Part shown: piece by piece, positions 1-34,613 of the stretch
How positions within the stretch are numbered: the stretch's first letter is position 1
Layout of the letters: each line of letters begins with the position of its first letter
Origin: Bacteroidales bacterium
Lineage (GTDB): Bacteria; Bacteroidota; Bacteroidia; Bacteroidales; Paludibacteraceae
Reading direction: 5' to 3'
Assembly: GCA_012519885.1 (NCBI GenBank)
Contig: JAAYPI010000117.1
Coordinates: 1 to 34,613 of the forward strand
DNA: 34,613 nt
Notes under the pieces: generated by a model
The model's input: the letters and a program-made list of their open reading frames with translations, nothing else
Told to the model about the DNA's origin: nothing
Database searches by the model: none
Program-made: the position numbers and the translations under genes

Positions 1-623
1 AGGGACTTGCACCCTCTGGAAAAAAAAACACCTGCTCAAAGCTTTGTTTTAACCAAAAATAGTTGTATTTTTGGATTTTTTCTGTTGCTTTGCAGCAGGT
101 GCGCTCTGCTCATGCAGGGCACACACACGCTATAAATAATTGCCGTTTCAGTAGGTATTTCAAGGGTTGTAAGCCGCATCAAGTTCGGTGTACCTTGACA
201 GGAAAGTACTCCGCAATCGGCAACTATTCATAGCGCCAACGTTAGCGGTAAGGCTAAAAAAAAACAACGTATTTGAAAAAGAGGCTTTTGACATATAATC
301 TTTGGATTTATATTGATTAAGGCTGGAGTCTGGACTTTAAAAAAAAATTCAACCTTTATTCAAATTATACGGTTGGACAAAAAATTGATAGTTTGAACGC
401 AATTTATGTTTTGTATCGATGACGTTAAAAATCTAACAGGCTATATCCCTATCATTGATAAATTTAACATAGAAATTAAAATTAAGTGTTGAATTTGCGA
501 AACGCAATATATTACGAACATTTAAAACATTAAAAAGCCTTATATCCATGGAGACACTTTGATTAGTAGTTATAGACCCATAAAATAGTAATAAAGCAGA
601 ACCTTAACATAAATTCAAAAAAA
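1..623. other. Gene-free left flank containing a folded repeat
   Basis: I see no convincing coding sequence here. The first 20 bases, read on the minus strand, contain GGGTGCAAGTCCC, a small stem with a seven-base loop, but too little is present to name it. Bases 128-255 carry a folded repeat that is listed separately. Bases 256-623 are AT-rich (long A and T runs) without a recognisable motif or a clear TAnnTTTG promoter for the gene that follows. Confidence 0.6.
128..255. repeat. Folded inverted-repeat element, attC-like or short interspersed repeat
   Basis: Bases 128-145 pair with 218-235 (16 of 18 positions complementary). Nested inside are AGTA 150-153 with TACT 207-210, TCAAGG 160-165 with CCTTGA 193-198, and a CCG/CGG tip, so the whole piece can fold as one long bulged hairpin. 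It ends with GTTAGCGGTAAGGCT at 241-255. The inverse of that end, AGCCCTAACCGCTAAC, occurs after the next gene at 1051-1066, followed by ACACACGCCTAT, which resembles the left arm here. The layout recalls cassette recombination sites, but strict integron core motifs (GTTRRRY) are not met. From memory, similar CCGCTAACAC...GTTAGCGG elements are scattered in Bacteroidota genomes; this was not checked. Confidence 0.55.
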
Positions 624-1046
624 ATGATTATAATAATTTTTTTTACTTTCTACATTATCTCTATGATACTTTTTATATTATATATAATGTATTTAGCTGT
701 ATGTCAGCACGATTACAATCTTCTTTATTTCGGATTAGGAATTCCGTTTTGTCTCTATTTATTAGTGTTAAATTTAAGGCGGTTTTCTAAAATTGAAGTG
801 GAAAATGACTTTGTTATCATAAAATACTTGTTGTTTCGCGACAAAAAAATATTTTACAATCAGATAGATAAGTGGGAAGAAACTGGTACACTTAACATAC
901 CTCAAATAATTTATACATTATACGTTAACGGAAGAAAAATTTCAATTTCAAGCTTAAGTTTAAGTGACTCTGAAAGTCTTAATGATTTGAGTTTTGTTTT
1001 GCACAAAAAACTTGCAGAAAAGGAAAAAAAAATCATAATAAAATGA
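624..1046 (+). CDS. Small orphan membrane protein, PH-like C-terminal part
   Basis: I do not recognise this 140-residue protein by name. Two hydrophobic segments (about residues 2-26 and 33-49) should anchor it in the inner membrane. The soluble remainder, from about residue 53, is predicted by eye to be beta strands followed by a C-terminal helix ending in a lysine-rich tail, which is reminiscent of bacterial PH-like (YdbT/YcxB-type) domains; that assignment is a guess. It stands alone, bracketed by inverted copies of a repeat border (241-255 and 1051-1066), so it may be a cassette-type gene gained horizontally. The ATG lies in an A-rich context without a Shine-Dalgarno site, which is normal in this phylum. 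An antisense frame over its 3' end is considered a shadow. Confidence 0.6.
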   Translation: MIIIIFFTFYIISMILFILYIMYLAVCQHDYNLLYFGLGIPFCLYLLVLNLRRFSKIEVENDFVIIKYLLFRDKKIFYNQIDKWEETGTLNIPQIIYTLYVNGRKISISSLSLSDSESLNDLSFVLHKKLAEKEKKIIIK

Positions 1047-1050
1047 ATCA

Positions 1051-1079
1051 AAGCCCTAACCGCTAACACACGCCTATTG
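1051..1079. repeat. Truncated inverse copy of the repeat border
   Basis: AGCCCTAACCGCTAAC (1051-1066) is the near-exact reverse complement of GTTAGCGGTAAGGCT (241-255), and the next bases ACACACGCCTAT resemble the left arm at 123-133. Only this left half is present; the rest is replaced by the sequence beginning near base 1080. It therefore looks like a second folded element truncated by an insertion or deletion. Confidence 0.5.
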
Positions 1080-1093
1080 TCACCTGTCTTGTC

Positions 1094-1182
1094 CTGAAAT
1101 AGGTTTACACAAAAAGGTGTAAAATGGAAACAAAAAAACAAGGCATTTTAGGATTACGGAGAAAGAAATTTACATGTTCATA
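1094..1182 (+). mobile_element. Possible insertion-sequence end remnant with a 19-codon start
   Basis: CTGAAATAGGTTTACACAAAA (1094-1114) recurs with one mismatch at 3664-3684. It includes a small hairpin, TTTACAC/GTGTAAA, directly before an ATG at 1123 that opens a lysine-rich 19-codon frame (begins METKKQG) and then hits TAG. A hairpin plus a short start with no continuation is what a deletion-truncated transposase gene would leave. No transposase motif is visible, so the identification as an insertion sequence is only an inference. Confidence 0.3.
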
Positions 1183-1254
1183 GACACAAAAATATATAGT
1201 TGAGTGATTTTATGTAATAGGAAATCTTTTTTTTAAAAAAAGTATAAAATAAAT

Positions 1255-1308
1255 AACTCGCACACAAAAGTAGTATTTCAAAAAAAGCACTACTTTTGTG
1301 TGCGAGTT
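1255..1308. promoter_or_regulatory. Perfect 20-bp inverted repeat with a TACTTTTG box in each arm
   Basis: Bases 1255-1274 and 1289-1308 are perfect reverse complements separated by 14 bases. Each arm contains TACTTTTG reading outward, which fits the Bacteroidota -7 promoter box TAnnTTTG, at 1291-1298 on the plus strand and 1266-1273 on the minus strand. No T-run follows, so it is not a usual terminator. It lies just upstream of the glycosyltransferase gene, where it could be a promoter with a strong hairpin, an operator, or the remains of a palindromic mobile unit. Confidence 0.5.
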
Positions 1309-1344
1309 TCATCATGAAAAAAGTCCTTTGGGCTTATATATTTT

Positions 1345-2829
1345 TTGTACACAATATTGTTGAATAAGCTTTTCATACAGTACCAGAAGATTACTATTTT
1401 ACTCGTAATAAGCCTTTTGATAGTGGTCAGTAGCTCCGGAATAGGAATGTTTTGGGACAATGTGTTATTTGGATCAAGAATGGCAAATCCTCTTTATCAA
1501 AACGGGATTTTTTGTTGGCAAAGTATTCCTCTTGATGCTAACCCTGGTCATCCTCCTTTTCTAGCTACAATCATCGCTCTAGGATGGACTCTTTTTGGCA
1601 AATCGCTATATGTATCGCATTGGATGATGTTCCCATTTATTTTTGGGTTACTATGGCAAATCTCTAACCTTGTCAACCATTTTATAAAAGACAAATTTTA
1701 CCACATTTTTACATTCATTCTTGTTATAGCAGACTCCACATTATTATCACAATTGGTATTGGTTACGCCAGAAATCATCCAATTATTCTTTTTCTTTTTA
1801 GCATTAAATGCTATTCTAAACGAACAACTCTACCTAAAAATCATAGCACTTGCTTTTTTAGGAATGGTATCATATAGAGGTATGATGCTATGTGGTGGAT
1901 TATTCCTAATTGACTTTTTTATTCACCTAGTTATCAAAAAAAGAAGCCTAAAGCAATTTTTTTCTTTTCAAACGAGTATTGCATACTGTATTGCAGCCTT
2001 ACCTGCCATTGTTTATTTATATTGGAGCCTTTCGACCAGAGGTTGGATTATTTCTCACCCATCTGAAAATTGGGGTAAAGCCCTAGCGTTTTCATCCATA
2101 GAAGAGTTTATAAAAAACTTTGGAAGAAACATATTGGTATTGGGACTCCAATTTGTAGATTTTGGAAGGATAACCGTAATAGTATTTGTCCTTATTACCC
2201 TTATTATCAAACGCACATACATCCAATGGGAAAAAGTACTTACGTTGCTAATCATCATATTCTTTTCAACCATTGTGATATATAGCACTAGTCTACTGAT
2301 TAAGAATACAATGGGGCATAGATATTATCTTCCTTCATACCTTTCTATTGGACTGTTGGCATGTATTCTTATAAACCAATATAACATAAAAAAAACAGTG
2401 TATATAGGCTTACTAAGCAGCCTTTTGCTTGGAAATTGTATCGTATACCCTGATACATTTGCTCAAGGATGGGATTCTTCTTTAGCCCATCTACCCTATT
2501 GGAAATTACGCAAAAATGCCATTGAATATATGGACAATCATAACATTCCTATTACTGAAACAGCATCTTTTTTCCCCAATAATACCACCATTGATAACGT
2601 TGATGTAAACGGAGATATGCGGTCATTTCGTATTTTTTCGGGCAATGAAAACTATATATTCTATTCCAATGTATACAATCTCACAGATAGTGAATTTACT
2701 ACACTACGAAGTACATATGACATACTTGAAACATTTAAAAAAGGAGGTGTGAGAATAGAAATTTTGCAAAAAAAAGACACAGGCACACTCAACACTACTA
2801 TGCCATTATCTCCCTCTTTTATAAAGTAA
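1345..2829 (+). CDS. GT-C type polytopic membrane glycosyltransferase (ArnT/PMT-like)
   Basis: This 494-residue protein has about ten hydrophobic segments and a soluble C-terminal tail from about residue 375. The first extracytoplasmic loop carries an acidic residue in WDN and later the motif NPGHPPF, features of GT-C enzymes that move sugars from polyprenyl phosphate carriers onto lipids, glycans or proteins outside the inner membrane. The exact substrate cannot be read. The frame opens with TTG at 1345. An upstream ATG at 1314 (MKKVLWAY) is one base out of frame across a run of six T at 1341-1346; with five T it would fuse to this frame as a natural N-terminus. So the true start may be 1314, with an indel, or TTG. 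It is an isolated gene in a decayed region; a weak AT-rich hairpin follows at 2852-2876. Confidence 0.7.
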   Translation: MYTILLNKLFIQYQKITILLVISLLIVVSSSGIGMFWDNVLFGSRMANPLYQNGIFCWQSIPLDANPGHPPFLATIIALGWTLFGKSLYVSHWMMFPFIFGLLWQISNLVNHFIKDKFYHIFTFILVIADSTLLSQLVLVTPEIIQLFFFFLALNAILNEQLYLKIIALAFLGMVSYRGMMLCGGLFLIDFFIHLVIKKRSLKQFFSFQTSIAYCIAALPAIVYLYWSLSTRGWIISHPSENWGKALAFSSIEEFIKNFGRNILVLGLQFVDFGRITVIVFVLITLIIKRTYIQWEKVLTLLIIIFFSTIVIYSTSLLIKNTMGHRYYLPSYLSIGLLACILINQYNIKKTVYIGLLSSLLLGNCIVYPDTFAQGWDSSLAHLPYWKLRKNAIEYMDNHNIPITETASFFPNNTTIDNVDVNGDMRSFRIFSGNENYIFYSNVYNLTDSEFTTLRSTYDILETFKKGGVRIEILQKKDTGTLNTTMPLSPSFIK

Positions 2830-3015
2830 AAAAGTAGATAATTATTTTCAAACTATTTTACTGTAAAAAAAATAGTCTTATATACAAAAAATCATGCACA
2901 TTTACCCAGCAAAAAAATAAACGAAATAATGGAGAAATTTCACCTATGCAATTTCATTTTTTAGCTAGATTACAACCATAAATTGTTTTACTAACCATAT
3001 AAAAAAAAACAAAGT

Positions 3016-3171
3016 ATGCATAACGCTAATTGCAATAAATACAAAGTACGAATATATGTAGTTATCGTATTATAATTTTCACTGTTTTCTGTCAAAGCAC
3101 AGCAAAGTGTCCATGTTGCAGGAGGCAATAGCATAGGGATTTTACCCAGAGCAAACTATTCACCTTTATGA
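3016..3171 (+). pseudogene. Remnant of a secreted protein 5' end with an in-frame stop
   Basis: Reading from ATG 3016 gives a basic N-terminus (MHNANCNKYKVR), a hydrophobic stretch (IYVVIVL, then TAA at 3073-3075, then FSLFSV) and a plausible cleavage site followed by a mature-like segment (KAQQSVHVAGGNS), ending at TGA 3169. Without the internal stop it would be a textbook signal peptide plus the first about 25 residues of an exported protein. No continuation is seen downstream. I infer a degraded gene start; the original function cannot be told. Confidence 0.4.
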
Positions 3172-3237
3172 TAGTAGTAGGATTTTCAATCCCCTTGACA
3201 TTGAATAATACATTTTTTGCGCGAATCTCCCATTTAC

Positions 3238-3470
3238 CGACTGACCTCGACCGATGAGCCTAAAAACAAGCGAAGTTGGCGTAAAGAAATAGTCCTGTTT
3301 GAGCGACAAAGGAGCGAGTTTGGACTGTTTTAGCCAGCAGAGCGTCAGTTTTTAGAGCGAGGAGGGCGGAGTCTTGAGCTTTTTTGATTACTTTTTTGTG
3401 TCAAGTGGCACATCCCGACTTTAGTTCGGGGACAAAAAAGTGATTAGGGTTTGGGGCAAAGCCCCATGTC
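3238..3470. repeat. GC-richer intergenic repeat with two hairpins
   Basis: The block stands out by its higher GC and purine-rich words (GAGCGAGGAGGGCGGAGTC at about 3356-3373). ACTTTTTTGT (3390-3399) pairs with ACAAAAAAGT (3432-3441), enclosing a smaller hairpin CCCGA 3414-3418 with TCGGG 3426-3430. A second stem-loop, TGGGGC-AAA-GCCCCA, follows (3452-3466). From memory, nearly the same string with the ending GGGTTTGGGGCAAAGCCCC recurs between genes in many Bacteroidota genomes, so I call it a dispersed non-coding repeat; function unknown. Confidence 0.6.
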
Positions 3471-3541
3471 AAAAAATAGTCTTATAAATATTGCTAGTAA
3501 GAAGAAATAACCACACGGATTAAGATTTAAAACAGGGAGAT

Positions 3542-3613
3542 ATCAGAGCTACGCTCCTTAATGTTGAATTGACCGAATACTATTCTACGAAGACATCAGA
3601 ACTACGTTCCTAA
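3542..3613. repeat. Pair of 19-bp near-identical direct repeats, each a mini hairpin
   Basis: ATCAGAGCTACGCTCCTTA (3542-3560) and ATCAGAACTACGTTCCTAA (3595-3613) match at 16 of 19 bases. Each contains a 4-bp stem with loop TAC: GAGC/GCTC in the first, GAAC/GTTC in the second. Two of the three differences are compensatory, so pairing is kept. Only two copies are present, too few for a CRISPR array. Confidence 0.45.
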
Positions 3614-3663
3614 AGCGTTTTGAAGGCTGTGTTTTACGCTGAAATAATAGTAAACTGATTTTT

Positions 3664-3684
3664 CTGAAATACGTTTACACAAAA
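3664..3684 (+). repeat. Second copy of the 21-bp mobile-element-like word
   Basis: CTGAAATACGTTTACACAAAA differs at one base from the copy at 1094-1114 and has the same orientation. The downstream hairpin arm is degraded here (TAGTGAAAT instead of GGTGTAAA). It may mark the right end of decayed mobile DNA. Confidence 0.4.
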
Positions 3685-3777
3685 TAGTGAAATATAGATA
3701 TCAGTCATTTATTTGGCGAGGGTACTAAGATGTGGACTTTTTTATCAAAAACACAACTCTTCCGATTGACCCCAAAG

Positions 3778-3829
3778 CTTGTGAAATAAAACAAACTCCC
3801 AATTACACACACAAAATAATTGGCACAAG
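3778..3829. repeat. Imperfect hairpin in the decayed region
   Basis: CTTGTG (3778-3783) pairs with CACAAG (3824-3829), and CCAATTA (3799-3805) with TAATTGG (3817-3823), giving a stem with an uneven internal loop. It lies downstream of the minus-strand kinase gene's stop, without the T-run of an intrinsic terminator. A 60-residue minus-strand open frame runs through it but looks like chance or repeat-derived coding. Confidence 0.3.
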
Positions 3830-3888
3830 TTTGGAAACGTGCGTCAGAGTCTGTAGTTAGTAATATATGGCAAAAAGATAATAACAAT

Positions 3889-4728
3889 TTATACCGAGTG
3901 AAACCGCACTAAACCTGGCATCGGAGTTTGTTCTATTACACCAACAGCAACACCTTTTTCTTGTGCTACCTGCTGCAAGATATCCTGAAAATAATAGGCA
4001 ATAGAACCCGTAAAATGTGCAGTATGGTGCTGATAATCATATTGTTGAATATTTCTCACAAAAAAATCAGTAAAACTGCGGTGTAGCAACGCCTGTACAT
4101 ACGGCTCGTGTTTATGGGCAGATAAAAAAGGACTGAATGATGCTAAAAACCGATTTGGAAACGCTTGTTTATACACCCTATCTAAAATAATTGCAGGCGT
4201 AAGCTGGTAGGTAGCCAAAAAAGCAGAAGCAAGATGAGTTGGCATTTGATTTTTTAAGTAATCTCCTACTAACAATTTACCCAATACTGCCCCACTCCCT
4301 TCATCTCCTAGTATATATCCCAGAGGCGACACATTGTGAACAATCTTACTATCTTGATACATACACGAATTAGAACCAGTGCCCATAATACAAGCTATGC
4401 CATCTTGCATACCGCACAAGCCACGAGCAGCACCTAACAAATCACTAGCCACATGGATAGTTGCACTCGCAAACACGGTTCTTAGTCCCTCCTCAATAAT
4501 AGCATTCTTTTCAGGAAAGGCACAACCTGCTCCATAAAAATAAATTTCGGATATGCTGTTAGCATCTATATGGGGAAGTAATTGATTTTGAATAGTTTGT
4601 TGTACACTCTGTACTGTCTGAAAAAAAGGATTTAAGCCATCTGTTATGTATTCAACTGAGTTTGACCCATTTTCATTCAACACAACCCAAGCCGTTTTTG
4701 TGGAACCGCTATCTGCTAGTAACTTCAT
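3889..4728 (-). CDS. BadF/BadG-family ATPase, N-acetylglucosamine kinase-like
   Basis: The 279-residue product has the ASKHA sugar-kinase fold markers: the phosphate-1 loop DSGSTKTAW at residues 6-14, a second phosphate motif GTGSNS, the catalytic-region SDLLGAARG, and GDEGSGAVLG in the adenosine site. This is the short (about 280-residue) Bacteroidota branch of BadF/BadG/BcrA/BcrD proteins, usually annotated as N-acetylglucosamine kinase. It would phosphorylate an amino sugar in the cytoplasm for wall-sugar recycling; the substrate is inferred from the family. I chose the ATG at 4728 because the family begins directly with MxLLADSGSTKT; the open frame extends 16 codons further upstream (to 4776) without family similarity. 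It is divergent from the amidase-like gene, a pairing consistent with cell-wall recycling. Confidence 0.75.
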   Translation of the reverse strand: MKLLADSGSTKTAWVVLNENGSNSVEYITDGLNPFFQTVQSVQQTIQNQLLPHIDANSISEIYFYGAGCAFPEKNAIIEEGLRTVFASATIHVASDLLGAARGLCGMQDGIACIMGTGSNSCMYQDSKIVHNVSPLGYILGDEGSGAVLGKLLVGDYLKNQMPTHLASAFLATYQLTPAIILDRVYKQAFPNRFLASFSPFLSAHKHEPYVQALLHRSFTDFFVRNIQQYDYQHHTAHFTGSIAYYFQDILQQVAQEKGVAVGVIEQTPMPGLVRFHSV

Positions 4729-4837
4729 CTTATCGCTTATTTTTATGTTTCTATACGTATCTCTTTTCGCTTGCACAAAGTAAGTAAAAATTATACTATT
4801 TTACGTTTGTCTCTGCTGAAAAATAAAAAAAAAAGTG

Positions 4838-4845
4838 TATTTTTG
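4838..4845 (+). promoter_or_regulatory. Candidate -7 promoter box of the amidase/GT gene run
   Basis: TATTTTTG fits TAnnTTTG and ends 26 bases before the first ATG. No well-spaced -33 TTTG is seen, so support is moderate. Confidence 0.4.
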
Positions 4846-4871
4846 AACCATATAATAAACCACGTACCTAG

Positions 4872-7826
4872 ATGATGCAAGCCTATTTTCGTTGGCACTA
4901 TATAATCCTGTTTGTTAGTTGTTGGATATTTTCAACTTCGATGCTGGCACAAGCTAAGTTTAAGCTTCAAACCATCCGTTACACGCCTGAGATTACAGCA
5001 AAAAAAACGATTTATTCTGTTTCAAAACAAACACTCAAAAACAACACCTTAACCCTTTGGGTAGAGAATGATGTAGCAAATATCCCATTTAGAGAAGAAA
5101 GCATTCAGGCTTTTTACGACTCAGTGTACGCACAATTGCCAGCAACCTACCGAGAGTATCAACTTGAAATTATATGCAATAATCGCACGTTAGATGAATT
5201 GGTTCCCAATGCTTACAGAAAGACTATCGCAATTGATGATGCGAGAAAATTTACACCACCACATATCACACCCGTAGTACAAAATGTATCTAAACCGTAC
5301 ACTCCTACACAAGGTTTACTACATAGACATATTGCACTATGGAATAGTCATGGCTGGTATTACAGTGCTATTACTGATAAGTGGGATTGGCAACGTGGCA
5401 GATTGTTTGGCACGGTTGAGGACATGCTTACAACAGCTATCGTTCTGCCCTATGTATTGCCTATGTTAGAAAATGCAGGAGCCAATGTATTTATTCCACG
5501 AGAACGCGATACACAAACCAATGAGGTAATAATTGATAATGACGATGACGCAACCAGTGCCTCAATCACACATACCACAAGTTGGGAAAAGAAAGAAAAC
5601 GGGTTTAAAAACAAGAAACTACTACAAGGCAGAGATAATCCTTTTACGATGGGTTCTTTTTTACAAACACCCACTTACGAAGAAGCAACAGATAGCATAG
5701 AATGGAAAATTAAGGTTCCTGAAAACGGCATGTATTACGTGTCTATTGCCTACAAAAGCGTTTCAAACAGTACTGAATCTGCTCGCTATAGCCTGCATCA
5801 TGCTGGTGGAACTACACGATTTTCTGTGAACCAACAACTAGGCGGTGGCACTTGGATTTACTTAGGCAACTATTATTTTATAGCAAATAAATTGTATTCT
5901 TTAGTTTTAACCAACTCTGGCAAAGAGGGTTATGTAGTAACAGCAGATGTTGTACGTGTAGGTGGAGGCATGGGAAATATAGATAGGCAAACAACCGAAA
6001 GCATTGTAGAAAAAAAGCTATTTCCTCCCTTTATCGACGAAGACGCTATTTCTCAACCACCCCTTATTTCTACTCCTAGAGCACGTTTTACGGAAGCTGC
6101 TCGCTATTATTTACAATGGGCTGGCATGCCCGATAGTATCCTCATCAACCAACGCAAAGATGTAATAAGTGATTATCAAGATGATATATTTGGTAGAGCC
6201 AACTGGGTAAATTACTTGATGGGAGGTTCGGCTATGTATCCAAGCTACAAAGGACTTGGCATACCCATTGATGCGTGCATCGCCTTGCATACCGATGCTG
6301 GAAAAATGAGTGGCGATTCAATTGTTGGCACCTTGGGTATTGCCATGACAACAGATGATAAAGGCATGTATCCAGCCAACTTCTCGCGTATAGCAGCACG
6401 CGATTTTACGGATATGGTTCAAACGGAACTTGTACACGATATACGTGCTACTTTTCCCGTAAACTGGACACGCAGAGAAATTTGGGATAAGTCCTATATC
6501 GAAGCACGCATACCAAAAACTCCTACTACCATTATCGAATTATTATCGCACCAAAATTTTAACGATATGCGGTATGCTCATTGCCCTGAGTTTCGTTTTG
6601 TTACGGCTCGTGCTATCTACAAAGGGATAGTTAAGTTTTTAGCATCTCAATACAACCAACCTTATACAATTCAACCCTTACCCATAACTCATTTTGTAGC
6701 AGAGGTGTTACAAGATGATTCAGTACACTTATCTTGGCGAAAAACAACCGACCCGCTTGAACCAACAGCTAATCCTGATGGTTATATCGTATATACACGC
6801 AAGAACGATGGAGGATTTGACAATGGAATTGTCAGCAAAACCGAAAGCATTACGCTACCAATTGAAAAAGGGACTATCTATAGTTATAAAATAGCAGCTC
6901 TAAATAATGGCGGGGAAAGTTTCGCTTCTGAAATTTTATCGGTGTACAAAGCAGAAATTGAAAAAGGAAAGGCTTGGGTAGTAAATGCTTTTGATAGGGT
7001 TGCTGCACCTTCTTCTTTTGAAACAGATAGTACCGCAGGTTTTACTCATGCTACGGATAGAGGGGTTCCCTATTTGTACGATCTGAGTTTTACAGGCAAT
7101 CAAATTGAATACAATAAATCAGTTCCGTTTTACGACAACGATTATACTGGATTTGGTGCTAGCCAAGCAAACTACGATGGACAAGTAATAGCTGGGAATA
7201 CGTTTGATAATTGCTACATTCATGGAAGGGCTTTAGCGGCAAACAACTATTCATTTTCGTCAGCTTCACGCGATGGCATTACGGTATTGTCTCCATCATT
7301 TACTGGATACGATGTTCTCGCTATTATACTTGGTAATCAAAAAACGAGTAAAACGTTTACCCGTACTTTTACTGTATATCCTACCGACTTGCAAACACTA
7401 ATTACGAATTACAGCAAACAAAACGGCAAAATTATCATCAGCGGATCACACATTGCATCCGACATAACAAGAAAAAAAGACAAAAGCGAAATGCAATTTG
7501 CACAAAACATACTCAAATACAAACTACGCATGCCACAGGCTTCCGTAAATGCAACGATGGTTGACGTGTTTTCTTCAAAAAAACGCCAACGTGAGTACAG
7601 TTGTTTTACCCAACCAAACCCCTATCAATATGCTGTGCAACAAGTAGATGCCATACAACCAACAGATAAAAATAGTTCCGTTTTACTACGTTATACCGAA
7701 AACAATACAGCGGCTGCCATTGGGTACAAAGGAAAATACAAAACCATTGTTTGTGGTTTCCCTTTCGAAACACTCACAAGTACTGAACAACAAAACGAAC
7801 TAATGCGATTATTCGTCAATTATTAA
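4872..7826 (+). CDS. Secreted amidase-like protein with inserted golvesin domain and FN3 (xanthan lyase-type)
   Basis: A 984-residue exported protein. A signal peptide covers about residues 1-28 (hydrophobic core, then MLAQA). An N-acetylmuramoyl-L-alanine amidase-like fold appears split: LWNSHGWYY (H160) and EDM at 183-185 near the front, then ALHTDAG (H473) and IIELLSHQNF (E556) later. Between them, about residues 235-368, lies a beta-sandwich segment ending in ADVVRVGGGMGN, typical of the golvesin C-terminal/xanthan-lyase domain. A fibronectin type III domain spans about 604-692. The C-terminal 290 residues are beta-rich and include a segment like a GATase-type or carbohydrate-binding module; no known sorting domain was recognised. 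Probable role: peptidoglycan or glycan binding and cleavage outside the inner membrane. The name xanthan lyase used in databases is likely misleading. A second ATG one codon on is equally possible. Confidence 0.75.
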   Translation: MMQAYFRWHYIILFVSCWIFSTSMLAQAKFKLQTIRYTPEITAKKTIYSVSKQTLKNNTLTLWVENDVANIPFREESIQAFYDSVYAQLPATYREYQLEIICNNRTLDELVPNAYRKTIAIDDARKFTPPHITPVVQNVSKPYTPTQGLLHRHIALWNSHGWYYSAITDKWDWQRGRLFGTVEDMLTTAIVLPYVLPMLENAGANVFIPRERDTQTNEVIIDNDDDATSASITHTTSWEKKENGFKNKKLLQGRDNPFTMGSFLQTPTYEEATDSIEWKIKVPENGMYYVSIAYKSVSNSTESARYSLHHAGGTTRFSVNQQLGGGTWIYLGNYYFIANKLYSLVLTNSGKEGYVVTADVVRVGGGMGNIDRQTTESIVEKKLFPPFIDEDAISQPPLISTPRARFTEAARYYLQWAGMPDSILINQRKDVISDYQDDIFGRANWVNYLMGGSAMYPSYKGLGIPIDACIALHTDAGKMSGDSIVGTLGIAMTTDDKGMYPANFSRIAARDFTDMVQTELVHDIRATFPVNWTRREIWDKSYIEARIPKTPTTIIELLSHQNFNDMRYAHCPEFRFVTARAIYKGIVKFLASQYNQPYTIQPLPITHFVAEVLQDDSVHLSWRKTTDPLEPTANPDGYIVYTRKNDGGFDNGIVSKTESITLPIEKGTIYSYKIAALNNGGESFASEILSVYKAEIEKGKAWVVNAFDRVAAPSSFETDSTAGFTHATDRGVPYLYDLSFTGNQIEYNKSVPFYDNDYTGFGASQANYDGQVIAGNTFDNCYIHGRALAANNYSFSSASRDGITVLSPSFTGYDVLAIILGNQKTSKTFTRTFTVYPTDLQTLITNYSKQNGKIIISGSHIASDITRKKDKSEMQFAQNILKYKLRMPQASVNATMVDVFSSKKRQREYSCFTQPNPYQYAVQQVDAIQPTDKNSSVLLRYTENNTAAAIGYKGKYKTIVCGFPFETLTSTEQQNELMRLFVNY

Positions 7827-7848
7827 TCATCAATATAACATCAAGAAT

Positions 7849-9306
7849 ATGAAAATTTCAGCTTTTATCCCTTACGAAAATGATGAACAAGTAGCTCAAA
7901 CAATTGCTTCGTTACAAGGAAGTAATTTGATAGGTAAGATTTTTTTGTTAGCAACAAAACAAGCATCAACTAGCACAAAATTCGATGCACAAACACTAAC
8001 AATTGACACCCTAACCAGTACGGCAACAATGCGGTTAATTGCTGATAATTGCACCAATGATTTTGCCCTTATCTACCTAAAATATACATCCTTATACATG
8101 GGAGCTTATGCTATAGAACGATTGGCACAAGTAGCAAACGACACGCAGGCAGGTATGGTATATACAGACTATTACCAACAAACGACCACAGGCACTGCTA
8201 AAGTTCCGGTTAACGACTACCAAATTGGGAGTGTTCGCGATGATTTTAATTTTGGTTCATTATTGTTTTTTGCGACAAAGGTATTGCAATCATCTGTTGC
8301 TAGCTGCTCAAAAGATTTTGCCCACGCTGGGCTGTATCAACTCCGATTAACCGTATCAGAACAATCACAACTTGTACACTTAAACGAATTCTTATATACC
8401 GAAATAGAACAAGATACCCGCAAAAGTGGCGAAAAACAATTTGATTACGTTGACCCAAAAAACCGAGCGGTACAAATTGAAATGGAACAAGTGTGTACAC
8501 AACACCTTAAAAATATTGGAGCTTACTTAACGCCGATTTTTCCAGCAGTTAATTTGCACCAAGAACTATTTGAATACGAAGCCTCTGTTATCATCCCTGT
8601 AAAAAATAGGGTTAAAACAATTGAAGATGCCATTGTTTCTGTGTTAAAACAAGAAACGAATTTTCCATTCAATTTGCTCATTATCGACAACCATTCTACT
8701 GATGGAACAACAGAATTAATACAGTCTTATGCCAAAAAGAACGCTTCTATTGTACATATCATACCTCAACGCAACGATTTGGGTATAGGTGGTTGCTGGA
8801 ACGAAGGTGTACACCACGAAAAATGTGGAAAATTTGCCGTTCAACTAGATAGCGATGACTTATACGAAAACGCAACAACACTACAACAGATAGTAAACGC
8901 ATTTTACGAACAAAATTGTGCCATGGTAATTGGTTCGTATAGCATGACAGATTTTGCCCTTCAACCCATTCCTCCAGGGCTAATTGACCACAAAGAATGG
9001 ACACCCGAGAATGGAAGAAACAATGCACTTCGTATCAATGGATTAGGAGCTCCACGAGCGTTTTATACTCCTGTATTAAGAGAAATCAAAGTGCCAAATA
9101 CCAGCTATGGAGAAGATTATGCTTTGGGACTTCAGATTAGTAGAAACTACCAAATCGGACGCATTTATAATTCAGTATATTTGTGTCGTAGGTGGAACGA
9201 GAATTCTGATGCAGCTTTGGATATAGAAAAAATGAACGCTCATAATGCATACAAAGATAAATTACGTAGCATAGAAATGATGGCACGTATCGCCATGAAT
9301 AAATAG
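7849..9306 (+). CDS. Family 2 glycosyltransferase with degenerate N-terminal half
   Basis: The 485-residue protein has a clear GT-A domain from about residue 243: SVIIPVKNRVKTIEDAI at the nucleotide-binding start, IIDNHSTDGT, and the DxD-type metal site LDSDDLYE (D334-D337). It would transfer a sugar from a nucleotide donor in the cytoplasm. The first 230 residues also begin like a GT2 (ISAFIPYENDEQVAQTIASL) with YTDYY at about 105-109, but the usual DxD is not obvious, so this half may be a degenerate duplicate that binds substrate. No membrane segments. It starts 22 bases after the amidase-like gene and ends two bases before folK, so all three are probably co-transcribed. Confidence 0.75.
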   Translation: MKISAFIPYENDEQVAQTIASLQGSNLIGKIFLLATKQASTSTKFDAQTLTIDTLTSTATMRLIADNCTNDFALIYLKYTSLYMGAYAIERLAQVANDTQAGMVYTDYYQQTTTGTAKVPVNDYQIGSVRDDFNFGSLLFFATKVLQSSVASCSKDFAHAGLYQLRLTVSEQSQLVHLNEFLYTEIEQDTRKSGEKQFDYVDPKNRAVQIEMEQVCTQHLKNIGAYLTPIFPAVNLHQELFEYEASVIIPVKNRVKTIEDAIVSVLKQETNFPFNLLIIDNHSTDGTTELIQSYAKKNASIVHIIPQRNDLGIGGCWNEGVHHEKCGKFAVQLDSDDLYENATTLQQIVNAFYEQNCAMVIGSYSMTDFALQPIPPGLIDHKEWTPENGRNNALRINGLGAPRAFYTPVLREIKVPNTSYGEDYALGLQISRNYQIGRIYNSVYLCRRWNENSDAALDIEKMNAHNAYKDKLRSIEMMARIAMNK

Positions 9307-9308
9307 AA

Positions 9309-9686
9309 ATGAACACTCACCATTACATCTTATTGCTTGGCAGCAATTTTTTGGCACACAAACATCTGTCAATAGCCATTGAATTGCTGCAACAAGAATT
9401 TGGTATCCATCGCACCTCGCACGAAATGGAAACGAAAGCCATTGATATGCCAAACGACTATCCTTTTGTAAATAAGGCTGTTTGCATACAAACTAGGCTT
9501 GAGCCAACAGAGCTAATACAGAAAATAAAAGAAATGGAAAAGCAACTTGGTCGTTCGGATGAAAAAACTTTACAAGGCATCATTCCCATTGATATTGATG
9601 TGATTCTCTGTGATAAAAAAGTGTTACATTCGGATTATGAAACAAAAAATTATGTTAAGAAATTGGTAGAAGAAGTGAGCGTTTGA
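9309..9686 (+). CDS. folK: 6-hydroxymethyl-7,8-dihydropterin pyrophosphokinase, short form
   Basis: HPPK transfers pyrophosphate from ATP to hydroxymethyl-dihydropterin in folate synthesis. Supporting motifs are the N-terminal LLLGSN, the FVNKAVCIQT strand, the EMEKQLGR helix end, and PIDIDVIL with the two magnesium-binding aspartates D95 and D97. At 125 residues it is shorter than the usual 155-165: it stops soon after the metal site and lacks the conserved IPHP segment, and the usual arginine before IDID is replaced in QGIIPIDID. Short forms are, as I recall, common in Bacteroidota, so it may still work, but function is less sure than for a full-length enzyme. Start ATG lies two bases after the glycosyltransferase stop. 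Confidence 0.75.
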   Translation: MNTHHYILLLGSNFLAHKHLSIAIELLQQEFGIHRTSHEMETKAIDMPNDYPFVNKAVCIQTRLEPTELIQKIKEMEKQLGRSDEKTLQGIIPIDIDVILCDKKVLHSDYETKNYVKKLVEEVSV

Positions 9687-9698
9687 GAAAATTGTACG

Positions 9699-9706
9699 TA
9701 TATTTG
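9699..9706 (+). promoter_or_regulatory. Candidate -7 promoter box before the esterase gene
   Basis: TATATTTG is an exact TAnnTTTG match in the 45-base gap after folK, ending 25 bases before the esterase ATG. The nearest TTTG upstream (9682-9685) is only 13 bases away, shorter than the usual 19-21, so the -33 element is uncertain. Confidence 0.45.
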
Positions 9707-9731
9707 TTTTCAGAACAAATTATATATACGC

Positions 9732-10679
9732 ATGAAAAAACACTTACTTTGCCTTATCGCTCTTTTTTATTTCTTTATTAGTACAACGAACAGCCAAGAA
9801 AACACCTTGCCCCGTGTAAGCAGTGGTACCATTATACGTCATGTAGATTTTACTTCTAACTATATATCTGCTCGCAATGTAGATGTTTGGCTACCTGACA
9901 ATTACAGCCCAAACCAACGTTACAAAGTGCTCTATATGCACGATGGACAAATGCTTTTTGATGCCAATACTACCTGGAACAAACAAGAATGGGGTGTGGA
10001 CGAAACCATTACCCGCCTTATAGCAAACGACAGTATTCTGAGTACCATTGTAGTAGGAATATGGAATTCTGGACGAACGCGTCATTCGGATTATTTTCCG
10101 CAAAAACCTTTTGAACGCTTGCCTGTATCTACACAAGACTCATTAATTTTATTGGGTAGAAGACAAAATAATGTTTCATTATTTGCCGAACGTGTGCAAT
10201 CGGATAATTACCTACGTTTTATTGTAGAGGAACTAAAACCTTTTATTGACAAAACGTACGCTACGCTTACCGAACCTGAACATACATTTATTGCAGGCTC
10301 TAGCATGGGCGGACTTATTTCGATGTATGCTGTATGCGAATACCCAGAAGTTTTTGGTGGTGCAGCTTGTTTATCTACACATTGGATTGGTAGTTTTCAA
10401 ACAGAAGGGAACCCAATTCCTGCACAATTCTTTGCCTATTTAAAAGAAAATTTACCTTCTCCTGATACACATAAATTCTATTTCGACTTCGGCACGGAAA
10501 CATTAGATGTTCATTACGAACCCTACCAACAACAAGTTGATGCAATTATGCAAGCCAAAGGATACAATTCTACCAATTGGATAACACGAAAATTTGAAGG
10601 AAAAGATCATTCAGAAAATGCGTGGCGTGAACGCTTACACATTCCGCTTACGTTTTTATTACCCATACAGTTCAATTAA
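9732..10679 (+). CDS. Secreted esterase, alpha/beta-hydrolase (esterase D/enterochelin esterase-like)
   Basis: A 315-residue protein with a signal peptide (MKKHLLCLIALFYFF, cleavage near residue 20-22). The Putative_esterase fold is supported by VWLPDNY and VLYMHDGQMLFD near residues 52-77, the nucleophile elbow AGSSMGGL with Ser191, and a C-terminal histidine in GKDHSENAW (His293). An acid residue is expected in the DFGTETLD region around 250. It probably cleaves an ester in the periplasm or at the cell surface, for example a siderophore or an acylated glycan; the substrate is unknown. It follows folK but has its own promoter-like box. Confidence 0.8.
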   Translation: MKKHLLCLIALFYFFISTTNSQENTLPRVSSGTIIRHVDFTSNYISARNVDVWLPDNYSPNQRYKVLYMHDGQMLFDANTTWNKQEWGVDETITRLIANDSILSTIVVGIWNSGRTRHSDYFPQKPFERLPVSTQDSLILLGRRQNNVSLFAERVQSDNYLRFIVEELKPFIDKTYATLTEPEHTFIAGSSMGGLISMYAVCEYPEVFGGAACLSTHWIGSFQTEGNPIPAQFFAYLKENLPSPDTHKFYFDFGTETLDVHYEPYQQQVDAIMQAKGYNSTNWITRKFEGKDHSENAWRERLHIPLTFLLPIQFN

Positions 10680-10702
10680 TTATCAACAAAAAAAACAATT
10701 TT

Positions 10703-11164
10703 ATGAAAACAGAAAACAATTCATCTTGTTGCACCTCTAGTTCAGAGTACTCGCAACAAATTGGCAAATTAGCCCTTAGATTACTTGTTGGAGGATTTAT
10801 GCTAACACATGGTTTACCAAAATTACAAAACTTTGAGTACCTAAGTACTGTATTTCCCGACCCATTAGGAGTAGGTTCAAGCTTATCGCTCGGCATGATT
10901 GTATTTGCCGAAGTGGTTTGTTCCATCCTATTAATGCTGGGCTTATTTACACGTCTATCCACTATTCCTCTTATTATAGGGATGGGTGTAGCAGCTTTCT
11001 TCATTCATGCAAACGACCCATTTAGTGGTAAAGAAATGGCATTTCTGTACATGGGTATATATGTTATAATAGCTCTCATTGGCGGTGGTAAATATTCCAT
11101 TGACTACTTATTACGCAATCAGTATGCAAAGATTTGTTCATCGTATTGTAAACCAAAAAGCTGA
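10703..11164 (+). CDS. DoxX family membrane protein
   Basis: A 153-residue protein with four hydrophobic segments and the family-type opening ALRLLVGGFMLTHGLPKL at about residues 24-41. The middle shows the conserved GLFTRL and the end IIALIGGGKYSIDYLL, typical of DoxX/DoxD-like proteins. Members are linked to redox or thiosulfate-quinone chemistry in some organisms, but most bacterial copies have no proven role. The N-terminus has a Cys-Cys pair (SSCCTSS) and there is a Cys pair-like CSSYC near the C-terminus, which could be redox active; this is only a guess. It follows the esterase by 23 bases and is closed by a strong terminator. Confidence 0.8.
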   Translation: MKTENNSSCCTSSSEYSQQIGKLALRLLVGGFMLTHGLPKLQNFEYLSTVFPDPLGVGSSLSLGMIVFAEVVCSILLMLGLFTRLSTIPLIIGMGVAAFFIHANDPFSGKEMAFLYMGIYVIIALIGGGKYSIDYLLRNQYAKICSSYCKPKS

Positions 11165-11220
11165 AAATACGAAGTGATAAAACTGCCAAAATGACAGAAC
11201 AAAAAAATCTTTTCTAATAA

Positions 11221-11266
11221 AAAAAATGCCAAGCTAAATACTCTATAAGTTTGGCATTTTTTTTGA
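11221..11266. terminator. Intrinsic terminator after doxX
   Basis: AAAAAATGCCAA (11221-11232) and TTGGCATTTTTT (11251-11262) form a perfect 12-bp stem with an 18-base loop, followed by further T. It separates the doxX transcript from hsp20. Confidence 0.8.
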
Positions 11267-11307
11267 TATTTAGTTAGTGTAAAACAAATGTTTAACCATT
11301 AATTTAT

Positions 11308-11313
11308 AGGAGG
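11308..11313 (+). promoter_or_regulatory. Strong Shine-Dalgarno before hsp20
   Basis: AGGAGG lies seven bases before the ATG at 11321. Such sites are rare in this phylum, where most genes here have none. It fixes the hsp20 start at 11321 and thereby confirms that the frame break downstream is inside the gene. Confidence 0.65.
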
Positions 11314-11320
11314 AAAAGTT

Positions 11321-11757
11321 ATGTCACTAGTAAAATTCCCAAACAATTATCCAACAATTTTGATCGTTTTTTCGACAATAATTTTTACGATTGGACAAGT
11401 GAAAATTATTCAACGACGAACACTACTGTACCCTCAGCAAACATCAAGGAAAGTGCAGAAAAATTTGAAATTCATATTGCTGCACCTAGTTTTGTCAAAG
11501 ACGATTTCAAAATTGAAGTTAACAACAACGTACTAACAGTATGTAGTGAAAAAAAAGTAGAAAACGAAACCAAAGAAGGAGAACGTTTTACCCGTAAAGA
11601 ATTTAGTTATCAATCGTTTTGTCGTTCATTCACTCTACCCACTAGTGCTGATATTGAAAAAATAAGTGCGAATTACGAAAATGGTATTTTAGCTGTTGAT
11701 ATTCCTAAAAAGGAAGAAGCTAAGCCAAAACCAAGTAAAATTATAGAAATTAAGTAG
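11321..11757 (+). pseudogene. Small heat-shock protein Hsp20, one-base frameshift
   Basis: From ATG 11321 the frame reads MSLVKFPNNYP and then loses family likeness. Re-reading base 11353 (a -1 shift) gives NNFDRFFDNNFYDW and a full alpha-crystallin domain ending at TAG 11755: SAEKFEIHIAAPSF, the core strands, RSFTLPTSADI, and the hallmark NYENGILAVDIPK (A-x-x-x-n-G-v-L form). The joined product would be 145 residues, the normal length of an ATP-independent chaperone that holds unfolded proteins during stress. No alternative ATG, GTG or TTG exists in the second frame. Either the gene lost one A (CCAAACAA expected, CCAACAA seen), the base is a sequence error, or slippage at T6 (11366-11371) restores the frame. 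Flanked by terminators on both sides, so it is a single-gene unit. Confidence 0.85.
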
Positions 11758-11762
11758 TATGT

Positions 11763-11796
11763 AAAAGGGCATTTCTGGAAATTGAAATGCCCTTTT
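11763..11796. terminator. Bidirectional intrinsic terminator between hsp20 and yigZ
   Basis: AAAAGGGCATTTC (11763-11775) and GAAATGCCCTTTT (11784-11796) form a perfect 13-bp stem with an 8-base loop. A-rich and T-rich flanks let it serve both convergent genes. Confidence 0.8.
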
Positions 11797-11821
11797 AATT
11801 TGGTAAAACTTAACAACACAA

Positions 11822-12427
11822 CTATATTTGTTCAATTACCTGCAATCCATGCACCTGCTTCAATCTCTCTGTGATAATTTCAAAGTTGGATAATCGAATC
11901 TGGACTTTTAGCGTGCAAGAAATTTCTAATGTTTGCGATATTATAGTCAAATTATTATCTTTAATAATTTTCATAACTTCATTCAGTTGTGGATAGGCAC
12001 ATTGAATAGTTAGTGCTTGTTCTACAATTTTTGTATAAACGGTAGTATTATTCAATGCATCTACGGTAGCTTCACGATAAGCCACCACCAATCCTCCTGT
12101 ACCTAATAATACACCGCCAAAATAACGCACCACAACAACCATAACATCCGACAATTGCTTGGCTTGTATCTGAGCTAAAATGGGTTTTCCTGCTGTGCCA
12201 GATGGTTCTCCATCATCGCTACTACGCACAACGGAATTTGGATAACCAATAACATACGCATAGCAAATATGTCGTGCATCGTGGTAGTTTGCCCTGAAAG
12301 ACTGCAATACCATTTTTGCATCATCTACTGAGCAAACAGGAATGGCAAAAGACAAAAACTTGCTTCCTTTTTCTTTGTAAATACCCTCGGCTCTTTGTAA
12401 AATACTCTGGTAACTATCTTCTTGCAT
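11822..12427 (-). CDS. yigZ: YigZ/IMPACT family protein
   Basis: The 201-residue protein matches the UPF0029/IMPACT family. The N-terminal domain (about 1-125) has KGSKFLSFAIPV, the conserved HDARHICYAYVIG, DDGEPSGTAGKPIL and VVRYFGGVLLGTGGLV. The C-terminal domain (about 135-201) is the ferredoxin-like DUF1949 part. YigZ relatives bind nucleic acid or ribosomes; the yeast and animal IMPACT proteins regulate translation through Gcn2, but the bacterial role is not settled. It converges on hsp20 and is divergent from dapL. A candidate -7 box lies upstream. Confidence 0.85.
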   Translation of the reverse strand: MQEDSYQSILQRAEGIYKEKGSKFLSFAIPVCSVDDAKMVLQSFRANYHDARHICYAYVIGYPNSVVRSSDDGEPSGTAGKPILAQIQAKQLSDVMVVVVRYFGGVLLGTGGLVVAYREATVDALNNTTVYTKIVEQALTIQCAYPQLNEVMKIIKDNNLTIISQTLEISCTLKVQIRLSNFEIITERLKQVHGLQVIEQI

Positions 12428-12450
12428 ACGGTTATACCTAAATCAATACA

Positions 12451-12458
12451 CAAAAATA
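12451..12458 (-). promoter_or_regulatory. Candidate -7 promoter box for yigZ
   Basis: Read on the minus strand this is TATTTTTG, an exact TAnnTTTG match 23 bases upstream of the yigZ ATG. No well-spaced -33 element was found. Confidence 0.4.
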
Positions 12459-12501
12459 CACTTTTAAGACAAAAAAAGATGTGTTTTTGATTTTGTTTTT
12501 T

Positions 12502-12509
12502 TATCTTCG
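12502..12509 (+). promoter_or_regulatory. Candidate -7 promoter box for dapL
   Basis: TATCTTCG deviates by one base from TAnnTTTG and lies 30 bases before the dapL ATG, after a T-rich stretch containing TTTTG words. Confidence 0.35.
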
Positions 12510-12539
12510 CAGTATGTTAGCTGAAATAATCAGAAAATC

Positions 12540-13778
12540 ATGGTATTAGTCAACGAAAATTATCTAAAACTTTCCGAAAACTTCTTTTTTACAGAGATTG
12601 AACAACGTATTAACGCATTCAATCTAATTCATCCTAATACACATGTTATTCGGTTAGGCTTAGGTGATGTCTGTTTGCCCCTACCCGATGAAATAGTTTC
12701 TGCCATGGAGAATGCTGCCAAGGAAATGGGTAAGATAGAAACTTTCAGAGGATATGGTCCTGAAACAGGATACCGCTTTTTAATTGACAAGATTATAAAA
12801 CACGACTATAATTCGCGAGGCATTTCGCTCGAAGCAAACGAAGTTTTTGTTAGCGATGGGTCTAAGGCTGATTTAGGAAATATTGGGCATATTTTTGGAA
12901 GAGATAATATTATTGCCATTACCGATCCTGTATATCCAGTGTACGAAAATGCTGCCATTATGGGAGGTCGTTCAGGATACTTAACCAAAGATAATATTTG
13001 GAGCAACATTGTATACATCCCATGTACCGAAGAAAATAATTTTACACCCGACTTGCCCACAGAGAAAGTAGATATTATCTATTTGTGTTTTCCCAATAAC
13101 CCAACGGGAGTAGCTTTGGATAAAACTGAACTAAAAAAATGGGTGGATTACGCCATTGAAAATCAAACTATTATAATTTATGACGGTGCATACTGCTCGT
13201 ATATTACCCAAAAAGATGTGCCACGTTCAATTTACGAAATAAAAGGAGCAAAAAAAGTAGCTATCGAAATACGCAGTTTTTCTAAAACAGCTGGTTTTAC
13301 TGGATTACGTTGCTCATATACAATAGTGCCCAGAGAGCTTATGGGATATACCCTTATGGGAGAAAAAGTTGATATCAACAAACTATGGCGTAGGCGTGCT
13401 ACCACCTATTACAATGGCACATCATACATTATACAACGTGGAGCTGAAGCTTCTTATTCGTTAAAAGGGAAAAAACAGTTACAAAAGAATATTGACTATT
13501 ATATGAAAAACGCTGCTATCATTCGTAAAGAACTATTGGAGCTTGGTTTTCATGTATATGGAGGAATTAATTCCCCTCATATTTGGATTAAAACACCAAA
13601 AAATACACCATCATGGAAATTCTTCCAGCAACTGCTTTACGAATCGCATATTGTTTGCACACCAGGAGCAGGATTTGGTCAGTTTGGCGAAGGGTATTTC
13701 CGCTTTTCCGGATTCAATACCCGCGAAAACACCATCGAAGCAATGGAAAGAATGCAGGTGTGGAGAAATAGGATATAA
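12540..13778 (+). CDS. dapL: LL-diaminopimelate aminotransferase
   Basis: A PLP-dependent class I/II aminotransferase of 412 residues that converts tetrahydrodipicolinate directly to LL-diaminopimelate using glutamate, the short route to lysine and peptidoglycan cross-links. The family N-terminus is intact (NENYLKLSENFFFTEI), followed by RLGLGDV, the substrate-loop FRGYGPETGY at 69-78, DGSKADLGN at 106-114, FPNNPTG at 184-190, the cofactor Asp215 and Tyr218, and the Schiff-base lysine K249 in SFSKTAGFTG. Length and motifs match the typical enzyme of about 410 residues. It stands alone, divergent from yigZ. Confidence 0.95.
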   Translation: MVLVNENYLKLSENFFFTEIEQRINAFNLIHPNTHVIRLGLGDVCLPLPDEIVSAMENAAKEMGKIETFRGYGPETGYRFLIDKIIKHDYNSRGISLEANEVFVSDGSKADLGNIGHIFGRDNIIAITDPVYPVYENAAIMGGRSGYLTKDNIWSNIVYIPCTEENNFTPDLPTEKVDIIYLCFPNNPTGVALDKTELKKWVDYAIENQTIIIYDGAYCSYITQKDVPRSIYEIKGAKKVAIEIRSFSKTAGFTGLRCSYTIVPRELMGYTLMGEKVDINKLWRRRATTYYNGTSYIIQRGAEASYSLKGKKQLQKNIDYYMKNAAIIRKELLELGFHVYGGINSPHIWIKTPKNTPSWKFFQQLLYESHIVCTPGAGFGQFGEGYFRFSGFNTRENTIEAMERMQVWRNRI

Positions 13779-13872
13779 CACGAAAGTATGTTTTCAATTT
13801 CGATTTTTCAATATTCAATATCCTTTTTTGTACATACAACTCTTTTTATTTTTAATCAATAAAACCTTAAAA

Positions 13873-13880
13873 TACCTTTG
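13873..13880 (+). promoter_or_regulatory. Candidate -7 promoter box for the TonB-dependent receptor
   Basis: TACCTTTG is an exact TAnnTTTG match ending 23 bases before the ATG at 13904. Upstream is T-rich, without a clear TTTG at the expected distance. Confidence 0.5.
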
Positions 13881-13903
13881 CTTTCATTAAGTATAAATGT
13901 ACA

Positions 13904-16288
13904 ATGAAAAGCAAACTATCGGGTATTATTATTGTGAGTATGTTATTGTGTATAAACAATTATGTACAAGCCAACAATGTTCAAATCAGAGGAGAAGTAG
14001 TAGATGCCTTTAGCGGACATGCTATTATAGGAGCAACAGTGATTATTGAGAATTCTAATCCAATAATTGGTTGTATTTCTGATTATGATGGCAATTTTGT
14101 GTTATCTAACTTACAACCAGGAAGATACACCATTAATGTATCTTCTGTGGGTTATCATCCCGCCAGCATTCATAATATGATGGCAATTAGTGGAAAAGAT
14201 AATGTTCTTGTATTTAAGCTTGAAGAAAAAATTAATCACCTTAAGGATATTATTGTTACAGCCAATAATAACAAATTTGATGCAATTAATGAATTTGCAT
14301 TTACAAGTGCACGGTCATTTACTGTAGAAGAAACTGAAAGATTTGCTGGCAGTTGGAATGATCCGAGTAGAATGGTGTCTAATTTTGCAGGTGTAATGAG
14401 CAGTAATGATGCCCGTAATGATATTATCATAAGAGGAAACTCACCAAGCGGATTATTATGGAATATAGATGGTGTAAATGTTGTAAATCCTAATCATTTT
14501 GGTTCTCAAGGAACTACTGGAGGTCCAATAAGTATGCTTAACAGCAATCTTTTGGCAAACTCCGATTTTATTACGGGTGCTTTTCCTAGTGAATATGGTA
14601 ATGCTTTATCGGGAGTGTTTGATTTAAATCTGAGATCAGGAAATAGAGAAAGATTTGAATTTATGGGACAAATTGGCTTGAATGGTTTTGAAGGGTTAGT
14701 TGAAGGTCCTTTAAAACTTGGAAAGAACTTACAAAATGGCTCATTTATAGTAGATTATCGTTATTCTACATTAAAAGTTTTACGCGATATTGGTTTCGAT
14801 TTTGGCACAGGTGATGCCATTCCGAAGTATCAAGATTTAGCAGTATTAATTGACCTCCCAACAAAAAATTCTGGACGTTTTAAGTTTACAGGAATTACCG
14901 GGAAAAGCAATATCGAAATAGGAAGAAACTTTGATGAACAAGAAGCATTGGGAAAAGGTCCTATGAATTCAGCGTCAGATTTTTCTGGAAATGTTCTGAT
15001 TGGAATTTTATCACACACATATATGTGTAACGAAAAAACAAGAATTAAATCTTCTATATCTTTTCAGGAAAGTGGCAATGAAATTATAAATGATACGATA
15101 GATTACATCAACAAAACCTATTTTAATTACTATGCCGCCAATCAGAATGAGAAAAAAGTTACTGCATCTTTTCAAATAAAACACAGGGTAAATGTTCAAA
15201 ATAATTTTACGGTTGGGTTAATTGGCAATCAACTTATTACCTCATACCATGATTCTGTATGGGTAAATGAGTATGCAATACGGAAATATCTAAGAAATAT
15301 TGACAAAAAAAATAGTTCACTTGTGCAAGCTTATGCAACGTGGCAACACAAGTTCTCTGACAATTTGATTGTAAATTCTGGTTTGCATAGTCAATATTAC
15401 GACCTCAACCAACAGCTAAGTTTTGAACCTCGAATAAGTGGATTATGGAAATTTTCTCCTAACCAACAAATTAGTTTTGGATATGGATTACATAGTCAAT
15501 TGCAACCCAGAATTATATATTTCACAAAAGAATACGATTATACTACGAATATGTACGGAAATGATAATCAACATATTGGATTTTCTCGTGCTCATCATTA
15601 TGTAATGGGATATGATATACGCATTGGTAGAAATTTCAGAATAAAAACCGAGGGGTATTATCAAAACTTATTTGATATTCCAATTTCTTCGCAAAATGTA
15701 CAATATTCGATGCTTAATACAGGTAGTAGCTATTATTATGAACCCGTATATGGTTTAGAAAATTCGGGTAAAGGCAGAAATTATGGTGTAGAGTTAACTG
15801 TAGAACAGTTTATGCACAAAGGACTATATTTTCTACTTACAGGTTCGCTGTTTGACTCAAAATATAAAGCTTATGACCAAATATGGCGTAATACAGCTTT
15901 TAATACAAATTATGCAAGCAATTTGTTGGCTGGTTATGAAATGCGTGTTGGTAAAAAACATTTTCTTACCTTCGATATTCGCACTGTTTGGTCGGGAGGA
16001 CTGCGATATACGCCAATTGACTTAAACATGTCAATATTAACTGGTGAAGAAGTAATAAGTGTTGACAAAACGAATGAAGAACAATTTCCAGATTACATAA
16101 GATGCGATTTTCGAACCGGATTTAAATACAACTCTAAAAAAATTACGCAAGAAATTGGCATTGATTTAAATAACGTTACAAACCACCAAAATATATTTTC
16201 ACAACATTATAATAAAGCTACTCAACAAATTTCAACAGTATATCAACAAGGATTTATGCTTATTTTGTTTTATCGTATTAATTTATAA
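13904..16288 (+). CDS. TonB-dependent outer-membrane receptor with CarboxypepD_reg-like domain
   Basis: The 794-residue protein starts with a signal peptide (about 1-23, ending YVQA). A carboxypeptidase-regulatory-like beta domain follows (about 26-112: VQIRGEVVDAFSGHAIIGAT ... LQPGRYTINVSSVGY). The plug spans about 115-230, with NDIIIRGNSPSGLLWNIDG and the conserved EYGNALSGVFDLNLRSGN. The rest is a beta barrel ending in an aromatic C-terminus (LILFYRINL). It belongs to the single-protein TonB receptor class, not a SusC/SusD pair, since no SusD gene follows. The ligand is unknown. The histidine kinase and LytTR regulator directly downstream could control it or sense the same signal. Confidence 0.9.
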   Translation: MKSKLSGIIIVSMLLCINNYVQANNVQIRGEVVDAFSGHAIIGATVIIENSNPIIGCISDYDGNFVLSNLQPGRYTINVSSVGYHPASIHNMMAISGKDNVLVFKLEEKINHLKDIIVTANNNKFDAINEFAFTSARSFTVEETERFAGSWNDPSRMVSNFAGVMSSNDARNDIIIRGNSPSGLLWNIDGVNVVNPNHFGSQGTTGGPISMLNSNLLANSDFITGAFPSEYGNALSGVFDLNLRSGNRERFEFMGQIGLNGFEGLVEGPLKLGKNLQNGSFIVDYRYSTLKVLRDIGFDFGTGDAIPKYQDLAVLIDLPTKNSGRFKFTGITGKSNIEIGRNFDEQEALGKGPMNSASDFSGNVLIGILSHTYMCNEKTRIKSSISFQESGNEIINDTIDYINKTYFNYYAANQNEKKVTASFQIKHRVNVQNNFTVGLIGNQLITSYHDSVWVNEYAIRKYLRNIDKKNSSLVQAYATWQHKFSDNLIVNSGLHSQYYDLNQQLSFEPRISGLWKFSPNQQISFGYGLHSQLQPRIIYFTKEYDYTTNMYGNDNQHIGFSRAHHYVMGYDIRIGRNFRIKTEGYYQNLFDIPISSQNVQYSMLNTGSSYYYEPVYGLENSGKGRNYGVELTVEQFMHKGLYFLLTGSLFDSKYKAYDQIWRNTAFNTNYASNLLAGYEMRVGKKHFLTFDIRTVWSGGLRYTPIDLNMSILTGEEVISVDKTNEEQFPDYIRCDFRTGFKYNSKKITQEIGIDLNNVTNHQNIFSQHYNKATQQISTVYQQGFMLILFYRINL

Positions 16289-16323
16289 GCACATTTTCAA
16301 TTGGTAGTGCCATAAATTTTATG

Positions 16324-16331
16324 TAATTTCG
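16324..16331 (+). promoter_or_regulatory. Weak -7-like box before the histidine kinase
   Basis: TAATTTCG is one base off TAnnTTTG, 12 bases before the kinase ATG, with an upstream TTG about 22 bases away. It could give the two-component genes their own promoter. Confidence 0.3.
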
Positions 16332-16343
16332 CACAAAACTACT

Positions 16344-17387
16344 ATGAATATGGAACCCAATAGAAAAGGTTTTTTATCCCATTTTATTATCTATTCAAGA
16401 TGGTACACGGTATTGATATTGACAAGTATCATTAGTATAATTATTGGTTTTGTTATTTCATATTTTTTAGATTTTCGTCTTACTGGATGGCATTATTACC
16501 TACGTGTATTGGCTACAACCTTGGTATTATGGATTGGATGTTCTACTATTGTAATATATACTTGGAAAAAATACCCATGGATTTTGATGCCATTTAAACA
16601 TTTGACGATGGAGGTAATAGGCGTTTTTTGTCTATTAACATTATACTTTGGATTTACATTATTGATTTATATGTATTCACATGTAGGTACTAGTTTAATT
16701 CAAAGCATTGAAATACATTCCATTGCATTTATTATTATAACTTTTACCACTTTTTTCATTTTGGCTATACATGAAGCTATATTGTTTTACAACCAATGGC
16801 ACGAACATTATTCAAAATCAATTCGACTAGAAAAAGATACTATTGAGGCTCAATACAATTTACTCAAAACTCAAATTAATCCACATTTTTTATTCAATAG
16901 CCTTACTAGCCTAATGAGCATGGTTGATGGCAACCCTAAAGCCGAAAAGTATATACAAACTTTATCTGATTATCTGAGATATATGCTGGCAGACAATATA
17001 AATGAATTAATAACACTAAAAGATGAGGTGAATAACGTAACTAAATTCTTTTATTTACAAAAAATCCGATTTGAAAACAACATCCATCTTAAAATTAGGA
17101 TTGATGATGTGGCATTAAACAAAAAAATTGTACCTTTGGTATTACAAATATTGCTTGAAAATTGCATTAAACATAATATCATTGCAAATAAAATGCCTTT
17201 ATATATAGAGATTTATAATGATGAGAACTATGTAAGCATTAAAAATAATTTGCAAATTAAAACAAGCAAACAATCCATTGGTAAGGGTATTAAAAATATT
17301 GAAGGACGCTACCAATTTTTATCAGCTAATGCCATAAAAATATCAAAAACAAATGAAACGTTTACAGTATCTGTGCCATTGTTATAA
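16344..17387 (+). CDS. LytS/YehU-type sensor histidine kinase
   Basis: A 347-residue inner-membrane kinase. Four hydrophobic segments (about residues 20-41, 53-73, 90-112, 124-148) form the sensor part, followed by a short coiled linker. The His_kinase domain has the phospho-acceptor motif TQINPHFLFNSL with His181, and the ATP-binding N box QILLENCIKHNI with Asn273; a short GKGIKNI segment serves as G box. It autophosphorylates and passes the phosphate to a LytTR regulator, encoded five bases downstream. The signal is unknown; no periplasmic sensor domain is present, so sensing is likely within the membrane. A second ATG two codons on is possible. Confidence 0.9.
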   Translation: MNMEPNRKGFLSHFIIYSRWYTVLILTSIISIIIGFVISYFLDFRLTGWHYYLRVLATTLVLWIGCSTIVIYTWKKYPWILMPFKHLTMEVIGVFCLLTLYFGFTLLIYMYSHVGTSLIQSIEIHSIAFIIITFTTFFILAIHEAILFYNQWHEHYSKSIRLEKDTIEAQYNLLKTQINPHFLFNSLTSLMSMVDGNPKAEKYIQTLSDYLRYMLADNINELITLKDEVNNVTKFFYLQKIRFENNIHLKIRIDDVALNKKIVPLVLQILLENCIKHNIIANKMPLYIEIYNDENYVSIKNNLQIKTSKQSIGKGIKNIEGRYQFLSANAIKISKTNETFTVSVPLL

Positions 17388-17392
17388 GAAAT

Positions 17393-18157
17393 ATGTGTAT
17401 GTTGAAAATATTAATCATTGAAGATGAAAAACCCGCCTTGGCATTGTTAGAAAAAATGCTGGCTCAAACAATCAATAATTTTACAATTATTGGAAGATGT
17501 GATAGCATTGAGTCAAGCATAACTTTCTTGAAGAAGCACCAAGATATTGATTTAATTTTTATGGATATACACCTGGGAGATGGCAATAGTTTTGATATAT
17601 TCTTACAAATACAGATTGATACACCTATCATTTTTACTACTGCTTTTGATATGTATGCAATAAAAGCATTTGAACTAAACAGCATTGATTATTTGTTGAA
17701 ACCCATAAAAAAAGAAGATTTAACTAGATCAATTGAGAAATTTTATAAGTCGAAAAAACATTTACAACAATTCGATATTCAATATTTATCTTCCATTATT
17801 TCTAATCGTTCTAATATTTATAAAGAACGGTTTTTGGTGTATATCGGAAACAATATAAAAGCAATTATGACAAGTGATATTGCCTATTTTTATTCACTTG
17901 ATAGTGCCACATACCTTGTAACACACAATGGCAATACTTATGATGTAAATATGTCGTTGGAACAATTGATTGGTGTTTTAGACCCACAAATCTTTTTTAG
18001 AATTAACAGACAATACATTGTTGCATTTAGTGCTATCGACAAGATACAATTACTTTCTACCAACCGAATTAAAATACTATTATTGCCCCCCACAGATAAA
18101 GAAATACTTGTAAGTAGCAATAAAAATCAGTTGTTTAAAGAATGGTTAAATAGATGA
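17393..18157 (+). CDS. LytTR-family response regulator
   Basis: The 254-residue protein has a receiver domain (about 5-120) with the acidic pair ED at 10-11, phospho-acceptor Asp58 in FMDIHL, a conserved Thr in FTTAFD and the lysine of YLLKPI. A LytTR DNA-binding domain follows (about 148-254), with FYSLDSATYLVTHNG and FRINRQYIV. It should bind paired direct repeats upstream of target genes when phosphorylated by the kinase encoded just upstream. A start at the second ATG (two codons later) is equally likely. Targets are unknown; the TonB receptor gene is the obvious candidate. Confidence 0.9.
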   Translation: MCMLKILIIEDEKPALALLEKMLAQTINNFTIIGRCDSIESSITFLKKHQDIDLIFMDIHLGDGNSFDIFLQIQIDTPIIFTTAFDMYAIKAFELNSIDYLLKPIKKEDLTRSIEKFYKSKKHLQQFDIQYLSSIISNRSNIYKERFLVYIGNNIKAIMTSDIAYFYSLDSATYLVTHNGNTYDVNMSLEQLIGVLDPQIFFRINRQYIVAFSAIDKIQLLSTNRIKILLLPPTDKEILVSSNKNQLFKEWLNR

Positions 18158-18200
18158 AAAATAGTTTTTATAACTGAAAAAATTGTTATCTATCTATTCT

Positions 18201-18208
18201 TATATTTG
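18201..18208 (+). promoter_or_regulatory. Candidate -7 promoter box for uvrB
   Basis: TATATTTG is an exact TAnnTTTG match 45 bases before the uvrB ATG. A TTG at 18183-18185 is 15 bases upstream, shorter than the usual spacing. Confidence 0.4.
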
Positions 18209-18253
18209 CTTGTATCAATATAAGTCATTACATTCGCGTAAATAATCTTATCT

Positions 18254-20272
18254 ATGGATTTCGAACTCGTTTCTCCTTATAAACCAACTGGCGACCAACC
18301 TCAAGCTATCGAACAATTAACTAGTGGCATTTTGGGTGGAATAAGCGACCAAACCTTATTAGGGGTTACTGGTTCGGGTAAAACATTTACCATAGCCAAT
18401 GTGATTGAGCAAGTAAATAAACCTACTCTCGTTTTAAGTCACAATAAAACTTTAGCTGCTCAATTATACAGAGAATTTAAAAGTTTTTTTCCGAACAATG
18501 CAGTTGAGTACTTTGTTTCGTACTACGATTACTACCAGCCAGAAGCATACTTACCGACCACTGATACCTATATAGAAAAAGATTTAGCCATAAATGATGA
18601 AATAGAGCGTCTTAGGCTCTCTACTACTTCATCTCTACTTTCTGGCAGACAGGATATTATTGTTGTTTCTTCCGTTTCGTGTATCTATGGTATTGGTAAT
18701 CCTGATGACTTTACGAATAATGTAATTAACATCAAACAAGGAGAACAAATAGTGCGTGATGTGTTTCTCAGACAATTAGTATCATCCATGTATAACCGAA
18801 ATGAAATTGACTTTCAGCGGGGTAATTTTAGGGTAAAAGGAGATACTGTCGACATTTGGCTTGCGTATGCTGACATTATGTTACGTGTCATTTTCTGGGG
18901 AAACGAAATAGAAAGCATTAGTACCCACGACCCATTGCACTTATTCACACTAGAGCATCACGACGCTTATAAAATATTTCCTGCTACTATTTTTGTTACT
19001 ACCAAAGATAGTATTCATAGAGCTATTGGCGAAATAGAAATTGATTTGGGGAAACATGTTGATTATATGAAATCAATTGGCAAGCATTACGAAGCCAAAC
19101 GATTATACGAACGTGTAACTTACGACTTAGAAATGATACGGGAGTTAGGCTACTGCTCTGGCATCGAAAATTATTCTCGTTATTTTGATGGTAGAGAACC
19201 TGGTTCTCCTCCGTTTTGTCTGTTAGATTTCTTTCCAAAAGACTTTTTAATGGTTATAGACGAAAGTCACGTAACGCTCCCTCAAATACGTGCCATGTAT
19301 GGTGGCGATGCTGCTCGCAAAAAGAACCTTGTTGAATATGGCTTTCGATTACCTGCAGCCATGGATAACAGACCTCTTACATTTGATGAATTTAACGAAC
19401 ACAAAAAACAAACTATTTACGTAAGTGCTACTCCTGCTGATTACGAATTAGAGCGTTGTAATGGTATTGTTGTAGAACAAGTAATTCGCCCAACTGGTTT
19501 GCTCGACCCCATTATCGAAGTGCGTCCTAGTTTGAATCAAATAGACGATTTACAAGAAGAAATTGTACAACGTGTACAAAAACAAGAACGTGTACTAATT
19601 ACCACTCTTACAAAACGTATGGCAGAAGAATTGCATCTCTACCTACAACGTGCAGGGGTACGATGTACATACATACACTCTGATGTGGATACGCTTGAAA
19701 GGGTGGAAATATTAGATCACTTACGTTCTGGATTTTATGATGTATTAATAGGTGTAAACTTACTAAGAGAGGGGCTTGATTTGCCACAAGTATCGTTAGT
19801 CGCTATTCTTGATGCTGATAAAGAAGGCTTTCTTCGTTCGCATCGCTCGCTTACCCAAACAGCTGGTAGAGCCGCACGCAACCTCAACGGAAAAGTGATT
19901 ATGTATGCTGACAAAATAACCGAAAGCATGCGGAAAACAATCGACGAAACGAACAGACGAAGAGAAAAACAACTTGCGTACAATGCCGAACATAATATTA
20001 CACCAACTGCCATAGCTCAACACGCACACGCAACGTTAAAAAACAAAGAATTATACACAGACCATCCAACATACTCAATGGACAATAGCATGGTAGATGT
20101 TGCTGCTGACCCAATTGTTCAATACATGAACAAGACACAACTCCAAAAATCTATAGAAAAAACAAAAAAACAGATGCAAGAAGCCTCTAAAAATATGGAA
20201 TTCTTAGAGGCTGCTCAGTATCGTAATGAGTTAGCAAAATTACAAGAGATTTTGAAATCAAAGAATAGCTAA
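18254..20272 (+). CDS. uvrB: Excinuclease ABC subunit B
   Basis: UvrB is the damage-verifying helicase-like subunit of nucleotide excision repair, loaded by UvrA and then bound by UvrC. The 672-residue protein has Walker A GVTGSGKT at 37-44, the beta-hairpin YYDYYQPEAYLP near 92-103 that inserts at the lesion, the DESHVT Walker B box near 336, the helicase motif VLIGVNLLREGLDLP and the QTAGRAARN motif VI, and a C-terminal UVR domain (about 630-668) that contacts UvrC. Length and order are standard. Its stop overlaps by four bases the stop of the convergent DUF2490 gene. Confidence 0.97.
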   Translation: MDFELVSPYKPTGDQPQAIEQLTSGILGGISDQTLLGVTGSGKTFTIANVIEQVNKPTLVLSHNKTLAAQLYREFKSFFPNNAVEYFVSYYDYYQPEAYLPTTDTYIEKDLAINDEIERLRLSTTSSLLSGRQDIIVVSSVSCIYGIGNPDDFTNNVINIKQGEQIVRDVFLRQLVSSMYNRNEIDFQRGNFRVKGDTVDIWLAYADIMLRVIFWGNEIESISTHDPLHLFTLEHHDAYKIFPATIFVTTKDSIHRAIGEIEIDLGKHVDYMKSIGKHYEAKRLYERVTYDLEMIRELGYCSGIENYSRYFDGREPGSPPFCLLDFFPKDFLMVIDESHVTLPQIRAMYGGDAARKKNLVEYGFRLPAAMDNRPLTFDEFNEHKKQTIYVSATPADYELERCNGIVVEQVIRPTGLLDPIIEVRPSLNQIDDLQEEIVQRVQKQERVLITTLTKRMAEELHLYLQRAGVRCTYIHSDVDTLERVEILDHLRSGFYDVLIGVNLLREGLDLPQVSLVAILDADKEGFLRSHRSLTQTAGRAARNLNGKVIMYADKITESMRKTIDETNRRREKQLAYNAEHNITPTAIAQHAHATLKNKELYTDHPTYSMDNSMVDVAADPIVQYMNKTQLQKSIEKTKKQMQEASKNMEFLEAAQYRNELAKLQEILKSKNS

Positions 20273-21051
20273 AACCTATATTGATAAGCAATTCCAAGTA
20301 CATGGTTATGCTCTTTTTCGGTTGTTATGGTTACTCGCCCGCTATTGCGTCCTATATTCACATCCTTACTCATTTCATCCTCATAAAAATAATACAATTC
20401 TATTCGGCTTCTCGCATCCAAGCGATAAGTAAAACCTCCTGTGTATCGCATTGTTTCTAACCAAACGTCACTAATATAAGCAGGATTGTTCAACGGATTA
20501 AACATTTCTACAGAAACATATGGCTTTAAAGGAATACTCCAAAAACTGTACTCAGCCTGCATTCGAGTACGAGAAATGATTTGTGGATTTGATTTTTCTA
20601 AGGGATTAACAGAATCTGTACGTAAGGTACCGTTTAATCGTTGTCGCAAACTGAATTCAAATTGACCAACTGGATAGGAAAATGAAACACTCAATATTCC
20701 TCTGTGTCTAAAATCTAAATATCCTTGATAATTAGTACTCGCTTTTCCTTTTTGCTGTATTAACCTATGTTGATAAGCTAAACTTGTATGAAAATAGGGA
20801 TTGATACGATACGTAACAGCTACCGTCGAATACAATCTATCAAACGTTGAAATATCATCACGAAACCTTACTTCTTCTTCTAAAGAAACAGACCAAAAAC
20901 GATTGAATCTGTTAGAAATCTCAGCTGAAAGCCTTAAACCCACATCGCTCTCTTCTGTTTCATCATACACTATATTTTGTGCATATAGATTGGAAACAAA
21001 ATAAATAAAGAGAACTATAAGACTAAATCGTATCCTCGTTTTACCCAACAT
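20269..21051 (-). CDS. DUF2490 family beta-barrel-like protein
   Basis: The product, about 260 residues from ATG 21051, has a signal peptide (MLGKTRIRFSLIVLFIYF, cleavage near YAQ) and then alternating amphipathic strands rich in aromatic residues, ending in AYQYRF, as expected of a small outer-membrane barrel. It fits DUF2490, a family of unknown function in Bacteroidota. The open frame extends upstream to 21078, but the start at 21051 gives the natural signal peptide and an 11-base overlap with the DUF4956 gene. As last gene of the VTC operon it may be the outer-membrane part of a polymer-related system (inference). Confidence 0.7.
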   Translation of the reverse strand: MLGKTRIRFSLIVLFIYFVSNLYAQNIVYDETEESDVGLRLSAEISNRFNRFWSVSLEEEVRFRDDISTFDRLYSTVAVTYRINPYFHTSLAYQHRLIQQKGKASTNYQGYLDFRHRGILSVSFSYPVGQFEFSLRQRLNGTLRTDSVNPLEKSNPQIISRTRMQAEYSFWSIPLKPYVSVEMFNPLNNPAYISDVWLETMRYTGGFTYRLDARSRIELYYFYEDEMSKDVNIGRNSGRVTITTEKEHNHVLGIAYQYRF

Positions 21052-21754
21052 ATTGGTTGATTTTACCAATTGCATCAATACTATTTGATTCGCCTGGTCC
21101 TAATACATAATATATCTTTACAAAAGCTACATCACGTAAAAAATCAATATGACCTACTTCAAATTTTTCAATCTTTAATCCTGTTCGTTTTTCTAAATCG
21201 GCTTTTAGTTCTTCTCTTTTTTCAGGAACTATTAAATCAATTTTTTCGTACAACACTAATTTTGACGATGTATGTTTTAATACTTTTTGATTCTCAATAA
21301 TATATGCAAGAATAACAAATAATAAATTTGTAGCTACTAATTCAGCATAGCTTACTGTCATCGATAAACCATTAATTACAGAAATACCTGTAATTACAAA
21401 CAAATAAGTCATTTCTCTAATGGGAACAGTTTCAGTACGATAACGCATCATACCAAAAATAGCAAACAAACCAAGTGTAAGTCCAATGTGCAAATCAACA
21501 TTCTTCATTAAGAATATTAATAAAAACATGGTGGTGCTAAACATAATAAAGGTTACATAATAATCACGTCTTTTACTTTTTTTGTAATAAAAAAACTGCA
21601 CTAGCACCCAACACACTAACATGTTGAACACAAAACGCATTAATAAGTGCAATAAACTAGTAGCATCGAATAGTGCAACTCCTAAAAAATCAATGGTAGA
21701 GGTTTCTCCAAATTCCGCAGCAATACTGGGATCAAAAGTTGTTAAATCTGTCAT
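21041..21754 (-). CDS. DUF4956 membrane protein
   Basis: A 237-residue protein with about four hydrophobic segments between residues 35 and 155, including the family-typical GLFAIFGMMRYRTETVPIRE, then a cytoplasmic domain of about 75 residues. DUF4956 proteins have no proven activity but are repeatedly found beside VTC-domain proteins. The start codon overlaps the stop of the VTC gene in an ATGA arrangement, implying translational coupling. I infer that it works with the VTC protein, perhaps as its membrane anchor or exporter of the polymer. Confidence 0.85.
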   Translation of the reverse strand: MTDLTTFDPSIAAEFGETSTIDFLGVALFDATSLLHLLMRFVFNMLVCWVLVQFFYYKKSKRRDYYVTFIMFSTTMFLLIFLMKNVDLHIGLTLGLFAIFGMMRYRTETVPIREMTYLFVITGISVINGLSMTVSYAELVATNLLFVILAYIIENQKVLKHTSSKLVLYEKIDLIVPEKREELKADLEKRTGLKIEKFEVGHIDFLRDVAFVKIYYVLGPGESNSIDAIGKINQYVG

Positions 21755-22542
21755 AATGTGATGGTTTGTTGTTGTCTAATTTTATTTATATACATTAATT
21801 TCTTTTTAAACCAATTATATTTGGCAGCAGGGTTGGTAAGCACTGTGCCTAAACAGTATTTACTAATACGTTGCGGTTTAATACGTAAATCCATTAATAT
21901 TGATTTCATCATAGAATAACTCGAACTGTCTTGTTTCAACTCTATAATCATTATATCAGGAAAACCGTATATTATACCTGTTTGCCTGTTCTCAAAGTTT
22001 AGATTTACATCAATAGTTAAACGTTCCGTTTTTTCTTTATTAACAAGTGTAATTCTATCAAACATAGTACGCACCTGGGGGAGTAAATCTGGACCTTGAT
22101 AATCTGTTTGTTTTTGTAAAAATTCGACAGAATCAGTATTAAAAGATGATGTGTCAAAGTTAGTAATAGGTAACTGTATTCGTTTTTTATTTACACGTCC
22201 TTTATTGCTTTTGTGCTTGATTTCAAAAAAACAATCACCTGTATCTAAATAGCTACGCATACGTACCTTTTTACGACACAACACACGATTATGATGCCTA
22301 TGATACATTTCCAAATCATCCGTATCAAAATAAATAGTATCGTAACTACTTATTGGAACACCCCCAACTACCTGAACACGATAATCATCAGTCGCCCTCC
22401 CTAAAATTTCAGTTAACAAATCAATACTAGCTACATATTTTGTATCTACTCGATTCATTAATTTTACGGATTTCATTTCTGAAAGCGATATCGTATCCAT
22501 CGCTCTCAACACAGCTAACTTTGATAATTCCTCTCTGTTCAT
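21751..22542 (-). CDS. VTC-domain protein, putative polyphosphate or related polymer synthase
   Basis: The 263-residue cytoplasmic protein has the VTC/triphosphate-tunnel fold. In yeast Vtc4 this domain makes polyphosphate from ATP inside a basic tunnel. Matching basic and acidic strand motifs are visible: MNRVDTKYV (R31, K35), RKKVRMRSYL (R90-R96), FFEIKHKSNKGRVNKKRI (E107, K109, K111), LTIDVNLNF, IIELKQD (metal-binding glutamate) and RISKYCLG near the end. So the tunnel looks intact. No membrane segment is present; membrane contact probably comes from the DUF4956 protein encoded next. The actual polymer in bacteria is not established. It lies 11 bases after the small secreted-protein gene. 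Confidence 0.85.
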   Translation of the reverse strand: MNREELSKLAVLRAMDTISLSEMKSVKLMNRVDTKYVASIDLLTEILGRATDDYRVQVVGGVPISSYDTIYFDTDDLEMYHRHHNRVLCRKKVRMRSYLDTGDCFFEIKHKSNKGRVNKKRIQLPITNFDTSSFNTDSVEFLQKQTDYQGPDLLPQVRTMFDRITLVNKEKTERLTIDVNLNFENRQTGIIYGFPDIMIIELKQDSSSYSMMKSILMDLRIKPQRISKYCLGTVLTNPAAKYNWFKKKLMYINKIRQQQTITL

Positions 22543-22553
22543 ATAGATAGAAA

Positions 22554-22976
22554 TTAGTCTGTAAATATATATTCAAATACTTTAATCGAAAATAACTTTC
22601 CGTTTGGCAAATAATTGTATTGTTTTTTCTTTGTGCCATCGTTATTGTATTCGTATTTACGTATTCTTGTAGGTTTGTTACGATAATCATAAACAATCTC
22701 CCGTTCTACTTTACCAGTAGCATTATCGTATTGATAGGTTATACGTTCCTTTTGTCCATAATTAGCATACTCAATCTCCTCTACTTTTCTCCCTTGATCA
22801 TCATATATTGTTAAATGATCCAACCAACTGGTTTTACCTTTGGCATCTGTATTCCACTCTTTTACAGTTAAATGTTTTCGCTTTTCGCGTTTGGCTAGTG
22901 TTTCTGGTGTTACTAAAGCATATATATATGCTCCAGACATAAGGGTGATAAGAAAAATTAATAGAATTCTTTTCAT
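22554..22976 (-). CDS. Small secreted protein with YD/toxin-repeat-like strands
   Basis: About 140 residues from ATG 22976, chosen because it begins a clean signal peptide (MKRILLIFLITLMSGAYIYA); the open frame reaches 23000 with eight extra residues. The mature part shows short beta-turn units such as IYDDQGRKVEEIEYANYGQ, ITYQYDNATGK and KYEYNNDGTKK, resembling MORN/YD-type repeats found in many Bacteroidota secreted proteins. No enzyme motif is seen. Being first in the operon with VTC and DUF4956 genes, it may act in the periplasm with that system. No lipobox cysteine is present. Confidence 0.65.
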   Translation of the reverse strand: MKRILLIFLITLMSGAYIYALVTPETLAKREKRKHLTVKEWNTDAKGKTSWLDHLTIYDDQGRKVEEIEYANYGQKERITYQYDNATGKVEREIVYDYRNKPTRIRKYEYNNDGTKKKQYNYLPNGKLFSIKVFEYIFTD

Positions 22977-23057
22977 AATACATGTATAAGGTTGTAACAA
23001 ACAAATATATTAACTAAAATGGCTAACAAATATAGCTACATTTCTGTTAAGAGAACG

Positions 23058-23088
23058 CAAAGATATAATTAAACATAGAAACTTCAAA
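23058..23088 (-). promoter_or_regulatory. Promoter of the VTC/DUF4956/DUF2490 operon
   Basis: On the minus strand TTTG (23085-23088) is followed after 19 bases by TATCTTTG (23058-23065): both the -33 and -7 elements of the Bacteroidota promoter at the standard spacing. Transcription would start near 23050, leaving about a 75-base leader. The -33 element lies within a few bases of the upstream flippase stop codon. Confidence 0.75.
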
Positions 23089-23093
23089 TTATT

Positions 23094-24590
23094 TTACTTT
23101 TTTTTTGCATACCAATTGCCAAGAATGGGTATAGATGTTAACGGCATATCTCTTTTGATGGCAAATGCTACAAAAATTGCCAATAAGACAGTTTTCAGCA
23201 AATAGTCCAACCAACTATATTCCGTATTAATAAATAATGAAATGACATATAAGCAAATAGCTAATACAGAGTAGATGGCTATTGATTTTAAATCATACTT
23301 TATAGGCATATATTTTTGTCCAAAATAGTATGATACCATCATAATAACAAAATAGCACAAGAAAGCAGCCCATGCCGATCCTGTATAGCTAAAAAGAGGT
23401 ACTAAAACGATATTCCCTACTACAATGATTACTGTTCCTAAAAAAGAGAACCATGCTCCGTAAATGGTTTTATCCGTAAGTTTATACCACAAAGAAAGGT
23501 TGAAAAATATTCCCTGAAAAATGAAGGAGAACAAAACAATAGGAACAACGTTTAACCCTTCCCAATAATTTTGTTGAATGATGTATTTAAAAATGTCAAT
23601 ATATAAAACCATTCCAAGGAAAATTAGCAAGGAAAAAATGATGAAAAACTTCATGGCTAAAGCATATGTTGTCAAACTATTCTTATCTTTCTGTTGAGCA
23701 AAAATAAATGGTTCATACGCAAGCCGAAAAGCCTGAGTAAACATAAGCATCACCAAGGCTATCTTAGATGTTGCTCCATAAATTCCAAGTTCAGCAGCTC
23801 CTTCTACTCCTGTCCTCAGAAATGGAAAAAGAATTTTGTCCAATGTTTGATTCATAATGCCTGCGATACCTAAAAGCAACAATGGAATTGAATAGCGTAA
23901 GATTTTTTTCAGCAATTGCATGTCAAAATCAAATTTTACCGCAAAAACATATGGTAATAAAACTAACGTTTGAATAATTGTAGACAATAAATTTGCAACA
24001 AATACATAACCAACACCATAATGGGGATTATAAAACCAGCTTACTGTCCACGGGGCTTCTTTCAGTAACCAAGGACATACAATCAGAAAAAAAAGATTGA
24101 AGAAAATATTCAATACAATATACAAAAACTTGAGTGCTGCAAATTTTATTGGACGGTTGATGTATCGTAAATAAGCAAACGGTATTGCGGAAAAGGCATC
24201 TAATGCAACAACGATTCCGAGCAACATCCAAACATATTCAGGATGTGTCGGATAGCCAAGAAAATTAGCTATTTGCTGCGAAAAGAATACACAAAATAAT
24301 GCAAATAATAATGATGTACTCCCAACTGAAACTAACGTAGTACTGTACACTTGATCGGCATTTTCTTTGTTTTTGTTGGCAAAACGAAAATATCCAGTTT
24401 CCATACCGTATGTCAAAACAACTAACAACAAAGCTGTCCAGGAATACAAGTTTGTTACTACACCATAATCGGCAGAACTTTCCAGAACATAGGTATAAAG
24501 AGGAACAAGTAACCAATTAAGGAATTTTCCTAAAATGCTACTTACTCCATATATTGCTGTTTCCTTTGCAAGGCTTTTTATATTTGCCAT
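23094..24590 (-). CDS. Wzx-like polysaccharide/oligosaccharide flippase
   Basis: A 498-residue polytopic protein of the MOP exporter superfamily with about 12-14 hydrophobic segments. The opening SLAKETAIYGVSSILGKFLNWLL and the first loop are typical of PF01943/PF13440 polysaccharide biosynthesis proteins that flip lipid-linked repeat units across the inner membrane. The specific glycan is unknown. It is encoded 28 bases after ruvB and likely co-transcribed, an arrangement not explained by function. No glycosyltransferase cluster is adjacent, so it may serve a cell-wide O-antigen, capsule or protein-glycosylation route with the rml genes further along. Confidence 0.85.
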   Translation of the reverse strand: MANIKSLAKETAIYGVSSILGKFLNWLLVPLYTYVLESSADYGVVTNLYSWTALLLVVLTYGMETGYFRFANKNKENADQVYSTTLVSVGSTSLLFALFCVFFSQQIANFLGYPTHPEYVWMLLGIVVALDAFSAIPFAYLRYINRPIKFAALKFLYIVLNIFFNLFFLIVCPWLLKEAPWTVSWFYNPHYGVGYVFVANLLSTIIQTLVLLPYVFAVKFDFDMQLLKKILRYSIPLLLLGIAGIMNQTLDKILFPFLRTGVEGAAELGIYGATSKIALVMLMFTQAFRLAYEPFIFAQQKDKNSLTTYALAMKFFIIFSLLIFLGMVLYIDIFKYIIQQNYWEGLNVVPIVLFSFIFQGIFFNLSLWYKLTDKTIYGAWFSFLGTVIIVVGNIVLVPLFSYTGSAWAAFLCYFVIMMVSYYFGQKYMPIKYDLKSIAIYSVLAICLYVISLFINTEYSWLDYLLKTVLLAIFVAFAIKRDMPLTSIPILGNWYAKKK

Positions 24591-24618
24591 GAATACGATT
24601 ATTCTGATGAATAAAAAC

Positions 24619-25641
24619 CTAAAATAAAGAACCTATATCTGCTTTTCTAATACGACCTAGATGCTCATAGGCCAATTGCGTTACCTCTCTACCACGAGGT
24701 GTGCGTTTCAAAAAACCTTCCTTTATTAGAAACGGCTCGTACACCTCCTCTAGAGTTCCAGCATCTTCGCCCAAAGCTGTCGAAATGGTAGTCAATCCGA
24801 CAGGTCCTCCATTAAATTTATCAATAATAGTAGTCAAAATTTTGTTATCAATCTCATCTAAACCATACTTATCAATATTTAATGCTTCGAGGGCATAACA
24901 AGCAATTTCTCTGTCCATTTTTCCATTCCCTTTTACTTGAGCAAAATCTCTTACTCTACGCAATAAGGCATTAGCAATACGTGGGGTACCTCTACTTCTG
25001 CTAGCTATCTCTACAGCTGCATCTTGAGTGCATGGGGTGTGTAATATAGCTGCCGAACGCTTTATGATATTGATAAGCACATCATTGTCGTAATATTCTA
25101 AATGACAATTGATGCCAAATCGGGCTCTTAACGGACTAGTAAGCAGTCCACTACGAGTAGTTGCTCCTACAAGTGTAAATTTGTTTAAATCTAGTTGTAT
25201 AGAGCGAGCACTTGGACCTTTATCTATCATTATATCAATACGATAATCCTCCATTGCTGAATATAAATATTCTTCTACAATCGGACTCAAACGATGTATT
25301 TCATCTATAAACAACACATCATTCGTTTCCAAACTGGTTAGCAAACCTGCTAAATCACCAGGTTTATCCAATACAGGTCCTGAAGTTATTTTAAACCCAA
25401 CTTGCAACTCATTGGCAATTATAGTTGATAAAGTCGTTTTACCTAATCCAGGAGGTCCATGCAATAATACGTGGTCTAACGATTCTCCACGCATACGAGC
25501 TGCTTGAACAAAAATTTTTAGGTTGTCCACAATGCTTTTTTGTCCACTAAAATCATTAAAACTTAATGGACGTAAGGCAATATCAACATCTTGTTCTTTA
25601 TCGGTTAAAGCTCCTTTTCTTATATCGAAATTATCTTCCAT
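24619..25641 (-). CDS. ruvB: Holliday junction branch-migration helicase RuvB
   Basis: RuvB is the hexameric AAA+ motor that with RuvA drives branch migration in recombination. The 340-residue sequence has the family start [15 protein letters not shown], Walker [10 protein letters not shown], Walker [11 protein letters not shown], sensor 1 [20 protein letters not shown] with the arginine finger region, and the C-terminal winged-helix part ending [13 protein letters not shown]. Length is standard. ruvA is not next to it, as is common in this phylum. gldA ends 25 bases upstream. Confidence 0.97.
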
Positions 25642-25666
25642 CTATGTTTATTTTAGTCTATATCAA

Positions 25667-26560
25667 CTAATTTCGCGTTAATTTTCTAAACAGTTCTTCC
25701 AAATTTTGCTCCTGTAAGTGCAAGGTTACCAAGCCCACCCCTTGTTCTACGGCAAATTGATACAACAAATACCGTATATCTTCATTACATTCAACCACAT
25801 ACGACCGTGCATTAATTGCGTGTATAGCAGTTATCTTATCTATCATGAATAAATGGTCTTTGGATATTGGATTTGCAAATTCCACAACGATGGTCATAGT
25901 ATCATGAATCTTATCTTTTTTGCTATCGGCAACAATTGATCCTTCTCGTATAATAACATATCTATCACACACAGCCTGCACTTCTTGCATAATATGCGTG
26001 CTAAGTATTACTGTTTTATCTTTGCCTACCTCTTTAATAAGTTCACGTATTTCAACTAATTGATTAGGATCAAGACCAGTAGTAGGCTCATCCAAAATAA
26101 GCACTTTGGGATTATGAATCATGGCTTGAGCTAAACCCACTCGTTGACGATACCCTTTTGATAATTGTCCAATTTTTTTTGTATATTCTCGAGTTAACCC
26201 TGTCTTTTCTATTATATCCTCTACTCTCTGTTTACTTTCTTTACCTAATTTATAAAGCTGTGCAATAAACAATAAGTATTCGGCAACATACATATCCAAA
26301 TACAATGGATTATGCTCTGGCAAATATCCAATTATTTTTTGTGCATGTAAAGTATCATTCAACACATCAATTCCATCAACAAATATACTACCACTATCTG
26401 GCTGTACAAAGCCAGTAATAATCTTCATCGCAGTTGACTTCCCTGCTCCATTCGGACCTAGAAAACCAATAATTTCACCACTTTCTACATGAAATGAAAT
26501 ATTTTTCAATACATGCTGGGTACCATAAAACTTAGATAAACTATCAATATACAGACTCAT
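25667..26560 (-). CDS. gldA: Gliding-motility-type ABC transporter ATPase (GldA-like)
   Basis: A 297-residue ABC ATPase: Walker A GPNGAGKSTAMK, Q-loop GYLPEHNPLY, signature LSKGYRQRVGLAQA, Walker B VLILDEPTTGLDP, H-loop STHIMQEV, then a C-terminal regulatory domain. The opening MSLYIDSLSKFYGTQHVLK and length match GldA, annotated as a gliding-motility ATPase. The partners GldF and GldG are not adjacent, so the role in gliding is unproven and it may belong to another exporter. I chose the ATG at 26560; the frame continues ten codons upstream without family similarity. A -7-like box (TAATTTTG, minus strand, 26588-26595) lies upstream. Confidence 0.8.
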   Translation of the reverse strand: MSLYIDSLSKFYGTQHVLKNISFHVESGEIIGFLGPNGAGKSTAMKIITGFVQPDSGSIFVDGIDVLNDTLHAQKIIGYLPEHNPLYLDMYVAEYLLFIAQLYKLGKESKQRVEDIIEKTGLTREYTKKIGQLSKGYRQRVGLAQAMIHNPKVLILDEPTTGLDPNQLVEIRELIKEVGKDKTVILSTHIMQEVQAVCDRYVIIREGSIVADSKKDKIHDTMTIVVEFANPISKDHLFMIDKITAIHAINARSYVVECNEDIRYLLYQFAVEQGVGLVTLHLQEQNLEELFRKLTRN

Positions 26561-26587
26561 GCAGAATAAGGTTCTATAAATTTTGAG

Positions 26588-26595
26588 CAAAATTA
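26588..26595 (-). promoter_or_regulatory. Candidate -7 promoter box for gldA-ruvB-flippase
   Basis: Read on the minus strand this is TAATTTTG, an exact TAnnTTTG match, 27 bases before the gldA ATG. No well-spaced -33 element was found. Confidence 0.35.
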
Positions 26596-26683
26596 AACAT
26601 AAAAAGGGAGTTTATATCATATTTTACTACAAATTTATTTTTTTTATCATTTCAAAATAGACAACAGCTGTAGCTCTTTGACA

Positions 26684-26713
26684 TTGGGATGTAAAAAAAT
26701 ATCTATATCTTTG
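26684..26713 (+). promoter_or_regulatory. Promoter of thiL
   Basis: TTG (26684-26686) followed by 19 bases and TATCTTTG (26706-26713) matches the Bacteroidota -33/-7 pair. The start site would be near 26720, about a dozen bases before the ATG, giving a very short leader. Confidence 0.65.
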
Positions 26714-26732
26714 CAATTCAAGAAAAAAATGT

Positions 26733-27776
26733 ATGGAAACACGAACAACTATTTCAGAATTAGGAGAATTTGGCTTAATTGAGCGATTAGCAAGTACCAT
26801 TTCACTACAACATCCAACCTCTATTAAAGGTATAGGAGATGATGCAGCAGTAATAGAAAATAATGAGGGTAATTCTCAAACACTTATTTCAACCGATTTA
26901 TTATTAGAAGGTATTCATTTTGATTTAACCTATTTTCCTTTAAAACATTTGGGATACAAGGCGGCTATTGTTAACTTTTCGGATATATATGCCATGAATG
27001 GCACTCCTCAACAAATTACTGTTTCTATTGGTGTATCTAACCGTTTCTGTATTGAAGATATTGAAGAATTATATGAGGGGATTAAACTGGCTTGCTCTAC
27101 GTATAAGGTAGACATTATTGGAGGGGACACTTCAGCCTCTCTTACTGGACTCACTATTAGTATTACCTGCATTGGTATAGTCAATACAAAAACTATTGCG
27201 TATCGTAATACAGCAAAAGAGGGTGATTTAATTTGTGTGTCAGGCAATTTGGGTGCAGCCTACATGGGATTGCAATTATTAGAACGTGAAAAAACACTTT
27301 TCCGTCAAACGAATAATGCACAGCCTGATTTTACTGGAAAAGAATATATTTTACAACGACAATTAAAACCCGAAGCCCGTAAAGATATCATCGAATTACT
27401 TGCAAAAGAATCCATTATTCCGACTTCAATGATTGACATATCTGATGGCTTATCGTCTGAAACATTGCATATATGTACCCAAAGTAAAGTTGGATGTCGC
27501 ATATACGAAGACAAAATTCCAATTGATTACCAAACGGCATCAATGGCTAATGAATTCAATATGAATTTGGTAACAGCTGCTTTAAATGGCGGAGAAGATT
27601 ACGAATTATTGTTTACTGTTCCATTATCCATGCACGAAAAAATAGCAACTTTAGAAGGAATTAGCATTATTGGACATACTACAAAAGAATCGTTAGGCTG
27701 TAATTTAATTACACGAGACGGACAAGAATTTCAATTAAAAGCTCAAGGTTGGAATGCTTTACATAAAAATGACTAA
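26733..27776 (+). CDS. thiL: Thiamine-monophosphate kinase
   Basis: ThiL makes the cofactor thiamine diphosphate by ATP-dependent phosphorylation of thiamine monophosphate. The 347-residue protein has the N-terminal ELGEFGLIERL, the metal-binding GIGDDAAVI and STDLLLEGIHFDL, the IVGGDTSAS-like IIGGDTSAS, MIDISDGLSSE and the C-terminal LNGGEDYELLFTV, all diagnostic of the AIR-synthase-like ThiL family. No other thi gene is adjacent and no TPP riboswitch can fit in its short leader. Confidence 0.95.
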   Translation: METRTTISELGEFGLIERLASTISLQHPTSIKGIGDDAAVIENNEGNSQTLISTDLLLEGIHFDLTYFPLKHLGYKAAIVNFSDIYAMNGTPQQITVSIGVSNRFCIEDIEELYEGIKLACSTYKVDIIGGDTSASLTGLTISITCIGIVNTKTIAYRNTAKEGDLICVSGNLGAAYMGLQLLEREKTLFRQTNNAQPDFTGKEYILQRQLKPEARKDIIELLAKESIIPTSMIDISDGLSSETLHICTQSKVGCRIYEDKIPIDYQTASMANEFNMNLVTAALNGGEDYELLFTVPLSMHEKIATLEGISIIGHTTKESLGCNLITRDGQEFQLKAQGWNALHKND

Positions 27777-27784
27777 GTATCTCT

Positions 27785-27814
27785 TTTGTAAATAAAAAAA
27801 AATACATACCTTTG
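27785..27814 (+). promoter_or_regulatory. Promoter of the rplY-pth operon
   Basis: TTTG (27785-27788), an 18-base spacer and TACCTTTG (27807-27814) form a good Bacteroidota promoter just after thiL. It gives a leader of about 90 bases before rplY. Confidence 0.7.
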
Positions 27815-27820
27815 CACCGC

Positions 27821-27910
27821 TTTTCGAAAGAAAGTGTGATGGGAATCAAGTCACTAATCACTTAATATTATAACTGGACTTGAATTTGAGTAACACAACA
27901 AAAAATTAAC
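27821..27910 (+). promoter_or_regulatory. Structured leader of rplY
   Basis: The untranslated leader contains TCAAGTC (27846-27852), complementary to GACTTGA (27877-27883), and further short complementary words (GTGAT and ATCAC). It could be an autoregulatory ribosomal-protein leader; no known class is recognised. Confidence 0.3.
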
Positions 27911-28486
27911 ATGAAAACATTTGAATTATCTGGAGTAACAAGAACAGACTTAGGTAAAAAACCAAGTAAAGCAGTACGTAACGACAACGCAATACCTTGT
28001 GTAATGTACGGAACTGGTAGCAACACTCACTTTACAGTAACCGAAAGCGATGTTCGTAAATTAATTTACACACCCGAAATTTTTGAAGTACACTTAACTG
28101 TAGATGGGAAAAAAAGTGTAGCTGTAATGAAAGACTTACAATTTCACCCTGTTACAGACAAAGTTTTACACATCGACTTTTTAGAAGTTGACAAAAAAAA
28201 ACCAATTGTATTATCTGTGCCTGTAAAAGTTGAAGGCTTGGCAGAAGGTGTAAAAGCAGGGGGTAAACTATCATTGGAATTACGCAAGCTAAAAGTAAAA
28301 GCTCTTTGCAAAGACATTCCAGAAAATTTGGTTGTAAATGTTGAAAAATTAGGTTTAGGAAAAACATTAAAAGCTGGACAGTTGAGCTATCCAAACCTCG
28401 AAATTTTGAACAACAAAGATAACGTAATAGTAGCTGTAAAATTAACAAGAGCTGCAAGAGGATTAGCTGCAAAAGGCGAAAAATAA
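27911..28486 (+). CDS. rplY: Ribosomal protein bL25 (Ctc/TL5 type)
   Basis: A 191-residue two-domain bL25, the 5S rRNA-binding protein of the large subunit. The N-terminal L25 domain (about 1-92) begins FELSGVTRTDLGKKPSKAVR and includes IPCVMYG; the C-terminal TL5 beta domain (about 98-185) contains LSVPVKVEGLAEGVKAGG and the typical PENLVVNVEKLGLG. The long form is usual in Bacteroidota. A short lysine-rich tail follows. It leads an operon with pth, an S4 protein and a DUF4924 gene, and the gap to pth is only six bases. Confidence 0.95.
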   Translation: MKTFELSGVTRTDLGKKPSKAVRNDNAIPCVMYGTGSNTHFTVTESDVRKLIYTPEIFEVHLTVDGKKSVAVMKDLQFHPVTDKVLHIDFLEVDKKKPIVLSVPVKVEGLAEGVKAGGKLSLELRKLKVKALCKDIPENLVVNVEKLGLGKTLKAGQLSYPNLEILNNKDNVIVAVKLTRAARGLAAKGEK

Positions 28487-28492
28487 TAACAT

Positions 28493-29056
28493 ATGAAATA
28501 CTTGATTGTAGGATTGGGTAACATTGGTAGCGAATACCAAGATACTCGCCACAACATAGGATTTACACTATTGGATGCCTTTGCTAAGGCATCCAATGTT
28601 TTTTTTACCGAAAAACGGTACGGGGCTGTGTGTGAATGTAAAATCAAAAACAAAACAATGATTTTACTTAAACCCTCTACTTTTATGAATTTAAGTGGAA
28701 ATGCAGTTCGTTATTGGATGAAAGAAGAAAAAATTCCGATAGAAAATGTACTTATCTTAGTAGATGATTTAGCTTTACCTTTTGGGGTATTGCGACTAAA
28801 ATCGAAAGGAAGCGATGCTGGTCATAACGGATTAAAGAATATTCAAGAAATTTTAGGTACCGATCAATACCCTCGTTTACGATTTGGAATTGGCAACAAC
28901 TACCCCAAAGGTCAACAAATCAACTATGTGCTTGGCAAATGGACGTTAGAAGAAAACACTGCTCTCCCCTCTCGCATACAAATAGCAATTGACATAATAC
29001 AAAGTTTTGTATTGGCAGGTATTCAACATACCATGAATCTGTACAACAACAAATAG
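28493..29056 (+). CDS. pth: Peptidyl-tRNA hydrolase
   Basis: Pth releases tRNA from stalled peptidyl-tRNA by ester hydrolysis. The 187-residue protein has the N-terminal [10 protein letters not shown] with Asn10, the catalytic His20 in [19 protein letters not shown], the DDLALPFG metal-like loop with its conserved aspartate, and [12 protein letters not shown]. All catalytic residues expected of the family are present and length is normal. Codons 27-38 ([12 protein letters not shown]) overlap a perfect terminator-like hairpin with a T8 run, listed separately. The next gene follows after 38 bases. Confidence 0.96.
28570..28606 (+). terminator. Terminator-shaped hairpin inside the pth coding sequence
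   Basis: ATTGGATGCCTT (28570-28581) and AAGGCATCCAAT (28586-28597) form a perfect 12-bp stem with a TGCT loop, followed by G and eight T (28599-28606). This has every feature of an intrinsic terminator, about 84 bases after the rplY stop, yet lies in frame within pth. It may end most rplY transcripts or act as an attenuator relieved by ribosomes translating pth. Confidence 0.6.
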
Positions 29057-29094
29057 TTTCTTTTAGCAAAGTTACTTATAATAAGTAGGATGAT

Positions 29095-29490
29095 ATGATA
29101 AAAGAAGAAGTAAGAATTGACAAATGGTTATGGGCTGTACGTTTATTCAAAACCCGTACACTTGCTGCTGAAGCCTGTAAAAAAGGAAAAATTACCATTG
29201 ATACTGTATCTGTCAAACCATCACGTACTATCCGTGTAAACGATGTAATACAAATAAAAAAGCCCCCTATCACGTATGCTTTTAAGGTATTAGCGGTAAC
29301 AGAAAACAGAATGGGTGCAAAGTTAGTGCCCTCCTTTATGGAAAATGTGACATCCGAAGAACAATATGCTATTTTAGAATTATCAAAGATTTCAGGCTTT
29401 ATCGATAGAGACAAAGGCACTGGACGACCAACAAAAAAAGACAGACGTTCGTTAGAATCTTTCTTAGATACCGATTGGACAGAAGAGTAA
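29095..29490 (+). CDS. S4-domain RNA-binding protein (Hsp15-like)
   Basis: The 131-residue protein has an S4 RNA-binding domain at about 6-66: VRIDKWLWAVRLFKTRTLA, KGKITIDT and VNDVIQIKK, as in Hsp15 (HslR), which rescues free 50S subunits carrying a nascent chain. The C-terminal part is basic and includes RDKGTGRPTKKDRRSLE, also family-like. It fits the translation-quality theme of its neighbours pth and rplY. The call to HslR by name is avoided because the orthology is not sure. The downstream DUF4924 gene starts 14 bases after its stop. Confidence 0.85.
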   Translation: MIKEEVRIDKWLWAVRLFKTRTLAAEACKKGKITIDTVSVKPSRTIRVNDVIQIKKPPITYAFKVLAVTENRMGAKLVPSFMENVTSEEQYAILELSKISGFIDRDKGTGRPTKKDRRSLESFLDTDWTEE

Positions 29491-29504
29491 AAAAAAGAAA
29501 ACGT

Positions 29505-30035
29505 ATGATTATTGCCCGTCAAAAAAGAAAAGAAAATATTGCTGAATACATTTTGTATATGTGGCATATTGAAGATATTATCAGAGCATACAAGTTAGAT
29601 ATTGAAGCAATACACACACATATCATAATGCATTTTAGCCTTGATGAAGCCACAAGAAAAGAAATGAAAGAATGGTACGAAAGTCTAATAGAAATGATGA
29701 ATAAGGAACAAGTGATGCATACAGGACACTTGCAAATCAACCAGAGTTCCGTTCGTTTGCTTTGTGATTTTCATGTAGAATTGCTCGAAAATGAAGACGA
29801 AAAACAGTATCATTCATTATATCATCAAACGCTACCATTAATCGAAGAATTCAGACATAAAAATGCACTAAGCGATGTCCCTTCAATCGAAGTCTGCTTG
29901 CAATTTATGTATGGCATTTGGTTGCTCAAGATTCAGAAAAAAGAGATTTCTACCGAAACCAACCAAGCAGTAGTACAAATTGGTAAACTTTTAGCATTTT
30001 TGTCTAAGAAATTTAAAAACAATGAGGAGAATTAA
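29505..30035 (+). CDS. DUF4924 family protein
   Basis: A 176-residue, mostly helical cytoplasmic protein of unknown function. From the ATG at 29505 it begins MIIARQKRKENIAEYILYMW, the family opening; an in-frame ATG at 29475 would overlap the S4 gene and add ten basic residues not expected in the family, so I reject it. No catalytic motif, signal peptide or membrane segment is visible. It is the last gene of the rplY operon and may take part in translation or RNA metabolism by association only. Confidence 0.8.
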   Translation: MIIARQKRKENIAEYILYMWHIEDIIRAYKLDIEAIHTHIIMHFSLDEATRKEMKEWYESLIEMMNKEQVMHTGHLQINQSSVRLLCDFHVELLENEDEKQYHSLYHQTLPLIEEFRHKNALSDVPSIEVCLQFMYGIWLLKIQKKEISTETNQAVVQIGKLLAFLSKKFKNNEEN

Positions 30036-30046
30036 CAAAATACTTG

Positions 30047-30054
30047 TAACTTTG
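30047..30054 (+). promoter_or_regulatory. Candidate -7 box of the rml operon
   Basis: TAACTTTG is an exact TAnnTTTG match 41 bases before rmlA. The -33 element is not evident. Confidence 0.5.
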
Positions 30055-30095
30055 GTGCGGTAAATCTATTTACACTAATAAATAAAAAAATCCAT

Positions 30096-30965
30096 ATGAA
30101 AGGAATTGTACTTGCTGGAGGCTCTGGAACACGTTTGTATCCAATTACAAAAAGTATTTCAAAACAAATTATTCCGGTTTATGACAAACCGATGATATAT
30201 TATCCAATCTCTGTTTTAATGCTTGCAGGCATTAGAGAAATTCTAATTATTTCTACTCCTCAAGACATCCATTTATACGAAAACTTATTAGGTGATGGTA
30301 CTAGTTTAGGTGTAAAATTTACCTATGCTATTCAGCCCTCACCAGATGGGCTAGCACAAGCGTTTATTATTGGGGACGAATTTATTGGCAACGACTCAGT
30401 ATGTATGGTATTGGGAGATAACATATTTTATGGATATAATTTTTCAAAACAACTAAAAGAAGCTGCAACACTCGAAGATGGAGCTGTAGTATTCGGGTAT
30501 TATGTAAATGACCCCGAACGCTATGGAGTAGCTGAGTTTGACACCAATGGCAAAGTTTTAAGTTTAGAAGAAAAACCAGCGATACCAAAATCTAATTATG
30601 CCGTTACTGGCTTGTATTTTTATAGCAACGACGTGATTCAAAAAGCAAAAGGATTAAAACCATCGGCACGTGGCGAACTGGAAATTACCGACTTAAACAA
30701 ACTTTACTTGCAAGAAGAACGCCTAAAAGTACAACTACTTGGACGGGGCATGGCATGGCTTGATACAGGCACACACGACAGCTTGTTAGAAGCTTCTAAT
30801 TTTATTGCAACTATTGAAAACAGACAAGGCTTAAAGGTTGCTTGTTTGGAAGAAATTGCATTCAATAATGGCTTTATCAACAAAGATCAGTTATTAAAAT
30901 TGGCAGAGCCTCTTAAAAAGAACTATTACGGTCAGTATTTATTGAAAATTGTATCTCAAAAATAA
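30096..30965 (+). CDS. rmlA: Glucose-1-phosphate thymidylyltransferase
   Basis: RmlA (RfbA) couples glucose-1-phosphate with dTTP to make dTDP-glucose, the first step to dTDP-L-rhamnose. The 289-residue nucleotidyltransferase has the loop [13 protein letters not shown] near residues 6-18 with [16 protein letters not shown], the sugar-site [14 protein letters not shown]-equivalent [18 protein letters not shown] and [14 protein letters not shown]. Length is standard. First gene of an rmlA-rmlC-rmlD run. Confidence 0.96.
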
Positions 30966-30994
30966 CATCCTTTTTTACTAGCAAAAACGTACAC

Positions 30995-31549
30995 ATGGAA
31001 ATTATTGAAACGAAAATCCCAGGTTTATATATTGTTCAACCCAAAGTATTTGGCGATCATAGAGGTTATTTTTGCGAAACATATAACGAAAAAACATTTC
31101 ACTCTTTGGGCATCACAAACAAATTTTGTCAAGACAATTTATCTAAATCATCATACGGAGTTATTCGCGGTTTACATTTTCAGCTACACCCACACAGTCA
31201 AGCAAAACTAGTTTCGGCAGTAGTGGGCACGGTATATGATGTAGCTGTAGATATACGTGTTGGTTCGCCTACATATGGCGAGTGGGTAGGTATCGAATTA
31301 AGCGAAGAAAATAAAACACAATTTCTTATTCCACAAGGATTTGCACATGGATTTTCAGTTCTTAGCGAAACGGCTATTTTCTCTTACAAATGTGACAATC
31401 TATATACACCATCAGCAGAAGGAGGTATTTTATATAACGATCCAACCTTACAAATAGACTGGAAAGTTCCTTTTGAAAAACAACTTGTTTCAGAAAAAGA
31501 CACAAAACACCCTACATTGAAGGATGTGAAAACTAATTTTGTATTTTAA
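30995..31549 (+). CDS. rmlC: dTDP-4-dehydrorhamnose 3,5-epimerase
   Basis: RmlC epimerises dTDP-4-keto-6-deoxyglucose at C3 and C5. The 184-residue cupin has the diagnostic DHRGYFCETY, GVIRGLHFQ with catalytic His61, YDVAVDIRVGSPTYG, the QGFAHGF strand and Tyr131 in FSYKCDN. It follows rmlA by 29 bases. Confidence 0.96.
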   Translation: MEIIETKIPGLYIVQPKVFGDHRGYFCETYNEKTFHSLGITNKFCQDNLSKSSYGVIRGLHFQLHPHSQAKLVSAVVGTVYDVAVDIRVGSPTYGEWVGIELSEENKTQFLIPQGFAHGFSVLSETAIFSYKCDNLYTPSAEGGILYNDPTLQIDWKVPFEKQLVSEKDTKHPTLKDVKTNFVF

Positions 31550-31566
31550 TTATAAAATTGAATTGT

Positions 31567-32448
31567 ATGACAAACGTATTAATAACCGGAGCTTATGGTC
31601 AGCTAGGAAGCGAACTTAAAAAACTTGCACCCCAATATACACAGTTTACCTATTTTTTTACGGATGTTGATACGCTTGATATATGTAATAAACAAGCAAT
31701 TTTACAGTTTTGCATAGATAATTCTATTCATTTCATTTTAAATTGTGCCGCATACACTGCTGTAGATAAAGCGGAAGAAGAAGAGCAACACTCTTTGTGT
31801 TATGCTATCAATGCTGAAGCTGTAAAAAACTTAGGAGAAGTGGCTTCGCAAATAGGAGCCAATATAATCCATATTTCTACTGATTATGTATTTGATGGCA
31901 AAGCATATCTCCCATACACTGAAGATATAACGACTAATCCTCAATCATTGTATGGAAAATCAAAACTATTAGGAGAACAATGGCTAATGAAATCATGTGC
32001 TCATGCACTTATTATTCGTACCTCATGGCTATATTCTACTTTTGGAAACAATTTTGTAAAAACAATGATAAAGTTAGGTACAGAACGTACGGAACTCAAG
32101 GTGATTTTTGATCAAATTGGCACCCCTACCTATGCTGCTGATTTAGCAAATACAATGTTAACCATAGTAGCCAAATCAACAGAAAAAGCTACCAATTACG
32201 TGCCTGGCATATATCATTTCTCTAACGAAGGCGTGTGTAGTTGGTACGACTTCACAATTGCTATACATGCTTTATATGGCATTTCTACCTGTAATGTGTT
32301 ACCTATTGAAAGTAAAGAATATCCAACCAAAGCTCCCCGTCCGCATTATAGTGTCCTTAACAAACAGAAAATAAAGACCACTTTTGACATTACTATTCCT
32401 CATTGGCAAACATCGTTAGCCAATTGTATAGGTAAATTAAAGACGTAA
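31567..32448 (+). CDS. rmlD: dTDP-4-dehydrorhamnose reductase
   Basis: RmlD reduces the RmlC product to dTDP-L-rhamnose with NAD(P)H. The roughly 293-residue extended SDR has the nucleotide loop ITGAYGQLGSEL, NCAAYTAVDKAE, the STDYVFDG motif and the active-site YGKSKLLGE. I take ATG 31567; the frame also opens at TTG 31558, three codons earlier. The operon lacks rmlB (dTDP-glucose 4,6-dehydratase), which must be elsewhere for the pathway to be complete. Confidence 0.95.
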   Translation: MTNVLITGAYGQLGSELKKLAPQYTQFTYFFTDVDTLDICNKQAILQFCIDNSIHFILNCAAYTAVDKAEEEEQHSLCYAINAEAVKNLGEVASQIGANIIHISTDYVFDGKAYLPYTEDITTNPQSLYGKSKLLGEQWLMKSCAHALIIRTSWLYSTFGNNFVKTMIKLGTERTELKVIFDQIGTPTYAADLANTMLTIVAKSTEKATNYVPGIYHFSNEGVCSWYDFTIAIHALYGISTCNVLPIESKEYPTKAPRPHYSVLNKQKIKTTFDITIPHWQTSLANCIGKLKT

Positions 32449-32520
32449 TAATCGCGATACCTTGCTCAAAGTAAGCACGTTTTACCTTGGCAAATAAAAT
32501 AAAAAAAGAATGTTAAATAA

Positions 32521-32551
32521 TTTGTTTAGTTCTTTTTTTACAGTAACTTTG
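32521..32551 (+). promoter_or_regulatory. Promoter of the ATP synthase operon
   Basis: TTTG (32521-32524), a 19-base spacer and TAACTTTG (32544-32551) match both elements of the Bacteroidota promoter. The start site would be near 32558, giving a leader of about 50 bases. Confidence 0.75.
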
Positions 32552-32571
32552 GGCGTTCTTTTTACAATTAA

Positions 32572-34125
<1,554 letters not shown>

Positions 34126-34131
34126 ATACAT

Positions 34132-34380
34132 ATGATAGTAGAAATTTATGCACCACATAAAACACTTTTTTCTGGCAATGCATTAGCAATATCTTTACCT
34201 GGAACAATGGGTAAGTTTGCGATACTTGATAACCATGCTCCACTGGTTTCTGTACTAGGAAAAGGAAATATCTATCTTACAAAAAAGAATGAAGAAAATA
34301 TTTCTTTTAGTATTGATAGCGGTTTTGTAGAGGTAAATAATAATATAGTAAAAGTTTGTGTAGAAATTAATAAAAAATAA
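34132..34380 (+). CDS. atpC: F-type ATP synthase epsilon subunit, short form
   Basis: The 82-residue protein corresponds to the N-terminal beta-sandwich of epsilon (VEIYAPHKTLFSGNALAISL, GKFAILDNHAPLVS, SIDSGFVEVNNNIVKV). The C-terminal helical hairpin that inhibits ATP hydrolysis in E. coli is absent; this short form is usual in Bacteroidota. It joins the central stalk with gamma. It starts six bases after atpD. Confidence 0.92.
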   Translation: MIVEIYAPHKTLFSGNALAISLPGTMGKFAILDNHAPLVSVLGKGNIYLTKKNEENISFSIDSGFVEVNNNIVKVCVEINKK

Positions 34381-34387
34381 ATATAGC

Positions 34388-34613
34388 ATGAGAAAATATT
34401 ACCAAATCATTGTTACGAGTGTAATTGTATCTCAACTAATAATTTGGTTGGTATTTACCTTTTTTTTACCTGAATATTGGGATGCCAATTTTTTTCTTAT
34501 CCCTATTTATTTTTTAGCAATTGAGATAGTTTTTTGTAAATTATTGGAACGGTTTTATGTAGCCAAACAAAAATTAGATTGGTATGTTATTTTTAAGTTA
34601 GGAAAGTTATTAT
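34388..34613 (+). CDS. Small membrane protein of the ATP synthase operon, cut by the window edge
   Basis: Starting at ATG 34388 and running to the end of the window, this partial frame (75 codons seen) begins MRKYYQIIVTSVIVSQLIIW. Two hydrophobic segments (about residues 7-28 and 36-53) are visible. In Bacteroidales a small membrane protein lies between atpC and atpB and may play the role of AtpI, an assembly factor for the c ring; that equation is by position only. Spacing of seven bases after atpC supports operon membership. Confidence 0.6.
   Translation, partial: MRKYYQIIVTSVIVSQLIIWLVFTFFLPEYWDANFFLIPIYFLAIEIVFCKLLERFYVAKQKLDWYVIFKLGKLL

Follow-up and report, generated by a model that had tools for sequence, protein, structure and literature searches.

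Two elements of Escherichia coli, the rplL-rpoB attenuator and the rpsU-dnaG terminator, are intergenic intrinsic terminators that let a minority of polymerases through. Internal terminators that set operon stoichiometry are a known kind of device also in the accessible text of a study on Clostridia (PMC9045158), where an example with a 24-bp gap showed no drop in transcript. The behavior of terminators close to or inside translated sequence is described for an E. coli construct (PMC4824070), and the accessible portion of that paper reports that terminators were repressed near a stop codon and reached full efficiency beyond about 30 bp, that translation took only about 10% off the efficiency of a terminator 30 bp inside an ORF, and that one late in an ORF fell to 40% efficiency. 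In the same construct the early in-ORF terminator halved the expression of the upstream gene, an effect ascribed to non-stop mRNA decay. For Bacteroides thetaiotaomicron, according to the accessible text of PMC10994844, terminators are annotated in Theta-Base, and the survey of PMC8040213, in its accessible part, was run on intergenic DNA and set apart candidates that match proteins. Here we describe a hairpin and T-run located within the codons of pth, immediately downstream of the ribosomal protein gene rplY.

The rplY-pth locus and its hairpin

The window, that is, the whole stretch of 34,613 nucleotides that was analysed, holds the gene row thiL, rplY (bL25), pth and an S4-domain gene, and only 6 nt separate the rplY stop from the pth start. 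The features of immediate relevance are the following.

27911..28486, plus strand: rplY, ribosomal protein bL25/Ctc, 191 aa (NF004132, score over cut-off)
28493..29056, plus strand: pth, peptidyl-tRNA hydrolase, 187 aa (TIGR00447/PF01195)
28569..28598, plus strand: putative terminator hairpin of 13 pairs (12 Watson-Crick and an outer U.G) with tetraloop UGCU, in pth codons 26-36; supported by covariation
28599..28606, plus strand: T8 run, the putative terminator U-tract, in codons V36-F37-F38 (GTT TTT TTT)

The original prediction had described a perfect 12-bp stem, a tight loop and a T8 run in the pth codons, which the letters of the window confirm. The 5' arm ATTGGATGCCTT (28570-28581) is followed by the loop TGCT (28582-28585), the 3' arm AAGGCATCCAAT (28586-28597), G at 28598 and T8 at 28599-28606, and an outer T-G pair (28569/28598) extends the stem to 13 pairs. 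The hairpin lies 82 nt beyond the rplY stop and 76 nt into pth, and the whole element, hairpin and T-run, falls within the first 114 nt of pth, in codons 26-38. The distance of 84 bases given earlier holds as a count to the first base of the 12-bp stem, which is the 84th after the stop ending at 28486; similarly, the placement within pth stands, while the start at codon 27 does not, the 12-bp stem beginning at the third base of codon 26.

As expected of an intrinsic terminator, the hairpin is stable and short-looped (13 pairs, 4-nt loop) with the U-tract directly 3' of the stem, T8 adjoining the outer pair. The minimum free energy of 28560-28615 is -19.3 kcal/mol (z -5.7), as good as which none of 200 dinucleotide shuffles came, and on folding 28470-28620 the hairpin is present in the minimum-energy and centroid structures alike. 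A simple scan of 24000-34613 returned six terminator-like sites against 6.3 in shuffles, with the pth hairpin as the longest; thus it is the length of this hairpin that is unusual rather than its presence. In a stricter scan (at least 12 pairs and at least 7 T in 8) the pth site was the sole match on both strands of the window, and shuffled DNA gave any match in 1 of 120 strands (60 shuffles, both strands). A second long terminator-like hairpin, with 12 pairs if G-T is allowed, lies on the minus strand at 32943-32973.

Rfam 15 gave no family at gathering score over the window. SpF11_sRNA scored 26.5 bits where 54 are required (E 0.18 and 0.039), and on inspection of the alignment was dismissed as a terminator-shaped chance match. 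Viral contigs yielded no rplY relatives.

Exchange with intergenic terminators

Relatives were sampled at several depths: 300 genomes of the family (pth match in 274), the best 80 of 578 loci of relatives, 119 genomes from the order, of which 113 matched, and 118 from the phylum, of which 117 did. Stretches with upstream DNA numbered 120. Of these, 100 came from the order sample, from 111 matching genomes besides G000 and G018, the 11 omitted being mostly the least similar; 16 of the 28 same-class genomes were fetched, plus one as L114, and 4 came from the remaining phylum genomes. The set L001-L114 includes one locus of the family sample (L113) and the class locus L114. A strict finder was run on 206 distinct loci, and pairs were counted in 188 of these, leaving out 16 in which no rplY was found and 2 with a gap between rplY and pth above 320 nt.

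The stem is present in 50 of the 100 sampled order loci (one or two per family), and its presence follows the length of the gap. Among the 91 order loci with rplY at most 320 nt upstream, a stem by a 10-pair threshold was found in 45 of 49 with gaps of at most 50 nt vs 5 of 42 with longer ones (Fisher p 2e-15). Hairpins with T-tails in the gap, hereafter gap terminators, begin a median of 23 nt beyond the rplY stop (43 loci). These were sought by a loose finder in gaps of at least 20 nt only, which left 33 of the 50 order loci with the stem without a searchable gap, so that part of the mutual exclusion of stem and gap terminator is built in. Since short gaps also leave no room for a second terminator, the fair contrast is that of long gaps. 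With gaps above 50 nt, over all samples, 43 of 48 stemless loci had a gap terminator, compared with 4 of 20 stem loci; the loose finder also gives matches in 30 of 91 order regions when they are read in reverse complement. The same contrast amounted to 32/37 vs 2/5 in the order and 3/3 vs 2/15 in L001-L114, and the class and phylum loci without the stem had a gap hairpin in 8 of 8. The strict finder, applied to all non-negative gap lengths, found both terminators in 2 of 135 in-ORF loci. Two near relatives combine the in-ORF stem with a T-tailed gap hairpin, L085 (gap 177 nt, -21.2 kcal/mol) and L087 (gap 77 nt, -13.5), and are possibly lineages in the middle of a switch.

Shared ancestry was considered through independent pairs across starred branches of a tree built without the hairpin's own columns. 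With the strict finder, a first test fell short of significance at a median p of 0.125, on a tree in which 27 of 130 inner branches were starred. A second attempt employed the pair count, the loose finder, a longer tree search and 123 rather than 133 rows, with L133 and L134 hand-scored as stem and the gap-terminator trait equal to 0 by construction for gaps under 20 nt; on those terms stem and gap terminator were opposite in 5-7 of 8 pairs and never the same (median p 0.016), and stem and short gap were concordant in 4-6 of 9 (median p 0.031).

The stem was absent from all 15 loci where tblastn and HMM searches found no L25 in about 1 kb upstream; L081 has the stem with no L25 found, in a stretch that begins just 99 nt before pth.

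Several loci depart from the general pattern. Gaps above 50 nt occur in 20 of 133 stem loci, and lack of room is thus not the sole reason for the in-ORF position. Among long-gap loci, 3 of the order and 13 of L001-L114 carry the stem without a terminator in the gap, and five of the order show neither. With short gaps, four loci of the order fall below the 10-pair threshold for the stem: L133, which keeps 9 of 12 pairs in a bulged hairpin with T-run at the same place (-23.3 kcal/mol), L204 with a weaker hairpin, and L178 and L212 with none. L134 passes the pair count with a weaker, mismatched stem. Outside the order, the class locus L215 (gap 5) has the stem, seven other class loci and L114 have gaps above 50 nt with gap terminators, and the four phylum-level loci comprise one with a gap terminator and three that lack the stem at gaps of 2-23 nt.

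Promoter elements, candidate leader and proposed mechanism

Upstream of rplY two further elements were recognized.

27807..27814, plus strand: TACCTTTG, a putative Bacteroidota -7-type promoter element (TANNTTTG) upstream of rplY; the only TANNTTTG in 27601-28700
27834-27896, plus strand: candidate leader for L25, GTGT-GATGG...GAGTA-ACAC around an apical stem that varies; resembles CGATGG / GAGAGTA of 5S rRNA

We take TANNTTTG to be the consensus of the Bacteroidota -7-type promoter element. On sequence evidence only, 125 of 130 stem loci have it in the 220 nt before rplY vs 16.9 expected from base shuffles, and it precedes rplY in 20 of 39 gap-terminator loci (3.9 expected). An own pth promoter element follows the gap terminator in 13 of 43 loci vs 3.1 expected, and was seen in 1 of the 39 stem loci tested (1.5 expected), these being 16 with long gaps without gap terminator and 23 with gaps of 21-50 nt. 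Gap terminators of the form AAAGGTATAAAG...CTTTATACCTTT are shared by some Bacteroidales, namely L143, L154, L175, L185, L189, L190, L192, L205 and L211. Their 3' arm resembles a TANNTTT promoter element, and gap terminator and pth promoter might overlap there.

In the window the leader reads GTGT-GATGGGAA-[variable stem]-TTT-GAGTA-ACAC and ends 14 nt before the rplY start. Its motif, defined as GATGG and GAGTA enclosed by a minimum of 4 pairs, is found in 99 of 182 distinct upstream regions vs 1 of 3640 base shuffles (87/129 stem loci, 10/41 gap-terminator loci and 2/12 others), and in an alignment of 52 of the 85 leaders the apical stem varies in length and sequence. Rfam 15 has no match at this leader. 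The 5S rRNA pieces of the genome are truncated at contig ends and score 34.6 bits where the cut-off is 38; they contain CGATGG and GAGAGTA, which we take to be loop E, the L25 site. The rplY leader looks like a candidate autoregulatory leader for L25.

On these observations, we consider it probable that the element is the intrinsic terminator of rplY, relocated into pth, and that it sets the ratio of the two products largely indifferent to pth translation. This is the best supported reading because the hairpin replaces the intergenic rplY terminator, and it is through this exchange that the high rplY to pth ratio suggested in the original prediction gains its support. Transcription would start at the promoter before rplY, and past rplY the polymerase would make the hairpin and U-run, where most polymerases would stop, giving a rplY mRNA that ends near pth codon 38. 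The minority reading through would supply pth. The pth start codon precedes the hairpin, so that a transcript can contain the complete pth ORF only by passing through the hairpin, from whichever promoter it began; pth is in this sense reached by read-through, and the obligatory crossing would fix a high L25:Pth ratio. The terminated RNA would carry a pth start without a stop, and by analogy to the construct of PMC4824070, as far as its accessible text goes, the rplY-pth design would share the cost of non-stop mRNA. The genome has tmRNA.

A different view of the same hairpin, raised in outline in the original prediction and in our judgement unlikely though the most serious competitor, is a translation-sensing attenuator: ribosomes reinitiating at pth behind the polymerase would block the hairpin, pth would be completed only if its start is well translated, and a shortage of Pth or slow translation would alter pth supply. 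The gap of at most 30 nt in 108 of 133 stem loci suits termination-reinitiation, E. coli ribosomes do repress nearby terminators, down to the 40% efficiency late in the ORF (accessible part of PMC4824070), and L25 levels could enter the same traffic of ribosomes through the rplY leader. However, the stem persists at gaps of up to 294 nt, and no competing antiterminator appears in the minimum-energy or centroid structures of 28470-28620 in the window sequence. Moreover, the hairpin sits in the first 114 nt, and PMC4824070 argues, in its accessible portion, that a ribosome would probably not catch up within the first 100 bp; by extrapolation from the loss of only about 10% at 30 bp in that construct, melting by ribosomes at 76 nt may be weak.

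A broader variant, which we put forward tentatively and at equally low likelihood, is a checkpoint in which ribosomes coming off rplY set the passage, so that L25 supply, acting through its 5S-like leader, and the quality of translation would jointly meter Pth, with the needs of the RNA having fixed Pth residues across many Bacteroidales families. If true, the terminated RNA, with pth start and no stop, would feed ribosome rescue, and the metered enzyme would be the one that clears failed translation.

Selection on the T-run

Returning to the proposed rplY terminator, selection on the T-run was assessed from third codon positions. A first statistic was circular, as the finder demanded a perfect stem and T, and was redone with loci chosen by stem alone. 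In 134 such loci the third positions of codons 36-38 carry T at 2.85 of 3 vs 1.41 expected; the corresponding figures for 71 loci without the stem are 1.35 vs 1.12. Judged by these comparisons, the T-run is under its own selection.

This bears on the notion that the hairpin stabilises or processes the 3' end of the rplY mRNA and causes little real termination. Thirteen pairs close to the end of a ribosomal-protein mRNA would slow 3' exonucleases. A stabiliser requires no U-tract, however, and the selection on the T-run, together with the swap with T-tailed gap hairpins, indicates termination, leaving this explanation improbable.

Selection on pairing and the strand involved

The stem itself is strongly maintained. 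For a first count the pth match was mapped in 111 of 112 loci, giving 86 distinct sequences, of which the 84 without insertion were counted: 80 have all 12 pairs, one has 11 and three, all Parabacteroides, have 4-5, the Parabacteroides arrangement being a gap terminator in place of the stem. A covariation alignment was assembled from 67 of 68 candidates, diverse rows picked for the stem; L154 was dropped (9 pairs, gap terminator) and L133, with 9 pairs, and L134 were kept on purpose. Over 15 pairs, 94.9% of the cells in these 67 rows are paired, with both-side changes at 11 of the 15. None of 500 shuffles scored as high on any of five covariation measures, sliding the partner by 1-3 columns reduced pairing to 34-50%, and RNAalifold recovers the stem unaided on the same alignment. 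The pattern that would have spoken against the element, loss of the stem through synonymous changes in close relatives, was looked for with the opposite outcome, stem and T-run being kept and changes being compensatory.

The protein code alone does not explain this. Synonymous resampling by each gene's codon usage predicted 7.7 of 12 pairs vs 11.8 observed (135 loci); in 116 of the 135 at most 10 of 1000 resamples were as good, the window itself giving 10. Little excess was found in 70 loci without the hairpin, with 5.2 pairs observed vs 5.0 resampled. Pairing is also kept where the protein changes, as by Ala29Thr with Ala33Val in L112 and L157, and by Asn35Gly (L138), Asn35Lys (L159) and Asn35Asp (L191). 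Congruent with the covariation, these comparisons lead us to conclude that the pth hairpin is under selection.

The molecule on which selection acts can be read from two double-wobble pairs, codons 28/33 and 29/32, in 134 loci. U.G was seen 6 and 39 times, respectively, vs 26 and 50 under independence, and C.A 0 and 2 times vs 20 and 14, or in total 45 vs 76 for U.G and 2 vs 34.5 for C.A. U.G is spared and C.A nearly absent, which points to RNA of the plus strand, as a DNA palindrome or an RNA of the minus strand would not do so. Furthermore, TTGGAYGC..GCRTCCAA is present in 36 of 99 order genomes, every time within the pth match, while a reversed control pattern was found in 0 of the 99. The core is consequently not a repeat dispersed over the genome, nor a common site for a protein.

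Two remaining explanations are thereby most unlikely. If the core were a dispersed repeat, or a palindrome in the DNA bound by a protein for segregation or repression, its good conservation would fit, but hardly its confinement to pth or the far greater rarity of C.A than of U.G. A chance by-product of a conserved protein segment, for which the pairs predicted from the peptide with random synonymous codons and the 10 in 1000 resamples reaching 12 in the window could be cited, meets the near-complete pairing over 135 loci, the covariation in 67 rows, the paired changes that alter the protein and the variability of residues 33-35 in Pth without the hairpin, and has next to no likelihood.

Possible consequences for the Pth protein

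The effect on the protein was approached by dividing the 100 order loci by the strict finder into 49 with and 51 without the hairpin and comparing residue diversity over columns 4-183. The largest drops in diversity with the hairpin are at columns 34, 33, 35, 29 and 27 (entropy differences 3.4, 2.7, 2.4, 1.8 and 1.8, against a mean of 0.20 and sd 0.56 over all columns), a comparison that is descriptive and partly circular because the loci were grouped by the hairpin itself. In loci without it, Asp28 (45/51) and Ala29 (31/51) are still common while residues 33-35 vary widely, and the two best solved Pth chains have other residues in the region of 33-35. The LDAFAKASN segment, taken earlier as conserved, is so where the hairpin is present but, at residues 33-35, not in order relatives without it.

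Thus, it seems that the RNA dictates Pth residues 33-35 (Ala33-Ser34-Asn35), as far as the sequences can tell. Rather than of a coincidence of protein and RNA constraints, one might better speak of an RNA that seemingly dictates part of the protein. A reasonable history would be that the 5' arm used a pre-existing Leu-Asp-Ala, and that the 3' arm later fixed Ala-Ser-Asn.

Comparison with known systems

Aggregated, the data give the element, its covariation, the preference for the plus strand, the T-run, the swap with gap terminators and the absence without upstream rplY, from which we infer the actual termination, how efficient it is and the product ratio that would result. In a full-text search of open-licence literature we found no description of the rplY-pth terminator, nor, in the accessible texts, of any covarying in-ORF terminator of an upstream gene; novelty is thus not proven. 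The locus would represent a clear case of a regulatory RNA of one gene placed inside the protein code of the next, apparently fixing residues of an essential enzyme, and surveys of intergenic DNA, such as that of PMC8040213 by its accessible part, would tend to overlook such elements. It further suggests that these bacteria do not simply co-express rplY and pth, and the working of terminators early in a translated ORF could be tested here in a natural setting.

The closest relatives of the arrangement are rplL-rpoB and rpsU-dnaG, in which, likewise, a ribosomal-protein gene precedes one that is needed less and read-through is partial. Their terminators lie between the genes, as is typical of ratio-setting operon terminators, whereas that of rplY-pth occupies codons 26-38 of pth, the second gene, whose product it seems to shape. 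The Clostridia ABC-transporter operons likewise have internal terminators and a first gene exceeding the next, but these terminators, as the accessible text of PMC9045158 has it, are intergenic and were sought at gaps above 50 bp, unlike the in-ORF one of rplY-pth. ORF-internal 3' ends and RNAs of E. coli similarly place 3' ends within coding sequence; the accessible portion of PMC7815308 concerns Rho, 5' UTR regulation and ORF-internal sRNAs, and holds no covarying intrinsic terminator of an upstream gene. Finally, the construct of PMC4824070, as described in its accessible text, has the same geometry, well beyond the stop codon and early in the next ORF, yet is a plasmid construct with lambda tR2 30 bp into the ORF, whereas rplY-pth is a natural operon with the hairpin 76 nt into the downstream gene.
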